Shown one piece after another: positions 1-64,000 of a DNA stretch of 64,000 bases. The notes under the pieces were generated by a model. The model saw only the letters and a list, made by a program, of their open reading frames with translations. It had not been told where the DNA came from and searched no databases. Source of the DNA: Tsukamurella conjunctivitidis. Its GTDB lineage: Bacteria; Actinomycetota; Actinomycetes; Mycobacteriales; Mycobacteriaceae. The stretch is from assembly GCF_007858475.1 (NCBI RefSeq), contig NZ_VIGX01000007.1, positions 124,001 to 188,000 of the forward strand, in the 5' to 3' direction. Position 1 is the stretch's first letter. Each line of letters begins with the position of its first letter. A program made the position numbers and the translations under genes.

Positions 1-553
1 TGCGGTGCAGCCGCAGCCCCTTGTCGCGCGTGAGCCCGCCCGTGGAGACGTTGTAGGTGTAGCCGTCGGGTGCGGGGCACAGCGCCCACATGCACCATGC
101 GCCGTCGGCGTGGCCGGCGTTGTACTGCGCGACCTCGCGCCAGGTGGCGGCACCGTCGTCGCTGCGCCACAGACCGGTCTGCACGACGGTGTCGAGGCTC
201 TGCATCGTCATCGTGTGCAGGTACAGCGACCCGTCGACCTCGATGCACGTGGTGGGCAGGATCGTCGTGAACAGGCCGGTGTCGTGCGAGTAGTCCAGCA
301 GCTGGCGTGCGCGGGCCGGGTCCGGTCCGGCGGGACGGCTCATGACGCCGTTGCGGTCCCCGAAGAGGCCGACGGGAGAGCGCCATTCGCCGGCCCCGAT
401 GCTGAGGCCCTCGAAGGTGTCGCCGAAGACGTAGAGCACCTCGTCCCCGACCCGGCAGGCGATGCCGAGGTCGGTACCACCGACCCCGAATCGGGTCACC
501 GGCATGATGTCACGGAGCTTGCGGAGGCGGGTGGGCTCGATCGACTGCGGCAC
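1..553 (-). CDS. DUF4185 domain-containing protein, 3' end outside window
   Basis: The frame reads off the left edge, so only the N-terminal part (about 184 residues) is visible. It contains GTDLGIACRVGDEVLYVFGD, then repeated short beta-strand units such as TGLWRSDDGAATWREV, which resembles the DUF4185 family of predicted beta-propeller, glycosidase-like proteins. The GTG at 553 gives a start just before the conserved PTRLRKLRDIMPVTRFGVGG stretch. An in-frame GTG at 616 would add 21 residues and cannot be excluded. No clear signal peptide is seen with either start. The family has no established biochemical function that I know of. It is divergent from the small gene at 690. Confidence 0.7.
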   Translation of the reverse strand, partial: MPQSIEPTRLRKLRDIMPVTRFGVGGTDLGIACRVGDEVLYVFGDTFEGLSIGAGEWRSPVGLFGDRNGVMSRPAGPDPARARQLLDYSHDTGLFTTILPTTCIEVDGSLYLHTMTMQSLDTVVQTGLWRSDDGAATWREVAQYNAGHADGAWCMWALCPAPDGYTYNVSTGGLTRDKGLRLHR

Positions 554-689
554 GTCCGCCAGCCTGCCAGACGGTGCGCCGTCCCGCTCCGCTCCGCGGC
601 ACGGGGACAGCTTCACGGGAACTGTTCCGAATGTCTCGAACGCCCTCGAATCCGTCGCACACGGCGGGGAACGGGAGCACCATGAACGG

Positions 690-935
690 ATGGACACGTA
701 CACCGGCCGAGAACTGTACGAGGCCTTCCACGCCGACTACGACGCCATCACCGAGCGCGACGCCACGATCTTCGACGCCGAGGGCCGCTTGCTCGCTCGG
801 GGCCGGCTGTCGGCGTTGCGGCTGGACGAGACCGGCGGGACGGAGAAGCTGGAGTACAGCTTCTCCTCGCTGCACGGCGACGTCGCCTGGGATCCGACGC
901 ACCGGATCGAACTGGCGCCGCAACCGGTGCGCTGA
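690..935 (+). CDS. Small conserved hypothetical protein (81 aa)
   Basis: The ATG at 690 opens an 81-residue acidic protein beginning MDTYTGRELYEAFHADYDAI. It has a compact pattern of charged helices and strands (DATIFDAEGRLLARGRLSAL, then EKLEYSFSSLHGDVAWDP), with no membrane segment or signal peptide. Codon third positions are strongly G/C, as expected for a real gene here. A longer reading upstream in the same frame (from 462) overlaps the DUF4185 gene and is unlikely. An alternative ATG at 682 is in another frame with poorer residue composition. I do not recognise a family. A strong hairpin follows the stop within 45 nt. Confidence 0.6.
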   Translation: MDTYTGRELYEAFHADYDAITERDATIFDAEGRLLARGRLSALRLDETGGTEKLEYSFSSLHGDVAWDPTHRIELAPQPVR

Positions 936-975
936 ATCTCCACGACGGAAACCGTCGGAACCCGTGAAAAAGACG

Positions 976-1002
976 AAAACCCCGGCCGGAGCCGGGGTTT
1001 TT
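976..1002. terminator. Bidirectional intrinsic terminator
   Basis: A perfect 7-bp GC stem (CCCCGGC at 980-986, GCCGGGG at 991-997) closes a 4-nt loop. It is flanked by AAAA on the left and TTTTT on the right, so it can end transcription from the small gene at 690-935 on the plus strand and from the tRNA-Leu on the minus strand, whose 3' end lies 7 nt away. Confidence 0.85.
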
Positions 1003-1008
1003 GTTCTG

Positions 1009-1094
1009 TGCGCGGAGGGGGACTTGAACCCCCACGTCCGTTAATAGGACACTAGCACCTCAAGCTAGCGCGTCTGCCATTCCGCCACCCGCGC
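1009..1094 (-). tRNA. tRNA-Leu, anticodon GAG
   Basis: Read on the minus strand, a 7-bp acceptor stem (GCGCGGG with CCTCCGCGC-side partner, one G-U) encloses a D arm, an anticodon stem CTAGC/GCTAG with loop TTGAGGT (anticodon GAG, reading CUC), a long class II variable arm (TGTCCTATTAACGGACG) and a T arm GGGGG-TTCAAGT-CCCCC. The discriminator is A, as usual for tRNA-Leu. CCA is not encoded. A terminator hairpin follows the 3' end. Confidence 0.95.
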
Positions 1095-1197
1095 TGGGAA
1101 GCTCGTTCACAGTAATCCACGCGCGCCCGGGAAACCAAATCGGCACGTCGGGACCCTCGTAGGCGCGATGATGCGGTCGGGCGTCCGTGGTACTCAT

Positions 1198-2538
1198 ATG
1201 GGTGTGGCTACTGCAGTGAACGCGCTCGACGAGGTCGTCGAGACCGTGAGCGCCCTGATCCGATTCGACACCTCCAACACCGGTGAGCTCGAGACCACCA
1301 AGGGAGAGGCCGAGTGCGCCCGCTGGGTCCAGGCGCGCCTCGAGGAGGTCGGCTACGAGACCGAGTACGTCGAGTCCGGCCAGCCCGGGCGCGGCAATGT
1401 CTTCGCCACTCTCAAGGGTGCCGACCCCAAACGCGGCACCCTGCTCGTGCACGGCCACCTCGACGTGGTGCCCGCCGAGCCCGCCGACTGGAGCGTGCAC
1501 CCGTTCTCCGGCGCCGTCGAGGACGGCTACGTCTGGGGTCGCGGCGCGGTCGACATGAAGGACATGTGCGGCATCATGCTCGCGCTCGCACGGCAGTTGA
1601 AGTCGACGGGCACGGTGCCCCCGCGCGACATCACGTTCGCCTTCCTGGCCGATGAGGAGGCAGGCGGCACGTGGGGCTCGCACTGGCTGGTGCAGCACCG
1701 CCCTGACCTGTTCACGGGCGTGACCGAAGCCGTCGGCGAGGTGGGCGGCTTCTCGCTGACGGTCGACACCCCGTCGGGCGACAAGAAGCGCCTGTACCTC
1801 GTGGAGTCCGCCGAGAAGAGCATGTGCTGGATGCGGTTGACCGCCAAGGCGCGCGCGGGACACGGCTCGTTCGTGCACGAGGACAACGCCGTGACCGTGC
1901 TCGCCGAGGCGGTCGCTCGACTCGGCCGGCACAAGTTCCCGCTCGTCCTCACCGACACGGTCATCCAGTTCCTGCGGGCGCTCGATCGCGAGTCCACGAT
2001 CGATATCGACGTGGACGGTCCGGACGTCGAGGGTCAGCTGGCGAAGATCGGCGGGCTGGCCCGGATCGTCGGCGCCACCCTGCGCGATACCGCGAACCCG
2101 ACGATGCTCCGCGCCGGCTACAAGGCCAACGTCATCCCGCAGAGCGCCGAGGCGGTGGTCGACTGCCGCGTGCTGCCGGGCCGGCAGGCGGCGTTCGAGA
2201 GGGAGCTCGACGAGATCCTGGGACCCGACATCGAGCGGGAATGGATCACCAAGCTCGACTCGTACGAAACCCAGTTCGACGGCGATCTCGTGGACGCGAT
2301 GAACGAGGCGATCCTCGCGTTCGACGCCGACGGCCGGACGGTGCCATACATGCTGTCGGGGGGCACCGACGCGAAGGCCTTCGCCAAGCTCGGTATCCGC
2401 TGCTTCGGCTTCGCGCCGCTGCAACTCCCGGAGGACCTGGACTTCGCGGCCCTGTTCCACGGCGTCGACGAGCGGGTGCCCGTCGACGCGCTGAAATTCG
2501 GCACGCAGGTCTTCGAGCACTTCCTGATGAACTCCTAG
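1198..2538 (+). CDS. M20/M25/M40 family metallo-hydrolase
   Basis: Zinc-dependent amidohydrolase/peptidase of 446 residues, cytoplasmic, similar to M. tuberculosis Rv2141c. The two-metal site is intact: HGHLDVVP near residues 85-92 (His87 and Asp89), the bridging Asp in [10 protein letters not shown] (about 119), and the Glu-Glu pair in [10 protein letters not shown] (153-154). A C-terminal SGGTDAKAF motif fits the family. The ATG at 1198 is chosen because [20 protein letters not shown] lines up with the start of the mycobacterial protein; an in-frame ATG lies at 1168. The substrate is unknown: dipeptides, N-acyl amino acids or acetyl-ornithine-like compounds are all possible. It is followed 46 nt later by the YbhB-like gene. 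Confidence 0.85.
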
Positions 2539-2584
2539 AGCTGATGGGCTCCTGGAGAAACCGCGCAACACGAGAGGATTCGAG

Positions 2585-3121
2585 ATGACCGATTCGTTCG
2601 ATCCGTACGCGGGGCTGCCGGCCCTTCCGGCACTCACCGTGACCTCCGAGAGCATCGTCGACGGTGCCGAGCTGCCCGTACCGCACCGCAGCGGCATCAT
2701 GGGCGCGGGCGGCGAGGACGTCTCGCCCCAGCTGTCCTGGAGCGGCGCACCCGAGGGAACCAAGTCCTACGCGGTCACCTGCTACGACCCCGACGCGCCG
2801 ACGGCCTCCGGTTTCTGGCACTGGGCTGTCGCGAACATCCCCGCCTCCGTCACGTCCCTCGCCGAGGGTGCGGGCGACGGTGCGCCCGGCTCCCTTCCGG
2901 AGGGCGCGCTGACGCTGAACAACGACGCGAGCCTGCCGCGGTACATCGGCGCCGCGCCGCCCGCCGGGCACGGCCCGCACCGCTACATCTTCGTGGTGCA
3001 CGCACTGGGCGTCGAGAAGTTGGACCTGCCCGCGACCGCGACGCCCGCCTACCTGGGCTTCAACCTCTTCGGTGCCGCGATCGCCCGCGGCTCGATCACC
3101 GCCACCTACGCGCAGGCCTGA
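2585..3121 (+). CDS. YbhB/YbcL (PEBP/RKIP-like) family protein
   Basis: 178-residue soluble protein of the phosphatidylethanolamine-binding fold, like Rv2140c. Family marks include [20 protein letters not shown] with the conserved DPDAPT motif ([14 protein letters not shown]) and a C-terminal [14 protein letters not shown] ligand-pocket segment. Full family length. The role in bacteria is not settled; a phosphate- or lipid-anion-binding function is usually assumed. GAGGATTCGAG before the ATG provides a ribosome site. It probably forms a two-gene unit with the M20 hydrolase upstream, matching the Rv2141c-Rv2140c neighbourhood, and is convergent with the broken HNH gene. Confidence 0.88.
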
Positions 3122-3152
3122 CAGGATCTGATGTGCTCACTCGCCACGCTGC

Positions 3153-4823
3153 TCAGAAGGGCGGGGGTTTGAGCGGCTGAGTGTCGTCGTAGGCCTCGCC
3201 CGCGGCTTCGGCTTGGGCGCGTTCGTGTTCGCGGGCTCGGGTTTCGGCGGCGGTGTTGCGTTGTTGGTGGCGGCGGTGGCGCAGCAGTCGGTTCTGGGCG
3301 CGTAGCGCTGTGCGGGCTTTGGCGCGGCGTGTGGCGGCGGTGGCCAGGCCGTCGGGGTTCTTGGGTGTCGGTGGTCGGGTGGGTTCGGGTGCGTCCCAGA
3401 TGATCTTCTCGAGTCCGGGGAGCAGCTGTCGGGTGGTGCCGGGTGGGACGGTGTAGGTGCCGCCGGTGGGGTGGCGCCATTCGACGGTGCCGTCGGGCAG
3501 GATGTCGGAGAGCCAGCCGGTCTCGGTTTTGATGCGGTGGTGGAATCCGCACAGCGGTACCAGGTTCCCCACGGTGTTCTTGCCGGCGACGGTGGTCGCC
3601 CCGCCCGCGGCGGGGTCATCGTGGTCGTACTCGGCGACGTGGTCGGCCTGGCAGCGGCCGGACGGTGTGCTGCAGCCGGGGAAGACGCAGGTGGGGTAGG
3701 TCAGGCGCATCACCAGCAGTTGGTACCAGGTGGGCCGATACCCGCCGGCGCCGCGCATGTGGATCTCGCCGGTGGCGTGGGCACGCCGTCCGAGGACCCG
3801 CCACTGCGTGCTGCTGGCGGCGATCAACGCCCTGGCCTGTTCGACGGTGACCGGGCCGGTGGTTCCCGGATCACCGGTGAGCACCACCGCGCCCGTATCG
3901 GCTTCGGGTCCGCGTACCGGTTCGGGCGGGAGTGGTGACTCGGCCTCCGGCCCGGAGGTGAACAGGTCCTGCTCCGTATCGGCGAGGTCTGCTAGATCGG
4001 TCTCGTTGAGGACGATCACCGCGAGGGCCTGAATGTCCTGCGAGACGGCCCCGCTCCGCGATCGAGCTTCACGGAGTTCGCACTCCTCGCGCCCGCACCG
4101 GCAGCCGAGGCTCTCGTACCCTTCCGCCAGCGCGACCAGCGCGGCGACCTGCCGTTGCCCGAGGGTGCGGCCGTCCTCCCGGCACACCGACTGCGTGACC
4201 GGCCCGACCAGCGCGGACAGGCGAATCGCGTCCGGCTTGGGCATGACCGCCTCCACATCCACCAGTCCGTCGGCGCGGGCATGGAATTCGAGCCGCTCCC
4301 GCGGAGCAGGCGGAGGAGTCTCCCGTGCAGCCGCCGGGTCGAGCCGGACGAGCACCGAGCGTGCCGCGTCCGCAACCGCGCGCGAGGTGATCGACTGCCC
4401 GACCCGCGCCGCGAGCCACCTACTGATCCGTTCGTCGTAGGCCGCGGCGATCTGCTCGTCGAGGACCGCCTCGGAGCCGCGCAGCACCTCCCGCACCACC
4501 GCCAGCGACACCGATCCCGCGGCGAACAGTTCGAACACATGTGGGCAACGCTCCCGCAGATCCAGCCCACGGTGCACCGCCGACGCGGCCGCCGATCGCC
4601 CGGTACCCAGGGCGGCGCCGACCTCGGCGACCAGCTCGTCTCAATCGTCGACGAACCGGTATGAGGGTTCCTCGCGCACCCGGCGCGCGTCGTCACGCAG
4701 CTCGTAGAGCCTGGTCAAAACCGCGGAACGCTCCGCCTCCAACCGGATCTGCTCCGCGGTCAACACCCGCAGGCGCGACAGCGCGCCCGCGGCGCTCAAC
4801 CCGGACACCGCACCGTCGAACAC
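3153..4823 (-). pseudogene. DUF222/HNH endonuclease (13E12-type), interrupted by in-frame TGA
   Basis: The whole reading frame from GTG 4823 to 3153 matches the DUF222-HNH family: an N-terminal helical DUF222 domain (RLRVLTAEQIRLEAERSAVL onward), and a C-terminal HNH nuclease with CVFPGCSTPSGRCQADHVAE, then GNLVPLCGFHHRIKTETGWL carrying the metal and catalytic residues. A single TGA (complement of 4641-4643) interrupts it after SYRFVDD; the same frame continues with DELVAEVGAALGTGRSAASA. A downstream GTG at 4577 could give a 474-residue product lacking the N-terminus. There is no frameshift, so one substitution or a sequencing error explains it. These genes form the 13E12 repeat family in M. 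tuberculosis. The 143 bp upstream (4824-4966) holds no other gene. Confidence 0.8.
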
Positions 4824-4966
4824 CGACGGCAGCGGGGTGCTTACCCGCCTCCCCAGGGTGAACGCGTCGTCCGACTAGCTCATGTCTTCCAATGTAGGAA
4901 GGCGATTCGAACGAAGATAGGTCTTGACGAGCAATTCCTAGAGCGACATCGTGCAGATCATCATTG

Positions 4967-6064
4967 CTATGCGCGATCGACGCCCACGGCATCGGAGATC
5001 GACGTGAAGCCGTCGGCGCGCAGTCGCGCCGCCAACTGCTTGTGCACCGATCGGGTCCACGCGGGGCCGCCGTAGATGAACTGCGTGTACACCTGCACGA
5101 GCGAGGCGCCCGCGCGGATGCGCTCGTAGACGTCGTCGGCGGTCTCGATGCCGCCCACCGAGATCAGCACCAGATCGTCGCCGACGCGGGCGGCGAGGCG
5201 GCGCAGCACCTCCAGCGAGCGCGCCTTCACCGGCCGGCCCGACAGGCCGCCCGCACCGATCTCCGCGACCTCGTGGTCCGGGGTCGCCAGGCCCGCGCGG
5301 CCGATGGTGGTATTGGTCGCGACGATGCCCGCGAGGCCCAGTTCCTTCGCCAGGTCGGCGACGGCGTCCACGTCCTCGTCGGCCAGGTCCGGCGCGATCT
5401 TCACCAGCACCGGCACCGTGACGGTGTCGAGTACGGCCTGGAGCAGGGGTCGCAGCGACTCAGTGGCCTGCAGGTCGCGCAGGCCGGGGGTGTTGGGGGA
5501 GGAGACGTTGACCACGATGAAGTCGGCCAGCGGGCCCAGCAGCATGGCGCTGACGCGGTAGTCGTCTGCCGCACCCTCCAACGGGGTCACCTTCGTCTTG
5601 CCGATGTTCGCGCCGATCGGCACTGCGCTCGGCCCGGCGTCGCGCTTGCGCAGCTCGTTCGCGGCGGCGCCGGCGCCGTAGTTGTTGAAGCCCATACGGT
5701 TGATGAGAGCGTGGTCGGCGGGCAGCCGGAACAGGCGCGGCGCCGGATTGCCGGGCTGCGCGTGCGCGGTGACCGTGCCGATCTCGGCGAAGCCGAAGCC
5801 GAGCGCGCCCCAGCCGTTGACGGCGCGGGCGTTCTTGTCGAAGCCGGCGGCCAGGCCCACGGGAGCGGGGAAGCGGACGCCGAAGACGGTCTGCTCGAGG
5901 ATCGGATCGCGGTGCGCGAGGCCACGTCGGATCCCGGCCCGGATGGGCGGCACCGCGGTGGTGCCCCGGATCAGGCCGAACACCCAGTGGTGGATCTGCT
6001 CGGGAGAGACGAGGAACATCACCTTCAGAATCGACCGGTAGATCGCCTGGGACATCGCCGACAT
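4967..6064 (-). CDS. pyrD: Dihydroorotate dehydrogenase (quinone), class 2
   Basis: FMN enzyme of pyrimidine synthesis that oxidises dihydroorotate to orotate and passes electrons to membrane quinone. It has 365 residues from ATG 6064. The N-terminal amphipathic segment ([20 protein letters not shown]) is the quinone/membrane-binding extension typical of class 2. GLAAGFDKN binds [17 protein letters not shown] carries the catalytic Ser, and [20 protein letters not shown] binds the FMN phosphate. The frame extends upstream to 6184, but that part overlaps the DUF5703 gene; ATG 6064 lies 5 nt after that gene's stop, indicating an operon lppL-DUF5703-pyrD. Confidence 0.95.
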
Positions 6065-6069
6065 GGTGC

Positions 6070-6309
6070 TCACAACCCCTTCGTGGCGTCCGGCGGCAGC
6101 ATGCCGGACGTTTTGGTGCGTTTGCGGCGCAGCAGGACCCGCCGCGAACCGTCGGTGTACAGCCGCACGCGGGAGAGCTCCCACCCGCCGAACTCGGCCT
6201 CGATGGTCAGCCGCATCGCCGCGGTCACCCGGGAGACCTCCCGCGGCAATCGCAACGGCAGGAAATCGTACTCGTCCTCGTCGGGGGCACTCCGGGTACT
6301 GCTGGTCAA
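6070..6309 (-). CDS. DUF5703 family protein
   Basis: 79-residue soluble basic protein with the family core [20 protein letters not shown] followed by [20 protein letters not shown] and a RRVLLRRKR tail. It matches the small protein found next to pyrD in mycobacteria (Rv2137c-like, from memory). No catalytic motif, signal or membrane segment is visible and the function is unknown. It lies 10 nt after the LppL-like gene and 5 nt before pyrD, so it is most likely co-transcribed with both. Confidence 0.8.
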
Positions 6310-6319
6310 TGTCCGTTCC

Positions 6320-7324
6320 CTATCGAGTCGGGATCGCCTGGATACCGGCGCCGGTCGCCGACTGCACGTACAGGGTCCCGGTCTTCGGGTCCACCGCGAT
6401 CGCGTTGGGCTGGCGGACGGTGGGGTACAGCTTGCGCTGTTCGGGGATGCCGGTGTTCAGCGCATAGCCGACCACCTCGTTCGTCGCGGTGCGGGTCACC
6501 CACATCAGCTTGTCGGTGCCGTCGTAGTCGACGGCCCACGGCGAACCCGCCTCCGGGTACAGGAAGCGCTCCATCAGCGGTGCGATCGTGTAGCCGATGA
6601 CCTGGTTCTTCCCGGTGTCGACGGCGAACAGGCGCCCGTACTGATCGACGGCCGCATTCGTGATGCCGCGGCCCACGCGGAGCCCCTTGCCGAGCTTTCC
6701 GCCGGCGACGTCGACCTCCGACACCGAGGATTGCAGGCGATCCACGACCGCCACGTCGCCGTCGTGCACGAGGAGCCTGCTCGCCTCGACCGGGCCGGTG
6801 ATGGTCTTCGGTCCCGACGACCCGCCGAGCGCGACGATCCTGCCGTCGCTCGTGCCGGCGAGGAGGGAGCGACCGTCCTCGCGGTACGGGGCGACCGTGA
6901 GCACGTCGCCGTCGATGTCGAAGGTCGCGCGACCGACTGTGGCTCCCCCGGCGGGGAGCACGACGGCCTGCTTCCCGGCCGCAACGAGGAATCCGCCCCC
7001 GGCGTTCGGCACGACCTGGACGGGGCGCGCCTGCATCGCGGAGCGAGCGACCTCCGTGAGGCCGCCGTCGACGGAGTACTGCACCACCTCGGTGCCGCTG
7101 ATCGCGGCGAGGCGGCGGCTGGTCGGGTCGAACGCCAGGCCCTCGCCCGCGGCGGACGGGACGACCACGCCGGCGGGAGCGGTCGCCGGCTCGGGCGCGA
7201 CCGCCGGCTGGGCCGGCACGATCGTCGGGCGGTCCTCCCGGGCGGGCGTGGTCGTGCAGCCGGTGAGGGCGACCGCCGCGATGACGGCGAGGGCGGCGAT
7301 CCGGGAGGCGAATGTGCGGGTCAT
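6320..7324 (-). CDS. lppL: LppL-like lipoprotein, predicted beta-propeller
   Basis: 334-residue secreted lipoprotein. A signal peptide (MTRTFASRIAALAVIAAVAL) ends in the lipobox LTGC at Cys23, so it should be diacylated and anchored outside the membrane. The mature part starts with a Pro/Ala-rich linker and then has repeats such as GRLFAVDTGKNQVIGYTIAP and PKTGTLYVQSATGAGIQAIP that resemble NHL/YncE beta-propeller blades. Position and sequence agree with Rv2138 (lppL). Ligand and role are unknown. First gene of the lppL-DUF5703-pyrD unit, divergent from uppP with 57 nt between. Confidence 0.8.
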   Translation of the reverse strand: MTRTFASRIAALAVIAAVALTGCTTTPAREDRPTIVPAQPAVAPEPATAPAGVVVPSAAGEGLAFDPTSRRLAAISGTEVVQYSVDGGLTEVARSAMQARPVQVVPNAGGGFLVAAGKQAVVLPAGGATVGRATFDIDGDVLTVAPYREDGRSLLAGTSDGRIVALGGSSGPKTITGPVEASRLLVHDGDVAVVDRLQSSVSEVDVAGGKLGKGLRVGRGITNAAVDQYGRLFAVDTGKNQVIGYTIAPLMERFLYPEAGSPWAVDYDGTDKLMWVTRTATNEVVGYALNTGIPEQRKLYPTVRQPNAIAVDPKTGTLYVQSATGAGIQAIPTR

Positions 7325-7381
7325 GATCCCTCGAAACTACCGCCCCGGGCCGTGCGGCGGACCGGCCGGTAGCCTGCCCGG

Positions 7382-8233
7382 GTGGACATGACGTGGTTGC
7401 AGGCGATCGTGCTCGGTGTGGTGCAGGGATTGACGGAGTTCCTACCCGTCTCGTCGTCCGGCCACTTACGGATCGTCTCGGAGCTCTGGTTCGGCGACGA
7501 CGCCGGCGCGTCGTTCACCGCGGTCACCCAGCTCGGCACCGAGCTGGCGGTCCTCATCTACTTCGCGCGGGACATCTACCGCATCGTCATCGCGTGGTTC
7601 CGCGGGCTCGTCGACAAGGCCGAGCGGGGCGTGGACTACCGGATCGGCTGGTACGTGATCATCGGCACTATCCCGATCGGCGTGTTGGGCTATCTGTTCA
7701 AGGATGAGATCCGCACGGCGGCGCGCAACCTGTACCTGGTGGCGACGATGCTCATCGTCTTCTCGATCGTCATCTTCGCCGCGGAGTACGTGAGCTCGAA
7801 GGTGTACGCGAACCGGCAGCGCCCGCTGGAGCAGGTCACGGCCCGCGACGGCATCCTGATGGGGCTCGCGCAGTGCCTCGCGCTGATCCCCGGCGTCTCG
7901 CGATCGGGCGCCACGTCGAGCGCGGGCCTGTTCCTCGGCCTCACCCGCGAGGCCGCGGTGCGCCTGTCCTTCCTGCTCGCGATCCCCGCGGTCACTGCGT
8001 CCGGCCTGTTCAGCCTTCCGGACGCCTTCGCGCCGGCGGGCGAGGGCCTGCATGCGTCGGGGCCGCAGTTGCTGGTCGCGACGGTGATCGCCTTCGCGGT
8101 GGGTTACGCGGCCATCGCCTGGCTGCTGAACTTCGTGGCGAAGCACTCGCTGAACTGGTTCGTGGGGTACCGCATCATCGTCGGCTTCCTCGTGCTCGGC
8201 CTGCTGTGGGGCGGCGTGATCAGCGCGACCTGA
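7382..8233 (+). CDS. uppP: Undecaprenyl-diphosphatase UppP (BacA)
   Basis: Integral membrane phosphatase that recycles undecaprenyl (decaprenyl) diphosphate to the monophosphate carrier used for peptidoglycan and arabinogalactan assembly; overproduction gives bacitracin resistance in relatives. 283 residues, about eight membrane helices. Both family signatures are present: [19 protein letters not shown] near the N-terminus and [20 protein letters not shown] near residues 165-184. A TAGCCT hexamer at 7370-7375 is 6 nt from GTG 7382, so the gene is probably leaderless from that GTG; an ATG at 7388 is the alternative. Its 3' end overlaps the convergent LysR gene by 14 nt. Confidence 0.95.
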
Positions 8234-9083
8234 GTGCCGCCCGCGCCGCTCCGATGAGGGGATCGCCCTGCGCGCCGCGCCGGTAGGCGAGGGCGGTGTG
8301 CCGCACCACGTCGAGCGGGGTGAGGAGGACGTTCCCCGGCACGTCGACGGCCGCCAGGTCGGGGATCACGGCCACGCCCTGCCCGGCCTCGACCAGCGCC
8401 AGGACTGCGGCGAAGTCGTCGGTGCGGTGTCGAACCCGGGGTGTGAAGCCCGCGTTCTCGCAGGTGCGGACGGTGGCGTCGTCGCACATCGTGCCGACGG
8501 TGCCGGAGATCCAGCGCGCCTCGGCGCACTCGCGCAGCGCACGCGGACCGTCGCGGCGGGTGGCGAGGTGCACGGCCTCGTCGAAGAGCGGCTCGGTGTC
8601 CAGCGCCGGCTCGTCGCGCGCGGGCAGGCAGTCGTAGCGTTGGATCAGCGCCACGTCGAGCCGCCGCGAGCGCAGCTCCTCCGGCGCGGTCGCGGGGTCG
8701 ATCTCGGTGACACGCACCCGGAGCAGGGGGTGGTCGCGCGAGAGCCGCAGCAGCGCCGGGGTGACGACGGTGCGCATGGCGGAACCGAAGGCGCCGATCC
8801 GTAGCTCACCCGCGACCTCCGTGCCGAGGGCGTCGATCTCGGCGCGGGCGCGTTCCAGGCGTTCGAGAACCGCGTCGGCATGGCCCACGAGGATCCGCCC
8901 GGCCTCGGTCAGGCGCACGCTGCGCCCGGTGCGCTCGAGCAGGGGACGCCCGGCCTCCTTCTCGAGTGTCGAGAGCTGCTGGGAGACGGCCGACGGCGTG
9001 TAGTCGAGCGCGTGCGCGACGGCCGCGATGGTGCCGCGCAGCGAGAGCTCCCGGAGAAGCCGCAGGCGATGCACATCCAGCAT
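8220..9083 (-). CDS. LysR-family transcriptional regulator
   Basis: 287-residue regulator from ATG 9083 (a GTG at 9086 is also in frame). The N-terminal winged HTH is clear: [20 protein letters not shown], then [20 protein letters not shown] and [20 protein letters not shown] as linker helix. The rest is a periplasmic-binding-like effector domain ([20 protein letters not shown]) with a tidy C-terminal end at [11 protein letters not shown]. It is divergent from a DapA-like lyase gene, the arrangement in which LysR proteins usually control their neighbour and themselves. The effector is unknown. A 12-bp palindrome sits right at its start. Confidence 0.92.
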
Positions 9084-9085
9084 CA

Positions 9086-9097
9086 CGTAAGCTTACG
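9086..9097. promoter_or_regulatory. Palindrome CGTAAGCTTACG between LysR and DapA-like genes
   Basis: A perfect 12-bp palindrome lies 3 nt outside the LysR ATG and 56 nt before the lyase ATG. Its position between two divergent genes, one a LysR regulator, makes it a candidate operator. It is AT-richer than its surroundings. Function is inferred only from place and symmetry. Confidence 0.45.
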
Positions 9098-9153
9098 CTC
9101 GACATCGAAATCTTGCGCTGGACCTTCCGCTCGTCGTGCCGGAATCTGAGACC

Positions 9154-10050
9154 ATGCAGCTCACCGGCCTTCATGTCCCGCTCGTCACGCCCTTCGCCGC
9201 GGACGGCTCCGTCGACCTCATCTCACTCGAACGCCTCGCCCACGACACCCTGGCCGACGGTGCGGACGGCCTCCTCGCGCTCGGCACCACCGGGGAACCC
9301 GCGACGCTGTCGGCGGCGGAGCGGACCGCCGTGATCGACCTCATCGGCGGGGTCTGCGCCGAGCACCACGCGGTCTTCACCGTCGGCGCCGGCACCAACG
9401 CGACCGAAGGCACGGCGGAGGCTCTGCGCGACATCCATCCGCGCGCCGACTTCGCCCTGGTCGTGGTGCCGTACTACACCCGGCCGTCCGAGGCGGGCGT
9501 GGTCGAGCACTACCGCCGCGTCGCGGCGGCGAGCCCGGTGCCGCTGGTCGTCTACGACGTTCCGCAGCGGACCGGCCGCACGCTGTCGCTGGAGACGCTG
9601 CTGGACCTTGCGGCGATCGACGGAGTGTCCGGGTTCAAGCATGCGGCGGGCGGTGTCACGGAGACGACGGTGCGCCTGCTTGCGGCGATCAACACGGCGA
9701 CGCCCGGCGCGGTCTCGGTCCTGGCGGGCGATGATCCGTTCGCCGGCGCGTTGCTTGCCCTGGGCGGGCACGGCGTGATCTCCGCCAGCGCGAACGTCGC
9801 CGCGGGGGAGTTCGCCGCCCTGGTCGCCGCGTGGCGCGAGCACCGGATCGAGGAGGCCCGGGTGATCGGCGGTGCGCTCGCGAGCCTGGCCGCAGCGCTG
9901 TTCTCCGAGCCCAACCCCACGGTGATCAAGGGCGTCCTCGCCGCGCAGGGCCGGATCGCGACGCCCGCCGTGCGCCTCCCGCTGCTCCCGGCGTCCGACG
10001 ATGCCGTCACCGCGGCCTCCGCTCTGGTGCGGTCCGTGGTGGCCGCGTAG
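9154..10050 (+). CDS. DapA-like (dihydrodipicolinate synthase family) aldolase/lyase
   Basis: 298-residue TIM-barrel class I aldolase of the DHDPS/N-acetylneuraminate lyase family from ATG 9154. GLHVPLVTPFAADGSVDLIS is the family start, LGTTGEPATLS the carboxylate-binding GTTGE motif, VVYDVPQRTGR carries the conserved Tyr, and SGFKHAAGG holds the Schiff-base Lys. The sequence after the Lys (HAAGG rather than DASGD/EATGN) departs from true DapA, and no lysine genes are near, so a catabolic or specialised pyruvate/oxo-acid aldolase is as likely as lysine biosynthesis. An in-frame GTG/ATG at 9136 is less likely. Probably controlled by the divergent LysR protein. Confidence 0.85.
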   Translation: MQLTGLHVPLVTPFAADGSVDLISLERLAHDTLADGADGLLALGTTGEPATLSAAERTAVIDLIGGVCAEHHAVFTVGAGTNATEGTAEALRDIHPRADFALVVVPYYTRPSEAGVVEHYRRVAAASPVPLVVYDVPQRTGRTLSLETLLDLAAIDGVSGFKHAAGGVTETTVRLLAAINTATPGAVSVLAGDDPFAGALLALGGHGVISASANVAAGEFAALVAAWREHRIEEARVIGGALASLAAALFSEPNPTVIKGVLAAQGRIATPAVRLPLLPASDDAVTAASALVRSVVAA

Positions 10051-10074
10051 GCGGGGCCGCCGCCCCGACGATGG

Positions 10075-11676
10075 TCAGCGGCGGGCCTCATCGACGCCGC
10101 ACTCGTCCGCGCCCCGCTTCGACTCGAGGGCCACCGCGTCGGCGCGCTGCTTCCCGAGGTTCCAGTCGAGCCACGATCCGCCCTCGTTCGATGTCGGGGC
10201 GACGGCGCAGCGGGCCAGGTCCGCTGGCAGCCGGGCGATCGCCGGCCTCGCATCCGGCCCGAGGGTGGCGAGGTAGTCGAGGTCGACCTTGCCCGATTCC
10301 TCGAACCGCGCGACGTTGTGTTCGGCCACCCACGCCTCCGGATTCATCAGGCCCAGGCCGAACAGCACGAGGGCCGCTGAGCACAGTGCGGCCCGGGGGA
10401 GCAGCGCGACGGCGCGGAAGGCGACGGCGACCGCCGCCAGGACGAGCAGCGCGCCCATCCACAGCTCGAAGGCGTCCACCACGAGTCGGAGCACGGTGAA
10501 GCCGTAGGCCTGCTGGTAGACGTGCATCCGGTACAAGGCCGAGACCACCACGACGAGGGCGAGCGCACACAGGATGCCCAGGGAGACGGACAGCGCCAGC
10601 CGGTCGGACCGGGTCTCGCGCGGCGCCGCCCACCACGTGAGCCCCACGACCAGCAGCGCCAGCAGGGTCGCGACGGTGAGCTGGCCGAAGCCCCTGTGCA
10701 CCGACTCTGCGTAGGTCACGCCCGCCGTCCGCTGGACGTACTCGTGTCCCGCCCACAGCGTCGTCGCCTGCGCCGCGACGAAACCGGCGAACATCGCGAT
10801 CACCACACCGAGCGGCGCCAGCCACTCGTACCGGTGCAGGGCGCGGCGATCCGCGAAGAGCGAGGTCCCCACCACCGGGCCCGGCGGGTTGATCGCCGTG
10901 TACCCGACGCCGAGCGTGAGCACGGCGACGAACGCGGCCAGCACGGCGCGCCAGAGGAGACCCCCACCGTCGAACCGTGGGAGCAGGGCCTGCACCCACG
11001 AACCGAAGACGGCGTCACCGGTGGCGAACAGTGCGCCGAAGACGACGAGCGCAGCCAGGCACAGCGCGGCCGTGCGTAGGACGGGCCAGCCGATCGGTAA
11101 CCGTCGGACGGTCCCGACGGTCCTGCGCGCCCAGGGCGCGCTGCGGACCAGCGACAGCGGCCACAGTGCCGCGCTCGCGGCGATGTCGCGCACCGTCCGC
11201 GCGCCCGCGAGCGCCGAGAAGACGAGGGGGATCAGTGCGATGACCACGAGAGCGGAGAGCCAGCCCGCCGCGCGCAGGACGAGCAGTGCGGCGAGGCCGG
11301 CGGCGAGTGCTCCGGCGACCCAGGTGAAGGGGGACCGGCGATTCTTCGCGAAGCAGAGCGGGGCAAGGAGGACCGCGGCGACCACGATCAGCCCGCCCAC
11401 CGAGGCGAACGCGTGGTCCGGCAGCAGTGCCGCGGAGATCACGCCGACGACGACCGCCGCCCCGAGGAGCAGCGGCCGGGCCGGGACCTCGTCATCGCGC
11501 CAGTAGGCGCCGAACAGCAGGTCCGTTCCCGCGACGGGCGGGAGTGCGGGCCCGTACAGCCTCGCCGGTTCCCCCGGTCGCGGCGGCGGAATCGGCGCCT
11601 GCACGGCTGGGGCGGGCGGATTCGGGCCGGGGGACCAGCCTCCCGGCGTCGCGGACGGCAGTGGCGGAAGTGTCAT
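10075..11676 (-). CDS. DUF4173/DUF4153-type integral membrane protein
   Basis: 533-residue membrane protein with a Pro-rich cytoplasmic N-terminus (about 70 residues) and roughly 12 hydrophobic helices, then a hydrophilic C-terminal domain of about 90 residues. The block AESVHRGFGQLTVATLLALL and the HRYEWLAPLGV segment resemble the DUF4173 family. The start is fixed by AAGGAGGAGCG directly before ATG 11676, a near-perfect Shine-Dalgarno; an in-frame start at 11712 lies upstream. The C-terminal part ends with a Cys-containing region (LARCAVAPTSNEGGSW). Function unknown. Divergent from the phosphatase gene at 11770 across a palindrome. Confidence 0.75.
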   Translation of the reverse strand: MTLPPLPSATPGGWSPGPNPPAPAVQAPIPPPRPGEPARLYGPALPPVAGTDLLFGAYWRDDEVPARPLLLGAAVVVGVISAALLPDHAFASVGGLIVVAAVLLAPLCFAKNRRSPFTWVAGALAAGLAALLVLRAAGWLSALVVIALIPLVFSALAGARTVRDIAASAALWPLSLVRSAPWARRTVGTVRRLPIGWPVLRTAALCLAALVVFGALFATGDAVFGSWVQALLPRFDGGGLLWRAVLAAFVAVLTLGVGYTAINPPGPVVGTSLFADRRALHRYEWLAPLGVVIAMFAGFVAAQATTLWAGHEYVQRTAGVTYAESVHRGFGQLTVATLLALLVVGLTWWAAPRETRSDRLALSVSLGILCALALVVVVSALYRMHVYQQAYGFTVLRLVVDAFELWMGALLVLAAVAVAFRAVALLPRAALCSAALVLFGLGLMNPEAWVAEHNVARFEESGKVDLDYLATLGPDARPAIARLPADLARCAVAPTSNEGGSWLDWNLGKQRADAVALESKRGADECGVDEARR

Positions 11677-11724
11677 CGCTCCTCCTTCACGAGACGCACC
11701 CGTGGGATCCACGACGGTGTGCCA

Positions 11725-11741
11725 ACACTTTCAGAAAGTGT
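11725..11741. promoter_or_regulatory. 17-bp inverted repeat ACACTTT-CAG-AAAGTGT
   Basis: A perfect 7-3-7 inverted repeat in the 93-bp gap between the divergent DUF4173 and histidine-phosphatase genes. Its right end is 16 nt before the TAGACT hexamer (11758-11763) of the phosphatase promoter, so it occupies the -35 region. This is a typical place for a repressor operator. There is no T-run, so it is not a terminator. Confidence 0.45.
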
Positions 11742-11769
11742 ACGTGGCGGTCGCGCATAGACTCGGGGC

Positions 11770-12429
11770 ATGACCGTGATCCTGTTGCGCCACGGCCGCT
11801 CGACGGCGAACACCTCCGGGGTACTCGCGGGACGAGCCGAGGGCGTCGCGCTCGACGAGGCCGGCCGCGCCCAGGCCGCCGATCTCGTCGGCCGCCTCGC
11901 CGACGTCGACCTCGTGGCGGCCGTCCGTTCCCCGCTGCTGCGCTGCGAGCAGACCCTCGCGCCACTCGCCGCGGCGCACGGCCTACGGCCGGAGGTCGAC
12001 GACCGACTCGTGGAAGTCGATTACGGCGCGTGGACCGGCCGGGAGATCAAGGACCTGCTGCAGGAGCCACTGTGGAAGGTCGTGCAGCAGCAGCCCTCCG
12101 CCGCCGTCTTCCCCGACGGGGAGGGCCTCGCCGAGGTTCAAGCCCGCGCCGTCGCCGCGGTCCGCGACGCCGACCGCCGGTTCACCGAGGAGCACGGGCC
12201 CGGGGCGGTCTGGGTGGCGTGCAGCCACGGCGACGTGATCAAGGCGGTCGTCGCCGACGCCCTCGGTACGCACCTCGATCAGTTCCAGCGGATCTTCGTC
12301 GCACCGGCATCGGTGTCGATCGTGACCTACGGTCCGGCACGCCCGCTCGTGCAGTGCGTCAATTCGTCCGGTAGCGTCACGCTGCCCAAACGTCCAGCCA
12401 AGGAGGCAACGGTGGGAGGCGAGGCATGA
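11770..12429 (+). CDS. Histidine phosphatase (phosphoglycerate-mutase-like), Rv2135c type
   Basis: 219-residue cytoplasmic histidine phosphatase. The catalytic RHG motif is at residues 7-9 (ILLRHGRSTAN), and the second His lies in WVACSHGDVIKA. RSPLLRCEQT and the Glu in VDYGAWTGREIK complete the phosphate pocket. It belongs to the MSMEG_4193/Rv2135c group, which sits in a conserved cluster with DUF3090 and SCO1664-type genes. Substrate unknown. TAGACT at 11758-11763 is 6 nt before the ATG, predicting a leaderless mRNA. The stop overlaps the DUF3090 start by 4 nt (ATGA), so translation is coupled. Confidence 0.88.
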   Translation: MTVILLRHGRSTANTSGVLAGRAEGVALDEAGRAQAADLVGRLADVDLVAAVRSPLLRCEQTLAPLAAAHGLRPEVDDRLVEVDYGAWTGREIKDLLQEPLWKVVQQQPSAAVFPDGEGLAEVQARAVAAVRDADRRFTEEHGPGAVWVACSHGDVIKAVVADALGTHLDQFQRIFVAPASVSIVTYGPARPLVQCVNSSGSVTLPKRPAKEATVGGEA

Positions 12430-13007
12430 GCCGCTCCGTCCATGTTTTCCGCACCCCCGACAGGTTCGTCGTGGGCACCGTCGGCCAGCCCGGCGACCGG
12501 GCCTTCTACCTGCAGGCCGTGCACGAATCCCGCATCGTCTCCGTGCTCCTGGAGAAGCAGCAGGTCGAGGTGCTCGCCGAGCGCATCGCGGCGCTGCTCG
12601 ACGAGGTCGCGCGCCGGTTCGGCACCGCGATGCCGGCCGCCGACACGCCGGTCACCGACCTGCAGCCGCTCGTGATGCCCGTCGACGCGGAGTTCCGCGT
12701 CGGCACCATGGGCCTGGGCTGGGACTCCGAGGAGAAGGCGGTGGTCATCGAGCTGCTCGCCATCACCGAGCAGGAGCTCGACGAGTCCGTGGTGCTGGCC
12801 GACGACGCCGAGGAGGGCCCCGACGCGGTACGCGTCTTCCTCACTCCCGTCGCAGCGCGTGAGTTCGCGAACCGCTCCGAGAAGGTCCTCGGCGCCGGCC
12901 GCCCGGCGTGCCCGCTGTGCGGCGAGCCGCTCGACGCCGACGGGCACATGTGCGTGCGCCTCAACGGCTACCGCCGCGGCGCCGCGTTCGGCGCCGAGGA
13001 CGAGTAG
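12426..13007 (+). CDS. DUF3090 family protein with C-terminal zinc-knuckle
   Basis: 193-residue protein of the DUF3090 (Rv2134c/SCO1663) family. The N-terminal beta-rich part (HVFRTPDRFVVGTVGQPGDR, then FYLQAVHESRIVSVLLEKQQ) is followed by a C-terminal CPLCGEPLDADGHMC segment that looks like a small zinc-binding knuckle. No enzyme motif is visible. It lies between a phosphatase and a kinase-fold protein with 4-nt overlap upstream and immediate abutment downstream, so the three products probably act in one process. The process itself is unknown. Confidence 0.85.
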   Translation: MSRSVHVFRTPDRFVVGTVGQPGDRAFYLQAVHESRIVSVLLEKQQVEVLAERIAALLDEVARRFGTAMPAADTPVTDLQPLVMPVDAEFRVGTMGLGWDSEEKAVVIELLAITEQELDESVVLADDAEEGPDAVRVFLTPVAAREFANRSEKVLGAGRPACPLCGEPLDADGHMCVRLNGYRRGAAFGAEDE

Positions 13008-13796
13008 GTGGACCTCACGGTGGACCTCGAGAGCGCCGACCTGACGATCCTCGGCCGGATCACGAGCGCTTCCAACGCCACCCTGCTCTGTGACCTCGGC
13101 GAGACCGGGGAGCGGGCGGTCTACAAACCGATCCGCGGCGAGGTGCCGTTGTGGGACTTCCCCGACGGAACCCTCGCGGGCCGGGAGGTCGCCTCGTACC
13201 GGGTCTCCGAGGCGCTCGGCTGGGGGCTCGTCCCGGAGACCGTCCTGCGCGACGGTCCGCTCGGGCCCGGGATGGTGCAGCGCTGGGTCGTGGAGCCCGA
13301 ACCGGATGCCGGTACGGGCCCCGACCTGGTCGACCTGTTCCCGCTCGACGCGGTGCCCGACGACTACCTCACGGTCTTCACCGGCTACGTCGAGGACGCC
13401 GATGCACCGGACGGCATCGCGGAGGTTGCCCTCGCGCACGCCGACGACCCGCAGCTGCGCCGCCTCGCCGTCCTCGACGTGCTCATCAACAACGCCGACC
13501 GCAAGGGCGGCCACGTGCTCGTCGGTCCCGACGGCCGCGTCCAGGGAGTCGACCACGGCATCTGCCTGCACACCGCGCCGAAGCTGCGGACGGTGCTGTG
13601 GGGCTGGGCGGGCCGCGCGGTAGGCGACGACCTGCTCGCGGACGTCGAGGCGTTCCGCGCCGCACCTCCGGACCTCGCGGGGCTCATCACGGACGAGGAG
13701 CAGGACGCTCTCGCGGAGCGGGCCGCGATCCTCCTCGAGCTCGGCGCCATGCCGCTGCCGACCCCGAACCGGCCGATCCCCTGGCCGCCGTTCTGA
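13008..13796 (+). CDS. SCO1664-family protein, kinase-like (PI3/4K/HipA-type) fold
   Basis: 262-residue protein (GTG start directly after the DUF3090 stop), of the Rv2133c/SCO1664 family. The order of motifs is kinase-like: a Lys in ERAVYKPIRGEVPLWDFP (about residue 43), a catalytic-loop-like LDVLINNADRKGGHVLV (Asn-Asn-x-Asp-Arg), and a metal-binding GVDHGICLH, as in PI3/4-kinase and HipA folds. Whether it phosphorylates a lipid, sugar or protein is unknown. It closes the phosphatase-DUF3090-kinase unit, which is followed further on by mshC. Its 3' end is 4 nt from the convergent small gene at 13801. Confidence 0.85.
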   Translation: MDLTVDLESADLTILGRITSASNATLLCDLGETGERAVYKPIRGEVPLWDFPDGTLAGREVASYRVSEALGWGLVPETVLRDGPLGPGMVQRWVVEPEPDAGTGPDLVDLFPLDAVPDDYLTVFTGYVEDADAPDGIAEVALAHADDPQLRRLAVLDVLINNADRKGGHVLVGPDGRVQGVDHGICLHTAPKLRTVLWGWAGRAVGDDLLADVEAFRAAPPDLAGLITDEEQDALAERAAILLELGAMPLPTPNRPIPWPPF

Positions 13797-13800
13797 CCGA

Positions 13801-13986
13801 TCACGCCCGACGCGGCGGCCACCGTCGCCCGCGGGGCACGGGCTCCTCGTGAGCGGCGTGCGCGTCGCGCTTGTGCCGGCAGACCGCGCCGGCCGCGGCG
13901 ACCTCAGCCGGGTCGAAGCCCTCGGGCACGGGACCGTCGGCGACGAGCGCCCGGACCAGGGACTCCTGGCGTTCCCGCAGGCTCAT
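13801..13986 (-). CDS. Small SCO6045-like protein, partner of DUF692 enzyme (61 aa)
   Basis: 61 residues from ATG 13986. The body (LRERQESLVRALVADGPVPE, GFDPAEVAAAGAVCRHKRDA) resembles the short helical domain that is fused to the C-terminus of DUF692 proteins such as Streptomyces SCO6045; here it is a separate protein. Its ATG overlaps the DUF692 stop in an ATGA junction, so translation is coupled. The tail (PRGRRWPPRRA) is basic. A role as a substrate- or partner-binding subunit of the MNIO enzyme is inferred from position only. GTG 13992 is an alternative start. Confidence 0.6.
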   Translation of the reverse strand: MSLRERQESLVRALVADGPVPEGFDPAEVAAAGAVCRHKRDAHAAHEEPVPRGRRWPPRRA

Positions 13987-14849
13987 ACCCACTCCTTCCG
14001 CGCGCGCTCCGTGATCGGCGCGCAGCCGGCGGCCACGGCGATGGCGTCGAGCTCGTCGAAGAGCTCCACCGCGGGCGGGTAGCGGCCGTCGCGTTCCAGC
14101 ATGAACGGCACGTCCGCGCGCTCCCGCACCGCCGCGACCAGCGTCAGTACGCCCGCGTTCACCGGATCGGTGTGCGTGTCGTGGTAGCGACCGCCACGCT
14201 CGGAGCCCCCGGCCACGTGGCTGTAGGCGATCCGGTCGACCGGCAGTCGGGCGATCTCCTCCTGCGGGTCGCGTCCGCGGTTGAGGGCGTTCGCGTAGAC
14301 GTTCGCCACGTCGAGCACGAGCAGCGCGCCGGTGCGATTGAGCAGTTCGGTCAGGAACTCCGCCTCTGTGAACTCCTCCTCGGGCCAGCGCAGGAAGGCC
14401 GCGATGTTCTCCACCGCGAGCGGTACCGGCAGCGCGTCCTGCATCCGCGTGATGTTGCGGACCAGCACGTCGAGCGCCTCCCGGGTGCGGGGAACGGGGA
14501 GGAGGTGTCCCGCCTCGATCCCGCCGGCGCGCACGAAGGCGATGTGCTCACTGACCAGCGGCGCGCCGAAAGCCTCGGCGCACGCCGCCAGGCGGTGCAC
14601 CCGCTCCGGCTCGAGCGCGTCGACCCCGCCCAAGGAGAGCGCGACGCCGTGCGGCACCAGTGGCACACCGCGGGCGCGCAGGTCCACGAGCAGCGGATCG
14701 GTCTCCGCTCGGCCGCGACGGATCCGCACCGACTCGGCGATCACCTCGCAGAATCCGGGCCGCAGGTCGGCGATCACGCCCGCGATCTCGCGCCGCCAGC
14801 CCACGCCGAGCGGCCCCAGGGCGGGAACGGTGCGGGTCGCGGCGCTCAT
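13983..14849 (-). CDS. DUF692 family multinuclear non-heme iron oxidase (MNIO)
   Basis: 288-residue TIM-barrel protein of the MbnB/TglH/ChrH family, which use two or three iron ions and O2 to rewrite cysteine or nearby residues in peptides. All family metal ligands can be located: His67 (PHGVALSLGG), His102 (SEHIAF), Glu147 (VENIA), Asp180 (VLDVANVYANA), His211 (YSHVAGG), Asp224 and His226 (YHDTHTD), and Glu252 (MLERDG). The enzyme is therefore predicted active. The frame is open further upstream, but ATG 14849 forms an ATGA overlap with the TIGR04222 gene stop, and the family begins at GVGWRREIAGVI. The downstream 61-residue gene also overlaps by ATGA. The likely substrate is the Cys-rich tail encoded upstream, by inference. 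Confidence 0.9.
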   Translation of the reverse strand: MSAATRTVPALGPLGVGWRREIAGVIADLRPGFCEVIAESVRIRRGRAETDPLLVDLRARGVPLVPHGVALSLGGVDALEPERVHRLAACAEAFGAPLVSEHIAFVRAGGIEAGHLLPVPRTREALDVLVRNITRMQDALPVPLAVENIAAFLRWPEEEFTEAEFLTELLNRTGALLVLDVANVYANALNRGRDPQEEIARLPVDRIAYSHVAGGSERGGRYHDTHTDPVNAGVLTLVAAVRERADVPFMLERDGRYPPAVELFDELDAIAVAAGCAPITERARKEWV

Positions 14850-15745
14850 CCTCCGCACCCGCCGCAGCCGCCACAACCCCCGCAGCCGCCACCGCCACCA
14901 CCGCCGCACGACGCGCCGCCGCACGAGCCCCCACCGTCGCCGGACGATGCGGCGTCGCCGGCGAGCTCGACGCCCTCCGCGTAGGCGCCGTCGAACTGCC
15001 ACAGCGCGGCCGTGCCGAAGACGGCGACGGACAGACCGACCGCTGCTCCGCCGTAGGTGGACCAGGCGGGCCGGCGGGACGGCGCCAGGTACTCCAGGCG
15101 GGTCCGCTCGGCGCGCAGCAGGCGCTTCCCGGCGCGGGTCTCGCGGTCGATCGACCACAGGCGCGGGACCACGACGACGGCCACGATCAGGGACGGCATG
15201 AGGACGCTCGTCACCAGCGCCGCCGACTCGCGCCCCAGCACGGCCAGGATCAGGACGCCGGCCGCGCCACCGACCGCGCAGGCCGTCACGGGAGCCGCAC
15301 CCAGCCGCATCCGCCAGCGCTCCGTCGCGGATCGCAGGTAGCCCCGCGCGGCGAGGCGGTCCTCGAGCGCGTCGAGTTCGTCCGCGAGGGCGACGACGAC
15401 CGCGTTCACCGTGTACGACGTGAGGCCCGCGCAATGCGCGTGGACGGCCCGGGTGAGTCGGTCGGCGTCGGGCGGCGGGGGAGTGCCGCCCGCCCCCGGC
15501 GCCGTTTCCACCTGCGCGCCGGCCCGGAGCTGCGCGAGCGCCACGACGACCGGCGCCTGCCGGGACCGGATACAGGCGAGCTCGGTCGCCGTGAGCGGCG
15601 GATCGACGACGGTCCGCCGCCGGGATGCGGTCAGCGGCCGCCACGCCAGGGCGAGGGCGATCCCGCCGAGGAGGCAGAACAGGAACCATCGCGACCCGAT
15701 CGGGAACAGACCGTCGACGATGCTCTCGAATTCACTGCGGGACAT
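14846..15745 (-). CDS. TIGR04222-type membrane protein with Gly/Cys-rich C-terminal tail
   Basis: 299-residue membrane protein. The start at ATG 15745 is fixed by AGGAGGT seven nt upstream. One membrane helix lies near residues 19-35 (WFLFCLLGGIALALAW), two near 150-195 and one near 232-252. The middle soluble region has LTATELACIRSRQAPVVVAL and LDALEDRLAARGYLR, typical of TIGR04222. After the last helix comes a Ser/Gly linker and a tail with Cys at 275, 280, 288, 291, 294 and 297, the last four in consecutive Cys-Gly-Gly units ending the protein. The family is known for such low-complexity tails. It is the first gene of the MNIO operon; no function is established. 236 bp separate it from divergent mshC. 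Confidence 0.82.
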   Translation of the reverse strand: MSRSEFESIVDGLFPIGSRWFLFCLLGGIALALAWRPLTASRRRTVVDPPLTATELACIRSRQAPVVVALAQLRAGAQVETAPGAGGTPPPPDADRLTRAVHAHCAGLTSYTVNAVVVALADELDALEDRLAARGYLRSATERWRMRLGAAPVTACAVGGAAGVLILAVLGRESAALVTSVLMPSLIVAVVVVPRLWSIDRETRAGKRLLRAERTRLEYLAPSRRPAWSTYGGAAVGLSVAVFGTAALWQFDGAYAEGVELAGDAASSGDGGGSCGGASCGGGGGGGCGGCGGCGGCGG

Positions 15746-15981
15746 GACATTCACCTCCTGTGCGACCGGATCTTCCGAAGTGGGTACAGCATGGCGTCGG
15801 ATCGGGCCGCCCGCTAGGTTCCGCGGGAAAGAGTTTCCTGAGAGTTCCTGCGGCACAGGATCGCCGCTCGTCGGGGATCGTTCTCGCCGGTGCGCGCGGG
15901 GCGGTGCGCCTGGACGGACACCGCTCCGGCCGCGCCCCGGCCCGAAATCCACGATCGGATACGGCCGCATAGGGTGGGGGT

Positions 15982-17226
15982 ATGCGTTCCTGGCCGACCC
16001 CCACCGTCCCCAGCGTGCCCGGACCGTCGGTCCCGCTGCGCCTCTACGACACGTCCGACGCGGTGGTGCGTCCGGTGAACCCCGGCGCGGTGGCCGGGAT
16101 GTACGTCTGCGGGATCACCCCCTACGACGCGACGCACCTCGGTCATGCCGCGACGTACCTCGCGTTCGACCTGGTCAACCGGGTGCTACGGGACAACGGC
16201 CACGACGTCCACTACGTGCAGAACGTGACGGACGTCGACGATCCGCTGTTCGAGCGGGCGGATCGGGACGGCATCGACTGGCGCGATCTCGGGGCCCGCG
16301 AGACCGACCTGTTCCGCGAGGACATGGAGGCCCTGCGGGTGATCCCGCCGCGCGACTACATCGGGGCGGTCGAATCGGTGGGCGAGGTCGTCGAGTACGT
16401 CGGAAAGCTGCTGGACAACGGGTCGGCGTACGTCGTCGACGATGCCGAGTACCCGGACGTCTACTACCGTTCCGACGCCACGGAGCAGTTCGGCTACGAG
16501 TCGGGCTACGACCGCGCGACCATGGAGAAGTTCTTCGCCGAGCGCGGCGGCGACCCCGAGCGGCCCGGGAAGCGCGACAGCATCGACCCGATCCTCTGGC
16601 GCGCCGAACGCCCCGGCGAACCCGCGTGGCCCTCGCCGCAGGGGCCCGGACGTCCAGGCTGGCACATCGAATGCGCCGCGATCGCCGCGAACCGCCTCGG
16701 GGCCACCTTCGACATCCAGGGCGGCGGTAGCGATCTGATCTTCCCGCACCACGAGTACTCCGCCGCGCACGTCGAGGCCGCGACCGGCGAGCGGCGCTTC
16801 GCCCGGCACTACGTGCACGCGGCGATGATCGGACTCGACGGCGAGAAGATGTCCAAGAGCCGCGGCAACCTCGTCTTCGTCTCGAAGCTGCGCCGTTCGG
16901 GCGTCGACCCCGCCGCGATCCGCCTGGGCCTCTTCGAGGGCCACTACCGGCAGGACCGCCCCTGGTCGGACGAGGTGCTCGAGCGCGCGGTGGCGCGTCT
17001 GGACCTGTGGCGCCGCGCCTTCCAGGCGTCCTCCGCGCCGGACGGGGACGAGCTGATCGCCCGCGTCCGCCGCTACCTGGCGGATGATCTGGACACCCCG
17101 CACGCCCTCGCCGCGATCGACGCCTGGGCCGAGAAGGCCGTCACCGTCGGCGGCCCGGATGCCGGCGCGCCGGCGTCCGTGGGCGCAGCGGTCGACGCGC
17201 TGCTCGGCGTACCTGCCGCGGCCTGA
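15982..17226 (+). CDS. mshC: Cysteine--1-D-myo-inosityl 2-amino-2-deoxy-alpha-D-glucopyranoside ligase MshC
   Basis: 414-residue class I aminoacyl-tRNA-synthetase-like ligase that joins Cys to GlcN-Ins, using ATP, in mycothiol synthesis. [20 protein letters not shown] holds the HIGH-like signature and a zinc Cys, and [14 protein letters not shown] the KMSKS loop; [13 protein letters not shown] and [10 protein letters not shown] supply further zinc ligands. Length and motifs separate it from CysRS, which is longer. TAGGGT at 15970-15975 is 6 nt before ATG, predicting leaderless expression. It shows that the host makes mycothiol as its main thiol. Confidence 0.95.
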
Positions 17227-17251
17227 CAGCGCGACACGCTATATTGCGCCT

Positions 17252-17563
17252 GTGAGGACCGTCAGCGAGCTGGCCCCGGATCTGACCGAGGGCGTGTGGA
17301 CCGTTCAGACCCGCACGTCCACGTACGTGGTGGATCTGGCAGAGATGACCCTGATGCGCGCCCCCGGCATCGGCGGTGATTCCGAGGACGAGCAGTGGAG
17401 CATCAGCTCGCTGCGCCGCGACTCGGAGGACATCCCGCTGCTGGGCATCAAGAGCTGCCGGGTCGGTGAGTCGGCGCAGTTCTGGGTCCGCGCCGCGGAG
17501 GATCCGGACGTGCGCACCTGGCGCATCACCACGCCGGTCGTCTCGATCGAACGAATCGGCTAG
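17252..17563 (+). CDS. Conserved hypothetical protein (103 aa)
   Basis: 103 residues from GTG 17252 (VRTVSELAPDLTEGVWTVQT). The frame is open upstream into mshC, but TATATT at 17240-17245 lies exactly 6 nt before this GTG, matching the leaderless spacing seen elsewhere here, so this start is chosen. It is a small beta-rich soluble protein with one Cys (IKSCRVGESAQFWVRAAEDP). I do not recognise a family. It is convergent with the PAC2 gene, 19 nt apart. Confidence 0.6.
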   Translation: MRTVSELAPDLTEGVWTVQTRTSTYVVDLAEMTLMRAPGIGGDSEDEQWSISSLRRDSEDIPLLGIKSCRVGESAQFWVRAAEDPDVRTWRITTPVVSIERIG

Positions 17564-17582
17564 CGCCGCCCGTCGTCCGGCT

Positions 17583-18437
17583 CTAGGGGCCCGTGCCCGG
17601 GTCCCGCCGCCGCAGGTACTTCTCGAACTCCTCCGCGATCGCGTCGGCGTCGATGTGCTGCTCGACGTCCTTCGCTTCCGCGTCGCCGCGCTCCTCGAGA
17701 CCGCGGACGTAGTCGGCGACGTCCTCGTCGTCCTCGGTCATCTCCGTCACGGACGCCTCCCACGCCTCGGCGCGCGCCGGCAGGTCGGCCAGCGGTACCG
17801 CGAGATCGAGCGCCTGCTCCACACGCTGCAACAGCGCGACGGTGGCCTTCGGATTCGGCGGCTGCGAGACGTAGTGGGGTACCGCGGCCCAGAAGGAGAT
17901 CGCGGGGAAGCCGGACCGCACGCACGCGTCCTGCAGTACGCCGGTGATCCCGGTGGGGCCCTCGTAGCGGTTCTGTTCGAGGCCGAAGCGCTTGGCGGAT
18001 TCCGCGTCGTAACCCGCGCCGGTCACGGGCACGGGTCGTGTGTGCGCGGTGTCCGCGAGCAGGGAGCCCAGGATAACGACGCTGTCGATGTGCAACTCCG
18101 TGAAGATCGCGAGCAACTGTTCGCAGAACGCGCGCCAGCGGAAGTTCGGCTCGGTGCCCCGGAGCAGCACCACATCGCGGTCCGCCTTGGGCGGCCGGCA
18201 CACCGACAGCGTGGTCGACGGCCACTCGACGGCGCGCGTCACCCCGTCGACCTGCTTGATGATGGGCCGGTTGACCTGGAAGTCGTAGAAGTCGTCGGAA
18301 TCGACCTCGGTGATCAGCTGCGCGTCCCAGGTCAGTTCGAGGTGCTCGACGGCGCCCGATGCGGCATCACCCGCATCGTTCCAGCCCTCGAACGCCGCGA
18401 TGAGGACCGGGCGGTCGAGCTTGGGGAAGGACGTCAC
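17583..18437 (-). CDS. PAC2 (proteasome assembly chaperone-like) family protein
   Basis: 284-residue protein of the Rv2125-type PAC2 family. The N-terminal PVLIAAFEGWNDAGDAASGA is the family signature; the middle has VVILGSLLADTAHTRPVPVT and GFPAISFWAAVPHYVSQPPN, followed by an acidic, helical C-terminus. Eukaryotic PAC2 helps assemble the proteasome, but a link of the actinobacterial protein to the proteasome encoded later in this window has not been shown as far as I know. TACTCT (complement of 18445-18450) is 7 nt before GTG 18437, predicting a leaderless mRNA divergent from metH. Confidence 0.88.
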   Translation of the reverse strand: MTSFPKLDRPVLIAAFEGWNDAGDAASGAVEHLELTWDAQLITEVDSDDFYDFQVNRPIIKQVDGVTRAVEWPSTTLSVCRPPKADRDVVLLRGTEPNFRWRAFCEQLLAIFTELHIDSVVILGSLLADTAHTRPVPVTGAGYDAESAKRFGLEQNRYEGPTGITGVLQDACVRSGFPAISFWAAVPHYVSQPPNPKATVALLQRVEQALDLAVPLADLPARAEAWEASVTEMTEDDEDVADYVRGLEERGDAEAKDVEQHIDADAIAEEFEKYLRRRDPGTGP

Positions 18438-18499
18438 TTCGATCAGAGTACGCGCAGGTCGTGCCGATTCGATTTGCCCGCACCCACTACCCTGGGACC

Positions 18500-21400
18500 A
18501 TGACCCGTACGCATCAGCAGCCGCTGCAGTCGAGTTTCCTGGAGGCGGCCTCGAGCCGTGTTCTGATAGGCGACGGTGCGATGGGCACGATGCTGCAGGC
18601 AGCGGACCTGACCCTGGACGATTTCCTGGGGCTGGAGGGCTGCAACGAGATCCTCAACGACACCCGGCCGGACGTGCTGGAGGGGATCCATCGCGCGTAC
18701 TTCGCCGCCGGCGCGGATGCGGTGGAGACGAACACCTTCGGCTGCAATCTGAGCAACCTCGGTGACTACGACATCGCGGACCGGATCCGGGAGCTGTCGG
18801 AGAAGGGCGTGGCGATCGCCCGGAAGGTCGCGGACGAGTTCGCCGTCGACGGGACGCCGCGGTTCGTGCTGGGGTCCATCGGCCCCGGGACCAAGCTGCC
18901 GACGCTGGGCCACACCTCGTTCGCGGTGATCCGCGACGCTTACGCGGAGGCCGCGCGCGGGATGATCGACGGCGGCGCGGACGCCTTCCTGATCGAGACC
19001 TGCCAGGACATCCTCCAGTCGAAGGCCGCGGTCCTGGGCTGCCACGTCGCGATGGACGAGCTCGGACGCCGGATCCCGATCATCGTGCACGTCACGGTCG
19101 AGACCACCGGCACCATGTTGCTCGGTTCCGAGATCGGTGCCGCGCTCACGGCGCTGGAGCCCCTGGGTATCGACATGATCGGCCTGAACTGCGCCACCGG
19201 CCCGGCCGAGATGAGCGAGCACCTGCGGCACCTGTCGCGGCATTCGACCATCCCCGTGTCGGTGATGCCGAACGCGGGCCTGCCCGTGCTGGGGAAGAAC
19301 GGTGCCGAGTACCCGCTGACCCCGGAGGAACTCGCGGAGGCCCTGTCCGGGTTCGTCTCCGAGTTCGGGCTGAGCTTCGTGGGCGGCTGCTGCGGCACCA
19401 CTCCGGAGCACATCCGGCAGGTCGCCGAGGCGGTGCGCGGAACCGAGCGCCTGCAGCGGGTTCCCGAGACCGAGAGCGCGGTCAGCTCGCTGTACACGTC
19501 GGTGCCGTTCGCACAGGACAGCTCGATCCTGATGATCGCCGAGCGCACGAATTCGAACGGCTCCAAGGCCTTCCGCGATGCGATGCTGGCCGGAGATCAC
19601 GACAAGTGCGTCGACATCGCCAAGGACCAGGTGCGCGACGGCGCGCACATGCTCGATCTCAACGTCGACTACGTCGGCCGCGACGGCGCGGCGGACATGG
19701 CGGCGCTGGCATCCCGGTTCGCCACCGCGTCGACGCTGCCGGTCATGATCGACTCCACGGAGCCCGCGGTGATCCGGGCGGGCCTGGAGCACCTCGGCGG
19801 CCGGTGCGCCGTGAACTCGGTGAACTACGAGGACGGCGACGGCCCCGAGTCGCGGTTCACGAAGATCATGGAACAGGTCGTGGCGCACGGTGCCGCGGTC
19901 GTCGCGCTGACCATCGACGAGGAGGGCCAGGCCCGCACCGCCGAGTGGAAGGTGCGGATCGCCGAGCGGCTCATCGCCGACCTCACCGGGAACTGGGGCC
20001 TGAGCCTCGACGACGTCATCATCGACCCGCTGGTGTTCCCGATCTCCACGGGGCAGGAGGAGGTCCGGCGCGACGCGCTCGAGACCATCGAGGCCGTCCG
20101 CATCCTGCATGCGAAGTACCCGAACCTGCACTTCACCGTGGGTCTGTCGAATGTGAGCTTCGGCCTCAACGCCGCGGCGCGGCAGGTGCTGAACTCGGTC
20201 TTCCTGCACGAGCTGACCGAGGCCGGGCTCGACTCCGCCATCCTGCACGCGTCGAAGATCCTGCCGATGAGCAAGATCGAGACCGAGCAGCGCGAGACCG
20301 CGCTCGACCTGGTCTACGACCGCCGCGGTCTCGACGGCCTGCAGTCGCAGGGCGATCCGGACTACAACCCACTGTCGAAACTCATGGAGCTGTTCGAGGG
20401 CGTCTCCGCCGCCGGTGCCCGCGAGTCCCGGGCGCAGGAACTGGCGAAGCTGCCGCTGTTCGAGCGGCTGGAGCGTCGCATCGTCGACGGCGAGCGCGAG
20501 GGCCTGGACGCCGACCTGGACGCGGCACTGGCCGAGAAGCCGGCGCTGGCGATCATCAATGACACGCTGCTGTCCGGCATGAAGACGGTCGGCGAGCTGT
20601 TCGGCTCCGGTCAGATGCAGCTGCCCTTCGTGCTGCAGTCCGCCGAGGTGATGAAGGCGGCCGTCGCGTACCTCGAGCCGCACATGGAGAAGTCCGAGGA
20701 CGACGCCGGTAAGGGGCGGATCGTGCTGGCCACCGTCAAGGGCGACGTCCACGACATCGGTAAGAACCTCGTCGACATCATCCTGAGCAACAACGGCTAC
20801 GAGGTGGTCAACATCGGCATCAAGCAGCCGATCGCCGCCATCGTCGAGGCCGCCGAGGACAAGCACGCCGACGTGATCGGCATGTCCGGCCTGCTGGTGA
20901 AGTCGACCGTGGTGATGAAGGAGAACCTCGAGGAGCTCAACACCCGCGGCCTGGGGGAGAAGTACCCGGTGCTGCTGGGCGGCGCGGCACTCACCCGCGC
21001 CTACGTCGAGAACGACCTCGCCGAGGTCTACGCCGGCGAGGTCAGCTACGCCCGCGACGCCTTCGAGGGCCTGCGCCTGATGGACGACATCATGGCGCTC
21101 AAGCGCGGCGAGGGGCCCGATCCCGACAGCCCCGAGGCCCTCGCGGCCGCGGAGAAGGCGCGCGAACGCAAGGAGCGGCACGCCCGCAGTCGGCGCATCG
21201 CCGAGAAGCGCAAGGCGGAGGCGGCGCCCGTCGTCGTGCCGGAGCGCTCCGACGTGGCGCTCGATTTCGAGGTCGCGACCCCGCCGTTCTGGGGCACCCG
21301 GGTGGTCAAGGGCATCGCGATCAGCGAGTACGCGTCCCTGCTGGACGAGCGCGCGTTGTTCTTCGGCCAGTGGGGCCTGCGCGGAGCCCGCAAGGGGGAG

Positions 21401-22105
21401 GGCCCCTCGTACGAGGAGCTGGTGGAGACCGAGGGCCGCCCGCGACTGCGGTACTGGCTCGACAAGCTCAAGGCGGAGAAGATCCTCGACCACGCCGCCG
21501 TGGTCTACGGCTACTTCCCGGCGGTGAGCCACGGCAACGTCATCGACGTGCTCGAGTCGCCGGAACCCGATGCGCCCGTGCGGTACTCGTTCGAGTTCCC
21601 GCGCCAGCAGCGGGGCCGGTTCCTCGCGATCTCGGACTTCATCCGCGACCGCGAGACCGCTATCGCCCGCGGCGAGGTCGACGTGCTGCCCTTCCAGCTG
21701 GTCACCATGGGGCAGCCGATCGCGGACGCCGCGAACGAGCTGTTCGCGGCCAACAGTTACCGCGACTACCTCGAGCTGCACGGCATCGGGGTGCAGCTCA
21801 CCGAGGCCCTCGCGGAGCGCTGGCACCAGCGGGTGCGGCAGGAGCTGGTCCTGCCCGGCGGCCGGAAGGTCGCGGACACGGATCCCTCGGCGGTCACCGA
21901 CTTCTTCGACCTCAAGTACCTCGGTGCGCGCTACAGCTTCGGCTACGGCGCCTGCCCGGACCTCGAGGATCGCGCGAAGATGGTCGACCTGCTGCAGCCC
22001 GAGCGGATCGGGGTGCAGCTGTCGGAGGAACTGCAGCTGCACCCCGAGCAGTCCACCGACGCCTTCGTCCTGACGCACCCCGAGGCGAAGTACTTCAACA
22101 CCTAG
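18500..22105 (+). CDS. metH: Cobalamin-dependent methionine synthase
   Basis: 1201-residue enzyme that methylates homocysteine using methyltetrahydrofolate and methylcobalamin. In order: homocysteine-binding barrel (about 15-320, zinc Cys in GGCCGTTPEH and GLNCATGP), folate-binding barrel (about 345-610, RTNSNGSKAFRDAMLAGD), cobalamin cap and Rossmann domain (about 640-870, with GDVHDIGKNLVDIILSNNGY supplying the cobalt-ligating His), and the activation domain (about 890-1195, KGIAISEYASLLDERALFFG and RYSFGYGACPDLEDR) that binds SAM. Every module is present. TACCCT at 18488-18493 is 6 nt before ATG 18500. With only 62 nt to the divergent PAC2 gene there is no room for a cobalamin riboswitch. 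It depends on the cob genes near 55-57 and 63 kb. Confidence 0.97.
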   Translation: MTRTHQQPLQSSFLEAASSRVLIGDGAMGTMLQAADLTLDDFLGLEGCNEILNDTRPDVLEGIHRAYFAAGADAVETNTFGCNLSNLGDYDIADRIRELSEKGVAIARKVADEFAVDGTPRFVLGSIGPGTKLPTLGHTSFAVIRDAYAEAARGMIDGGADAFLIETCQDILQSKAAVLGCHVAMDELGRRIPIIVHVTVETTGTMLLGSEIGAALTALEPLGIDMIGLNCATGPAEMSEHLRHLSRHSTIPVSVMPNAGLPVLGKNGAEYPLTPEELAEALSGFVSEFGLSFVGGCCGTTPEHIRQVAEAVRGTERLQRVPETESAVSSLYTSVPFAQDSSILMIAERTNSNGSKAFRDAMLAGDHDKCVDIAKDQVRDGAHMLDLNVDYVGRDGAADMAALASRFATASTLPVMIDSTEPAVIRAGLEHLGGRCAVNSVNYEDGDGPESRFTKIMEQVVAHGAAVVALTIDEEGQARTAEWKVRIAERLIADLTGNWGLSLDDVIIDPLVFPISTGQEEVRRDALETIEAVRILHAKYPNLHFTVGLSNVSFGLNAAARQVLNSVFLHELTEAGLDSAILHASKILPMSKIETEQRETALDLVYDRRGLDGLQSQGDPDYNPLSKLMELFEGVSAAGARESRAQELAKLPLFERLERRIVDGEREGLDADLDAALAEKPALAIINDTLLSGMKTVGELFGSGQMQLPFVLQSAEVMKAAVAYLEPHMEKSEDDAGKGRIVLATVKGDVHDIGKNLVDIILSNNGYEVVNIGIKQPIAAIVEAAEDKHADVIGMSGLLVKSTVVMKENLEELNTRGLGEKYPVLLGGAALTRAYVENDLAEVYAGEVSYARDAFEGLRLMDDIMALKRGEGPDPDSPEALAAAEKARERKERHARSRRIAEKRKAEAAPVVVPERSDVALDFEVATPPFWGTRVVKGIAISEYASLLDERALFFGQWGLRGARKGEGPSYEELVETEGRPRLRYWLDKLKAEKILDHAAVVYGYFPAVSHGNVIDVLESPEPDAPVRYSFEFPRQQRGRFLAISDFIRDRETAIARGEVDVLPFQLVTMGQPIADAANELFAANSYRDYLELHGIGVQLTEALAERWHQRVRQELVLPGGRKVADTDPSAVTDFFDLKYLGARYSFGYGACPDLEDRAKMVDLLQPERIGVQLSEELQLHPEQSTDAFVLTHPEAKYFNT

Positions 22106-22115
22106 GCCGCGCGGC

Positions 22116-22289
22116 ATGGACGATTACCGTCTGCACCTGCAGGCCGGCGAGCCCGGTGAGGAGGGCGCCTGGTTCTGGCGCCTCGACGACGCCGCCGGCC
22201 TGCAGATCGCTGCGTCCTGGGCCGATTCGCTCGACGGTGCCCTCGACGCGGTGAAGGGCGTCGTCTCGGCACTGGGCCTGGATCAGTAG
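22116..22289 (+). CDS. Small hypothetical protein (57 aa)
   Basis: An ATG 10 nt after the metH stop opens 57 codons: MDDYRLHLQAGEPGEEGAWF, then a Trp- and Ala-rich helix (WADSLDGALDAVKGVVSALG) ending LDQ. Third codon positions are almost all G or C, and the reading continues metH's transcript, so it is likely a co-transcribed small protein. No membrane segment and no family recognised. Confidence 0.5.
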   Translation: MDDYRLHLQAGEPGEEGAWFWRLDDAAGLQIAASWADSLDGALDAVKGVVSALGLDQ

Positions 22290-22296
22290 CCGGGGC

Positions 22297-22327
22297 TTGA
22301 CCCTCCCGTCACGGGAGGCCCTACCGT
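22297..22327 (+). promoter_or_regulatory. MerR-type promoter: 19-bp spacer with central inverted repeat
   Basis: TTGACC (22297-22302) and TACCGT (22322-22327) are separated by 19 bp, longer than the usual 17. The spacer holds a perfect 7-1-7 inverted repeat, CTCCCGT-C-ACGGGAG (22303-22317). This overlong spacer with a dyad is the hallmark of promoters activated by MerR-family regulators. The ATG of the DUF2268 gene is 7 nt past the -10, so the transcript is probably leaderless. No merR gene is adjacent. Confidence 0.6.
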
Positions 22328-22334
22328 CGGCGGC

Positions 22335-23210
22335 ATGAAGATCACCGTTCTCGACACGGACACCGCCATGCGGCGGATCCTGCGGGCCCCGATGGCGGAG
22401 CGCGCAACGCGGTTGGAGGAGATGTGGCGGCCCGCGGCCGGGATGTACCGGTACTTCCCGGGCCGGTTCGACCTGGCCGCGATGCACGCGGCGTCGTCGG
22501 GCTTCCCGGTCGACCGCGACACCGACGCCTGTCTCGCCGCGATCGAGCGGCTGCGCGCCGCGGATGCCTGGGGCCGGATCGAGCGGGCGCTCCGGGCGGC
22601 GGCGGATCGGCTCGCGGACGCGCTCCGGCGCGTCGCGTTGCCCGAGGTCGTCGTCCTGCTCGTCGTCGGCGACCCGTCGGACCGGATCTACCAGGACGAG
22701 GCGCTCGGCCTCACCGCCAACGGCAGCGTCACCGGGTACCTGTACCTCAACGTCTGGCCGTCACCCGAGAATCTCGACCGGCTCGAGGCGATGGCGGTGC
22801 ACGAGTTCGACCACAACGTGCGGTACGCGCCGGGCGGCGTCGTCTGGGATCCGGCGACGGTCACCGTCGGCGAACAGATCGTCTCCGAGGGGCTGGCGGA
22901 CGCCCTGGCGCGCGAGATGTACGGCGAGGAGCTCGGCTCCGCGCGGATCGGCGTCCCGCACCGTCATGACGACGCCCTGTTCGCGAAGGTCACCGCCGCC
23001 CTCGGCGTCACCGGGATGCAGAACTTCGCCTCGTGGGTCCTCGGCGATACGATCGCGGGTCGCTTCGGTGCGCCGCCGATCGGGGTACCGACCGGCGCGG
23101 GCTACGCGGTGGGGAACCGACTCGTGGACCGGTACCTCGCGGCGACGGGTCTGACCGCGAGCGAAGCCGTGCACGCCGACGCGCGCGAGATCATCGCTAC
23201 AGCTTCGTGA
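22335..23210 (+). CDS. DUF2268 family putative zinc metalloprotease
   Basis: 291-residue soluble protein. The gluzincin-type motif HEFDH lies in AMAVHEFDHNVRYAPGG (about residues 153-168), with a downstream Glu in VSEGLADALAREMYGEE as likely third ligand. The N-terminal part (KITVLDTDTAMRRILRAPMA) and length fit DUF2268, whose members are predicted Zn-dependent proteases. No signal peptide is seen, so it should act in the cytoplasm. It has its own MerR-like promoter, suggesting stress- or ligand-induced expression. The 3' end overlaps the convergent nucleotidase gene by 14 nt. Confidence 0.85.
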   Translation: MKITVLDTDTAMRRILRAPMAERATRLEEMWRPAAGMYRYFPGRFDLAAMHAASSGFPVDRDTDACLAAIERLRAADAWGRIERALRAAADRLADALRRVALPEVVVLLVVGDPSDRIYQDEALGLTANGSVTGYLYLNVWPSPENLDRLEAMAVHEFDHNVRYAPGGVVWDPATVTVGEQIVSEGLADALAREMYGEELGSARIGVPHRHDDALFAKVTAALGVTGMQNFASWVLGDTIAGRFGAPPIGVPTGAGYAVGNRLVDRYLAATGLTASEAVHADAREIIATAS

Positions 23211-24909
23211 TCCGGCTGGTGGGCACCTGCAGGTCCGGCGTGGCCTGGAGGTACTTCTCCAGTGCGTCGAGGTCGATACCGCCGACCGTCAGGTCCGTCG
23301 ACTGGGAGAAGATGCTGAAGCCGTCGCCGCCGGCGGCCAGGAAGTTGTTCGTGGTCACCCGGTACTTCGCGACGGGGTTGAGCGGCTGGTCGCCGATCTT
23401 CACGCTGTCGCGGACCACCTTCCGGTTCGGCGCGCCGTTCGGGTCGTAGCTGTAGGTGATGCCCGACGGTGCCAGCACCGTCGCCTTCGCGGGGTTCTGC
23501 CACTGCTGCTCGAGCAGGTCGATGATCTGCTGACCGGTCAGCGAGACGGTGACCACCTGGTTCCCGAAGGGCTGCACCGTGTACGCGGCGCCGTAGGTGA
23601 CATCGCCGCCCTTGAGATCGGCGCGGACGCCGCCCGGGTTCATGAGGGCGATCTGCCCGGCGGCCTCGTTGGGCGGCCGCGTGGTGAAGAGCATCGCGTC
23701 GGCGATCACGTCGCCGAGCGGGGAGTCACCGCCGGGGAAGGCCTCCCGCTTGAGGTCGGTCGGGATCCTCCCGATCACGCGGTCGGCGCGGGGCTTGGCC
23801 TCCTTCTCGTAGAACTCGATGAGGCGCTGGGCCCCGGCGTCTGCGGGGAGCTTCCGGCTCACGACCCGGTTGACGGCCGTGGCCTTCGCGGCGGGGCCGC
23901 TGAAGTCCAGCGTGATGTCGGTGATCAGGCGCCCGTAGGAGGCGGCCTGGGTGACGGTGCGGCCGTCGATGGTGCAGTTGTAGGCCTGGTGCGAGTGCGC
24001 CGTGACCAGGGACGTGACGGCCGGATCGATGCGCTTCGCGAGGTCGGGCACCGGCGCCGAGACGTCCTTGCACGCGTTCGGATCTGCTTCGCCGGAGCCC
24101 TTCTGCGCACCGCCGTCGTGCAGGGTCGCGATGATGGCCTGCGCGCCGGCGGCCTTGATCTCGGGCACGTACTTGTTGATGGCGTCGGCCTCGTCGCCGA
24201 AGGTGTAGCCGCGCACGCCCTCCGGGGCGACGATCGTCGCGGTCTCGGGGGTCACGGTGCCGATGACGGCGATCTTCTTCCCACCGGCCTCGAACATCTT
24301 CCACGGGACGGTGCCGGGCGGCAGCTGGCCCTGCTCGTTGGTGACGTTCGCGGCGAGGTACTGGTAGGCGGCGCCGGTGAACGGCTCGCCCGGTTCGCAG
24401 CCCTGGGGCGCGCAGCCGCCCTTCTGCAGCCGCTCCAGTTCGATGGTGCCGTGGTCGAACTCGTGGTTGCCGACCGAACTCGCCTGCAGTCCGACCGAGT
24501 TCAGGAACGTGATCGTCGGCTCGTCGCGGAACAGCGCCGAGACGAGCGGGCTGGCGCTCACGAGGTCGCCCGCAGCGACGGTGAGGTTGTTCGGGTACTG
24601 CTTCTTGAGCCGCTGCAGCGCGGTGGCGAAGTACGCGGCGCCGCCGGCCTCCGCGCCGCCGATCCTCCCCGTCGAGCCGGTGGGCGGCTGCAGGTTGCCG
24701 TGGAAGTCGTTGAACGCCAGTAGGTGCACCTGGTCCGGGTTCGCGGGCGGGAGGTCGTCGACGCCGGGCACCGTGAAGCTCGGTTTCGAGACCGACGTTC
24801 CGGCGGCGGAGGACGACGGTGCCGCATCGTTGCCGCCGGTGCCGCAGCTCGCGAGGAGCGCGGCGGTCGCGGTGAGGGCCAGGGCGGCGGAGAGGCGGCG
24901 ATTGCGCAT
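23197..24909 (-). CDS. 5'-nucleotidase/2',3'-cyclic phosphodiesterase family lipoprotein
   Basis: 570-residue exported metallophosphatase. The signal peptide (MRNRRLSAALALTATAALLA) ends in the lipobox LASCG. The N-terminal calcineurin-like domain shows HLLAFNDFHGNLQ, GDLVSASP, SVGNHEFDHG and TAHSHQAYNC, the di-metal site of the UshA/5'-nucleotidase family. The C-terminal nucleotide-recognition domain ends with YRVTTNNFLAAGGDGFSIFS. The likely job is dephosphorylating nucleotides or related esters outside the membrane for phosphate or nucleoside uptake. The frame is open upstream to 25599 over the HAD gene, so the start before the signal peptide is used. Confidence 0.92.
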   Translation of the reverse strand: MRNRRLSAALALTATAALLASCGTGGNDAAPSSSAAGTSVSKPSFTVPGVDDLPPANPDQVHLLAFNDFHGNLQPPTGSTGRIGGAEAGGAAYFATALQRLKKQYPNNLTVAAGDLVSASPLVSALFRDEPTITFLNSVGLQASSVGNHEFDHGTIELERLQKGGCAPQGCEPGEPFTGAAYQYLAANVTNEQGQLPPGTVPWKMFEAGGKKIAVIGTVTPETATIVAPEGVRGYTFGDEADAINKYVPEIKAAGAQAIIATLHDGGAQKGSGEADPNACKDVSAPVPDLAKRIDPAVTSLVTAHSHQAYNCTIDGRTVTQAASYGRLITDITLDFSGPAAKATAVNRVVSRKLPADAGAQRLIEFYEKEAKPRADRVIGRIPTDLKREAFPGGDSPLGDVIADAMLFTTRPPNEAAGQIALMNPGGVRADLKGGDVTYGAAYTVQPFGNQVVTVSLTGQQIIDLLEQQWQNPAKATVLAPSGITYSYDPNGAPNRKVVRDSVKIGDQPLNPVAKYRVTTNNFLAAGGDGFSIFSQSTDLTVGGIDLDALEKYLQATPDLQVPTSRITKL

Positions 24910-24993
24910 GGCACGAATTCGAACACAGGCAGCCATCGTTCGGGTGACGAATGAATTAACACCCCGTGCGCGCACCCACCTAGGGTGATCGGC

Positions 24994-25656
24994 ATGACCT
25001 CTCCGTCGCTGCCCGCCGCGGTCCTCTTCGACATGGACGGCACCCTCCTCGACTCCGAGAAGCTCTGGGACATCGCCGTCGCCGAGTTCACGCGGGATCT
25101 GGGAATGGAGATCACGCCGGAGGCGCGCGAATCGACTCTGGGCAACGCCACCGCGGACGCGCTGCGCAAGCTCTTCGACTTCGCGCGGGTCCCCGAGGCC
25201 GAACGGGACTACGCCGGCGCGGAGCGGTGGGTGTCGAACCGGGTGGTCGAGCTGTTCGACGGCGGGATCCCGTGGCAGCCCGGCGCCCGCGAGACCCTCG
25301 ACCTGCTGGCGGAGGCGCAGGTCCCGCTGGTCCTGGTCACCAACACGATCCGCGAGGTCACCGAGCACGCGCTCGGCACCCTCGGCCGGGAGCGGTTCAT
25401 CGCCACCGTCTGTGGTGACGAGGTGCCCAGCCCGAAGCCCGCCGCAGACCCGTACCTGCGCGGCGCCGAGCTCGCCGGCTTCCCCGCCACGGACTGCGTC
25501 GCCGTCGAGGACTCGCCGACCGGATCCCGTTCCGCGCTCGCGGCGGGCTGCACCGTCCTCACGGTCGGCCCCGAACCCGTGCTCGACGGTGCTCGGCACC
25601 TCGGCACGCTGTCGGGCGCGTCGCTCGCGGACTTCGCGCCGCTCAGCCGACGCTGA
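24994..25656 (+). CDS. HAD-superfamily phosphatase
   Basis: 220-residue haloacid-dehalogenase-type hydrolase with a helical cap. Motif I is DMDGTLLDSEKLW (nucleophile Asp and acid Asp), motif II the Thr in LVLVTNTIREV, motif III the Lys in PSPKPAADPYLRGAE, and motif IV VAVEDSPTGSRSALAAGC. It resembles beta-phosphoglucomutase/phosphoglycolate phosphatase-type enzymes; the substrate cannot be told from sequence. TAGGGT at 24981-24986 is 7 nt before ATG 24994, predicting a leaderless start; GTG 24985 is too close to that hexamer. It overlaps the convergent lipoprotein gene by 14 nt. Confidence 0.9.
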   Translation: MTSPSLPAAVLFDMDGTLLDSEKLWDIAVAEFTRDLGMEITPEARESTLGNATADALRKLFDFARVPEAERDYAGAERWVSNRVVELFDGGIPWQPGARETLDLLAEAQVPLVLVTNTIREVTEHALGTLGRERFIATVCGDEVPSPKPAADPYLRGAELAGFPATDCVAVEDSPTGSRSALAAGCTVLTVGPEPVLDGARHLGTLSGASLADFAPLSRR

Positions 25657-26050
25657 AGGCGTCGCCGTCGGCGCGGCAGGTCCCGACGGAATCGGTCACC
25701 CGGGCGAGGCACGTCCACCCCGAGGTCTGAACCGTGACCGCGCGTCCCTCGGACTGCGCGGCCGCGGACAGGTAGACGCGACCGACCCGGAGGGCATCGA
25801 CGCAGTTCACGCGGCCCTCGCGGACCACCACTGCAGCGGAGCCCCTCGGGAGGTCCAGCGACCCGCACACCGTCCCCGCCGCCGCCCGGGGCACCTCATC
25901 GGACGCCGGAGCCGCCGTCGCCCGCTCGACCGCCGCGGCGGACGCGGCCGCGAAGCTGACCGGGCTCGCGGTGCCGGAGTCGTCAGACGTCGAACAACCG
26001 GCCACCAGGGCGAGTGCCAGCGCACCGAGCGCAAACCAACGTGGGTTCAT
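25643..26050 (-). CDS. Small hypothetical lipoprotein (135 aa)
   Basis: A signal peptide (MNPRWFALGALALALVAGCS) with lipobox VAGC predicts a lipid-anchored protein outside the membrane. The mature part begins with a Ser/Ala-rich linker and contains six Cys-spaced strands (VCGSLDLPRG, NCVDALRVGRVYLS, TCLARVTDSVGTCRADGD), so one or more disulfides are likely. No family recognised. It overlaps the convergent HAD gene by 14 nt and is followed upstream by about 100 nt without a gene. Confidence 0.7.
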   Translation of the reverse strand: MNPRWFALGALALALVAGCSTSDDSGTASPVSFAAASAAAVERATAAPASDEVPRAAAGTVCGSLDLPRGSAAVVVREGRVNCVDALRVGRVYLSAAAQSEGRAVTVQTSGWTCLARVTDSVGTCRADGDAFSVG

Positions 26051-26153
26051 GTCGCCGACGCTAGCGCCCCACCGAGACGGCCGCGCGCTGCGGACGGCCC
26101 ATTGTGTTGGGCGTCACGAGCAGCGCGCCCACGGCGCCCGTGCGGCGGTGGCG

Positions 26154-28061
26154 CTACTTCTCGGCGCCGTCGATCGCGGCGCTGGCCATGACCGCCATCC
26201 GCACCCGTTCGGTGTCGGCGGGCGTCCAGCCCGCGGGCGGCAGCACGGCGGCGAAGGCGTCGACCACGGCGGTGCCGTAGTTGTGGCCGTGCCCGTCCGG
26301 CACCCCGGCCGCGTTCGCAAGATCAGCCGTCACCTGCCAGAAGGTGACGAACGGGTACCAGGCCATCGCCGGGCTGCGGTCGCGACCGGGCGGCTCCCGG
26401 AGCCAGTCCGGCTGGCGCAGCATGAGGTCGGGCGACCACCACACCACGGGATCCGACGGATGCTGTACGTAGACGATGTGCGGCGCCAGCCACTCGGCCC
26501 CACCGCTGCCGCCGGCGCCGGTGAGGGGCCGCCGGCCGTCGGTGAAGCGGACGATCAGGCCGTCGGAGTAGGTGGGCAGCACCTCGGGCGTCCCCAGGTC
26601 GCGCCTCTCGGTGATGGCGGAGTGGATCGGATTGGCCCGGGGCGGACCGAGCCAGACGACACCGTCGACCTCGTCCCGGATGTCGGGCAGCCCGGAGAAG
26701 GCACCCTCGCCGGCGCGGGTGCCGAGGCTCTCGCCCATGACCAGCAGTTTCGGCCGGGATTCCGCGGGACGCGCGCGGACATCGGCCACGACCGCGTCGA
26801 TGAGCCGCTTCCCGGAGGCGAGGGAGGCCTCGCCGTCGGTGACGAAGGAGATCCAGCTCGGCAGGTACGAGTACTGCATCGCGACCAGGGCGACGTCGCC
26901 GTCGTACATGAGCTCCACGGCGCGCGCCGCCGTCGGATTCACCCATCCGGACCCGGTCGTCGGCACGACCACGACGTGGTGCCGGTCCAGGGCTCCGGTG
27001 CGGGCCAGTTCGCGGTGCAGGAGCGCGATCCGGTCTTCGGGCGAGTCGGCGTTCTCCAGGCCGACGTAGACGCGCACGGGCTCGACGACGGGGCGCGTGG
27101 TGAACCGCGCGATCTCGGCCGCCCGGAGTCCGCCGGAGACGAACTTGCGACCCTCGTTCCCGAGTCCGGACCACCGTGCTGCGGAGCCCTCCGACCCCGA
27201 CCGCCAGGACTCCGGGGGCTGCGGGAACTCCGGTAGTTCTTGATCGTTGGTCGACGACGCGAGGGTGTTCGCGGTGGCGGTGAAGGCGCGGAAGCCGACG
27301 TCGTTGACGGTGACGACCACCAGGATCACGACCAGGCCGAAGCCCAGCACCTTCGCCGCCGGCTGCGGCACCCGGAGGTACTTGTTGGCCCGCCGTGCGA
27401 GGAACAGCCCCAGGTCGCGAAGCACGCGGAAGGCGGAGATGAGCGCTGCGGCCACGACGAAGGCGACGACCGGGGTGAGCACGTACCAGAGGTTCGAGCC
27501 CGGTGGCATGCCCATCAGCGCGCGGACGTCGTCCTGCCAGCGTTTCGCGGCCACCATCATCGTCAGGCCGCCGAGCAGCACTCCGAGCACGATCAGCGCC
27601 CGCCACACCGGCACGAACCGGGCGCGACGCGGGTCGTCGCGGATCGGGTGCGCGCGCACCAGGAGGTCGACGATCACCCACTTGAGGAGGACGCCGATCG
27701 CGTACCCGATCACCGCGTTGATCCCCGAGACGATGCCCTGGAAGAACCAGGACCGGGGGAGCAGCGACACCGTGAGGCTGCTCATCAGGAACAGGCCGCC
27801 CACGAACAGCCCCGCGAAGTCGAGGTGCAGCAGGCTCCACGCCCACGCGAGCAGCGGATGGCGGGCGGCGAAGTCGTCGAAGTTCTCCCGCAGGAACCGG
27901 TCGGGGTCCCGCGCCGCGCGCACCACACGCAGCCGCGCCCGGATCAGCGCGCGGGCGTATCGGTACTGGGCGGCGCCCTTGGTGGGCGGCGTGCTCGGCC
28001 CGTCCGTAGCCGGTGCCGACGGTGCCGCCTCGTCGGTCGCGCTGCCCTCCACACGGCCCAC
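26154..28061 (-). CDS. Membrane-anchored alpha/beta-hydrolase (Abhydrolase_9 type)
   Basis: 635-residue protein in two halves. The N-terminal half has about six membrane helices (for example [40 protein letters not shown]). The C-terminal half is a hydrolase domain with nucleophile elbow [27 protein letters not shown] and a late His in [18 protein letters not shown]. This matches the two-part alpha/beta-hydrolase family widespread in actinobacteria. The active domain probably faces the cell wall; the substrate is unknown, perhaps a lipid or wall ester. GTG 28061 is chosen; GTG 28052 is possible. It is divergent from hisE with only 18 nt between. Confidence 0.8.
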
Positions 28062-28079
28062 TCTAGTTCGCGTGGGACA

Positions 28080-28352
28080 ATGACCTCCGTGAAGACCATG
28101 GAGACGCTGTTCGCGGAGTTGGCCGCCAAGGCCGAGGAGAGGCCCGCCGGCAGCGGGACCGTCGAGGCGCTGGACCGCGGGATCCATTTCCTGGGCAAGA
28201 AGGTCAACGAGGAGGCCGGCGAGGTCTGGATCGCGGCCGAGTACCAGAGCGACGAGCAGCTGGCCGAGGAGGCCTCGCAGCTCCTGTACTGGCTGCAGGT
28301 GCTGCTGATCAAGCGCGGCGTCTCGCTCGACGACGTCTACTCCTACCTGTAG
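28080..28352 (+). CDS. hisE: Phosphoribosyl-ATP pyrophosphohydrolase
   Basis: 90-residue all-helical MazG-like enzyme of histidine synthesis, hydrolysing PR-ATP to PR-AMP and pyrophosphate. The motif [20 protein letters not shown] carries the metal-binding Glu residues, followed by [23 protein letters not shown] 28080 is used ([20 protein letters not shown]); GTG 28089 is an alternative. hisG follows 29 nt later, so hisE-hisG form an operon as in M. tuberculosis. Confidence 0.95.
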
Positions 28353-28381
28353 CCCGAACACCTCCCGAAGGAACCACTCAC

Positions 28382-29227
28382 ATGTTGCGGGTCGCCGTAC
28401 CGAACAAGGGCGCGCTCTCCGAGGCCGCCGCCGCCATCCTCAGCGAGGCGGGCTACCGCCGCCGCTCCGACGCGAAGGACCTCACGGTCCTCGACAACGC
28501 CAACGAGGTGGAGTTCTTCTTCCTCCGCCCCAAGGACATCGCGCTCTACGTCGGCTCGGGCGAGCTCGACATGGGCATCACCGGGCGCGATCTCGCGCTC
28601 GACTCGGGTGCCGAGTTCACCGAGCGGCTCGCGCTCGGCTTCGGCCGCTCCACCTTCCGCTACGCCGGCCCGGCGGGGACCGAGTGGTCCGTCGCCGACC
28701 TCGACGGCAAGCGCGTCGCGACCTCGTACCCCAACCTGGTGCGCCGCGATCTCGCCACGCGGGGGATCGACGCCAAGGTGATCCGCCTCGACGGCGCGGT
28801 CGAGATCTCGATCCAGCTGGGCGTCGCCGACCTCATCGCCGATGTCGTCGAATCGGGCCGGTCGCTGCGCCAGAACAACCTGGTCGCGTTCGGCGATTCG
28901 CTGTGCGACTCGGAGGGCGTGCTCATCGAGCGCGTCGGCGCCGAGTCGGAGCGGGCGCGGGATCAGCTCACCGCGCGGCTCAAGGGCGTCGTCTTCGGGC
29001 GACAGTACGTGATGCTCGACTACGACTGCCCGCGCACCCTGCTCGACGGTGCCATCGCCGTCACGCCCGGCCTGGAGTCGCCGACGGTGGCGCCGATGGC
29101 CGACGAGAACTGGGTCGCGGTGCGCGCCATGGTGCTCCGCACCGAGGCCAACGGCGTGATGGACGATCTCGCCGAGCTCGGCGCCAAGGCCATCCTCATG
29201 ACCGACATCCGTAGCTGCCGGTTCTGA
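28382..29227 (+). CDS. hisG: ATP phosphoribosyltransferase, long form
   Basis: 281-residue enzyme for the first, committed step of histidine synthesis (ATP + PRPP to PR-ATP). [15 protein letters not shown] is the start, [20 protein letters not shown] and the PRPP loop-like [19 protein letters not shown] are in the catalytic domain, and the C-terminal regulatory domain (about 212-281, ending [11 protein letters not shown]) identifies the long HisG(L) form that is feedback-inhibited by histidine. The preceding AAGGAACCACTCAC region offers a weak ribosome site. Second gene after hisE. Confidence 0.96.
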
Positions 29228-29269
29228 TCTGCACGCCGGTCGCCCCCGGCGAAGCGGGGACGGCACCGG

Positions 29270-31086
<1,817 letters not shown>

Positions 31087-31119
31087 CGTGAGAAGTCCCC
31101 ACGGAAAGGGAGTTCACTC

Positions 31120-32847
31120 GTGACGGAACCGGATCCGACCCGTCCCTCGGCCGCGTCGGCGGACTCGTCCGCCTCGCAGGCCACGTCCGCGGCCGCGCTG
31201 CGTGAGCGCGTCGACGCGCTCACCACCCGCAACGCCAAGCTGCTCGAGACGCTGCGCGATGCGCGCAACCAGCTGCTCACCCTTCGCGAGGAGGTCGAGC
31301 GCCTGGGGCAGCCCCCGTCGGGCTACGGCGTGCTGCTGGGCACCTTCGAGGACGACACCGTGGACGTGTTCACCTCCGGTCGCAAGATGCGGCTGACCTG
31401 CTCCCCGAACCTGGACGTCGCGACCTTCCGCACGGGCCAGACGGTGCGGCTCAACGAGGCCCTCACCGTGGTCGAGGCGACCGAGTACGAGACGGTCGGC
31501 GAGATCTCCACGCTCCGCGAGATCCTCGACGACGGTGCGCGTGCCCTGGTCGTGGGCCACGCCGACGAGGAGCGCGTGGTGCGTCTCGCGGCACCGCTGG
31601 CGCTGCAGGCCTCCGACGATCCCGGTGTCGACGAGTTCGGTCTGCCCCGGCGCAAGCTGCGCATCGGCGACTCGCTGCTCGTGGACACCAAGGCGGGCTA
31701 CGCCTTCGAGCGGATCCCCAAGGCCGAGGTTGAGGACCTGGTCCTGGAGGAGGTGCCGGACGTCGACTACTCCGACATCGGCGGCCTCGGCCGTCAGATC
31801 GAACTCATCCGCGACGCCGTCGAGCTGCCCTTCCTGCACAAGGACCTGTTCAAGGACTACTCGCTGCGCCCGCCCAAGGGCGTCCTGCTGTACGGGCCTC
31901 CCGGCAACGGCAAGACGCTGATCGCGAAGGCCGTCGCGAACTCGCTCGCGAAGAAGATCGCCGAGGTCCGCGGTGAGGACTCCCGCGAGGTCAAGTCGTA
32001 CTTCCTCAACATCAAGGGCCCCGAGCTCCTCAACAAGTTCGTCGGCGAGACCGAGCGCCACATCCGCCTGATCTTCCAGCGGGCCCGGGAGAAGGCCTCC
32101 GAAGGCACGCCCGTCATCGTCTTCTTCGACGAGATGGATTCCATCTTCCGCACCCGCGGTTCGGGCGTGAGCTCGGACGTGGAGACCACCGTCGTGCCGC
32201 AGCTGCTGTCCGAGATCGACGGTGTCGAGGGGCTCGAGAACGTGATCGTGATCGGCGCGTCGAACCGCGAGGACATGATCGACCCCGCGATCCTGCGGCC
32301 CGGCCGCCTCGACGTGAAGATCAAGATCGAGCGCCCCGACGCCGAGGGCGCGATCGACATCTTCTCCAAGTACCTGACCTCGGCCCTGCCGATCCACGAG
32401 GAGGACCTCGCCGAATTCGGCGGGGACCGCGAGGCGTGCGTGAAGGCGATGATCGAGCGGGTCGTCGAGCGGATGTACGCGGAGACGGACGACAACCGGT
32501 TCCTGGAGGTGACCTACGCCAACGGCGACAAGGAGGTCATGTACTTCAAGGACTTCAACTCCGGCGCGATGATCCAGAACGTCGTCGACCGGGCGAAGAA
32601 GCACGCCATCAAGGGCTTCCTCGAGACCGGCCAGCCGGGTCTGCGCATCACGCACCTGCTCGAGTCCATCGTCGAGGAGTTCGCGGAGAACGAGGACCTG
32701 CCCAACACCACGAACCCGGACGACTGGGCGCGGATCTCGGGCAAGAAGGGCGAGCGGATCGTCTACATCCGGACCCTCGTGACCGGAAAGAACTCGAGCG
32801 CCTCCCGCGCCATCGACACGGAGAACAACACCGGGCAGTACTTGTAG
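31120..32847 (+). CDS. arc: Proteasome-associated AAA ATPase (ARC/Mpa)
   Basis: 575-residue hexameric unfoldase that captures Pup-tagged proteins and threads them into the 20S core. An N-terminal coiled coil (about 20-68, [20 protein letters not shown]) binds Pup; OB interdomains follow (about 70-230); the AAA module has Walker A GPPGNGKT, Walker [11 protein letters not shown] and [20 protein letters not shown]. The protein ends in GQYL with a penultimate Tyr, the motif that docks into the proteasome alpha ring. GTG start with AAAGGGAG upstream; TAGCGT at 31084-31089 may be its -10. It sits between trmI and an FHA-ABC transporter, upstream of dop. Confidence 0.97.
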
Positions 32848-32921
32848 CCGGCGACCCCGCGCCTGCACAACAAGCGCAGCATAAGCCCAGGGCAAGCGGC
32901 GTCTGAATATAGTGATCCGTG

Positions 32922-35489
32922 ATGAGTACGGATACCGCGGTTCTCACCGTCACTGTGGACGGGCAGACGCTGACCTTCGCCCCCGGTAAGACGGTGACCT
33001 TCGGGCGCACGCTCGAGTCGGACGTGACGATCAACCACCCGTTGGTCTCGCGGACGCACGCGGTGGCGTCCGCGGGTCCGACGGGGTGGATCCTCACGGA
33101 CCGCAGCACGAACGGCGTCTTCGTGGGCGGTGTCCGCCGCCCGACGATCGCGCTGAACGGCACGCAGCAGCTGCTGTTCGGCGATCCACGGACGGGTGCG
33201 CCGGTGACCTTCACGGCGGCTGTGCGGTCGCACACGCCGCCCCCACCGCCGCCGCGCACGCCGCCACCCGCCGCGGCGCAGCAGCCCGTCCAGAACATGC
33301 CGGCAGCGCGCCGCGCACCGTCGAACCCGGTGCCGCGGCCGAATCCGGCACCGGCCGCGCCCCCGTCCCGACCGATGCCGCTGCCCCCGCGGCAGCAGGC
33401 TCCGGCGGCGCCGATGCCGGCCCCGCAGGCAGCGCAGGCCGCGCAGGCCCCGGTTCCGCCGCACCGTCCCACCGGCGACGTGGCGCCCCACCTGCGCGCC
33501 ATGGCCGGCAACACGGGGCTCTACCAGGTGGCGAAGATGCCCGCTCGGCCCGTCGGCACCGGGCAGATGAGCATCGGCCGCACGCCCGACAACGACATCG
33601 CGATCGGCGACATGCTGGTTTCGCGCCGTCACGCGCGCCTGCTCACCGGACCGCAGGGCCTCGTCATCGAGGATCTGGGCTCGGCGAACGGCACACAGGT
33701 CAACGGCCGCCGCATCGCCGGTCCCACGGCGCTGCGCGACGGCGACCTCGTCACCGTCGGCAACTCGGACCTCATCGTCGAGCAGGGCCGGCTCGAGCGT
33801 CCGAAGGCGCAGGAGTTCGCGGGCGCGGGTCTCGCCGTCCAGGCCATCACGCTCACGGTCGACGGCTCGAAGACGCTGCTGCACGGCGTCGACTTCCGCG
33901 CCGCTCCGGGCACCCTGACCGCTGTGATCGGCCCCTCGGGCGCCGGCAAGTCGACGGTCTCGAGAGTCGTCTCCGGCGCGGTCACCCCGACCGCGGGCCG
34001 GGTCGAGTTCGAGGGCCGCGACGTGCACCGCGACTTCGACGCGCTGCGCTCCCGCATCGGCATGGTCCCGCAGGATGATGTGCTGCACCGCCAGCTCACC
34101 CTGCAGCAGGCGCTCCGGTTCGCCGCCGAGCTGCGCCTGCCGCCCGACATGTCGAAGGCCGACCGCGACCAGGTGATCGACGGCGTGCTCGCGGAGCTGC
34201 AGCTCACCGAACACAAGCAGACCCGGGTGGACAAGCTCTCCGGCGGCCAGCGCAAGCGCGCGTCCGTCGCCATGGAGCTGCTCACCGGCCCGTCGCTGCT
34301 CATCCTCGACGAACCCACGTCGGGCCTGGACCCCGCCCTGGACCGGCAGGTCATGCAGACACTGCGCCGGCTGGCCGACGCCGGTCGCGTCGTGATCGTC
34401 GTGACGCACTCCCTGACGCACATCGACATGTGCGACCAGGTGCTGCTGCTCGCACCCGGCGGCAAGACCGCGTACTGCGGCTCACCGAAGGGCGTGAAGG
34501 CCGCGATGGGCACCGGCGACTGGGCGGAGATCTTCGACTTCGCCGCGAAGCAGCCCGACGTGGCCTGGCAGCGCTACCGCTCCGCGCATCCCGCGCCGCC
34601 GCCACCCGCGCCGACGGGCGCCCCTCCGACGCCGACGAAGGCGCCGAAGACGTCCGTGCGCAAACAACTCTCGGTGGTCGCGCGTCGCCAGCTGCGGCTG
34701 ATCCTCGCCGACCGCGGGTACCTGGTGTTCCTGCTGCTGCTCCCGCTCGTCCTGGGCGGGATCACCCTGCTCGTGCCCGCGGACGACGGGCTCGCCTCGC
34801 CGTACGCCTTGCCGGACGGCTACAGCGGCGCCAAGATGATCCTCGTCCTGCTGGTGGTGGGCGCCTGCTTCATGGGTGCCGCGCTCACCTCCCGCGACCT
34901 GGTCGGCGAACGCGCGATCTACCAGCGCGAACGCGCTGTGGGCCTCGGTCCGGGCGCGTACCTGTCCGCGAAGACGCTGGTCTACTTCATCGCCGCCGCG
35001 ATCCAGGCGGCGATGATGATGGCGATCGTGATCCTCGGAGTGAAGCAGTCGACCGCGCAGGGATCGGTCCTAGCCAGCGCCCCCGTCGAGCTGATGATCG
35101 ACATCGCCGTCCTCGCCTGCGTATCGACACTCGTGGGCCTGCTCATCTCCGCGCTGGCGAAGTCGAGCGAGCAGGTCATGCCGATGCTCGTGGTCGTCGT
35201 CATGGTGCAGCTGGTGATGAGCGGGGGCCTGTTCACGCTGCACGACCGGGTCGGCCTCGAGCAGATCTCCTGGCTGTTCCCGTCGCGGTGGGGGTTCGCG
35301 TCCAGCGCGTCCACCGTCGAGCTGGAGAAGCAGATCGACGCGGTCTCCGGGCGCCCGACCATGCAGGCCATCGACCCGCTGTGGGACTCGACGCCGACGC
35401 AGTGGGGAATCGCGATCGGCGTACTCGTGGCCATGGCGGTCCTGCTGTGGCTCGCGACCTGGTTCCGGATCTCGCGGAGGTCGCGCTAG
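32922..35489 (+). CDS. FHA-domain ABC transporter (Rv1747-like ATPase-permease)
   Basis: 855-residue fusion. FHA domain 1 (about 20-90, FGRTLESDVTINHPLVSRTH), a Pro/Ala-rich linker, FHA domain 2 (about 205-285, IGRTPDNDIAIGDMLVSRRH), an ABC ATPase (about 305-530: GPSGAGKST, LSGGQRKR, LLILDEPTSGLD) and an ABC-2 type permease with six helices (about 590-850). FHA domains bind phosphothreonine, so transport is probably switched by Ser/Thr kinases, as described for M. tuberculosis Rv1747; the cargo is unknown. TATAGT at 32908-32913 precedes GTG 32919 and ATG 32922, so the mRNA has little or no leader. It separates arc from dop. Confidence 0.9.
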   Translation: MSTDTAVLTVTVDGQTLTFAPGKTVTFGRTLESDVTINHPLVSRTHAVASAGPTGWILTDRSTNGVFVGGVRRPTIALNGTQQLLFGDPRTGAPVTFTAAVRSHTPPPPPPRTPPPAAAQQPVQNMPAARRAPSNPVPRPNPAPAAPPSRPMPLPPRQQAPAAPMPAPQAAQAAQAPVPPHRPTGDVAPHLRAMAGNTGLYQVAKMPARPVGTGQMSIGRTPDNDIAIGDMLVSRRHARLLTGPQGLVIEDLGSANGTQVNGRRIAGPTALRDGDLVTVGNSDLIVEQGRLERPKAQEFAGAGLAVQAITLTVDGSKTLLHGVDFRAAPGTLTAVIGPSGAGKSTVSRVVSGAVTPTAGRVEFEGRDVHRDFDALRSRIGMVPQDDVLHRQLTLQQALRFAAELRLPPDMSKADRDQVIDGVLAELQLTEHKQTRVDKLSGGQRKRASVAMELLTGPSLLILDEPTSGLDPALDRQVMQTLRRLADAGRVVIVVTHSLTHIDMCDQVLLLAPGGKTAYCGSPKGVKAAMGTGDWAEIFDFAAKQPDVAWQRYRSAHPAPPPPAPTGAPPTPTKAPKTSVRKQLSVVARRQLRLILADRGYLVFLLLLPLVLGGITLLVPADDGLASPYALPDGYSGAKMILVLLVVGACFMGAALTSRDLVGERAIYQRERAVGLGPGAYLSAKTLVYFIAAAIQAAMMMAIVILGVKQSTAQGSVLASAPVELMIDIAVLACVSTLVGLLISALAKSSEQVMPMLVVVVMVQLVMSGGLFTLHDRVGLEQISWLFPSRWGFASSASTVELEKQIDAVSGRPTMQAIDPLWDSTPTQWGIAIGVLVAMAVLLWLATWFRISRRSR

Positions 35490-35552
35490 CGGTCCGCACA
35501 CGGGTCCCGGCCTGCCGCGGCGTGCGTGCGACCCAGCGATAGGCTGGGCGGC

Positions 35553-37043
35553 ATGCAGCGCATCATCGGTACCGAGGTGGAATACGGGATCTCCGCGCCG
35601 AAGGACCCGACGGCCAATCCGATCCTGACCTCCACGCAGGCGGTGCTCGCGTACGCGGCCGCCGCGGCGGTTCCCCGCGCCAAGCGCACCCGCTGGGACT
35701 ACGACCTCGAATCGCCGCTGCGCGACGCCCGCGGCTTCGACCTGGGCCGGGGCGGCCCGGCGCCGATCATCGACGCCGACGAGATCGGTGCCGCGAACAT
35801 GATCCTGACCAACGGCGCCCGGCTGTACGTCGACCACGCGCATCCGGAGTACTCCGCGCCGGAGGTCACCGACCCGCTCGATGCGGTCATCTGGGACAAG
35901 GCGGGGGAGCGGGTCATGGACGCCGCAGCCCGCTACGCGTCGACGGTGCCCGGGGCCGCGGCGCTGCAGTTGTACAAGAACAACATCGACGGCAAGGGCG
36001 CCTCGTACGGCACGCACGAGAACTACCTGTGCCGCCGCGAGACGCCCTTCGCGGCGATCGTCACCGGGCTGACCCCCTTCTTCGTGACCCGTCAGGTGTT
36101 CTGCGGCAGCGGCCGCGTGGGCATCGGCAGCAGCGGCGACGAGCCGGGATTCCAGCTCTCGCAGCGCGCGGACTACATCGAGGTCGAGGTGGGGCTCGAG
36201 ACCACGCTCAAGCGCGGCATCATCAACACCCGCGACGAGCCGCACGCCGACCCGGACAAGTACCGCCGATTGCACGTCATCATCGGCGACGCCAACCTCG
36301 CGGAGACCTCCACCTACCTCAAGGTGGGGACGTCGGCGCTGGTGCTGGACCTCATCGAGGCCGGCGTCGACCTCTCGGACCTGCAGCTCGCGACGCCGGT
36401 CACCGCCGTGCACCAGGTCTCGCGCGACCTGTCGCTCTCCGCGCCGCTCGAACTCGCCGACGGCCGGACCATGACCGCGCTCGACGTCCAACGCGCCTAC
36501 GCCGACCGCGTCGGCCGGTTCCTCGAGGGGTCGGACGATGCGCGCGCGCTCGACGTGCACGCCACCTGGGTACGCGTGCTCGACACCCTCGCCGACGACC
36601 CGCTGCGCCTCGCGGACGAGCTCGACTGGCCCGCGAAGCTGCGCCTCCTCGAGGGCATCCGGCAGCGCGAGGGCCTGGGCTGGGCGGCCTCGAAACTGCA
36701 ACTGGTCGACCTGCAGTACTCCGATGTCCGGCTCGACAAGGGGCTGTACAACCGGCTCGTCGCGCGCGGGTCCATGAAGCGCCTGGTCACCGAGCAGCAG
36801 GTCATGGACGCCGTCACGACCCCGCCCGAATCGACGCGCGCCTACTTCCGCGGCGAGTGCATGCGCCGGTTCGGCACCGACATCGCGGCCGCCAGCTGGG
36901 ATTCCGTCATCTTCGACATCGGAGCCGAGTCCCTGGTCCGCATTCCGACGCTCGAGCCGCTGCGCGGCACGAAGGAGCACGTCGGCAGGCTGCTGGACGA
37001 CGCCGCCTCGGCGCGCGAACTCGTCGATTCTCTGCGAGGGTAG
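35553..37043 (+). CDS. dop: Pup deamidase/depupylase
   Basis: 496-residue glutamine-synthetase-fold enzyme that deamidates the C-terminal Gln of Pup and removes Pup from substrates. The N-terminal [19 protein letters not shown] has the metal/ATP Glu, followed by the Dop-specific loop (about 40-75), then [20 protein letters not shown] with the catalytic-site Asp, [20 protein letters not shown] and [20 protein letters not shown]. It is a homologue of pafA in this window; the Dop loop and GTEVEYGIS tell them apart. TAGGCT at 35540-35545 is 7 nt before ATG 35553, predicting a leaderless mRNA. Confidence 0.96.
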
Positions 37044-37047
37044 GCGC

Positions 37048-37506
37048 ATGGACATCGGTCGCGAGGTGCAGAAGCTGTACGCCAGGGTGTTCCCCGAGGT
37101 GCTCAAGGCACACGGCGAACTGTACGTGCGCTCCGGCGGCCGCATCGGGCACAAGCTGCTCTTCGGTGTGCCGAGCCTGATCGTGCGGACCGTCGGCGCG
37201 AAATCGGGCCTGCCGCGCACCACCGTCCTCACCTACGTGCGCGACGGCGACGACTACGTGGTCGTCGCGTCGAAGGGCGGCGCGCCCCGCAATCCGGCGT
37301 GGTTCCACAACATGGTCGCCGCCGGCACCGTCGACGTGCAGGTCGGCACGAACCGTTTCCCGGCGGCCGTGGACGCGTTGAAGCCCGGCGACTCCGACTA
37401 CCAGCGGCTCTGGGACCTCGCGGACGCGAACAACGGCGGCCGGTACGCCGCCTACCAGCGCACGACCTCGCGCCCGATCCCGGTGGTCCGGCTCCGCCCC
37501 GTCTGA
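37048..37506 (+). CDS. Ddn-like deazaflavin (F420)-dependent oxidoreductase
   Basis: 152-residue split-barrel protein of the nitroreductase/Ddn family (F420-dependent quinone or nitro-compound reductases). Family marks: GAKSGLPRTTVLTYVRDGDD and YVVVASKGGAPRNPAWFHNM, the F420-phosphate-binding stretch. It starts 4 nt after the dop stop, so it is co-transcribed with dop. This gene is not between dop and pup in M. tuberculosis as I recall, so it appears to be an insertion in the locus. Its substrate and any link with pupylation are unknown. Confidence 0.87.
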   Translation: MDIGREVQKLYARVFPEVLKAHGELYVRSGGRIGHKLLFGVPSLIVRTVGAKSGLPRTTVLTYVRDGDDYVVVASKGGAPRNPAWFHNMVAAGTVDVQVGTNRFPAAVDALKPGDSDYQRLWDLADANNGGRYAAYQRTTSRPIPVVRLRPV

Positions 37507-37529
37507 CGGGGCTGCGGCGGACCGTCGGC

Positions 37530-37925
37530 CTACATGCCGATGGCGAGGTTGCGCGCGTAGGTGACGCGGTTGAACGTGTCCTGCACGGCCGCGAAGGAGT
37601 ACACCGGCACGCTGGTGGTGAACGATCGCCCCTCGGGTCCGATGACCGTGACCTGCACGAAGCCCTGCGTCCGATCCTCTTTGACCAGGAGGAAGAACAG
37701 CGAGAACAGGCACACGACGAACGCGCCGACGATCGCCAGCACGATCGCCCACGTGGGGATCGCGCGCGTGGTGACGCTGTGGTCGGTGACCGTCCACTGG
37801 CTGCCCGCGATCGGGAAGGTACCCGCGGGGGTGATCACATCACTGCGCGTGCAATGGATGTCGCCGATGCTCACGAGCACCGGTTCGGGCATCCCGGGGC
37901 TGCCGGGCGGCGTGTACGGATCCAC
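37530..37925 (-). CDS. Hypothetical single-pass membrane protein (131 aa)
   Basis: 131 residues with one strong membrane helix near 57-80 (TWAIVLAIVGAFVVCLFSLF). The N-terminal part contains GDIHCTRSDVITPAGTFPIA and the C-terminal half is a beta-rich domain (FVQVTVIGPEGRSFTTSVPV). No family recognised with confidence. It lies antiparallel between the Ddn-like gene and pup, interrupting the pup-system transcript. Confidence 0.65.
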   Translation of the reverse strand: MDPYTPPGSPGMPEPVLVSIGDIHCTRSDVITPAGTFPIAGSQWTVTDHSVTTRAIPTWAIVLAIVGAFVVCLFSLFFLLVKEDRTQGFVQVTVIGPEGRSFTTSVPVYSFAAVQDTFNRVTYARNLAIGM

Positions 37926-37943
37926 GGGAGCAGTCTAGGCCGG

Positions 37944-37992
37944 TAGTGTTGATTCATCGGGTCGTGCGGCCCGGATTCGGTCGCTAAGGAGG
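37944..37992 (+). promoter_or_regulatory. Likely pup-prcBA promoter and ribosome site
   Basis: TAGTGT (37944-37949) is a good actinobacterial -10. A leader of about 45 nt follows, ending with TAAGGAGG (37985-37992), a near-perfect Shine-Dalgarno placed 7 nt before the pup ATG. Strong translation of pup is expected, in contrast to the leaderless genes nearby. Confidence 0.6.
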
Positions 37993-37999
37993 CAGCGAG

Positions 38000-38194
38000 A
38001 TGGCGCAGGAGCAGGTCAAGCGTGGCGGCGGCGGGGACGACGAGGATCCTGCGGGCGGCCCGTCGGGTGCCGGCCAGGAGCGCATCGAGAAGCTGACCGA
38101 CGAGACGGACGATCTGCTCGACGAGATCGACGACGTGCTCGAGGAGAACGCCGAGGACTTCGTGCGCGCGTACGTGCAGAAGGGCGGCCAGTGA
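38000..38194 (+). CDS. pup: Prokaryotic ubiquitin-like protein Pup
   Basis: 64-residue, mostly disordered protein attached to lysines of target proteins. The central acidic helical part ([20 protein letters not shown]) binds the Arc coiled coil, and the C-terminus is the signature Gly-Gly-Gln, which Dop must deamidate to Glu before PafA can use it. The Lys in YVQKGGQ is close to the end as usual. The stop overlaps the prcB GTG by 4 nt, so pup, prcB and prcA are translationally coupled. Confidence 0.98.
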
Positions 38195-38967
38195 CGGCCC
38201 TGCACGGCGGATCGTCGTTCGTCGAGCACCTCGCCGCGGTGGCGCCGGAGGCGCTGCCCGGCCGGGGCGCCGGGTCCGACGGTGCGCCGGACGTCCCGCA
38301 CGGCACCACGATCGTGGCCGTCGCCTTCGACGGCGGCGTCCTGCTCGCGGGTGACCGCCGCGCCACGATGGGCAATCTCATCGCGCAGCGCGACATCGTC
38401 AAGACCTTCGTCACCGACGAGTTGACCGCCGTCGGCATCGCCGGCACCGCGGGGATCGCCAAGCAGATCGTCAAGCTGTTCACGGTGGAGCTGGAGCACT
38501 ACGAGAAGATCGAGGGCGTCCCGCTCACCTTCGAGGGCAAGGCGAACCGCCTGGCGGGCATGGTGCGCAGCAACTTCGGCGCCGCGCTGCAGGGGCTGGC
38601 CGCCGTCCCGCTGCTGGTCGGCTTCGACGAGGCCGAGACCCGCGGCCGGATCGTCTCCTACGACGTGACGGGCGACTGGCACGACGAGGTGGGCTACCAC
38701 TCCATCGGCTCCGGCTCGGCCTGGGCGAAGTCGTCGATCAAGAAGCGTTTCCGGCCCGGCCTCGACGCCGACGGTGCGCTCGACGTCGCTGCGGAGGCGC
38801 TCTTCGACGCCGCCGACGACGACACCGCCACCGGCGGCCCGGACGTGCTCCGCAAGCTGTACCCGACAGCGATCGTCATCACCGCCGACGGCGCCGTCGA
38901 GGTCGCGGAGCAGGACGTGGCCGCCGCCACGGACCGGGTGATCGCGGCGAGGGGAGGAGAGCAGTGA
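38191..38967 (+). CDS. prcB: 20S proteasome beta subunit
   Basis: 258-residue precursor of the catalytic beta subunit. A 38-residue propeptide ends in VPHG, and autocleavage exposes Thr39 ([20 protein letters not shown]) as nucleophile. The conserved Asp and Lys of the N-terminal nucleophile site lie in AGDRRATMG and the following IVKTF region. GTG start overlapping the pup stop (GTGA); its own stop overlaps the prcA GTG by 4 nt. Confidence 0.97.
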
Positions 38968-39674
38968 CGTTCCCGTACTACGCCTCCGCCGAGCAGATCA
39001 TGCGCGATCGCTCGGAGCTGGCGCGCAAGGGCATCGCCCGCGGCCGCAGCGTCGTGGTGCTCAAGTACGCCGACGGGGTGGTCTTCGTCGCCGACAACCC
39101 CAGCTCGCTGTACAAGATCAGCGAGATCTACGACCGGATCGGCTTCGCCGCCGTCGGCAAGTACAACGAGTTCGAATCGCTGCGCCGTGCCGGCATCCAG
39201 TTCGCCGATACCCGCGGCTACCAGTACTCGCGGCGAGACGTGACCGGCTGGTCGCTGACCAACGCCTACGCCTCGACGCTGGGCACCGTGTTCACCGAGC
39301 AGGCCAAGCCCTACGAGGTCGAGCTGTGCGTGGCCGAGGTCGGTACACCCGACAACGCCGCCTCGCGGCTCTACCGCGTGGGCTACGACGGCTCCGTGGG
39401 CGACGAGCGGCAATTCGTGGTCATGGGCGGACAGACCGAGTCGATCACGCCCGTGCTCACCGAGGGCTACCGGGACGGGCTGGACCTGCCGGGCGCCGTG
39501 GCTCTTGCGGTGAAGGCCCTGGGCGCGCCGGCTCCGACGAACGGATCCGGTGCGACCGCCGAGTCCAAGACCTTCGGTCCGGGTGAGCTGGAGATCGCGA
39601 TCCTGGACCACACCCGGCCGCGCCGCGCCTTCAAGCGGCTCTCGGACGAGCGGGTCGCGCAGCTGCTGGGGTGA
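38964..39674 (+). CDS. prcA: 20S proteasome alpha subunit
   Basis: 236-residue alpha subunit forming the outer rings and gate of the core particle. The N-terminal helix ([20 protein letters not shown]) and absence of a propeptide or N-terminal Thr mark it as alpha. The pocket between alpha subunits receives the GQYL tail of Arc. Starts with GTG overlapping the prcB stop by 4 nt (GTGA). Last gene of the pup-prcB-prcA unit. Confidence 0.97.
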
Positions 39675-39794
39675 GTGCCCCGACGCCCGGTCGAGCAGCG
39701 CCCCGCCGGTCCCGTCCGGGGTAGCGCTGGCACCACCCCGGAATCGGGCTCCCGCGCCCGTGACCGCGGACCGTCGATCCGGTGTGCTGGACGC

Positions 39795-40664
39795 ATGACG
39801 ACGACTGTGCACCGGCGCGGGATCGCCTGGTTCCTCGCGCTCACCTTCCTGCCGTCGTGGGGGCTGTGGATCCTCGCGTACGGCCTGGGGCATCCGCTCG
39901 ATGATCCGGGGATCCAGCTCCTCACCGCGGCGTTCCTCCCGGCGTTCGCCGCGTTCGTCGTGTGCATGTGGATCACGCGGCAGGGACTCGCGGGCGCGGG
40001 CCTGCGGCCGCAGCTCCGCGCGCAGTGGCGGTGGTACCTCGCCGCGCTGGCGATCCCGCCGGTCCTGCTGCTGATCGCGTTGCCGGTGGGTTTCGCGTCC
40101 GGCGTGATGACGATGCCGCCCGACGGGATCCCCGCGCACCTGCAGGCCGTGGCCTTCGGGCCGCTGATCATGGTGGTGCTCGCGCCGGTCTTCTTCGGCG
40201 AGGAGTTCGGCTGGACCGCCTACCTGCGCGGCGCGGTCACCGAACTGCCGGTGCTGCGCGGGCGGCCCACGGCGGCGTCGGCCGTGACGGGCGCGGTGTG
40301 GGGTGCGTGGCACTGGCCGCTGGCGTCCGTCGGATACTTCAGCTTCCAGCCGCCGCTGCACGACGTGCTGCTGCTCATCCCGTTGTGGATCGTGATGTCG
40401 ATGCTGCTCGAGATCGTGTGGAGCACGCTCTGGTACGGCTCGGGGAGCATCTGGCCGACGTCCATCGCGCACGCGGGGTTCAATCTGGTCTTCTCCATGA
40501 CGATGGGGGAGTTCCTGGCGCCCGAGGCCATCGTCGCCGCCTTCATCGTGCCCAGCGTCGCGCTGGTGCCGCTCGCTCTGGTGGCGTACCGCATCGATCA
40601 TCGGCGCCGCGCCCGCGTGCGGCCCGCCGGCGGCGCGCTGCCGAACGCCGTGCCGGTCAGCTGA
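39795..40664 (+). CDS. CPBP family intramembrane metalloprotease-like protein
   Basis: 289-residue membrane protein, about eight helices, of the CPBP/Abi (Rce1-like) family. The three motifs are present: EEFGWTAYLRG (Glu-Glu and Arg), GAWHWPL, and HAGFN with the second catalytic-site His. Such proteins act in peptide maturation, bacteriocin immunity or unknown roles. ATG 39795 is used since the region before it (39675-39794) is low quality as protein. It stands between prcA and pafA, outside the usual pupylation gene order, and converges with the SDR gene (8-nt overlap). Confidence 0.82.
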   Translation: MTTTVHRRGIAWFLALTFLPSWGLWILAYGLGHPLDDPGIQLLTAAFLPAFAAFVVCMWITRQGLAGAGLRPQLRAQWRWYLAALAIPPVLLLIALPVGFASGVMTMPPDGIPAHLQAVAFGPLIMVVLAPVFFGEEFGWTAYLRGAVTELPVLRGRPTAASAVTGAVWGAWHWPLASVGYFSFQPPLHDVLLLIPLWIVMSMLLEIVWSTLWYGSGSIWPTSIAHAGFNLVFSMTMGEFLAPEAIVAAFIVPSVALVPLALVAYRIDHRRRARVRPAGGALPNAVPVS

Positions 40665-41376
40665 TCACGTCGACGACGACCTCGCCGTCGGTGCGGTCGT
40701 CGGTCATCCGCCACACCCGCTCGGCCAGGTCGTCGGGTCGGAGGGTGATCGCCGTCAGGTCCTGCTCGGGTGCGTTCGCCCGCGTCGCGGCGGCGATGTC
40801 GCCGCCGTCGATCATCCCGCCGACGGTGAGCGTTCCCGCGTAGACGCCCTCCGGCCGCAGGGCCGCATGCAGATTGAGGGCGTAGGCGCGGTACGCCGCG
40901 GCCACGAGCGCGAGGGCACCGAGGTGGGGCATCGGCACCACGGCGCTGAGGCCGCCGACGAAGACGAGCGCGCCGGCCCGTGCGCGGAGTTCGGGCAGGA
41001 CCGCCTGTGCGAACTCGACCGCCGGCGCCACGGTCGCGAGCGCCTCGGTGGCACCGGTCGGGTCGAGATCGGTGATCGGCCCGGTGACGACGGGGGTCGC
41101 GGCGCCGAAATACGCCACATCGATCCGTCCGAAGTCCTCGCGGACGCGCTCCACGACGGCCGTGACGGCACCGGGCACGGTGACGTCGGCCTGGAAGGCC
41201 GCGGCCTCGATGCCGAGGCCCCGGAGCTCGTCGAGATACCCGGCATGACGGTCCGCGGACCGCGAGGCGAGCGCTACGCGGTAGCCGCGGCGGCCGAACG
41301 CGCGGGCGACCGACATGCCGAGTCCGGGGCCGGTGCCGAGGACGACGAGGACGGGGAGGGCATTACTTGAGGTCAT
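40657..41376 (-). CDS. SDR family oxidoreductase
   Basis: 239-residue short-chain dehydrogenase/reductase-like protein. The cofactor loop LVVLGTGPGLGMSVARAFGR replaces the usual TGxxxGxG, and VALASRSADR plus FQADVTVPG fit NADP binding. The catalytic Tyr-x-x-x-Lys is altered: the aligned stretch reads AYRAYALNLHAAL, without Lys four residues after a Tyr, so catalysis may differ. ATG 41376 is chosen because TATCAA (complement of 41384-41389) and TTGAGG (complement of 41407-41412, spacing 17) form a promoter ending 7 nt before it. Divergent from and probably repressed by the TetR protein. Confidence 0.8.
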   Translation of the reverse strand: MTSSNALPVLVVLGTGPGLGMSVARAFGRRGYRVALASRSADRHAGYLDELRGLGIEAAAFQADVTVPGAVTAVVERVREDFGRIDVAYFGAATPVVTGPITDLDPTGATEALATVAPAVEFAQAVLPELRARAGALVFVGGLSAVVPMPHLGALALVAAAYRAYALNLHAALRPEGVYAGTLTVGGMIDGGDIAAATRANAPEQDLTAITLRPDDLAERVWRMTDDRTDGEVVVDVIS

Positions 41377-41377
41377 A

Positions 41378-41424
41378 CTCAACTTGATACCAGAAGTTGA
41401 GGGTCTCCTCAATTTCGTTAGGAT
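41378..41424. promoter_or_regulatory. Overlapping divergent promoters with TetR-type operator
   Basis: A perfect inverted repeat CTCAACTT (41378-41385)/AAGTTGAG (41394-41401) with 8-nt spacing covers the -10 of the leftward SDR promoter and the -35 of the rightward tetR promoter (TTGAGG 41397-41402, 16 nt, TAGGAT 41419-41424). A further half-site, CTCAATTT, follows at 41409-41416. Both -10 elements end 6-7 nt before the start codons, so both mRNAs are probably leaderless and one bound TetR dimer would block both. Confidence 0.7.
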
Positions 41425-41430
41425 CGGAGC

Positions 41431-41997
41431 ATGTCACCCCGCGCGGACGCGGTCCGCAACCGGCAGAAGCTCCTCGACGCCGCGCTGCGCCTGTTCGCGG
41501 AACAGGGGATCGACGTGCCGTTGGACCGGATCGCGAGGGCGGCGGGCGTCAGCATCGGCACGCTCTACAACAACTTCGCCGACCGCGGAGCACTGCTCGA
41601 CGCCGTTCTCCCGGAACGTCTGGCGGAACTGGAGCGCCTCGCGGAGGAGAGCGCGCGTGCGACCGACCCGTGGGCGGGCTTCACCGGCTTCCTGGAGGCG
41701 ATGTTCGCCGGCCAGGCCCGCAACCGCGCCGTGAACGAGGCGATGTCGCGCGGCCCGCTCGGCGACGTCGACCTGATGGCCGAATGCGGGCGGTCGGGGA
41801 GCGCGGTCCGGTCCGTCCTCGATCGCGCGCACGAGACCGGTGTGGTGCGCGACGACTTCGCCTACGACGACCTCGCAGCCCTCATGGTGGCCGTCGCCGC
41901 GGTGATCCACGCGACCCCGGACGACGACCGGCGCTGGCGCCGGCACCTCCGATTCCAGCTCGACGGCCTGCGGGCGCGACGGGGCTCCGACGCCTGA
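41431..41997 (+). CDS. TetR/AcrR family repressor
   Basis: 188-residue regulator. The N-terminal HTH is clear ([20 protein letters not shown], then [20 protein letters not shown]); the remainder is a helical ligand-binding domain ([20 protein letters not shown]). TAGGAT at 41419-41424 lies 6 nt before the ATG, predicting a leaderless mRNA. The inverted repeat in the shared promoter is its probable operator. The ligand is unknown; the adjacent SDR suggests a small carbonyl compound or alcohol. Confidence 0.92.
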
Positions 41998-42023
41998 CCC
42001 CGGCCGCGGGGTATGTTCGTGAA

Positions 42024-43382
42024 GTGCAGCGCCGAATCATGGGAATCGAGACCGAGTTCGGTGTCACGTGTACTTTTCACGGGCACCGTCGACTGAGCCC
42101 CGACGAGATCGCCCGATACCTGTTCCGGCGCGTGGTCTCCTGGGGCCGCAGCTCGAACGTCTTCCTGCAGAACGGCTCGCGCCTGTACCTGGACGTGGGC
42201 AGCCACCCGGAGTACGCCACGGCCGAGTGCGACTCGGTGCTCCAGCTCGTCACGCACGACAAGGCGGGGGAGCGGGTCCTCGAGGACCTGCTCCTCGACG
42301 CCGAACAGCGGCTGCAGGACGAGGGCATCGGCGGCGACATCTACCTGTTCAAGAACAACACCGACTCGGCGGGTAACTCCTACGGCTGCCACGAGAACTA
42401 CCTCGTGGGCCGCGTCGGGGAGTTCTCGCGCATCGCCGACGTGCTGCTGCCCTTCCTGGTGACCCGACAGCTGATCTGCGGCGCGGGCAAGGTTCTGCTG
42501 ACGCCCAAGAACGCGACCTACTGCCTGAGCCAGCGCGCCGAGCACATCTGGGAGGGCGTCTCCAGCGCCACCACCCGCAGCCGGCCCATCATCAACACCC
42601 GCGACGAGCCGCATGCCGACGCCGAGAAGTACCGCCGCCTGCACGTGATCGTCGGCGACTCGAACATGTCCGAGACCACCACGATGCTCAAGGTCGGTAC
42701 GGCGCACCTGGTCCTCGAGATGATCGAGGCGGGCGTCCAGTTCCGCGACTTCTCGCTCGACAACCCGATCCGCGCGATCCGCGAGGTCAGCCACGACCCG
42801 ACGGGGCGCCACGAGGTGCGGCTCGCGGGCGGCCGCCAGGCCGGCGCCCTCGACATCCAGCGGGAGTACTACGCCAAGGCCGTCGACTACCTCACGACCC
42901 GCGAGCCCGACGAGCAGTTGAGCCGGGTCGTCGACCTGTGGGGTCGCACCCTGGACGCGGTCGAATCGCAGGACTTCTCCGGCATCGACACGGAGATCGA
43001 CTGGGTGATCAAGCGCAAGCTCTTCCAGCGCTACCTGGACAAGTACTCGATGGACCTCTCGGACCCCAAGATCGCGCAGCTCGACCTCGCGTACCACGAC
43101 ATCAAGCGCGGTCGCGGCGTCTTCGACCTGCTGCAGCGCCGCGGGCTGGCCGCGCGGGTCACGACCGACGAGGCCGTCGACGCCGCGGTGAAGAACCCGC
43201 CGGAGACCACGCGAGCGAAGCTCCGCGGCGACTTCATCACGGCGGCGCAGGCCGCCGGCCGCGACTTCACCGTCGACTGGGTGCATCTCAAGCTCAACGA
43301 CCAGGCGCAGCGCACCGTGCTGTGCAAGGACCCGTTCCGCAACGTCGACGAACGGGTCGAGCGACTGATCGCGTCGATGTGA
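42024..43382 (+). CDS. pafA: Pup--protein ligase
   Basis: 452-residue glutamine-synthetase-fold ligase that activates the C-terminal Glu of Pup with ATP and joins it to substrate lysines. Near-identical blocks to the M. tuberculosis enzyme: [39 protein letters not shown] (catalytic Asp), [20 protein letters not shown] and [23 protein letters not shown] 42024 is chosen from homology (VQRRIMGIE) and from TATGTT at 42012-42017, 6 nt upstream; ATG 42039 is the alternative. It lies after the tetR gene and before pafB-pafC. Confidence 0.97.
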
Positions 43383-43415
43383 GACGAGCGCACGCATAGA
43401 ACGTAAGATCGACAC

Positions 43416-44390
43416 GTGGCAACTTCGCGGATCGAGCGTCTCACCAACCTGGTGATATGCCTTCTGTACACGCAACGTCCGCTGGACCGGGACTACATCC
43501 GGGCGAACGTCTTCGGGTACGACCCGGACTCGGACGACGAGGCCTTCGAGCGCATGTTCGAGCGCGACAAGGCGGACCTGCGTGAGCTCGGCGTGCCGAT
43601 CGAGGTCGCCCCGGTCTCCCGGATCAACTCGGCCGTCGGCTACCGCATCGCGATGGACGAGTACGCCCTCGGCGACATCGACCTCGACCCCGACGAGGCC
43701 ACCGCGGTGGCCGTCGCCTCGGCGCTGTGGCAGTCGCCGGAGCTCTCCGCTGCGGCCCAGTCCGCGGTGCAGAAACTGCGCGCCGGCGGCATGGACGTCG
43801 ACGGCCCCGGCGCGGGTGTCAGCCCCGGCATCGCGCCCGATCGCGGGGCCGAGGGCGCGCTGCTCGCGATGCTCGAGGGCGTGGACCGGCGCCGCCAGGT
43901 CACCTTCGAGCACCGCGCGAACCCGGCGCAGCCCTACGTGGACCGCACGCTGCATCCGTGGGGCGTCGTCACCTTCCGCGGCAGCGCCTACGCCGTCGGG
44001 CACGACGTGGCCCGCGACGCGGTGCGCACCTTCAAGCTCAGCCGCGTCCGCGGTGGCGCCGTGACCAGCAGTCCGGCCACCGTCCGGCCTCCGGAGGGCT
44101 TCGACCTGCACGCGCACGTCGTCGCCACGGTCGCCGAACGCGATCCCGTCGGTACCGCTCGGCTGTGGGTCGCGCAAGGCAGGGGCGACGGGCTGCGGCG
44201 GCTCGCCTCGGCGCAGGCCGACGGCGACTTCCGGGGACGCCCCGGCACGGAATTGACGGTCGAGATGCGGTCCGTCGACGCCGTCGCCCGCGAGGTCAGC
44301 GGCCTCGGGCCCGACGCGGTGGTCTTCGAGCCGCAGCAGCTGCGCGACGCCGTCGTCGACCGACTCAGGGCATTGGCGGGGGAGCGATGA
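43416..44390 (+). CDS. pafB: WYL-domain transcription factor PafB
   Basis: 324-residue half of the PafBC activator, which turns on most of the LexA-independent DNA-damage response in mycobacteria. An N-terminal winged HTH (SRIERLTNLVICLLYTQRPL, FERMFERDKADLRELGVPIE) is followed by a WYL domain (YVDRTLHPWGVVTFRGSAYA) and a WCX domain. GTG start; TAAGAT at 43404-43409 is 6 nt upstream, giving an own, leaderless start apart from pafA. The stop overlaps pafC by 4 nt (ATGA). Confidence 0.93.
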   Translation: MATSRIERLTNLVICLLYTQRPLDRDYIRANVFGYDPDSDDEAFERMFERDKADLRELGVPIEVAPVSRINSAVGYRIAMDEYALGDIDLDPDEATAVAVASALWQSPELSAAAQSAVQKLRAGGMDVDGPGAGVSPGIAPDRGAEGALLAMLEGVDRRRQVTFEHRANPAQPYVDRTLHPWGVVTFRGSAYAVGHDVARDAVRTFKLSRVRGGAVTSSPATVRPPEGFDLHAHVVATVAERDPVGTARLWVAQGRGDGLRRLASAQADGDFRGRPGTELTVEMRSVDAVAREVSGLGPDAVVFEPQQLRDAVVDRLRALAGER

Positions 44391-45361
44391 GCACGCAGTC
44401 GAAGCAGCCGAGCCGCCAGATGCAGCGCCTGGCCCGCTGGCTCAACGTGATCCCCTACTTCAAGACCCATCCCGATGCGGACCTCGAGCATGCGGCCGCC
44501 GACCTCGGCGTCACCGTCGCGCAGCTGCGCAAGGACATCACGGGCCTCACGATGTGCGGGCTCCCCGGCATGTTCCCGGGCGACCTCATCGAGATCGACT
44601 ACGACGAGGCCGGCGTCGACATCGAGTTCAGCGCCAACCTCGACCGTCCGCTCAAGCTGACCGGTCCCGAAGCGGCGTCACTGCTCCTCGCCCTGCGGGC
44701 CCTGGCGGATTCGCCGGGCGTGGCGGACCCGGCGGCGGTCCTGCGGGCCATCGCCAAGCTGGAGGCCGCGGTCGCGGGGGCCGGGCGCGACACGGTCGCC
44801 TCGATCGACGGCGCGCAGGACACCGGCCCCGTCGCCGCGATCGCGAGCACCGTCCGCGGCGCGCTGCGCGACGGCCGCGCGCTGCACCTGCGGTACTACT
44901 CCGCCACCCGGGACGCAGCCACCGAGCGCGACGTCGACCCCATCGCACTCGACACCTTCGCCGGCCACAGCTACCTGCAGGCCTGGTGCCGCAGCAGCGA
45001 GGGACTGCGGATGTTCCGGCTCGATCGCATCGACGAGGCCGTCGTCCTCGACGAGGCCGCCTCGGTCCCGCAGCACGTCGAACCCGCCGCGGGCCTGTTC
45101 GACGGTGCCGCGGCCGACGAACTGACCACCGCCACGCTCGAGGTGGGGCCGGGGGCCGCGTGGGCACTCGAATACCACCCGTTCACCGTGCTGTCCGACG
45201 AGCCCGGCGGACCGGTCACCGCGACGATGCAGTACGCGACCGAGGCGTGGATGGTGCGCTTCGTGCTCAGTTTCGGCGGGGAGCTCACCGTGCGCGCACC
45301 GCAGTCGCTCGCGGACGCCGTCGCCGAACGCGCCGCGGCCGGGCTCGCCAACTATTCATGA
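44387..45361 (+). CDS. pafC: WYL-domain transcription factor PafC
   Basis: 324-residue partner of PafB. HTH region: MQRLARWLNVIPYFKTHPDA then AAADLGVTVAQLRKDITGLT; the WYL domain includes ALHLRYYSATRDAATERDVD and LDTFAGHSYLQAWCRSSEGL. The WYL fold is thought to sense single-stranded DNA. It overlaps pafB by 4 nt, so the two subunits are made in step. The frame is open upstream inside pafB but that is not coding. tatA follows after 95 nt with its own -10. Confidence 0.93.
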   Translation: MSTQSKQPSRQMQRLARWLNVIPYFKTHPDADLEHAAADLGVTVAQLRKDITGLTMCGLPGMFPGDLIEIDYDEAGVDIEFSANLDRPLKLTGPEAASLLLALRALADSPGVADPAAVLRAIAKLEAAVAGAGRDTVASIDGAQDTGPVAAIASTVRGALRDGRALHLRYYSATRDAATERDVDPIALDTFAGHSYLQAWCRSSEGLRMFRLDRIDEAVVLDEAASVPQHVEPAAGLFDGAAADELTTATLEVGPGAAWALEYHPFTVLSDEPGGPVTATMQYATEAWMVRFVLSFGGELTVRAPQSLADAVAERAAAGLANYS

Positions 45362-45456
45362 GGTGGTCATTTCCGACGCCCCGCTCAAGGCGGTCGGTGC
45401 GCCCGGAGTCCGGTAGTCTCGACAAGAGATATTCGCGAAGTTAGTGAGGCAGCATC

Positions 45457-45711
45457 ATGGGGCTCACCCATTCTCCCTGGGCATGGATCGTCATCGCCGT
45501 CGTCCTCCTGATCCTGTTCGGCGGCAAGAAGCTGCCGGACGCGGCACGCGGGCTCGGCCGCTCGATGCGCATCTTCAAGAGCGAGATGGACGAGATGAAG
45601 ACCGAGGGCGACAAGGGCACCGCCGCTGAGCAGCCGCAGGCCCAGGTCACCGACAAGCCGCTCGACGTCCAGACGGTGCAGCCGTCCGAGGCCGATCGCA
45701 AGTCGGCGTAG
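45457..45711 (+). CDS. tatA: Sec-independent translocase subunit TatA
   Basis: 84 residues: one N-terminal membrane helix ([20 protein letters not shown]), the hinge FGGKKLP, an amphipathic helix ([20 protein letters not shown]) and an acidic, flexible tail. It forms the pore for folded proteins with twin-Arg signals. TAGTCT at 45414-45419 is a likely -10, leaving a leader of about 30 nt. tatC starts 15 nt after the stop; tatB is not nearby, as usual in actinobacteria. Confidence 0.95.
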
Positions 45712-45726
45712 CCGCCGCCTGCCCCT

Positions 45727-46731
45727 TTGAAGATCCCGTTCGATCCGCGTCGTCGTCGTGCCGTCGTCAATCCCGACGGCACGATGTCGATCGTGGAGCA
45801 CCTCTACGAGCTCCGGGCCCGCCTGTTGTGGTCGCTCGCGGCGATCGCTGTCACGTCGATCATCGGCTTCTGGTGGTACAGCCACGGGCCCTTCGGCCTG
45901 CCGTCGACCGGCCACCTGCTCGTCGGCCCGTACTGCGACCTCCCCGACACCTCGCGCGCGGAGATCACGCGCAACGGCGAGTGCCGACTCCTCGCCACCG
46001 GCGTCTTCGACCAGTTCAACCTGCGATTGAAGGTCGCGGTCGCCACGGGCGTGCTGCTCGCCTGCCCTGTGTGGCTGTACCAGATCTGGGCGTTCATCGT
46101 GCCCGCGCTGCACCGCAATGAGAAGCGGTACACGGCCACCTTCGTCAGCCTGGCGGGTGCACTGTTCGTCGGCGGCGCGGTGCTGGGCTACTTCATGATC
46201 ACCAGCGCCTTCCGGTTCTTCCTCACCGTCGGGAATGAGACTCAGGTGACCGCCCTGCAGGGCCCCGAGTACTTCAGCTTCGTGCTCACTGTCATGGCGA
46301 TCTTCGGCGTGAGTTTCGAGCTCCCGCTGTTCATCGTCGCGCTGAACCTCGTCGGTGTGCTGCCCTACACGAAACTGGTCAAGTGGCGACGCGGACTGCT
46401 GTTGTCGATGTTCATCTTCTCCGCCGTGATCACTCCGTCCGGGGACCCGTTCACGATGCTCGCACTGGGGGCGGCGCTGGCGGTGCTCCTCGAACTCTCG
46501 ATCCAATTCGCGCGTTTCCACGATCGCGCCAAGCGCAGGCGGAGCGGCGACGACGCGTGGGACGACGATCTCGACGACGAACAGGCGTCGCCGGCACCGT
46601 CGGCCCCGCAACCGATCGGGGCGTCCGCGGGCCCGTCGAGCAGCGCCCTCGCCGCACCCGAGCCCGTCGGGCAGGCGGACAGGGTCACCCGCGCGTCGAT
46701 CCCGCGTTCGGGGTTCGATGACGTCCTCTGA
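45727..46731 (+). CDS. tatC: Sec-independent translocase subunit TatC
   Basis: 334-residue receptor for twin-Arg signal peptides with six membrane helices. [19 protein letters not shown]-type N-terminus (here [20 protein letters not shown]), then [20 protein letters not shown] and [20 protein letters not shown], and [20 protein letters not shown]. The C-terminal tail (about 270-334) is long, acidic and Pro/Ala-rich, longer than in M. tuberculosis as I recall. The start is TTG 45727, chosen because the basic [16 protein letters not shown] segment matches the mycobacterial N-terminus. It overlaps helY by 14 nt. Confidence 0.94.
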
Positions 46732-49468
46732 GTTCGACGGCTTCACCGCCGCGCTCGACTTCACCCTCGACCCGTTCCAGGTCCAGGGCTGCCGCGCGCT
46801 GGAGGAGGGGCGCGGGGTGCTCGTGTGCGCCCCGACGGGCGCGGGGAAGACCGTGGTCGGCGAGTTCGCCGTGCACCTCGCGCTCGCGGCGGGCACCAAG
46901 TGCTTCTACACCACACCGATCAAGGCGCTCTCCAATCAGAAGCACGCCCAGCTGACGGCCCGGTACGGCGCGCAGAACGTCGGCCTGCTGACCGGCGACA
47001 CCGCGATCAACTCCTCCGCACCCGTGGTCGTCATGACCACCGAGGTGCTGCGGAACATGCTCTACGCGAACTCTCCCGCCCTCGACGGCCTGAGCCACGT
47101 CGTGATGGACGAGGTGCACTACCTCGCGGACCGCTTCCGCGGTGCGGTCTGGGAGGAGGTCATCCTGCACCTCCCGCAGGACGTCCGCCTGGTCAGCCTC
47201 TCCGCGACGGTCTCCAACGCGGAGGAGTTCGGCGCGTGGATCACCGAGGTCCGCGGCAGCACCGAGGTGATCGTCGACGAGCACCGTCCGGTCCCGCTGT
47301 GGCAGCACATGCTCGTCGGCCGCAAACTGTTCGACCTCTTCGACACCAAGGCGCTGCGCACGGCGCAGGAATCCGGCCAGAAGAACCTCGTCCTCGACGC
47401 CGACCTGGTCCGCTACGTCAAGCAACGCGAATCGCTGGACCGCAGTTTCGATCCCGGCATCAACAGTCGCACCGGGCGCCGTGCGGGGGGCCGGGGTCGC
47501 CCGCAGGCGACCCGCCGCCCGATCCCGCGCCCGGACGTCATCGCGCTGCTCGACGCCGAGGGGTTGCTGCCGGCGATCACCTTCGTCTTCTCCCGGTCGG
47601 GCTGCGAGCAGGCGCTGACCCAGTGCCTCCGGTCACCGGTGGTACTCACGGACCAGGCGCAGGCCGACGAGATCGGCCGCATCGTCGACAAGCACGTCGC
47701 CGAGTTCTCGCCCGCTGATCTGGACCTGCTGGGCTACGAGGAGTGGCGCGCCGCGCTGCTCCGGGGCTTCGCCGCGCACCACGCCGGGATGCTCCCCGCG
47801 TTCCGGCACGCCGTGGAGGAGCTCTTCGTCAAGGGCCTGGTGCGGGCCGTCTTCGCCACGGAGACCCTCGCGCTCGGCATCAACATGCCCGCGCGGACCG
47901 TCGTGCTGGAGCGGCTGGTCAAATACAACGGCGAGTCCCACGTCGAGTTGACGCCAGGGGAGTACACGCAGCTCACCGGCCGTGCCGGACGCCGCGGTAT
48001 CGATATCGAGGGGCACGCCGTCGTGCTCTGGCAGACCGGGGTGCGGCCGCAGGAGGTGGCCGGCCTCGCCGGTGCGCGCACGTTCCCGCTGGTGAGCTCG
48101 TTCTCGCCGGGCTACAACATGTCGATCAACCTGCTCGACCGCCTCGGCCGGGAGGGCGCCGAGCGCCTGCTCGAGGCGAGTTTCGCGCAATTCCAGGCGG
48201 ACCGCTCCGTCGTCGGACTGGCGAAGCGGGTCGACCGCGGCGAGAAGGAACTCGCGACGCTCGGCGCCCAGATCACGGAGGCGGCGGGTGGCGCCGACTA
48301 CCTCGAGTACGTGCGGCTGCGTGAGGCCGTCCGCACCCGCGAGCGCTCGCTGCGCCGCGAGCACCTCGCGGACCGCCGCGACGGGGCCGCCACCGCGCTG
48401 GCCGAACTGCGCCGCGGCGACGTCATCGCGGTGACCGGCGGCCGACGGCGGGGCCTGGCCCTCGTCGTCGAACCCTCGGGCGACCGTCGTGATCCGAAGC
48501 CCGTCGTGGTCACCGAGAGCAGTTGGTCGGGCCGCGTCGGTGCCGGCGACTTCGTGGGTGACGTGGCGGTGCTCGGCACGCTCCGGGTCCCGAAGAACGC
48601 CGACTACCGCTCGGGCCGCGGCAAGCGCGACCTGGCGTCGACGCTGCGCAACAGCAACATCTCCGCGCCGCGGCAGCAGGCGAAGGCCCAGCGCCCCGCC
48701 GCCTCCGACAGCCAGCTCGCGGACCTGCGCGCCCGGATGCGCGCCCATCCCGCGCACACGGGGCAACGCGCACCGGAACTGGACCGGCTCGCCGAGCGCT
48801 ACGCCCGCCTGGAGCGGGAGATCACCGCCTCCGCGGCCACGGTGCGCGCCACCACCTCCTCGCTCGCCGTCACCTTCGAGCGGATCGTGGCGCTGCTCGG
48901 CGACCGCGGATACATCGAGAGCACCGACGGCGAGCCCGAACTGACCGAGGCGGGGCGCCGTCTGGCCCGGGTCTACAGCGAGTCCGACCTGCTGGTGTGC
49001 GAGTGCATCGAGGAGGGCGTCTTCGACGGGCTCGACGCGGCCGGGCTCGCCGCCGTCGTCAGCGCCCTGGTCTTCGAATCCCGCGGCGAGCGCGGCGGCA
49101 TGCTGCTGACCGGGGAGAAGGTGCCCGGCGCAGTGCGCTCCGCCGTGCGGGACATCGCCGACCGCTGGACCGACATCGTTGCCGCCGAGGCGGCGCACCG
49201 CCTCGAACCCAGTCGCGAGCCGGACATCGGCTTCGTCGCCCCGATGCACCAGTGGGCGGCGGGCGGAACGCTGGCCGCCGTGCTGCTGGCCGCCGGTGAG
49301 CGGGGGCGACCGCTCCCGGCGGGCGACTTCGTCCGGTGGTGCCGCCAGGTGATCGATCTGCTCGACCAGATCAAGCAGACCTCCTTCGACACCCGCCCCG
49401 GGCTCGCAACCGTCGCGACCGCGGCGATCGCGGCCGTCCGGCGCGGCGTCGTCGCGGAATCGGGCTGA
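46718..49468 (+). CDS. helY: DEAD/DEAH-box RNA helicase HelY (Mtr4/Ski2-like)
   Basis: 916-residue superfamily 2 helicase. RecA domain 1: [15 protein letters not shown] (Walker A), [26 protein letters not shown] (DEVH). RecA domain 2: [39 protein letters not shown]. The rest holds the winged-helix, an SH3-like insertion ([20 protein letters not shown]) and a ratchet/C-terminal domain like Ski2/Mtr4. Likely role: unwinding RNA for decay or processing. The ATG lies inside the end of tatC, so translation is coupled to tatC (as Rv2093c-Rv2092c). Confidence 0.93.
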
Positions 49469-49538
49469 TGATCGGGTATCTTGACCGAAGAGGCGTACGT
49501 CGCGGGCCGTCGGTCCGTGACAGGGGAGGAGTGGATAC

Positions 49539-50198
49539 ATGAGCAACCCGCAGGATCCGAACCAGTGGGCGCAGCAGGGGTGGCAGCAGCCGGGCCAGCA
49601 GCCTCCGCAGGATCAGACCCAGATCGCACCGCAGTACGGCCAGCAGGGCTTCGGCGCTCCGTCGGGTGACCAGACTCAGATCTCCCCGCAGTACCCGGGC
49701 CAATGGGGGCAGCAGCCGCAGGGCCAGCAATACGGCGGCTACCAGCAGCCGCAGCCGCCGCAGTTCGGGCAGGATCAGTTCGGCCAGCAGCCCGGTCAGC
49801 CGGGCCAGCCCGCGCAGTTCGCGGGCCAGCAGTTCGGGCAGCAGTTCGGCCAGCCCCCGCTGGGCGGTCCGAAGAAGTCGAAGACCGGACTGATCATCGG
49901 CATCGCGGCCGCCGCGATCATCGCGATCGTGGCGATCGTCCTGATCGTCGGCTACGCCACCGGCGCCTTCTTCGGCAAGAAGTTCGACAACGCCAAGGTC
50001 AACGAGGGCGTGACGAAGGTCCTCAAGGACAGCTACAACGAGACCGACGCCAAGGACGTCGCCTGCAAGACCGACGGCGTCAAGGTCAAGACCGGCGAAT
50101 CGTTCACCTGCAGCGCGACCATCGGCGGCAAGGAGAAGACGGTCTCCGTGAAGGTGCTGGACGACGAGGGCAAGTACCAGGTGGGCGCCCCGAGCTGA
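49539..50198 (+). CDS. DUF4333 domain protein with Gln/Pro/Gly-rich N-terminus
   Basis: 219 residues. The first 110 are low-complexity and rich in Gln, Pro and Gly (repeats such as QFGQQFGQ and QPGQPGQP). One membrane helix lies near 117-142 (TGLIIGIAAAAIIAIVAIVL), followed by an external DUF4333 domain (about 145-219) with a Cys pair in KDVACKTDGVKVKTGESFTC, probably disulfide-bonded. Matches the position of Rv2091c. Function unknown. TATCTT at 49477-49482 and GGGGAGGAG before the ATG supply promoter and ribosome site. Confidence 0.85.
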   Translation: MSNPQDPNQWAQQGWQQPGQQPPQDQTQIAPQYGQQGFGAPSGDQTQISPQYPGQWGQQPQGQQYGGYQQPQPPQFGQDQFGQQPGQPGQPAQFAGQQFGQQFGQPPLGGPKKSKTGLIIGIAAAAIIAIVAIVLIVGYATGAFFGKKFDNAKVNEGVTKVLKDSYNETDAKDVACKTDGVKVKTGESFTCSATIGGKEKTVSVKVLDDEGKYQVGAPS

Positions 50199-50214
50199 TC
50201 CGCTCGGAACCGCC

Positions 50215-51177
50215 TCAGCCCGCGAGGGCGGCGAGGAGGCGTTCCACCTGCGCTCCGATCCGCAGCTCCTCGGCCAATTCGGCCAGGCGCTGCGGATCGC
50301 GTGCTTCCCGGGGCAGTGCGTCCGGGCCGGAGAGCGCGACGTCCGCGTCGCGGTGCACCCAGACCACGTCCCACGCGGCGTCGAGGTAGTCGGCCGACGC
50401 AGCGATCGACGCCGCGGCGCGCGCGGTCAGCGGCGACGGGGTCTGCGCTGCGGCCGCGCGGATCGCCGCCAACGAGCCGTGTTCGAGCAGCAGCTTCGAG
50501 GCCGTCTTCTCGCCGATCCCCGGCACGCCGGGCAGGCCGTCGGACGGGTCGCCGCGCAGCAGCGCGAGTTCGGCGTAGGCCTCCCCGGCGCGGTCGCGCG
50601 GCAGCCCGTACTTCTCCGCCACCTCGGCGGGCCCGAACATCTCGGCCTTGGCGATGCCACGCCCGATGTACAGGCAGCGCACGCCGGGCGCGGTGTCGTC
50701 GGCCACCTGCAGCAGGTCCCGGTCACCGGAGACCACGATCACCGGGTCGGTCGTCTCCCGCGCAGCCAGGGTGCCGAGCACGTCGTCCGCCTCGAGCCCG
50801 GCGGCGCCGCCCGTCGCGATGCCGACGGCCTCGAGCACCTCGAGGATCATGTCGACCTGCGGGGTCAGCGTGTCCGGCACCTCCTCGGCCCCGAGCTCCG
50901 CGCCGCCGGCGTCCACCGCCACGCGGTGCGTCTTGTAGGTGGGCAGCAGTTCCACCCGGAAGGCGGGCCGCCAGTCCAGGTCGAGGCACGCCACGAGCCG
51001 ACCCGGTCGGTGCGTCGTGATCAGCTGCGAGGTCATGTCGAGGAATCCGCGCAGTGCGTTCACCGAGCGGCCGTCGGAGGCCTTCACCTTGTCCGGGATC
51101 GCGTAGTACGCCCGGAACCACAGCCCGGCCGAGTCGAGCAGCATCAGCGGGCGCGCATCGTTCGTCACGACAAGCAT
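50215..51177 (-). CDS. 5'-3' exonuclease (FEN/PolI N-terminal type)
   Basis: 320-residue flap-endonuclease-fold nuclease resembling the N-terminal domain of DNA polymerase I (Rv2090-like). Metal-binding acidic clusters: [41 protein letters not shown]; the helix-hairpin-helix is [17 protein letters not shown]. Complete without a polymerase domain. Probable role in removing RNA primers or flaps. GTG/ATG near 51177 begins [20 protein letters not shown]; an internal ATG (at MLLDSAGL) is possible. It is divergent from the M24 peptidase, 17 nt apart. Confidence 0.9.
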
Positions 51178-51194
51178 GGTGTCACAATCGGAGG

Positions 51195-52310
51195 ATGACC
51201 CACTTCGCTTCCCAGGTGTACGCGACCCGTCTCACCAAGGCCCAGCAGCTCGCGACCACGGCGGGGACCCCGCTCGTCATCACCCCCGGCCCGGACCTCG
51301 CGTACCTCACGGGCATCGTCAGCGAATCGTTCGAGCGCCTCACGGCCCTCGTCATCACCGACGCGGGATTCGGCCTCGTGGTCCCGCGGCTCGAGCTCGC
51401 GATCCTCGGGGACTCCGCGGTGCCGGGGCTCGGCGAGGCCGGCGTGGAACTGTCCGTCCTGGACTGGGTCGACGGTGACGACCCCTACGCGCTGGTCCTC
51501 GGCCGGCTCGGCGGGGCGTCCACAGTCGCCGTCGCCGACGCCGTGCCCGCACTGCACCTCGTGCCGCTGCTGGAGCGCGGTCTGAGCGTGGGCCTGGCGA
51601 CCGGCGTCCTGCGCCGCCTGCGGATGATCAAGGACGCGGCGGAGCTCGACGAGCTGCGCGCGGCGGGCGCCGCGATCGACCGGGTGCACGCGCGCGTCCC
51701 CGATCTCCTGAGGGTCGGCCGCACGGAGCGCGAGGTGGCCGACGACATCGCCGCCGCCATCGTCGAGGAGGGCCACACCGAGGCCGCCTTCATCATCGTC
51801 GGGTCCGGCCCGCACGGCGCGGATCCGCATCACGAGGTCTCCGATCGCGTGATCGAGGCCGGCGACATCGTGGTCGTCGACATCGGCGGTCCGCTGGCCT
51901 CGGGGTACAACTCCGACTGCACCCGCACCTACGCCATGGGCGCTCCGTCCGCCGCGATCGCCGAGCAGTACGCCCTGCTCGAGAAGGCACAGCGGGCGTC
52001 GGTCGAGGCGGTGCGGCCCGGCGTGACGGCGGAGGCGATCGACGCCGCGGGCCGCGATCTGCTCGGCGGCGCGGGTCTGGGGGAGAACTTCCTCCACCGC
52101 ACCGGCCACGGAATCGGCCTGTCCGTGCATGAGGAACCCTACATCGTTGCGGGGAACGACATTCCGGTCGAACCGGGCATGGCCTTCTCGATCGAACCCG
52201 GAATCTACTTCAGTGGCCGGTGGGGCGCGCGGATCGAAGATATCGTCATCGTCACCGAGGACGGCTGCGAGCCCGTCAACACCAGGCCGCACAGCTTGAC
52301 GATCCTCTAA
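51195..52310 (+). CDS. pepE: M24 family metallopeptidase (Xaa-Pro dipeptidase-like)
   Basis: 371-residue pita-bread metallopeptidase with a creatinase-like N-terminal domain (about 1-130) and the catalytic domain. The five metal ligands can be seen: [20 protein letters not shown] (two Asp), [14 protein letters not shown] (His), FSIEPGIY (Glu) and [13 protein letters not shown] (Glu). Length equals Rv2089c (pepE). It likely cleaves X-Pro dipeptides in the cytoplasm. ATG 51195 follows ATCGGAGG directly. The sugar porter gene starts 21 nt after. Confidence 0.92.
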
Positions 52311-52331
52311 GAGCGAGACACCGGAGGCAGC

Positions 52332-53777
52332 ATGGCGCACGGCGGCGGCACGACGGCCGAAGGGCCTTCGATCTTCGAGGAGGGCGAGGGCAACAGCAGC
52401 CGCGTCGTCCAGATCGCGGTCGTCGCCGCGATGGGCGGCCTGCTGTTCGGCTACGACAGCGCCGTGATCAACGGCGCGACCAAGGCGATCGAGGGCCGCT
52501 TCGACATCCACGGCTACACGCTCGGCTTCGCGGTCGCGTCGGCGCTGCTCGGTGCCGCCGCGGGCGCGATGACCGCCGGCCGCATCGCGGACCGGATCGG
52601 TCGCCTGCGCGTCATGCAGATCGCCGCCGTGCTGTTCCTCCTCAGCGCCCTCGGCTGCGCGTTCGCCACGCACACGTGGATGCTCATCCTGTTCCGCGTG
52701 ATCGGCGGCGTGGGTGTGGGCGTGGCGTCGGTGATCGCGCCGGCGTACATCGCGGAGGTCTCACCGGCCCGGATCCGGGGGCGGCTGGGATCCCTGCAGC
52801 AGATGGCGATCGTGCTCGGGATCTTCCTCTCGCTGCTGGTCGACTGGCTGCTCGCCTCGCTCGCGGGCGGCGCCTCGGAGGAGCTGTGGCTGGGTATGGA
52901 GGCCTGGCGATGGATGTTCCTCGTCATGGCGATCCCGGCGATCGTCTACGGCGTGGCCTCGACGATGATCCCCGAATCGCCCCGCTACCTCGTCTCGCGG
53001 CACCGGATCCCCGAGGCCCGCCGGGTGCTCACCATGCTCCTCGGCGAGAAGAACCTCGATCTCACCGTGACCCGCATCGAGGAGAGCCTCGCGGGCGAGG
53101 AGAAGCACTCCTGGCGCGACCTGGTGCGTCCGGGCGGCGGCATCTACCCGATCGTGTGGGTGGGCCTGCTGCTGTCGATCTTCCAGCAGGCCGTGGGCAT
53201 CAACGTCATCTTCTACTACTCGAACATGCTGTGGCAGGCCGTCGGTTTCGAGGAGTCGCAGTCGAACCAGATCAGCGTCTTCACCTCGATCGTCAACGTC
53301 ATCGTCACGATCGTCGCGATCATGCTGGTGGACCGGATCGGGCGCCGCCCGCTGCTGCTGATCGGCTCGATCGGCATGACGCTCTCGCTCGCCACGATGG
53401 CGATCTGCTTCAACACCGCGGCGATCGTGGACGGCAAGCCCGAACTCGACGGCGCCGCAGGGGTGATCGCCTTGGTCGCCGCGAACCTGTTCGTCATCTT
53501 CTTCGGCGTCAGCTGGGGACCGGTGGTGTGGGTCCTCCTGGGCGAGATGTTCCCCAACCGCATCCGCGGCGCGGCGCTCTCCCTCGCGGCCGCCGCGCAG
53601 TGGGCGGCGAACTGGGCGATCACGGTGACCTTCCCCAAGATGGAGGGCAACCTCACGCTCGCGTACGGGCTGTACGCGACCTTCGCGCTGCTGTCGCTGT
53701 TCTTCGTCTACCGGTTCGTGCCGGAGACCAAGGGCAAGACACTCGAGGACATGGACGGGAATCTGCCCGCCCGGTAG
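52332..53777 (+). CDS. MFS sugar porter (sugar:H+ symporter family)
   Basis: 481-residue transporter with 12 predicted helices. Sugar-porter signatures: GGLLFGYDSAVINGATKAIE (helix 1), GRIADRIGRLRVM (loop 2-3), RIRGRLGSLQQMAIVLGIFL, PESPRYLVSRHR after helix 6, DRIGRRPLLLIGS (loop 8-9) and PETKGKTLEDMDG at the end. Imports a hexose, pentose or polyol; which one is not decidable. GGAGGCAGC precedes the ATG. It may share a transcript with the M24 peptidase 21 nt upstream. Confidence 0.92.
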   Translation: MAHGGGTTAEGPSIFEEGEGNSSRVVQIAVVAAMGGLLFGYDSAVINGATKAIEGRFDIHGYTLGFAVASALLGAAAGAMTAGRIADRIGRLRVMQIAAVLFLLSALGCAFATHTWMLILFRVIGGVGVGVASVIAPAYIAEVSPARIRGRLGSLQQMAIVLGIFLSLLVDWLLASLAGGASEELWLGMEAWRWMFLVMAIPAIVYGVASTMIPESPRYLVSRHRIPEARRVLTMLLGEKNLDLTVTRIEESLAGEEKHSWRDLVRPGGGIYPIVWVGLLLSIFQQAVGINVIFYYSNMLWQAVGFEESQSNQISVFTSIVNVIVTIVAIMLVDRIGRRPLLLIGSIGMTLSLATMAICFNTAAIVDGKPELDGAAGVIALVAANLFVIFFGVSWGPVVWVLLGEMFPNRIRGAALSLAAAAQWAANWAITVTFPKMEGNLTLAYGLYATFALLSLFFVYRFVPETKGKTLEDMDGNLPAR

Positions 53778-53805
53778 CGTCCGCGGGGAGCGCCGCCCGC
53801 GCCCG

Positions 53806-54210
53806 TCAGGAGCGCAGAGTGCTCGAGCCCAGCACCCGGGTCACGTCGATCTCGATCACGACGCGCTTCGGGTTCTCGCGCGGCTGCCTGTACCGCACCG
53901 CGTACCGGGCCTCGGCGTCACGCACCGACTCGCCGTCGGTGAGCACGCGCGCCGGGCCCTCCAGCGTGAGCCAACGGGCACCGTCGACCTGGGTGAGCGC
54001 GGCGTACCCGCCGCGCCCGGCGTTGCGGGCCTTCTGGCTGTCGCCCGATGTGATGACGCGGGCGAGACCCGTGGCGGGGTCGTACGTGAAGGCGATGGCC
54101 ACCGTGTGCGGCGTCCCGTCGGCGCGCAGCGTGCTGAGCGTCGCGAGGTGACGCTCGGTCACGAAGGCGAGGGCGTCGGAATTGAGAGTTGGACGGTCGT
54201 CGTTCGGCAC
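53806..54210 (-). CDS. PPOX-class F420-dependent oxidoreductase (Rv2074-like)
   Basis: 134-residue split-barrel protein from GTG 54210. [20 protein letters not shown] and [20 protein letters not shown], then [20 protein letters not shown] and [13 protein letters not shown] fit the F420-binding subgroup; M. tuberculosis Rv2074 is an F420H2-dependent biliverdin reductase. The neighbourhood (next to the Rv2073c-like SDR and cobLMK) is the same as in M. tuberculosis, so orthology is likely. The frame is open upstream over the SDR gene. Divergent from that SDR, 41 nt apart. Confidence 0.88.
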
Positions 54211-54251
54211 ACCGTCACGGTAGCGGGACGCCGCGCGTCTAGTCTGGTCCG

Positions 54252-55037
54252 GTGAGTGCGGACAGGATTCCCGACGGTGCGGTGCTGCTCCTGGGCGGCC
54301 GGAGCGAGGTGGGCCTGGAAGTGGCGCGGCGGATCGCGCCGGGCCGCGACGTGATTCTCGCGGCGCGCCGCCCGGAGCACCTGGACGAGCAGATCGCGGC
54401 ACTGCGGGAGATCGGCGCCACCGGCGTCTTCCCGGTCGAGTTCGACGCGGACCGCACGGAGCTGCACACCGCCTTCCTCGACGAGGTGGCCGATCGGTTC
54501 GGCCGGATCGGCGTCGCGATCGTCGCCTTCGGCATCCTCGGCGATCAGGCCCGCGCGGAGGCCGATCCCACGCACGCGGTGCAGATCGCGCAGACCGACT
54601 ACGTGGCGCAGGTGTCGATCCTGCTCGGCTTGGCGAACCTGCTGCGCGCCCAGGACGCCCGGGAGGGCGGGCGCGGCGCGATCGTGGCCTTCTCGTCCGT
54701 CGCAGGCGTCCGCGTGCGCAAGGCCAACTTCGTCTACGGCAGCACCAAGGCCGGCCTCGACGGCTTCGTCCAGGGCTTCACGGACTCCCTGCACGGCACC
54801 GGCGTGCAGGTCCTGCTCGCCCGGCCGGGCTTCATCGTCGGCGCCATGACACGCGAGCTCATGGCGTCCGGCGTGAAGCCCGCGCCCTTCAGCCGCACCG
54901 CGCCCGAGGTCGCGGAGGCGACGGTGCACGCGCTGCGCCGCGGACGCCGGACGGTGTGGATCCCGGCGTTGCTGCGCCCGCTCTACGCCGGACTGCGGTT
55001 CGTCCCGCAGGCGGTGTGGCGGCGGATGCCGCGATGA
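54252..55037 (+). CDS. DprE2-like SDR oxidoreductase (Rv2073c type)
   Basis: 261-residue NAD(P)-dependent reductase. [20 protein letters not shown] is the cofactor loop, [15 protein letters not shown] follows, and [24 protein letters not shown] gives catalytic Ser, Tyr and Lys. It resembles DprE2, which makes decaprenyl-phospho-arabinose for the cell wall, but the place beside cobL corresponds to its paralogue Rv2073c, so the exact substrate is open. TAGTCT at 54240-54245 is 6 nt before GTG 54252 (leaderless). The stop overlaps cobL by 4 nt. Confidence 0.87.
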
Positions 55038-56173
55038 CGGTGACGGTGGTCGGCATCGGCGCCGACGGGTGGCCGGGCCTCACCGACGGTGCGCGCCGCG
55101 CGCTCCTCGACGCGACGGTGATCCACGGCGCCCCGCGCCAGCTGGAGTACCTCCCCAAGGGACTCGCCGACGAGGTCGCGCGCCCGTGGCCCTCGCCGCT
55201 GCTCCCCGCGATCGACGAGCTGACCGACGGCGCGCACGTCCTCGCCAGCGGGGACCCGATGTTCTACGGCATCGGCGCCACCCTCGCGCGCCGCCGACCC
55301 GACCTCGATCTGCGGGTGATCCCGCACCTGTCGTCCTTCGCGCTCGCCTGCGCCCGCCTGCGCTGGCCCGCCGAGGAGGTCACCGTCCTCTCCGCGGTCG
55401 CGCGCGACCCCTCGCCGGTGATCAAGGCCGTCCGCGACGGCCGGCGCACGATCGTGCTCAGCGAATCGGCGGCGACACCCGCACACCTCGCCGACCTCCT
55501 GCGGGACGCGGGCCTGACCGCCGCGATCACCGTATTGGAGCAGTTGGGCGGTCCGCGGGAGAAGGTGCGCCCGTTCGGCCGGAGACTGCGGTTCGACGAC
55601 CTGAACGTGGTCGGGATCGAGCCCGCGGAGTCCGCCGGGCAACTCGTCTTCGAGCACGACGGCCAGATCACCAAGGCCGATGTCCGGGCCCTGACGGTGG
55701 CCGCCCTTCGGCCCGCATCGGGCTGGATCTGGGATTTCGGGGCCGGTTCGGGGTCCGTCGGCATCACCTGGGCCCTGCAGGGCGGGGGCTCCGTCGTCGC
55801 CGTGGAGCGGCGCGCCGACCGCGCGGCCCGGGTGGCGCGCAACGCCGCCCGGGCGGGCGTCGCCGTGGAGGTCGTCGTGGGGGACACCGCTGACCTCACC
55901 GCCGACCTGCCCGTGCCCGATGCGATCTTCGTCGGCGGCGGCCTCAGCGAGCAGCTCGCCGCCGCGTGCGTCGGCGTCCTGCCCGCCGGTGGTCGCCTCG
56001 TCGCCAACACCGTCACCGTCGAGGGGCAGAGCCTGGTGACCCTGCTGCGCAACCGGTTCGGCGGCGAGTTGCGCAGCTACACGGTGTCCGACCTGGAGCC
56101 GCTGGGTAGTGGCACGGCGTGGCGTCCGCGGAGGCCGATCGTGCAGTGGGTGCTGACCAAGGAGACCTCGTGA
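55034..56173 (+). CDS. cobL: Precorrin-6B methyltransferase (decarboxylating)
   Basis: 379-residue two-domain enzyme of aerobic cobalamin synthesis that methylates C5 and C15 of precorrin-6B and decarboxylates it. The N-terminal CobE-like domain (VTVVGIGADGWPGLTDGARR, VLASGDPMFYGIG) is a uroporphyrinogen-methylase fold; the C-terminal domain (about 200-379) is a class I SAM fold with IWDFGAGSGSVGITWALQGG and DAIFVGGGLSEQL. ATG 55034 overlaps the SDR stop (ATGA), and the stop overlaps the cobM GTG (GTGA). Confidence 0.94.
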   Translation: MTVTVVGIGADGWPGLTDGARRALLDATVIHGAPRQLEYLPKGLADEVARPWPSPLLPAIDELTDGAHVLASGDPMFYGIGATLARRRPDLDLRVIPHLSSFALACARLRWPAEEVTVLSAVARDPSPVIKAVRDGRRTIVLSESAATPAHLADLLRDAGLTAAITVLEQLGGPREKVRPFGRRLRFDDLNVVGIEPAESAGQLVFEHDGQITKADVRALTVAALRPASGWIWDFGAGSGSVGITWALQGGGSVVAVERRADRAARVARNAARAGVAVEVVVGDTADLTADLPVPDAIFVGGGLSEQLAAACVGVLPAGGRLVANTVTVEGQSLVTLLRNRFGGELRSYTVSDLEPLGSGTAWRPRRPIVQWVLTKETS

Positions 56174-56940
56174 CCGTCTACTTCATCGGCGCGGGCCCCG
56201 GAGCGCCCGATCTCATGACGCTCCGCGGCGCGGAACTGCTGTCCCGCTGCACGGTCTGCCTGTACGCGGGATCCCTCGTACCGCAGCAGATGCTGGACCG
56301 GTGCCCGCCCGGTGCGCGGCTCGTCGACACAGCGCGGATGCCGCTGCCGGACATCGTGTCGGAGATGGTCCGCGCGCACGGGGCCGGCCTCGACGTGGCC
56401 CGCCTGCACTCCGGCGACATCTCGCTGTACTCGGCGTTCACCGAGCAGGCGCGTCGGCTCGACGCAGCGGGCGTGCCCTACGAGATCGTCCCGGGCGTGC
56501 CGGCGTTCGCGGCGGCCTCGGCCTCCCTCGGGCGGGAGCTGACGGTGCCGGGTGTCGGCCAGTCCCTGCTCATCACCCGCGTCTCGACGCTGTCGACGGA
56601 CATGCCGGCCGGCGAGGACCTCGCCTCGCTGGCCCGCACCGGAGTGACCCTCGCGCTGCACCTGGCCGCGCACCGCGCCGCGGCGCTCACCGACGACCTG
56701 CTGCCGCACTACGGCGCGGACTGCCCGGTCGCCGTCGTGGCCTTCGCCAGCCGCGACGACGAGCGGATCGTGCGGTGCCGGCTCGCCGATCTACCGGCCC
56801 GGCTGGCGGAGGCCGGGATCACGAAGACGGCGGTCATCTTCGTCGGGAGGGTGCTGGACGGCACCCTCGACGACGCTGCCGTCGAGGAGAGTTACCTGTA
56901 CTCGGCGAGGCGGCTGCGCGCGCCCGGGGCGAGCCACTGA
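56170..56940 (+). CDS. cobM: Precorrin-4 C(11)-methyltransferase
   Basis: 256-residue SAM-dependent uroporphyrinogen-methylase-fold enzyme that methylates C11 of precorrin-4. TVYFIGAGPGAPDLMTLRGA is the N-terminal signature, RLHSGDISLYSAFTEQARRL the second motif and VPGVPAFAAASASLGRELTV the third, with a C-terminal KTAVIFVGRVLDGTLDDAAV. GTG start overlapping cobL by 4 nt; its TGA shares one base with the cobK ATG. Confidence 0.95.
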   Translation: MTVYFIGAGPGAPDLMTLRGAELLSRCTVCLYAGSLVPQQMLDRCPPGARLVDTARMPLPDIVSEMVRAHGAGLDVARLHSGDISLYSAFTEQARRLDAAGVPYEIVPGVPAFAAASASLGRELTVPGVGQSLLITRVSTLSTDMPAGEDLASLARTGVTLALHLAAHRAAALTDDLLPHYGADCPVAVVAFASRDDERIVRCRLADLPARLAEAGITKTAVIFVGRVLDGTLDDAAVEESYLYSARRLRAPGASH

Positions 56941-57683
56941 TGCGGAGAGTGCTGGTCCTCGGCGGCACCGCGGAGGCCCGGGAGCTCGCGCGAATGCTGC
57001 ACGACGACCCGCGCTTCGCGGTCCTCAGCTCGCTCGCCGGCCGGGTCGCTGATCCGCGCCTACCGATGGGGGAGACGCGGATCGGAGGGTTCGGCGGCCC
57101 CTCGGGGCTGGCGGCCTTCCTCGCCGACGGGGGCGTGGACGTGCTGGTCGACGCCACCCATCCGTTCGCCGCCACGATTTCGCGCAACGCCGCGCTCGCG
57201 GCGGAGGCGGCGGGCGTGCCGCTCCTGGCGCTGGTGCGCCCGGAATGGAGGCCCGGGAGCGAGGAGGCGTGGACGCGGGTGCCTACCGTCGCCGCCGCCG
57301 CGCAGGTACTGCAGCGGCGCGCCGGGGGCCGGGCCGCGCTCACCACGGGCCGACAGGACGCGCACGAGTTCGCCGCGCTCGATGATTGGTGGTTCCTCAT
57401 CCGGGTCGTCGACGCGCCGTCGGGCCCGCTGCCGCGGCGACACGTGCTGCTCCACGACCGCGGGCCGTACACGATCGACTCCGAACGGGCGTTGCTGCGC
57501 GAGAACACCGTTGATCTTCTCGTCACGAAGAACAGCGGCGGCGATCTGGTCTCGGCGAAGCTGGCCGCGGCGCGGGAACTCGGCGTCGAGGTGGTCATGG
57601 TCGACCGCCCGCCGCGGCCGGCCGGGGTCCCGGCGGTGCCGACCGCCGCGGCGGCGTACGAGCGGCTCGTCGCCCGCACATGA
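56940..57683 (+). CDS. cobK: Precorrin-6A reductase
   Basis: 247-residue NADPH-dependent reductase of the corrin ring. VLVLGGTAEARELARMLHDD binds NADPH; VDVLVDATHPFAATISRNAA and LVTKNSGGDLVSAKLAAARE are family motifs. It begins at ATG 56940, overlapping the cobM stop by one base. It ends the SDR-cobL-cobM-cobK transcript unit. The other cobalamin enzyme in the window, CobIJ, lies 5 kb on and on the opposite strand. Confidence 0.94.
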   Translation: MRRVLVLGGTAEARELARMLHDDPRFAVLSSLAGRVADPRLPMGETRIGGFGGPSGLAAFLADGGVDVLVDATHPFAATISRNAALAAEAAGVPLLALVRPEWRPGSEEAWTRVPTVAAAAQVLQRRAGGRAALTTGRQDAHEFAALDDWWFLIRVVDAPSGPLPRRHVLLHDRGPYTIDSERALLRENTVDLLVTKNSGGDLVSAKLAAARELGVEVVMVDRPPRPAGVPAVPTAAAAYERLVART

Positions 57684-57685
57684 CT

Positions 57686-57702
57686 CACAACTAGAAGTTG
57701 TG
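57686..57702. promoter_or_regulatory. 17-bp inverted repeat CACAACT-AGA-AGTTGTG
   Basis: A perfect 7-3-7 inverted repeat directly after cobK and 98 nt before the SnoaL-like gene. No T-run follows, so a terminator is unlikely. A TACGAT hexamer at 57745-57750 may be the -10 of the downstream gene, which would place this dyad about 43 nt upstream of it. Candidate binding site of a dimeric regulator. Confidence 0.4.
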
Positions 57703-57799
57703 GATCTGCCCGGTTTTCGAGCGGCGGGGACGACTCCGCACCCCTACGATGGCGAGTGTGGAGCTGCAAGCCCACGGACGCTACGACCAGGAGACGCGC

Positions 57800-58129
57800 A
57801 TGACGAACATCGACATCCCCAGCCCGGTCGCGGAATTCATCGACGCCGTGAACGCCGGCGACGAGACCGCCTTCCTCGACGCCTTCACCTCCGACGGATT
57901 CATCGACGACTGGGGTCGCGTCTTCGGCGACCGCGCCGCCATGCAGGGCTGGAGCGCGAAGGAGTTCATCGGTGCGAAGGGCGTGCTGACGCCGGAGACG
58001 GTCGCCGTCGACGGCGACACCGTGACCGTGGTGGGCGACTGGCGCAGCACCCACGCCAACGGGCGGAGTGAATTCACCTTCGCGGTGGACGGCGATCGCC
58101 TGAAGTCCATGACGATCCGCGAGGGCTGA
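57800..58129 (+). CDS. SnoaL-like (NTF2 fold) nuclear transport factor 2 family protein
   Basis: 109-residue alpha+beta-barrel protein. VAEFIDAVNAGDETAFLDAF (helix 1), FTSDGFIDDWGRVFGDRAAM and QGWSAKEFIGAKGVLTPETV with final strands TVTVVGDWRSTHANGRSEFT fit the SnoaL/NTF2-like family, which includes isomerases and stress proteins. Key catalytic residues cannot be assigned. ATG 57800 follows CAGGAGACGCGC. The small membrane gene starts 5 nt after its stop, so both are co-transcribed. Confidence 0.82.
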   Translation: MTNIDIPSPVAEFIDAVNAGDETAFLDAFTSDGFIDDWGRVFGDRAAMQGWSAKEFIGAKGVLTPETVAVDGDTVTVVGDWRSTHANGRSEFTFAVDGDRLKSMTIREG

Positions 58130-58134
58130 CGACC

Positions 58135-58395
58135 GTGCGGACGATCGTCATCGTCACGATCGGGATCGTGCTCGCGCTGATCTTCCTCGCCCTCGGGCGC
58201 AAGGTCGGTTCCCTCGGCCCGCAGCGGGCGGCCATCGCCTTCGTCGTGCTCTGGACCCTCGCGATGATCGCCAACCTCGCCGTCGGCGTCTCGCACGGCT
58301 ACACCGTCGCCGAGGAGTTCCCGATCCTCCTGATGAACGTGCTGCCGGGCGCCGTCGTGGCCCTCGTGGGCGCGCGGGTGCTCACCCGGGCATGA
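58135..58395 (+). CDS. Small hypothetical membrane protein (86 aa)
   Basis: 86 residues with three hydrophobic helices (TIVIVTIGIVLALIFLALGR; AIAFVVLWTLAMIANLAVGV; FPILLMNVLPGAVVALVGAR). GTG start 5 nt after the SnoaL-like gene. Length and helix pattern suggest a small integral membrane protein; no family recognised. The isochorismatase-like gene starts 7 nt after its stop, so the three genes form an operon. Confidence 0.7.
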   Translation: MRTIVIVTIGIVLALIFLALGRKVGSLGPQRAAIAFVVLWTLAMIANLAVGVSHGYTVAEEFPILLMNVLPGAVVALVGARVLTRA

Positions 58396-58402
58396 TCGGG
58401 GG

Positions 58403-58990
58403 ATGAGCGCAGCCGTCCTGGCCCTGCACTGGCAGGCGAACGTCATCGAGCCCGAGGGCTTCTTCGGCCCGCTGCTGGCAGCGCCGGTCGCGGAGTCCGG
58501 CGTCGTGGACCGGGCGGCAGCCTTCCACGACGCGGCGCTGGCCGCGGGCGTGCCGGTGATCTTCACCCGGTTCACGGTGCCCGACGGCGAGGGGGACCTG
58601 GTGCGGAACACTGCGTTCATGCGGGCCGTCGGCGATGCGCAGGAGGTCTTCCGCCCGGACGCCGACGGGGCGCGCATCATCGCCGCCATGGCGGACCAGC
58701 CCACCGCGGTCCACGACAACCAGCGGCTCTCGGGGCTCGCCGGTCCGGCCACGGAATGGCTGGCGGAGCACGGGATCGACACCCTCTACCTGACCGGCGT
58801 CGCGACGAACCTCACGGTGGAGCAGACCGCGCGACACGCGACCGATCTGGGTCTCGTGGTGCATGTGGTCGAGGACTGCGTGGCCGCGGCCGATCCGGCG
58901 GTGCACGCCGCATCGCTGGCGAACCTGGACCTCGTGACGGCGGGACGGGTCACCGCGGTCGCGGCCGTGACCCGGTTCGGCTCCGCGTGA
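58403..58990 (+). CDS. Isochorismatase-fold protein lacking the catalytic triad
   Basis: 195-residue cysteine-hydrolase-fold protein. The fold is clear: GVPVIFTRFTVPDGEGDLVR, IDTLYLTGVATNLTVEQTAR and VVHVVEDCVAAADPAVHAAS. However, the family's Asp-Lys-Cys triad seems lost: the N-terminal VIDMQN-type Asp is His9 (LALHWQANV), the middle Lys position reads VHDNQRLSG, and the nucleophile Cys in GVATNVCVE is Thr138. It may be a non-catalytic binding protein or use other chemistry. Third gene after the SnoaL-like and membrane genes. Confidence 0.8.
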   Translation: MSAAVLALHWQANVIEPEGFFGPLLAAPVAESGVVDRAAAFHDAALAAGVPVIFTRFTVPDGEGDLVRNTAFMRAVGDAQEVFRPDADGARIIAAMADQPTAVHDNQRLSGLAGPATEWLAEHGIDTLYLTGVATNLTVEQTARHATDLGLVVHVVEDCVAAADPAVHAASLANLDLVTAGRVTAVAAVTRFGSA

Positions 58991-59008
58991 GGGCCGCCGT
59001 CGGCGGCG

Positions 59009-59440
59009 TCAGCGCAGTTTCGCGCCGTAGGCGTGCGTGATCCGCAGGACGAGCAGTACCCGACGGTCCGCGACCATCACCTCGCGGTACTCGCGCCAGT
59101 CCGGGTGCTCACCCGCGCCGCGACGGTAGTAGTCGACGAGCGCGTCCACCTCCGGGCCGTCCGGGACGGTGGACGGGCCGATGAGCGTCGCCGTCCCCTC
59201 CGCGGTCGCCCAGGTGTACCCGTCGGGACTCGTGAACTCGATCGCGGCGCGCGGATCGCGGCGCAGGTTGGCCTCCTTGGCCCGCCCGGCCGTCATCGAC
59301 ACCAGGATCCGGTCCTCGCCGGCGTCGTACACGGTGGTGACCGGTGACAGTTGCGGCATGCCGCTCGCGCGCAACGTCGCGAGGACGCCGATCCGGCTGT
59401 CGGCGATGAGAGTGCGGGGATCGAACGGTGTCGGCGCCAT
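59009..59440 (-). CDS. PPOX-class F420-dependent oxidoreductase family protein
   Basis: 143-residue split-barrel protein from ATG 59440. IADSRIGVLATLRASGMPQL and SPVTTVYDAGEDRILVSMTA, then GRAKEANLRRDPRAAIEFTS and YTWATAEGTATLIGPS match the F420-binding PPOX subgroup. HPDWREYREVMVADRRVLLV near the end is usual for the group. The substrate is unknown. It is the second such gene here (the other is at 53806). The frame is open upstream over the MFS gene but that is not coding. Convergent with the isochorismatase-like gene. Confidence 0.85.
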   Translation of the reverse strand: MAPTPFDPRTLIADSRIGVLATLRASGMPQLSPVTTVYDAGEDRILVSMTAGRAKEANLRRDPRAAIEFTSPDGYTWATAEGTATLIGPSTVPDGPEVDALVDYYRRGAGEHPDWREYREVMVADRRVLLVLRITHAYGAKLR

Positions 59441-59496
59441 GCCGGGTGCAACGCCCCGCCGGGCCCGGCTGTTCCGGGTCGACGGGGCGTCCGAGG

Positions 59497-60705
59497 TCAG
59501 ACGACGACGCCGTCGAGCCGGGGGTCTGGTGTGGCGGTACGACGTCGCCGCTCCGCCGCGATGCTCGCTGCGGCGAGCAGGGCACCGACCCCGCTGAGCG
59601 CGACGCCGATCCAGACCGGCGAGGTCGGGCCGCCGCCGGCGCTGATACCGGTGCCGCCCAGTTGTGCCCCCACGGCGTTGCCGAGGTTGAAGGCGGCGAT
59701 GTTGGCCGACGACGCGATCAGGGTGGCTGTGCCGGCGTTCCGCAGCACCCGGAGCTGCAGCGCGGGCACCGTCGCGAAGCCGACGAGCCCCATGACGGCG
59801 AGCGATGCGGCGACGAGCGGCTTCGAGCCGGAGAACACCGCCACCGCCGCGATGGCGAGGGGGAGGAGGGCGGCGAAGACGAGTAGCGCTCGGTCGGCAT
59901 CGCGGTCGGCGGCGCGGCCGCCCACGAGGTTTCCGGCGAACAGGCCGAGGCCGAACAGCACCAGCAGCCAGGGGATCGCCGCGGCGCCGAACCCGGAGAC
60001 CGAGCGGAGCAGCGGCTCGATGTAGGTGAAGGCGCCGAACAGGCCGCCGAAGACGAAGGCCGTGACGCCGCAGGCGATCCAGATCGACGGGCGGAGCAGG
60101 ACCCGGAGCTGGCTGCGGACCGAGGTCGTTTCGGCGGGCACGTTCGGCACCAGCGCGGCGATGGCGGCCATCGCCACCACCCCGATCACGGCGACGGCCA
60201 GGAAGGTGGCGCGCCATCCGAATCGGTGCCCCAGCGCGGTTCCGGCGGGCACGCCGAGCACGTTCGCGACGGTGAGCCCGGCGAACATGAGGGCGATCGC
60301 GGATGCCTGCCGGTCCGGGGTGACGAGCCGCGCGGCGAGGACGGCACCGATCCCGAAGAAGCCTCCGTGGCACAGCGCCGCGACGATCCGGCCCGCCATG
60401 ACCAGTTCGTACGTCGGCCCGGCGGCCGAGAGCGCGTTGCCCGCGACGAACAGTGCCAGCAGCGTCAGCAGCGCCGTCTTCGGCGGCCGCGAGACGAGGG
60501 CGAGCGTGACGGTGAAGGCACCGACCACGACACCGAGGGCGTAGCCGGTGACGAGACCGCCGGCGACCGGGATGCTGACGCCCAGGTCGGCGGCGACGTC
60601 CGTGAGCAGACCGGTGATCGAGAACTCCGTGAGCCCGATCCCGAAGCCGCCCATCGCGAGGGCGAGCAGGCCGGGGTGCAGGCGGCGTGGCGTGGTGGTG
60701 GTCAT
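59497..60705 (-). CDS. MFS transporter, drug/arabinose efflux type
   Basis: 402-residue, 12-helix exporter of the AraJ/YdhP-like DHA1 group. LALAMGGFGIGLTEFSITGL is helix 1, YALGVVVGAFTVTLALVSRP helix 2, and RIVAALCHGGFFGIGAVLAA motif C-like helix 5 region. Such pumps export sugars or small drugs. Its ATG overlaps the upstream hydrolase stop by ATGA, so both are translated together. The start is taken at MTTTTPRRLHPGLLALAMGG since the frame continues uninformatively upstream. Confidence 0.88.
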   Translation of the reverse strand: MTTTTPRRLHPGLLALAMGGFGIGLTEFSITGLLTDVAADLGVSIPVAGGLVTGYALGVVVGAFTVTLALVSRPPKTALLTLLALFVAGNALSAAGPTYELVMAGRIVAALCHGGFFGIGAVLAARLVTPDRQASAIALMFAGLTVANVLGVPAGTALGHRFGWRATFLAVAVIGVVAMAAIAALVPNVPAETTSVRSQLRVLLRPSIWIACGVTAFVFGGLFGAFTYIEPLLRSVSGFGAAAIPWLLVLFGLGLFAGNLVGGRAADRDADRALLVFAALLPLAIAAVAVFSGSKPLVAASLAVMGLVGFATVPALQLRVLRNAGTATLIASSANIAAFNLGNAVGAQLGGTGISAGGGPTSPVWIGVALSGVGALLAAASIAAERRRRTATPDPRLDGVVV

Positions 60706-61610
60706 CGTGTTCCGTTCAGGGTCTCGCGCAGCCATGCGGCCAGATCGCGCTGGAGGTCGGTGGAGGAGTCGAGAACGGCGTCCATCCAGTAGAAGCCGTG
60801 GAGGGTGCCCGGATAGTCGACCGCGACGACGGGGACGCCGGCGTCGCGCAGGGTCTCGGCGTAACGGATCCCCTGCCCGCGGAGCACGTCGTACTCGGCC
60901 GTCGCGATGAAGGCCGCGGGGAGCCGACCGAAGTCGTCCGCGTCGAGGGGTGCGGCGCCGGTCGGCGCGGCCCCGTCCGGAAGGTACTGGCGCCAGAACC
61001 AGTCCATGTCCTCGGGGGACAGACCGACTTCCTCTGCCGGGAGCGGGTCGTAGTCGCCGGGTCGCAGTGGCGGATAGAGGACGGCGTGGGCCGCGACGCG
61101 CGGACCGCCCTCGTCCCGCATCCGCTGCACCAGGGCCGCGGTGAGTGTGCCGCCGGCGCTGTCGCCCACGACGGCGATCCGCTCGACGTCGACGTCCACC
61201 GCGCCGGAGGCGATCCAGGCCAGTGCAGCGGCAGCGTCGTCGAGGGCCGCGGGGTAGGGGTGCTCGGGGGCCTTCCGGTAGTCGACGGTGACCACCGTCG
61301 CGCCCGTGTCCCGGGCGAGGAGGCGGGCGGGTTCGTCGCTGAGTTCGATGTCGGCGGCGACGAAGCCGCTGCCGTGGAGCATGAGGATCACGGGGCCGCC
61401 CGGCGGGCCGTCGCGGTAGATCCGGACGGGGAGCGACGAGCCCGGCCCGACGAGGAAGGTGTGGCGCACCTCGGCGATGTCGACGGCGGGGCGCTGCAGA
61501 TCGAGGTATCCGCGCAGGGCGCGTCGCGCGGCGACGACGGTGAGCGTGTGCAGGGGAGGGGCGTCCGCCGTCGCGGCGAGGTGCGCGGCGGCCTGGGCGT
61601 GCAGGGGCAT
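60702..61610 (-). CDS. Alpha/beta-hydrolase of the HSL (lipase/esterase) family
   Basis: 302-residue cytoplasmic esterase. ILMLHGSGFVAADIE is the oxyanion-hole motif (HGSGF in place of HGGGF), VVGDSAGGTLTAAL the nucleophile Ser, the Asp lies in FIATAEYDVLRGQG and the His in GTLHGFYWMDAVL. All triad members are present. The gene is coupled to the MFS exporter downstream by a 4-nt overlap, suggesting that its product or substrate is exported. It follows the MmyB-type regulator by 96 nt, which include a long pyrimidine tract. Confidence 0.9.
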   Translation of the reverse strand: MPLHAQAAAHLAATADAPPLHTLTVVAARRALRGYLDLQRPAVDIAEVRHTFLVGPGSSLPVRIYRDGPPGGPVILMLHGSGFVAADIELSDEPARLLARDTGATVVTVDYRKAPEHPYPAALDDAAAALAWIASGAVDVDVERIAVVGDSAGGTLTAALVQRMRDEGGPRVAAHAVLYPPLRPGDYDPLPAEEVGLSPEDMDWFWRQYLPDGAAPTGAAPLDADDFGRLPAAFIATAEYDVLRGQGIRYAETLRDAGVPVVAVDYPGTLHGFYWMDAVLDSSTDLQRDLAAWLRETLNGTR

Positions 61611-61667
61611 GGGAGGTCCGTTCTTCGGGCAGCGCGGATCGCCGGGAGTCGCGTCCCGGTGGCGCGC

Positions 61668-61706
61668 GGGGTGGGGGAACGAGAGGGGAAGGGAGGAGAA
61701 GGGGGG
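61668..61706. other. Strand-asymmetric G-tract (pyrimidine-rich on transcribed sense strand)
   Basis: The plus strand carries five G runs (4, 5, 4, 3 and 6 bases) separated by short A-rich loops, a G-quadruplex-capable pattern. The mRNA of the minus-strand genes reads here as a C/U tract with almost no G. It begins directly after the MmyB-type regulator stop and ends 58 nt before the hydrolase start. It could be a Rho-loading (rut-like) tract or a structural block. Confidence 0.4.
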
Positions 61707-62552
61707 TCAGTCGGCGACGCGGTGACGGAGCAGGGTGAGCGCGTCGTCGTGGGGGCTCCCGGGAGCGGCGCTGAAGGCGATCATCCGCGCGCCGTCGGAC
61801 TCGGGGAGGTGCAGCATCTGATAGCAGAGGTCGATCCGGCCGACCCACGGATGCCGGAACTGCTTGAGCCCGCTGGTGCACAGCTCGACGGCCTGCAACG
61901 CCCACAGTCGCGCGAAGTCCCGGTCGAGCACCAACTCGCCGAGCAGCCGGCGCAGCGCCACGTCGTCCGGGAACTGCGCGGCGACCCAGCGGAGGGAGGC
62001 GACGGCCAGCTCGGCCTCGTGCTCCCAGTCGACGTAGAGCGACCGCACCTCGGGATCGAGGAAGATCTGGCGCACCTTGTTCGGCGGTGGATCGGCGTGG
62101 ACGTCGGCGTGGGGTACGTGTGGGGCGATCACGGCGTTGCCCAGGCGGTTCCAGGCGAGCACGTCCTGGTTCCGGGAGAGCACCACGGCGGGGGTGTCCA
62201 TCGCGTCGACGAGCTGCCGCACGCCGGTGAACCCGTGTCCGTCGCGGTCGATGGGCGCCGCTCGTTCACCGGACGGATGTGCCAGTTCGAGGAGGTGCAG
62301 GCGCTCGACCTCGGTCAGGCGCAACGCGCGGGCGAGGGCGCTGAGCACCTCGTCGGAGGGGTTGCCGGCGGCGCCCTGTTCGAGGCGGGTCAGGTAGTTG
62401 ACCGACACTCCGGCGAGCTCGGCCAGCTCTTCGCGGCGCAGGCCCGGGACGCGGCGGCGGCCGTAGGTGGCGAGGCCGAGGTCGTCGGCGTCCACCGCTG
62501 CCCGGCGGGACCGGAGGAAGGAGCCCAGTGTCGGGGCGGTCTCATCGATCAT
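61707..62552 (-). CDS. MmyB-family helix-turn-helix regulator
   Basis: 281 residues. The N-terminal XRE-type HTH has the group's signature GRRRVPGLRREELAELAGVS followed by VNYLTRLEQGAAGNPSDEVL. The C-terminal MmyB-like domain (WNRLGNAVIAPHVPHADVHA, LELAHPSGERAAP) is a PAS-like ligand-binding fold, thought to bind a fatty acid in relatives. It lies upstream of the hydrolase-exporter pair on the same strand and is their most likely regulator. Confidence 0.9.
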   Translation of the reverse strand: MIDETAPTLGSFLRSRRAAVDADDLGLATYGRRRVPGLRREELAELAGVSVNYLTRLEQGAAGNPSDEVLSALARALRLTEVERLHLLELAHPSGERAAPIDRDGHGFTGVRQLVDAMDTPAVVLSRNQDVLAWNRLGNAVIAPHVPHADVHADPPPNKVRQIFLDPEVRSLYVDWEHEAELAVASLRWVAAQFPDDVALRRLLGELVLDRDFARLWALQAVELCTSGLKQFRHPWVGRIDLCYQMLHLPESDGARMIAFSAAPGSPHDDALTLLRHRVAD

Positions 62553-62631
62553 GCCCCGAGTCTGGTCGAGTTCCCGCGCGGTTGCCTGCCCCTGCGAGGG
62601 GGCAGGCTCCGCGACGAGACGTCAGGGCAGG

Positions 62632-62922
62632 TCAGGAGCCTTCGCAGATCCGGATCTCGCGGACGGCGCCGTCGCCGAGGGCGGCGAGCGCCTCCTGATA
62701 GGCGGCGGAGTCGTGCGCGGCGACGGCCTGCTCGACGCTGTCGAACTCGATCACCGTGGTGCGCTCGACCTTCCCGGCCTCGTAGGCCACCGCGGGGAGC
62801 CCGCGGACCACGAACCGGCCGCCGGCGTTGGTGATCGCCGGGCCGCCGAGGCGCGCGTACTCGGCCATCTTCTCGGGGTCCTTGATCTCCTGGTAGAACG
62901 CGATCCAGTAGGCCTTCGCCAT
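62632..62922 (-). CDS. DUF1330 family protein
   Basis: 96-residue ferredoxin-like-fold protein: AKAYWIAFYQEIKDPEKMAE, then GGRFVVRGLPAVAYEAGKVE and RTTVIEFDSVEQAVAAHDSA, typical of DUF1330 dimeric barrels. Function of the family is unknown. ATG 62922 is preceded by GAGGAGGAACC, a strong ribosome site. It lies between cobIJ (35 nt upstream) and the MmyB-type regulator on the same strand. Confidence 0.88.
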   Translation of the reverse strand: MAKAYWIAFYQEIKDPEKMAEYARLGGPAITNAGGRFVVRGLPAVAYEAGKVERTTVIEFDSVEQAVAAHDSAAYQEALAALGDGAVREIRICEGS

Positions 62923-62957
62923 GGTTCCTCCTCGGTGGTGCGGATGGGTTTCGGTGG

Positions 62958-64000
62958 TCAGTATCGGCGGGGCGTGTGCACGATCCGCCCGCCGGAACGC
63001 TGGGTGACCTCGGTGCGGGACGACCCGACGATGAGCAGGCAGCGCATGTCCACCTGCTCCGGGTCCAGGCCGCCGAGGGTGGTCACCGTGAGCGACTCCT
63101 CGGGGGAGCCGACGGCGCGGCCTACGATCACGACGGTCTCGGGCGCACGGACCTCCAACAGCACGTCCCGCATCCGGACGAGCTGCTCGCGACGCGTCTT
63201 CGAGGCCGGGTTGTACACGGCGAGCGCGAGATCCGCCGCGGCGATCGCGCGCAGCCGGTCCTCGATGACCTCCCAGGGCTTGAGGTAGTCCGAGAGCGAG
63301 AGCACCGCGTAGTCGTGGCCGAGCGGGGCGCCGACCCGGCTGGCGACGGCGTTCGCGGCCGTCATGCCCGGCAGCACCCGGACGCGGATCGCGTGGAAGG
63401 CCGGATCGGCGGCGACCTCGGCGACGGCGGAGGCCATCGCGAAGACACCGGGATCGCCGGAGCTGACCACGGCGACCCGGGCGCCGCCGGCAGCGAGCTC
63501 GAGTGCGTGGCGCGCCCGCTCGGCCTCGACCCGGTTGTCCGAGGCGTGCACGCGCTGGCCGGGCCGCGGTCGGACGCGGTCGGTGTAGGTCTGATAGCCC
63601 ACGACGTCGGTGGCCTCGGACAGCTCGTGCCGCACCTCGGGCGTGGTCCACGCCTCGTCGCCGGGGCCGAGGCCGACCACGACCACCTCACCGCCCGCGA
63701 CCTCGGGACCGGCCGGGGCGTTGATCCGTCCCGGGACGAGCACGGTGGCGAAGTAGGGGACGTCCTCCGCGCTCACGTCGCCCACCGCGAGGACCCGCTC
63801 GTCCGCGCGGCTCGCCCGCTCGACGTACCAGGCCGCGCCCTCACGCTCCGCCTCCCGCAGCGCCCCGCGCACCGCCGGGAAGGTCCGGCCCAGCTTCATG
63901 ATCGCGGCGGCGTCCGTATCGGCGAGGCGACGGCGGAGTTCCGGCTCGGGGAGCGTGCCCGGCAGCACGGTGAGCACCTCGTCGGCCTCGACGAGAGGGA
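62958..64000 (-). CDS. cobIJ: CobIJ fusion (precorrin-2 C20-/precorrin-3B C17-methyltransferase), 5' end outside window
   Basis: The frame is open through the right edge, so only the C-terminal 346 or so residues are seen. The first part (KLGRTFPAVRGALREAEREG, WYVERASRADERVLAVGDVS) is the end of a CobI domain; after a short linker (VPGRINAPAGPEVAGG) a complete CobJ domain follows: VVVVGLGPGDEAWTTPEVRH, AVVSSGDPGVFAMASAVAEV, VLPGMTAANAVASRVGAPLG and VYNPASKTRREQL. The fused arrangement is as in M. tuberculosis Rv2066. It acts before CobM, CobL and CobK in ring methylation and contraction. Confidence 0.93.
   Translation of the reverse strand, partial: PLVEADEVLTVLPGTLPEPELRRRLADTDAAAIMKLGRTFPAVRGALREAEREGAAWYVERASRADERVLAVGDVSAEDVPYFATVLVPGRINAPAGPEVAGGEVVVVGLGPGDEAWTTPEVRHELSEATDVVGYQTYTDRVRPRPGQRVHASDNRVEAERARHALELAAGGARVAVVSSGDPGVFAMASAVAEVAADPAFHAIRVRVLPGMTAANAVASRVGAPLGHDYAVLSLSDYLKPWEVIEDRLRAIAAADLALAVYNPASKTRREQLVRMRDVLLEVRAPETVVIVGRAVGSPEESLTVTTLGGLDPEQVDMRCLLIVGSSRTEVTQRSGGRIVHTPRRY

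Follow-up and report, generated by a model that had tools for sequence, protein, structure and literature searches.

The window, a 64,000-nucleotide stretch of the Tsukamurella conjunctivitidis genome, contains a three-gene operon that probably makes a membrane-anchored, enzyme-modified cysteine tail, judging from sequence comparison, with an MNIO enzyme and its partner protein oxidising the cysteines of the tail. In the mechanism that we propose, the small partner protein would activate the MNIO, which would oxidise cysteines of the C-terminal Gly/Ser/Cys tail that a TIGR04222 membrane protein carries, while this tail is in the cytosol. Oxidation would take place before or during passage of the tail across the membrane, and the finished tail would lie outside according to the predicted topology. 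The product could be a thiooxazole-type or related cysteine-derived group, and its likely use would be metal binding at the cell surface, with copper as the first candidate. The parts of this proposal differ in strength. The distribution of the tail among genomes makes it quite likely to be the substrate of the MNIO, and the predicted topology makes an outward tail likely. Thiooxazole-type chemistry on the tail is possible but somewhat doubtful, and binding of copper or another metal by the tail is suggested tentatively.

The idea that an MNIO modifies the TIGR04222 tail is not new, since Antoine et al. 2025 (PMC12452194) already proposed in print that TIGR04222 membrane proteins whose C-termini form Cys-rich tails are likely substrates of MNIOs. 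What is added here is the near-constancy of the partner, its natural fusions, its two-helix form, a contrast among paralogues and a second class of tailed proteins, none of which was found in the accessible literature, supplements aside.

Organisation of the operon

By open reading frames, the operon consists of three minus-strand genes, for a TIGR04222 membrane protein, then a DUF692/MNIO enzyme and then a 61-aa protein, with the following features.

15754..15759, minus strand: Shine-Dalgarno AGGAGG of the TIGR04222 gene, read from the sequence
14846..15745, minus strand: TIGR04222 membrane protein, 299 aa (ATG 15745, TGA 14846; NCBIfam TIGR04222, E 2.8e-26)
14849..14962, minus strand: codons 262-299, for the low-complexity tail with its six Cys and CGG end, read from the sequence; proposed modification site
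14846..14849, minus strand: ATGA overlap of membrane protein stop and MNIO start, read from the sequence; putative translational coupling
13983..14849, minus strand: DUF692/MNIO enzyme, 288 aa (ATG 14849, TGA 13983; PF05114, E 8.4e-77)
13983..13986, minus strand: ATGA overlap of MNIO stop and partner start, read from the sequence
13801..13986, minus strand: 61-aa partner-type protein in its two-helix short form, which has a VCRHKRDAH motif and a basic Arg/Trp end (ATG 13986, TGA 13801)

Both gene junctions are 4-nt ATGA overlaps (14849-14846 and 13986-13983), and the AGGAGG begins 14 nt ahead of the TIGR04222 ATG, which agrees with the sequence-only reading of this DNA in its account of three coupled genes led by a strong Shine-Dalgarno sequence. 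AGGAGG or GGAGG also stands near the first start in 15 Tsukamurella and Mycolicibacterium loci. The arrangement is not a chance overlap of operon genes, because the pair of membrane protein followed by enzyme recurs at the 172 junctions examined; membrane protein and MNIO overlap by NTGA at 92 of these, and MNIO and partner do so in 124 of the 172 operons of the same set. The nearest relatives of the MNIO are from Tsukamurella (T. ocularis, 90% identity; T. pseudospumae, 87%), and the operon is flanked by a divergent mshC (15982-17226), an SCO1664-family gene and a DUF3090 gene. A scan for sigma-70 promoters and terminators returned none of either, and no CsoR/RicR-like palindrome was present upstream in the 16 sequences scanned for that type, a result that counts against the proposal.

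The TIGR04222 protein and its tail

The first gene encodes a TIGR04222 family member (92.6 bits against a cut-off of 43) with the C-terminal tail ...GSCGGASCGGGGGGGCGGCGGCGGCGG, which contains six cysteines and ends in CGG, as the sequence-only reading had described. The predicted architecture comprises four transmembrane helices, a domain at about residues 53-149 between TM1 and TM2, and a disordered Gly/Ser/Cys tail from about 262 to 299; hydropathy and an AlphaFold2 model both give several transmembrane helices followed by a low-complexity C-terminal tail. The model, which used 52 aligned sequences, has a mean pLDDT of 84.9, and residues 262-292 and 296-299 fall below 50. A profile over 52 TIGR04222 proteins has four main hydrophobic peaks. 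Lys plus Arg per residue amounts to 0.12-0.29 in the segments that follow TM1, precede TM2 and follow TM3, against 0-0.02 in the N-terminus and the tail, so that the simplest reading of this charge pattern is a protein with both termini outside.

The tails share a simple grammar. Among the 156 Cys tails fetched, 102 end in CGG, the commonest spacing between cysteines is 6, and the residue that follows a tail Cys is Gly in 575 of 713 cases and Ser in 118. A PDB profile search with the membrane protein gave a best E of 0.005, which is not credible. Membership in the bufferins was considered and rejected: the protein belongs to TIGR04222, Pfam DUF2282 did not match it at E up to 1, and the enzyme scores 186.8 bits against the BufB equivalog model, whose cut-off is 310.

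The MNIO enzyme

The second gene encodes a DUF692 protein (PF05114, 258.4 bits against a cut-off of 25) whose putative iron ligands are H67, H102, E147, D180, N183, H211, D224, H226 and E252. They match all nine iron ligands reported for TglH, namely H71, H107, E151, D184, N187, H216, D229, H231 and E258, of which D184, N187, D229 and H231 bind the third iron (PMC10880893). Eight of the matches come from a HMMER alignment to TglH 8hci, and His67 was placed by offset and by alignment to 3bww. The nine residues are invariant across 21 aligned sequences, and the sole departure among 218 MNIO sequences, window included, is one Ser at position 67. The eight ligands named earlier from sequence alone (His67, His102, Glu147, Asp180, His211, Asp224, His226 and Glu252) are thus all retained, and Asn183 joins them. 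Thiazoles made on the tail by a YcaO enzyme were rejected, as this genome has no YcaO match; resemblances to TIGR03601 and microcin B17 are weak (E 0.35 and 2.3) and look like effects of composition.

The third gene encodes a partner of the MNIO

The third gene, on sequence evidence, is a real partner of the MNIO, because its domain lies directly after the enzyme or is fused to it in 197 of 199 TIGR04222-associated entries, window included (166 separate and 31 fused, all above 30 bits). The profile used was built from 46 relatives, some of which are themselves among the 199 entries, and a strain may be counted twice (L038/L139, L036/L151). Reversed and shuffled decoys, 1252 candidates each, gave no score above 12 bits, and the two misses (L061 and L201) have a match somewhere in the locus in other scans. 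The term 'split-off partner' used in the sequence-only reading is apt in view of the 31 fusions among the 199 entries, and the window form may have arisen by splitting.

Most full-length partners have about 90-170 aa, and a 108-aa relative was modelled as six helices (pLDDT 89.6). In alignment with full-length relatives, the 61-aa partner of the window covers helices 1 and 2 and ends there. Every one of the 24 Tsukamurella and Mycolicibacterium-type entries, which include at least two repeat records, has this short form of about 60-76 aa with a basic Arg/Trp end; in place of the usual LLxKRAGEVA it carries VCRHKRDAH, the exact block being present in 22 of the 24. The C-x-H-x4-H pattern in the short partner hints at a possible metal contact. 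Short forms were also seen in a Rhodococcus (L187, from the same genome as L226) and in Gordonia rhizosphera (L164, 80 aa).

The partner is likely, not proven, to be a distant DUF2063-type domain. In hhalign it gave a collinear match, with 48% probability and P 2e-4, to nine proteins of DUF2063 type, of which one was tested by Pfam and eight are its tblastn relatives; four controls gave 0.2%. None of the 46 partner relatives was matched by Pfam DUF2063 at E up to 1, at the same threshold each Pfam or NCBIfam family matched two of the 46 at most, and the best hit of the partner in a PDB profile search (E 0.25) is not credible. By length and alignment the 61 aa leave no room for an RRE domain, with which other MNIO partners bind their substrates, and this speaks against the proposal. 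A classical DUF2063 partner elsewhere was considered and rejected, as DUF2063 has no match in this genome. Among characterised systems, HvfC is required for the active mixed-valent diiron state of HvfB, and an artificial HvfB-HvfC fusion is highly active (PMC13419390); the natural MNIO-partner fusions found here are its counterpart.

Co-occurrence of the MNIO and the cysteine tail

Two overlapping genome sets were scanned with profiles built from the window proteins and their matches: 249 genomes of the order of the window, with TIGR04222 in 107 (96 over the cut-off) and MNIO in 86, and 296 genomes of its class, with TIGR04222 in 109 and MNIO in 76. The sequences fetched from the order set exclude below-cut-off TIGR04222 matches of MNIO-less genomes, some paralogues of MNIO genomes, and genome G150. 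Within the order, a Cys-tailed TIGR04222 protein of at least 40 bits is present in 78 of the 86 MNIO genomes. The eight exceptions are four genomes that have more distant MNIOs only and in which no TIGR04222 protein was read (G238, G009, G073 and G086), two cut by contig ends (G084 and G112), one with a broken MNIO gene (G247), and G150, which was not fetched.

Across both sets, the 155 genomes in which a TIGR04222 protein of at least 40 bits was read divide into 113 with both MNIO and Cys tail, 20 with the MNIO only, 3 with the tail only and 19 with neither. Genera with TIGR04222 divide into 38 with both, 1 with the MNIO only, 2 with the tail only and 8 with neither, so 3 are discordant; the genus-level association has a Fisher p of 9e-7, which still contains relatedness above the genus. 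In all these genome, genus and placement counts TIGR04222 matches below 40 bits were left aside, and the open-ended proteins (three in MNIO genomes, one in a genome without MNIO) were scored as not Cys-tailed. The three tails without an MNIO match are those of G316, which is cut by a contig end beside an MNIO fragment, and of G182 and G225, which belong to one genus and whose protein has two or three Cys and matches only half the domain.

The tail also follows the placement of the MNIO. Proteins beside an MNIO, meaning no more than 3 kb away within the sequence read, number 129 with a Cys tail and 26 with none; where the MNIO lies elsewhere in the genome, 21 have tail Cys, 28 have none, 2 have a single Cys and 3 are open-ended; and in genomes without an MNIO match, 3 have Cys, 18 have none and 1 is open-ended. 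These counts omit loci L133-L212 and include 9 Cys-tailed and 2 open-ended proteins of named genomes, and loci read with 1.5-kb flanks, the only flanks read for G503, G468 and G517, can miss a neighbour. R. erythropolis-type genomes account for eight of the 21 Cys-tailed proteins that do not lie beside an MNIO; in these genomes about 7 kb of one region separate the protein from the MNIO. For 15 of 27 tail-Cys-less proteins beside an MNIO (one of the 27 below 40 bits), a Cys-tailed sister of at least 40 bits exists in the same genome. In genus g20, a Cys-tailed TIGR04222 protein stands beside the MNIO in 30 of 32 genomes, the other two being G084 and G112, and all ten paralogues read away from the MNIO lack tail Cys. 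Four MNIO-less genomes (G140, G085, G217 and G413) have Gly-rich tails with no Cys in the last 50 residues. G247, whose MNIO gene is split over three frames, has a single Cys in its tail, and its congener G188, with an intact MNIO, has four.

Co-occurrence is not strict. The 21 Cys-tailed proteins away from an MNIO and the three in genomes without an MNIO match count against the proposal. No Cys tail accompanies the MNIO in 20 of the 133 MNIO genomes of the 155-genome set, and in genus g83, probably Streptomyces (genomes of 6-11 Mb), 14 of the 23 genomes with MNIO and TIGR04222 (at least 40 bits) have no Cys-tailed one; among the 14, G312 does have a 21-bit match with a Cys tail. In ten g83 loci with an adjacent Cys-less TIGR04222 protein, no other open reading frame on the MNIO strand passed the Cys-tail filter. 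In this lineage the MNIO must act on a different target or residue, or on none at all. The sequence-only reading had claimed that the enzyme modifies the tail of a membrane-embedded protein, had called for a survey of strict co-occurrence, and had named tails that lack Cys while DUF692 is kept, if frequent, as evidence against the claim. In one genus, g83, such tails are indeed frequent (14 of 23 genomes) and speak against the claim. The tracking of MNIO by tail Cys across genera and paralogues, and the similar tails on unrelated anchors described below, speak for the claim, which is partly supported.

Single-pass proteins with similar tails

A second MNIO in this genome (L044:2808-3689) is followed by a 93-aa single-pass protein with a Ser/Gly/Cys tail and by a partner-type open reading frame. 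In G238, of the same genus and with no TIGR04222 match, an MNIO occurs with two single-pass Cys-tail proteins, and similar open reading frames lie beside MNIOs in L059, L307, L325 and L331. Single-pass proteins with similar tails, unrelated to TIGR04222, thus stand beside six other MNIOs, one of them in this genome, and in L144 and L145 a single-pass Cys-tail open reading frame lies about 2.2-2.4 kb after the MNIO of a window-type operon. The Cys-tail filter returned nothing in most other MNIO loci without TIGR04222. These proteins have 85-98 aa; the three that were searched matched no NCBIfam family above its cut-off and Pfam YxzE only below its own. The strongest argument for the tail as the target of the enzyme is that these separate anchors share only the tail. 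Their basic residues follow the helix, which predicts a tail inside the cell; as the predicted side thus differs from that of the TIGR04222 proteins, a single surface function is not secure.

Alternative explanations

One alternative, which we consider improbable, is that the MNIO modifies another peptide or residue, that the TIGR04222 protein is its transporter, anchor or sensor, and that the Cys tail stays unmodified, for example as a thiol metal ligand or a disulfide network. It would account for the g83 genomes that keep an MNIO with Cys-less TIGR04222 proteins (14 of 23), and it fits the figures in the accessible text of PMC12452194, where 490 of 1372 TIGR04222 genomes, one third, have no MNIO and C-proximal Cys is missing from over a quarter of the TIGR04222 proteins. 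An unmodified tail is, however, at odds with the way in which tail Cys follows the presence and proximity of the MNIO, and with a second class of MNIO-linked proteins that has only the tail in common with the first.

A tail that is modified but remains in the cytosol as an internal metal buffer or store, with the outward prediction wrong or irrelevant, lies on the unlikely side. It draws on the predicted cytosolic tails of the single-pass proteins beside MNIOs, on an enzyme and partner that bear no sign of export, and on a Nocardia carnea strain (L159) in which tail and MNIO form one continuous reading frame that no stop codon interrupts, so that both would stay on one side. Against it stand the charges of the 52 TIGR04222 proteins, where the predicted-inside stretches beside the helices are basic and the tail is nearly free of Lys and Arg, and the topology in PMC12452194, which also puts the tail outside. 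That the 61-aa protein is a decayed, functionless remnant is very improbable: it does lack the last four of the six helices modelled for its full-length relatives, and its group has no matching Pfam or NCBIfam family, but the short form is kept throughout the Tsukamurella and Mycolicibacterium-type entries with its VCRHKRDAH block nearly unchanged, and its start codon is coupled to the MNIO gene.

Returning to a tail that is modified by the MNIO, a wider version can be put forward tentatively. The tail may be a portable substrate module that actinobacteria have joined to unrelated membrane anchors, four-pass TIGR04222 proteins or single-pass proteins of 85-98 aa, each with an MNIO and a minimal partner; the partner would recognise the enzyme and not the substrate, and its two-helix form, with conserved Cys and His, could assist in loading or tuning the iron centre. 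The result would be a covalently modified, membrane-fixed metal-binding layer and not a released product.

Relation to known systems

The clusters of PMC12452194 and those examined here have the same two gene families, the same proposed tail substrate, a DUF2063-like partner type and a distribution mostly in Actinomycetota, and short DUF2063-like partners were described there in TIGR04222-MNIO clusters. In its accessible text, PME-type 2 partners, defined by lacking the DUF2063 Pfam signature and allowed without a full RRE, are found in at least 10% of clusters, many clusters apparently have none, and very small adjamnio-V proteins have no assigned role. In contrast, a partner accompanies 197 of 199 entries here, 31 of them as fusions, and has a two-helix form in the window; the adjamnio-V proteins may be the same thing as this short partner. 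In the accessible literature the TIGR04222 tail figures as a proposed MNIO substrate.

In the bufferins and oxazolins (BufABC, HvfABC), too, an MNIO and a partner act on C-terminal-proximal Cys of proteins destined for the envelope; HvfB, together with HvfC, oxidises the repeated Cys at the C-terminus of HvfA (PMC13419390), which stand before Gly. Their precursors, however, have Sec signal peptides and their DUF2063-type partners an RRE, whereas the protein here is a predicted four-helix membrane protein. The DybH/ChrH-like MNIOs, another subfamily, have been shown by experiment to act on a C-terminal motif of peptides, proteins and lipoproteins, but theirs is a CPACGMG-type motif with thiohemiaminal and macrocycle chemistry in Bacteroidota (PMC12636315). 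Modification by DybH and NedBC is reported to be fast enough to rival export (PMC13419390, PMC12636315). TglHI has the same iron ligand set, and the N-terminal helical domain of TglI holds the enzyme; TglI differs in having a full helical domain plus an RRE, and the TglHI substrate is a short scaffold peptide (PMC10880893).

If the proposal is true, many actinobacteria modify resident membrane proteins by a chemistry for which small peptide products are the main known case, and a very small MNIO helper protein takes part in it. The near-constant partner, the natural fusions and the two-helix form are ready constructs for MNIO reconstitution, and the Cys-less proteins of g83 provide a built-in contrast. 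A TIGR04222 peptide has also been described in a Pseudonocardia bacteriocin cluster with predicted ribosomal-peptide processing (PMC5183585).

Additional Cys-tailed proteins in the same genome

The genome that contains the window carries two further loci of interest:

L044:2808-4377, contig C289: second MNIO, 93-aa single-pass Cys-tail membrane protein and partner-type ORF
L041:1892-2803, contig C110: second Cys-tailed TIGR04222 protein, 303 aa

An aminotransferase-like gene lies upstream of the second MNIO set, and an elongation factor Tu-like gene lies near the second TIGR04222 gene. No MNIO was found within the 5 kb read around the latter, such that modification of this protein, if any, would have to occur in trans.

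Upstream region and gene arrangements in relatives

The stretch 5′ of the first gene of the window operon, which encodes the TIGR04222 protein, is conserved (window 15746-15870 and loci L133-L150), taking a GAAAGTTGTGACCGGTA-like form in Mycolicibacterium and a AACTCTTnCCCnCGG...CTAGCGGG-like form in Tsukamurella; a scan for CsoR/RicR-like palindromes gave no match to a known regulator.

In Rhodococcus erythropolis-type genomes (L163, L167 and L171), the MNIO and its partner follow an Lrp-like gene. These genomes have two or three TIGR04222 genes with Cys tails, ~7 kb from the MNIO. In one Nocardia carnea strain (L159:1075-2865), the TIGR04222 tail continues in frame into the MNIO with no intervening stop, reflecting either a natural fusion or a sequence error. 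In the clusters of g83 (Streptomyces by inference) examined closely (L282-L296), a gene judged by eye to be peptidyl-tRNA hydrolase-like precedes the MNIO, and may be compared with adjamnio-II of Antoine et al. 2025 (PMC12452194); some of these clusters place an extra gene between MNIO and TIGR04222.

Genome G516 yielded no TIGR04222 match; at L339:2616-4043, an ORF ending in a Gly/His/Cys tail adjoins its MNIO-partner fusion and is possibly another anchor type. At L065 (G247:C1:396224-396998), three frames are the remains of a broken MNIO gene, and the adjoining TIGR04222 protein has a single tail Cys.
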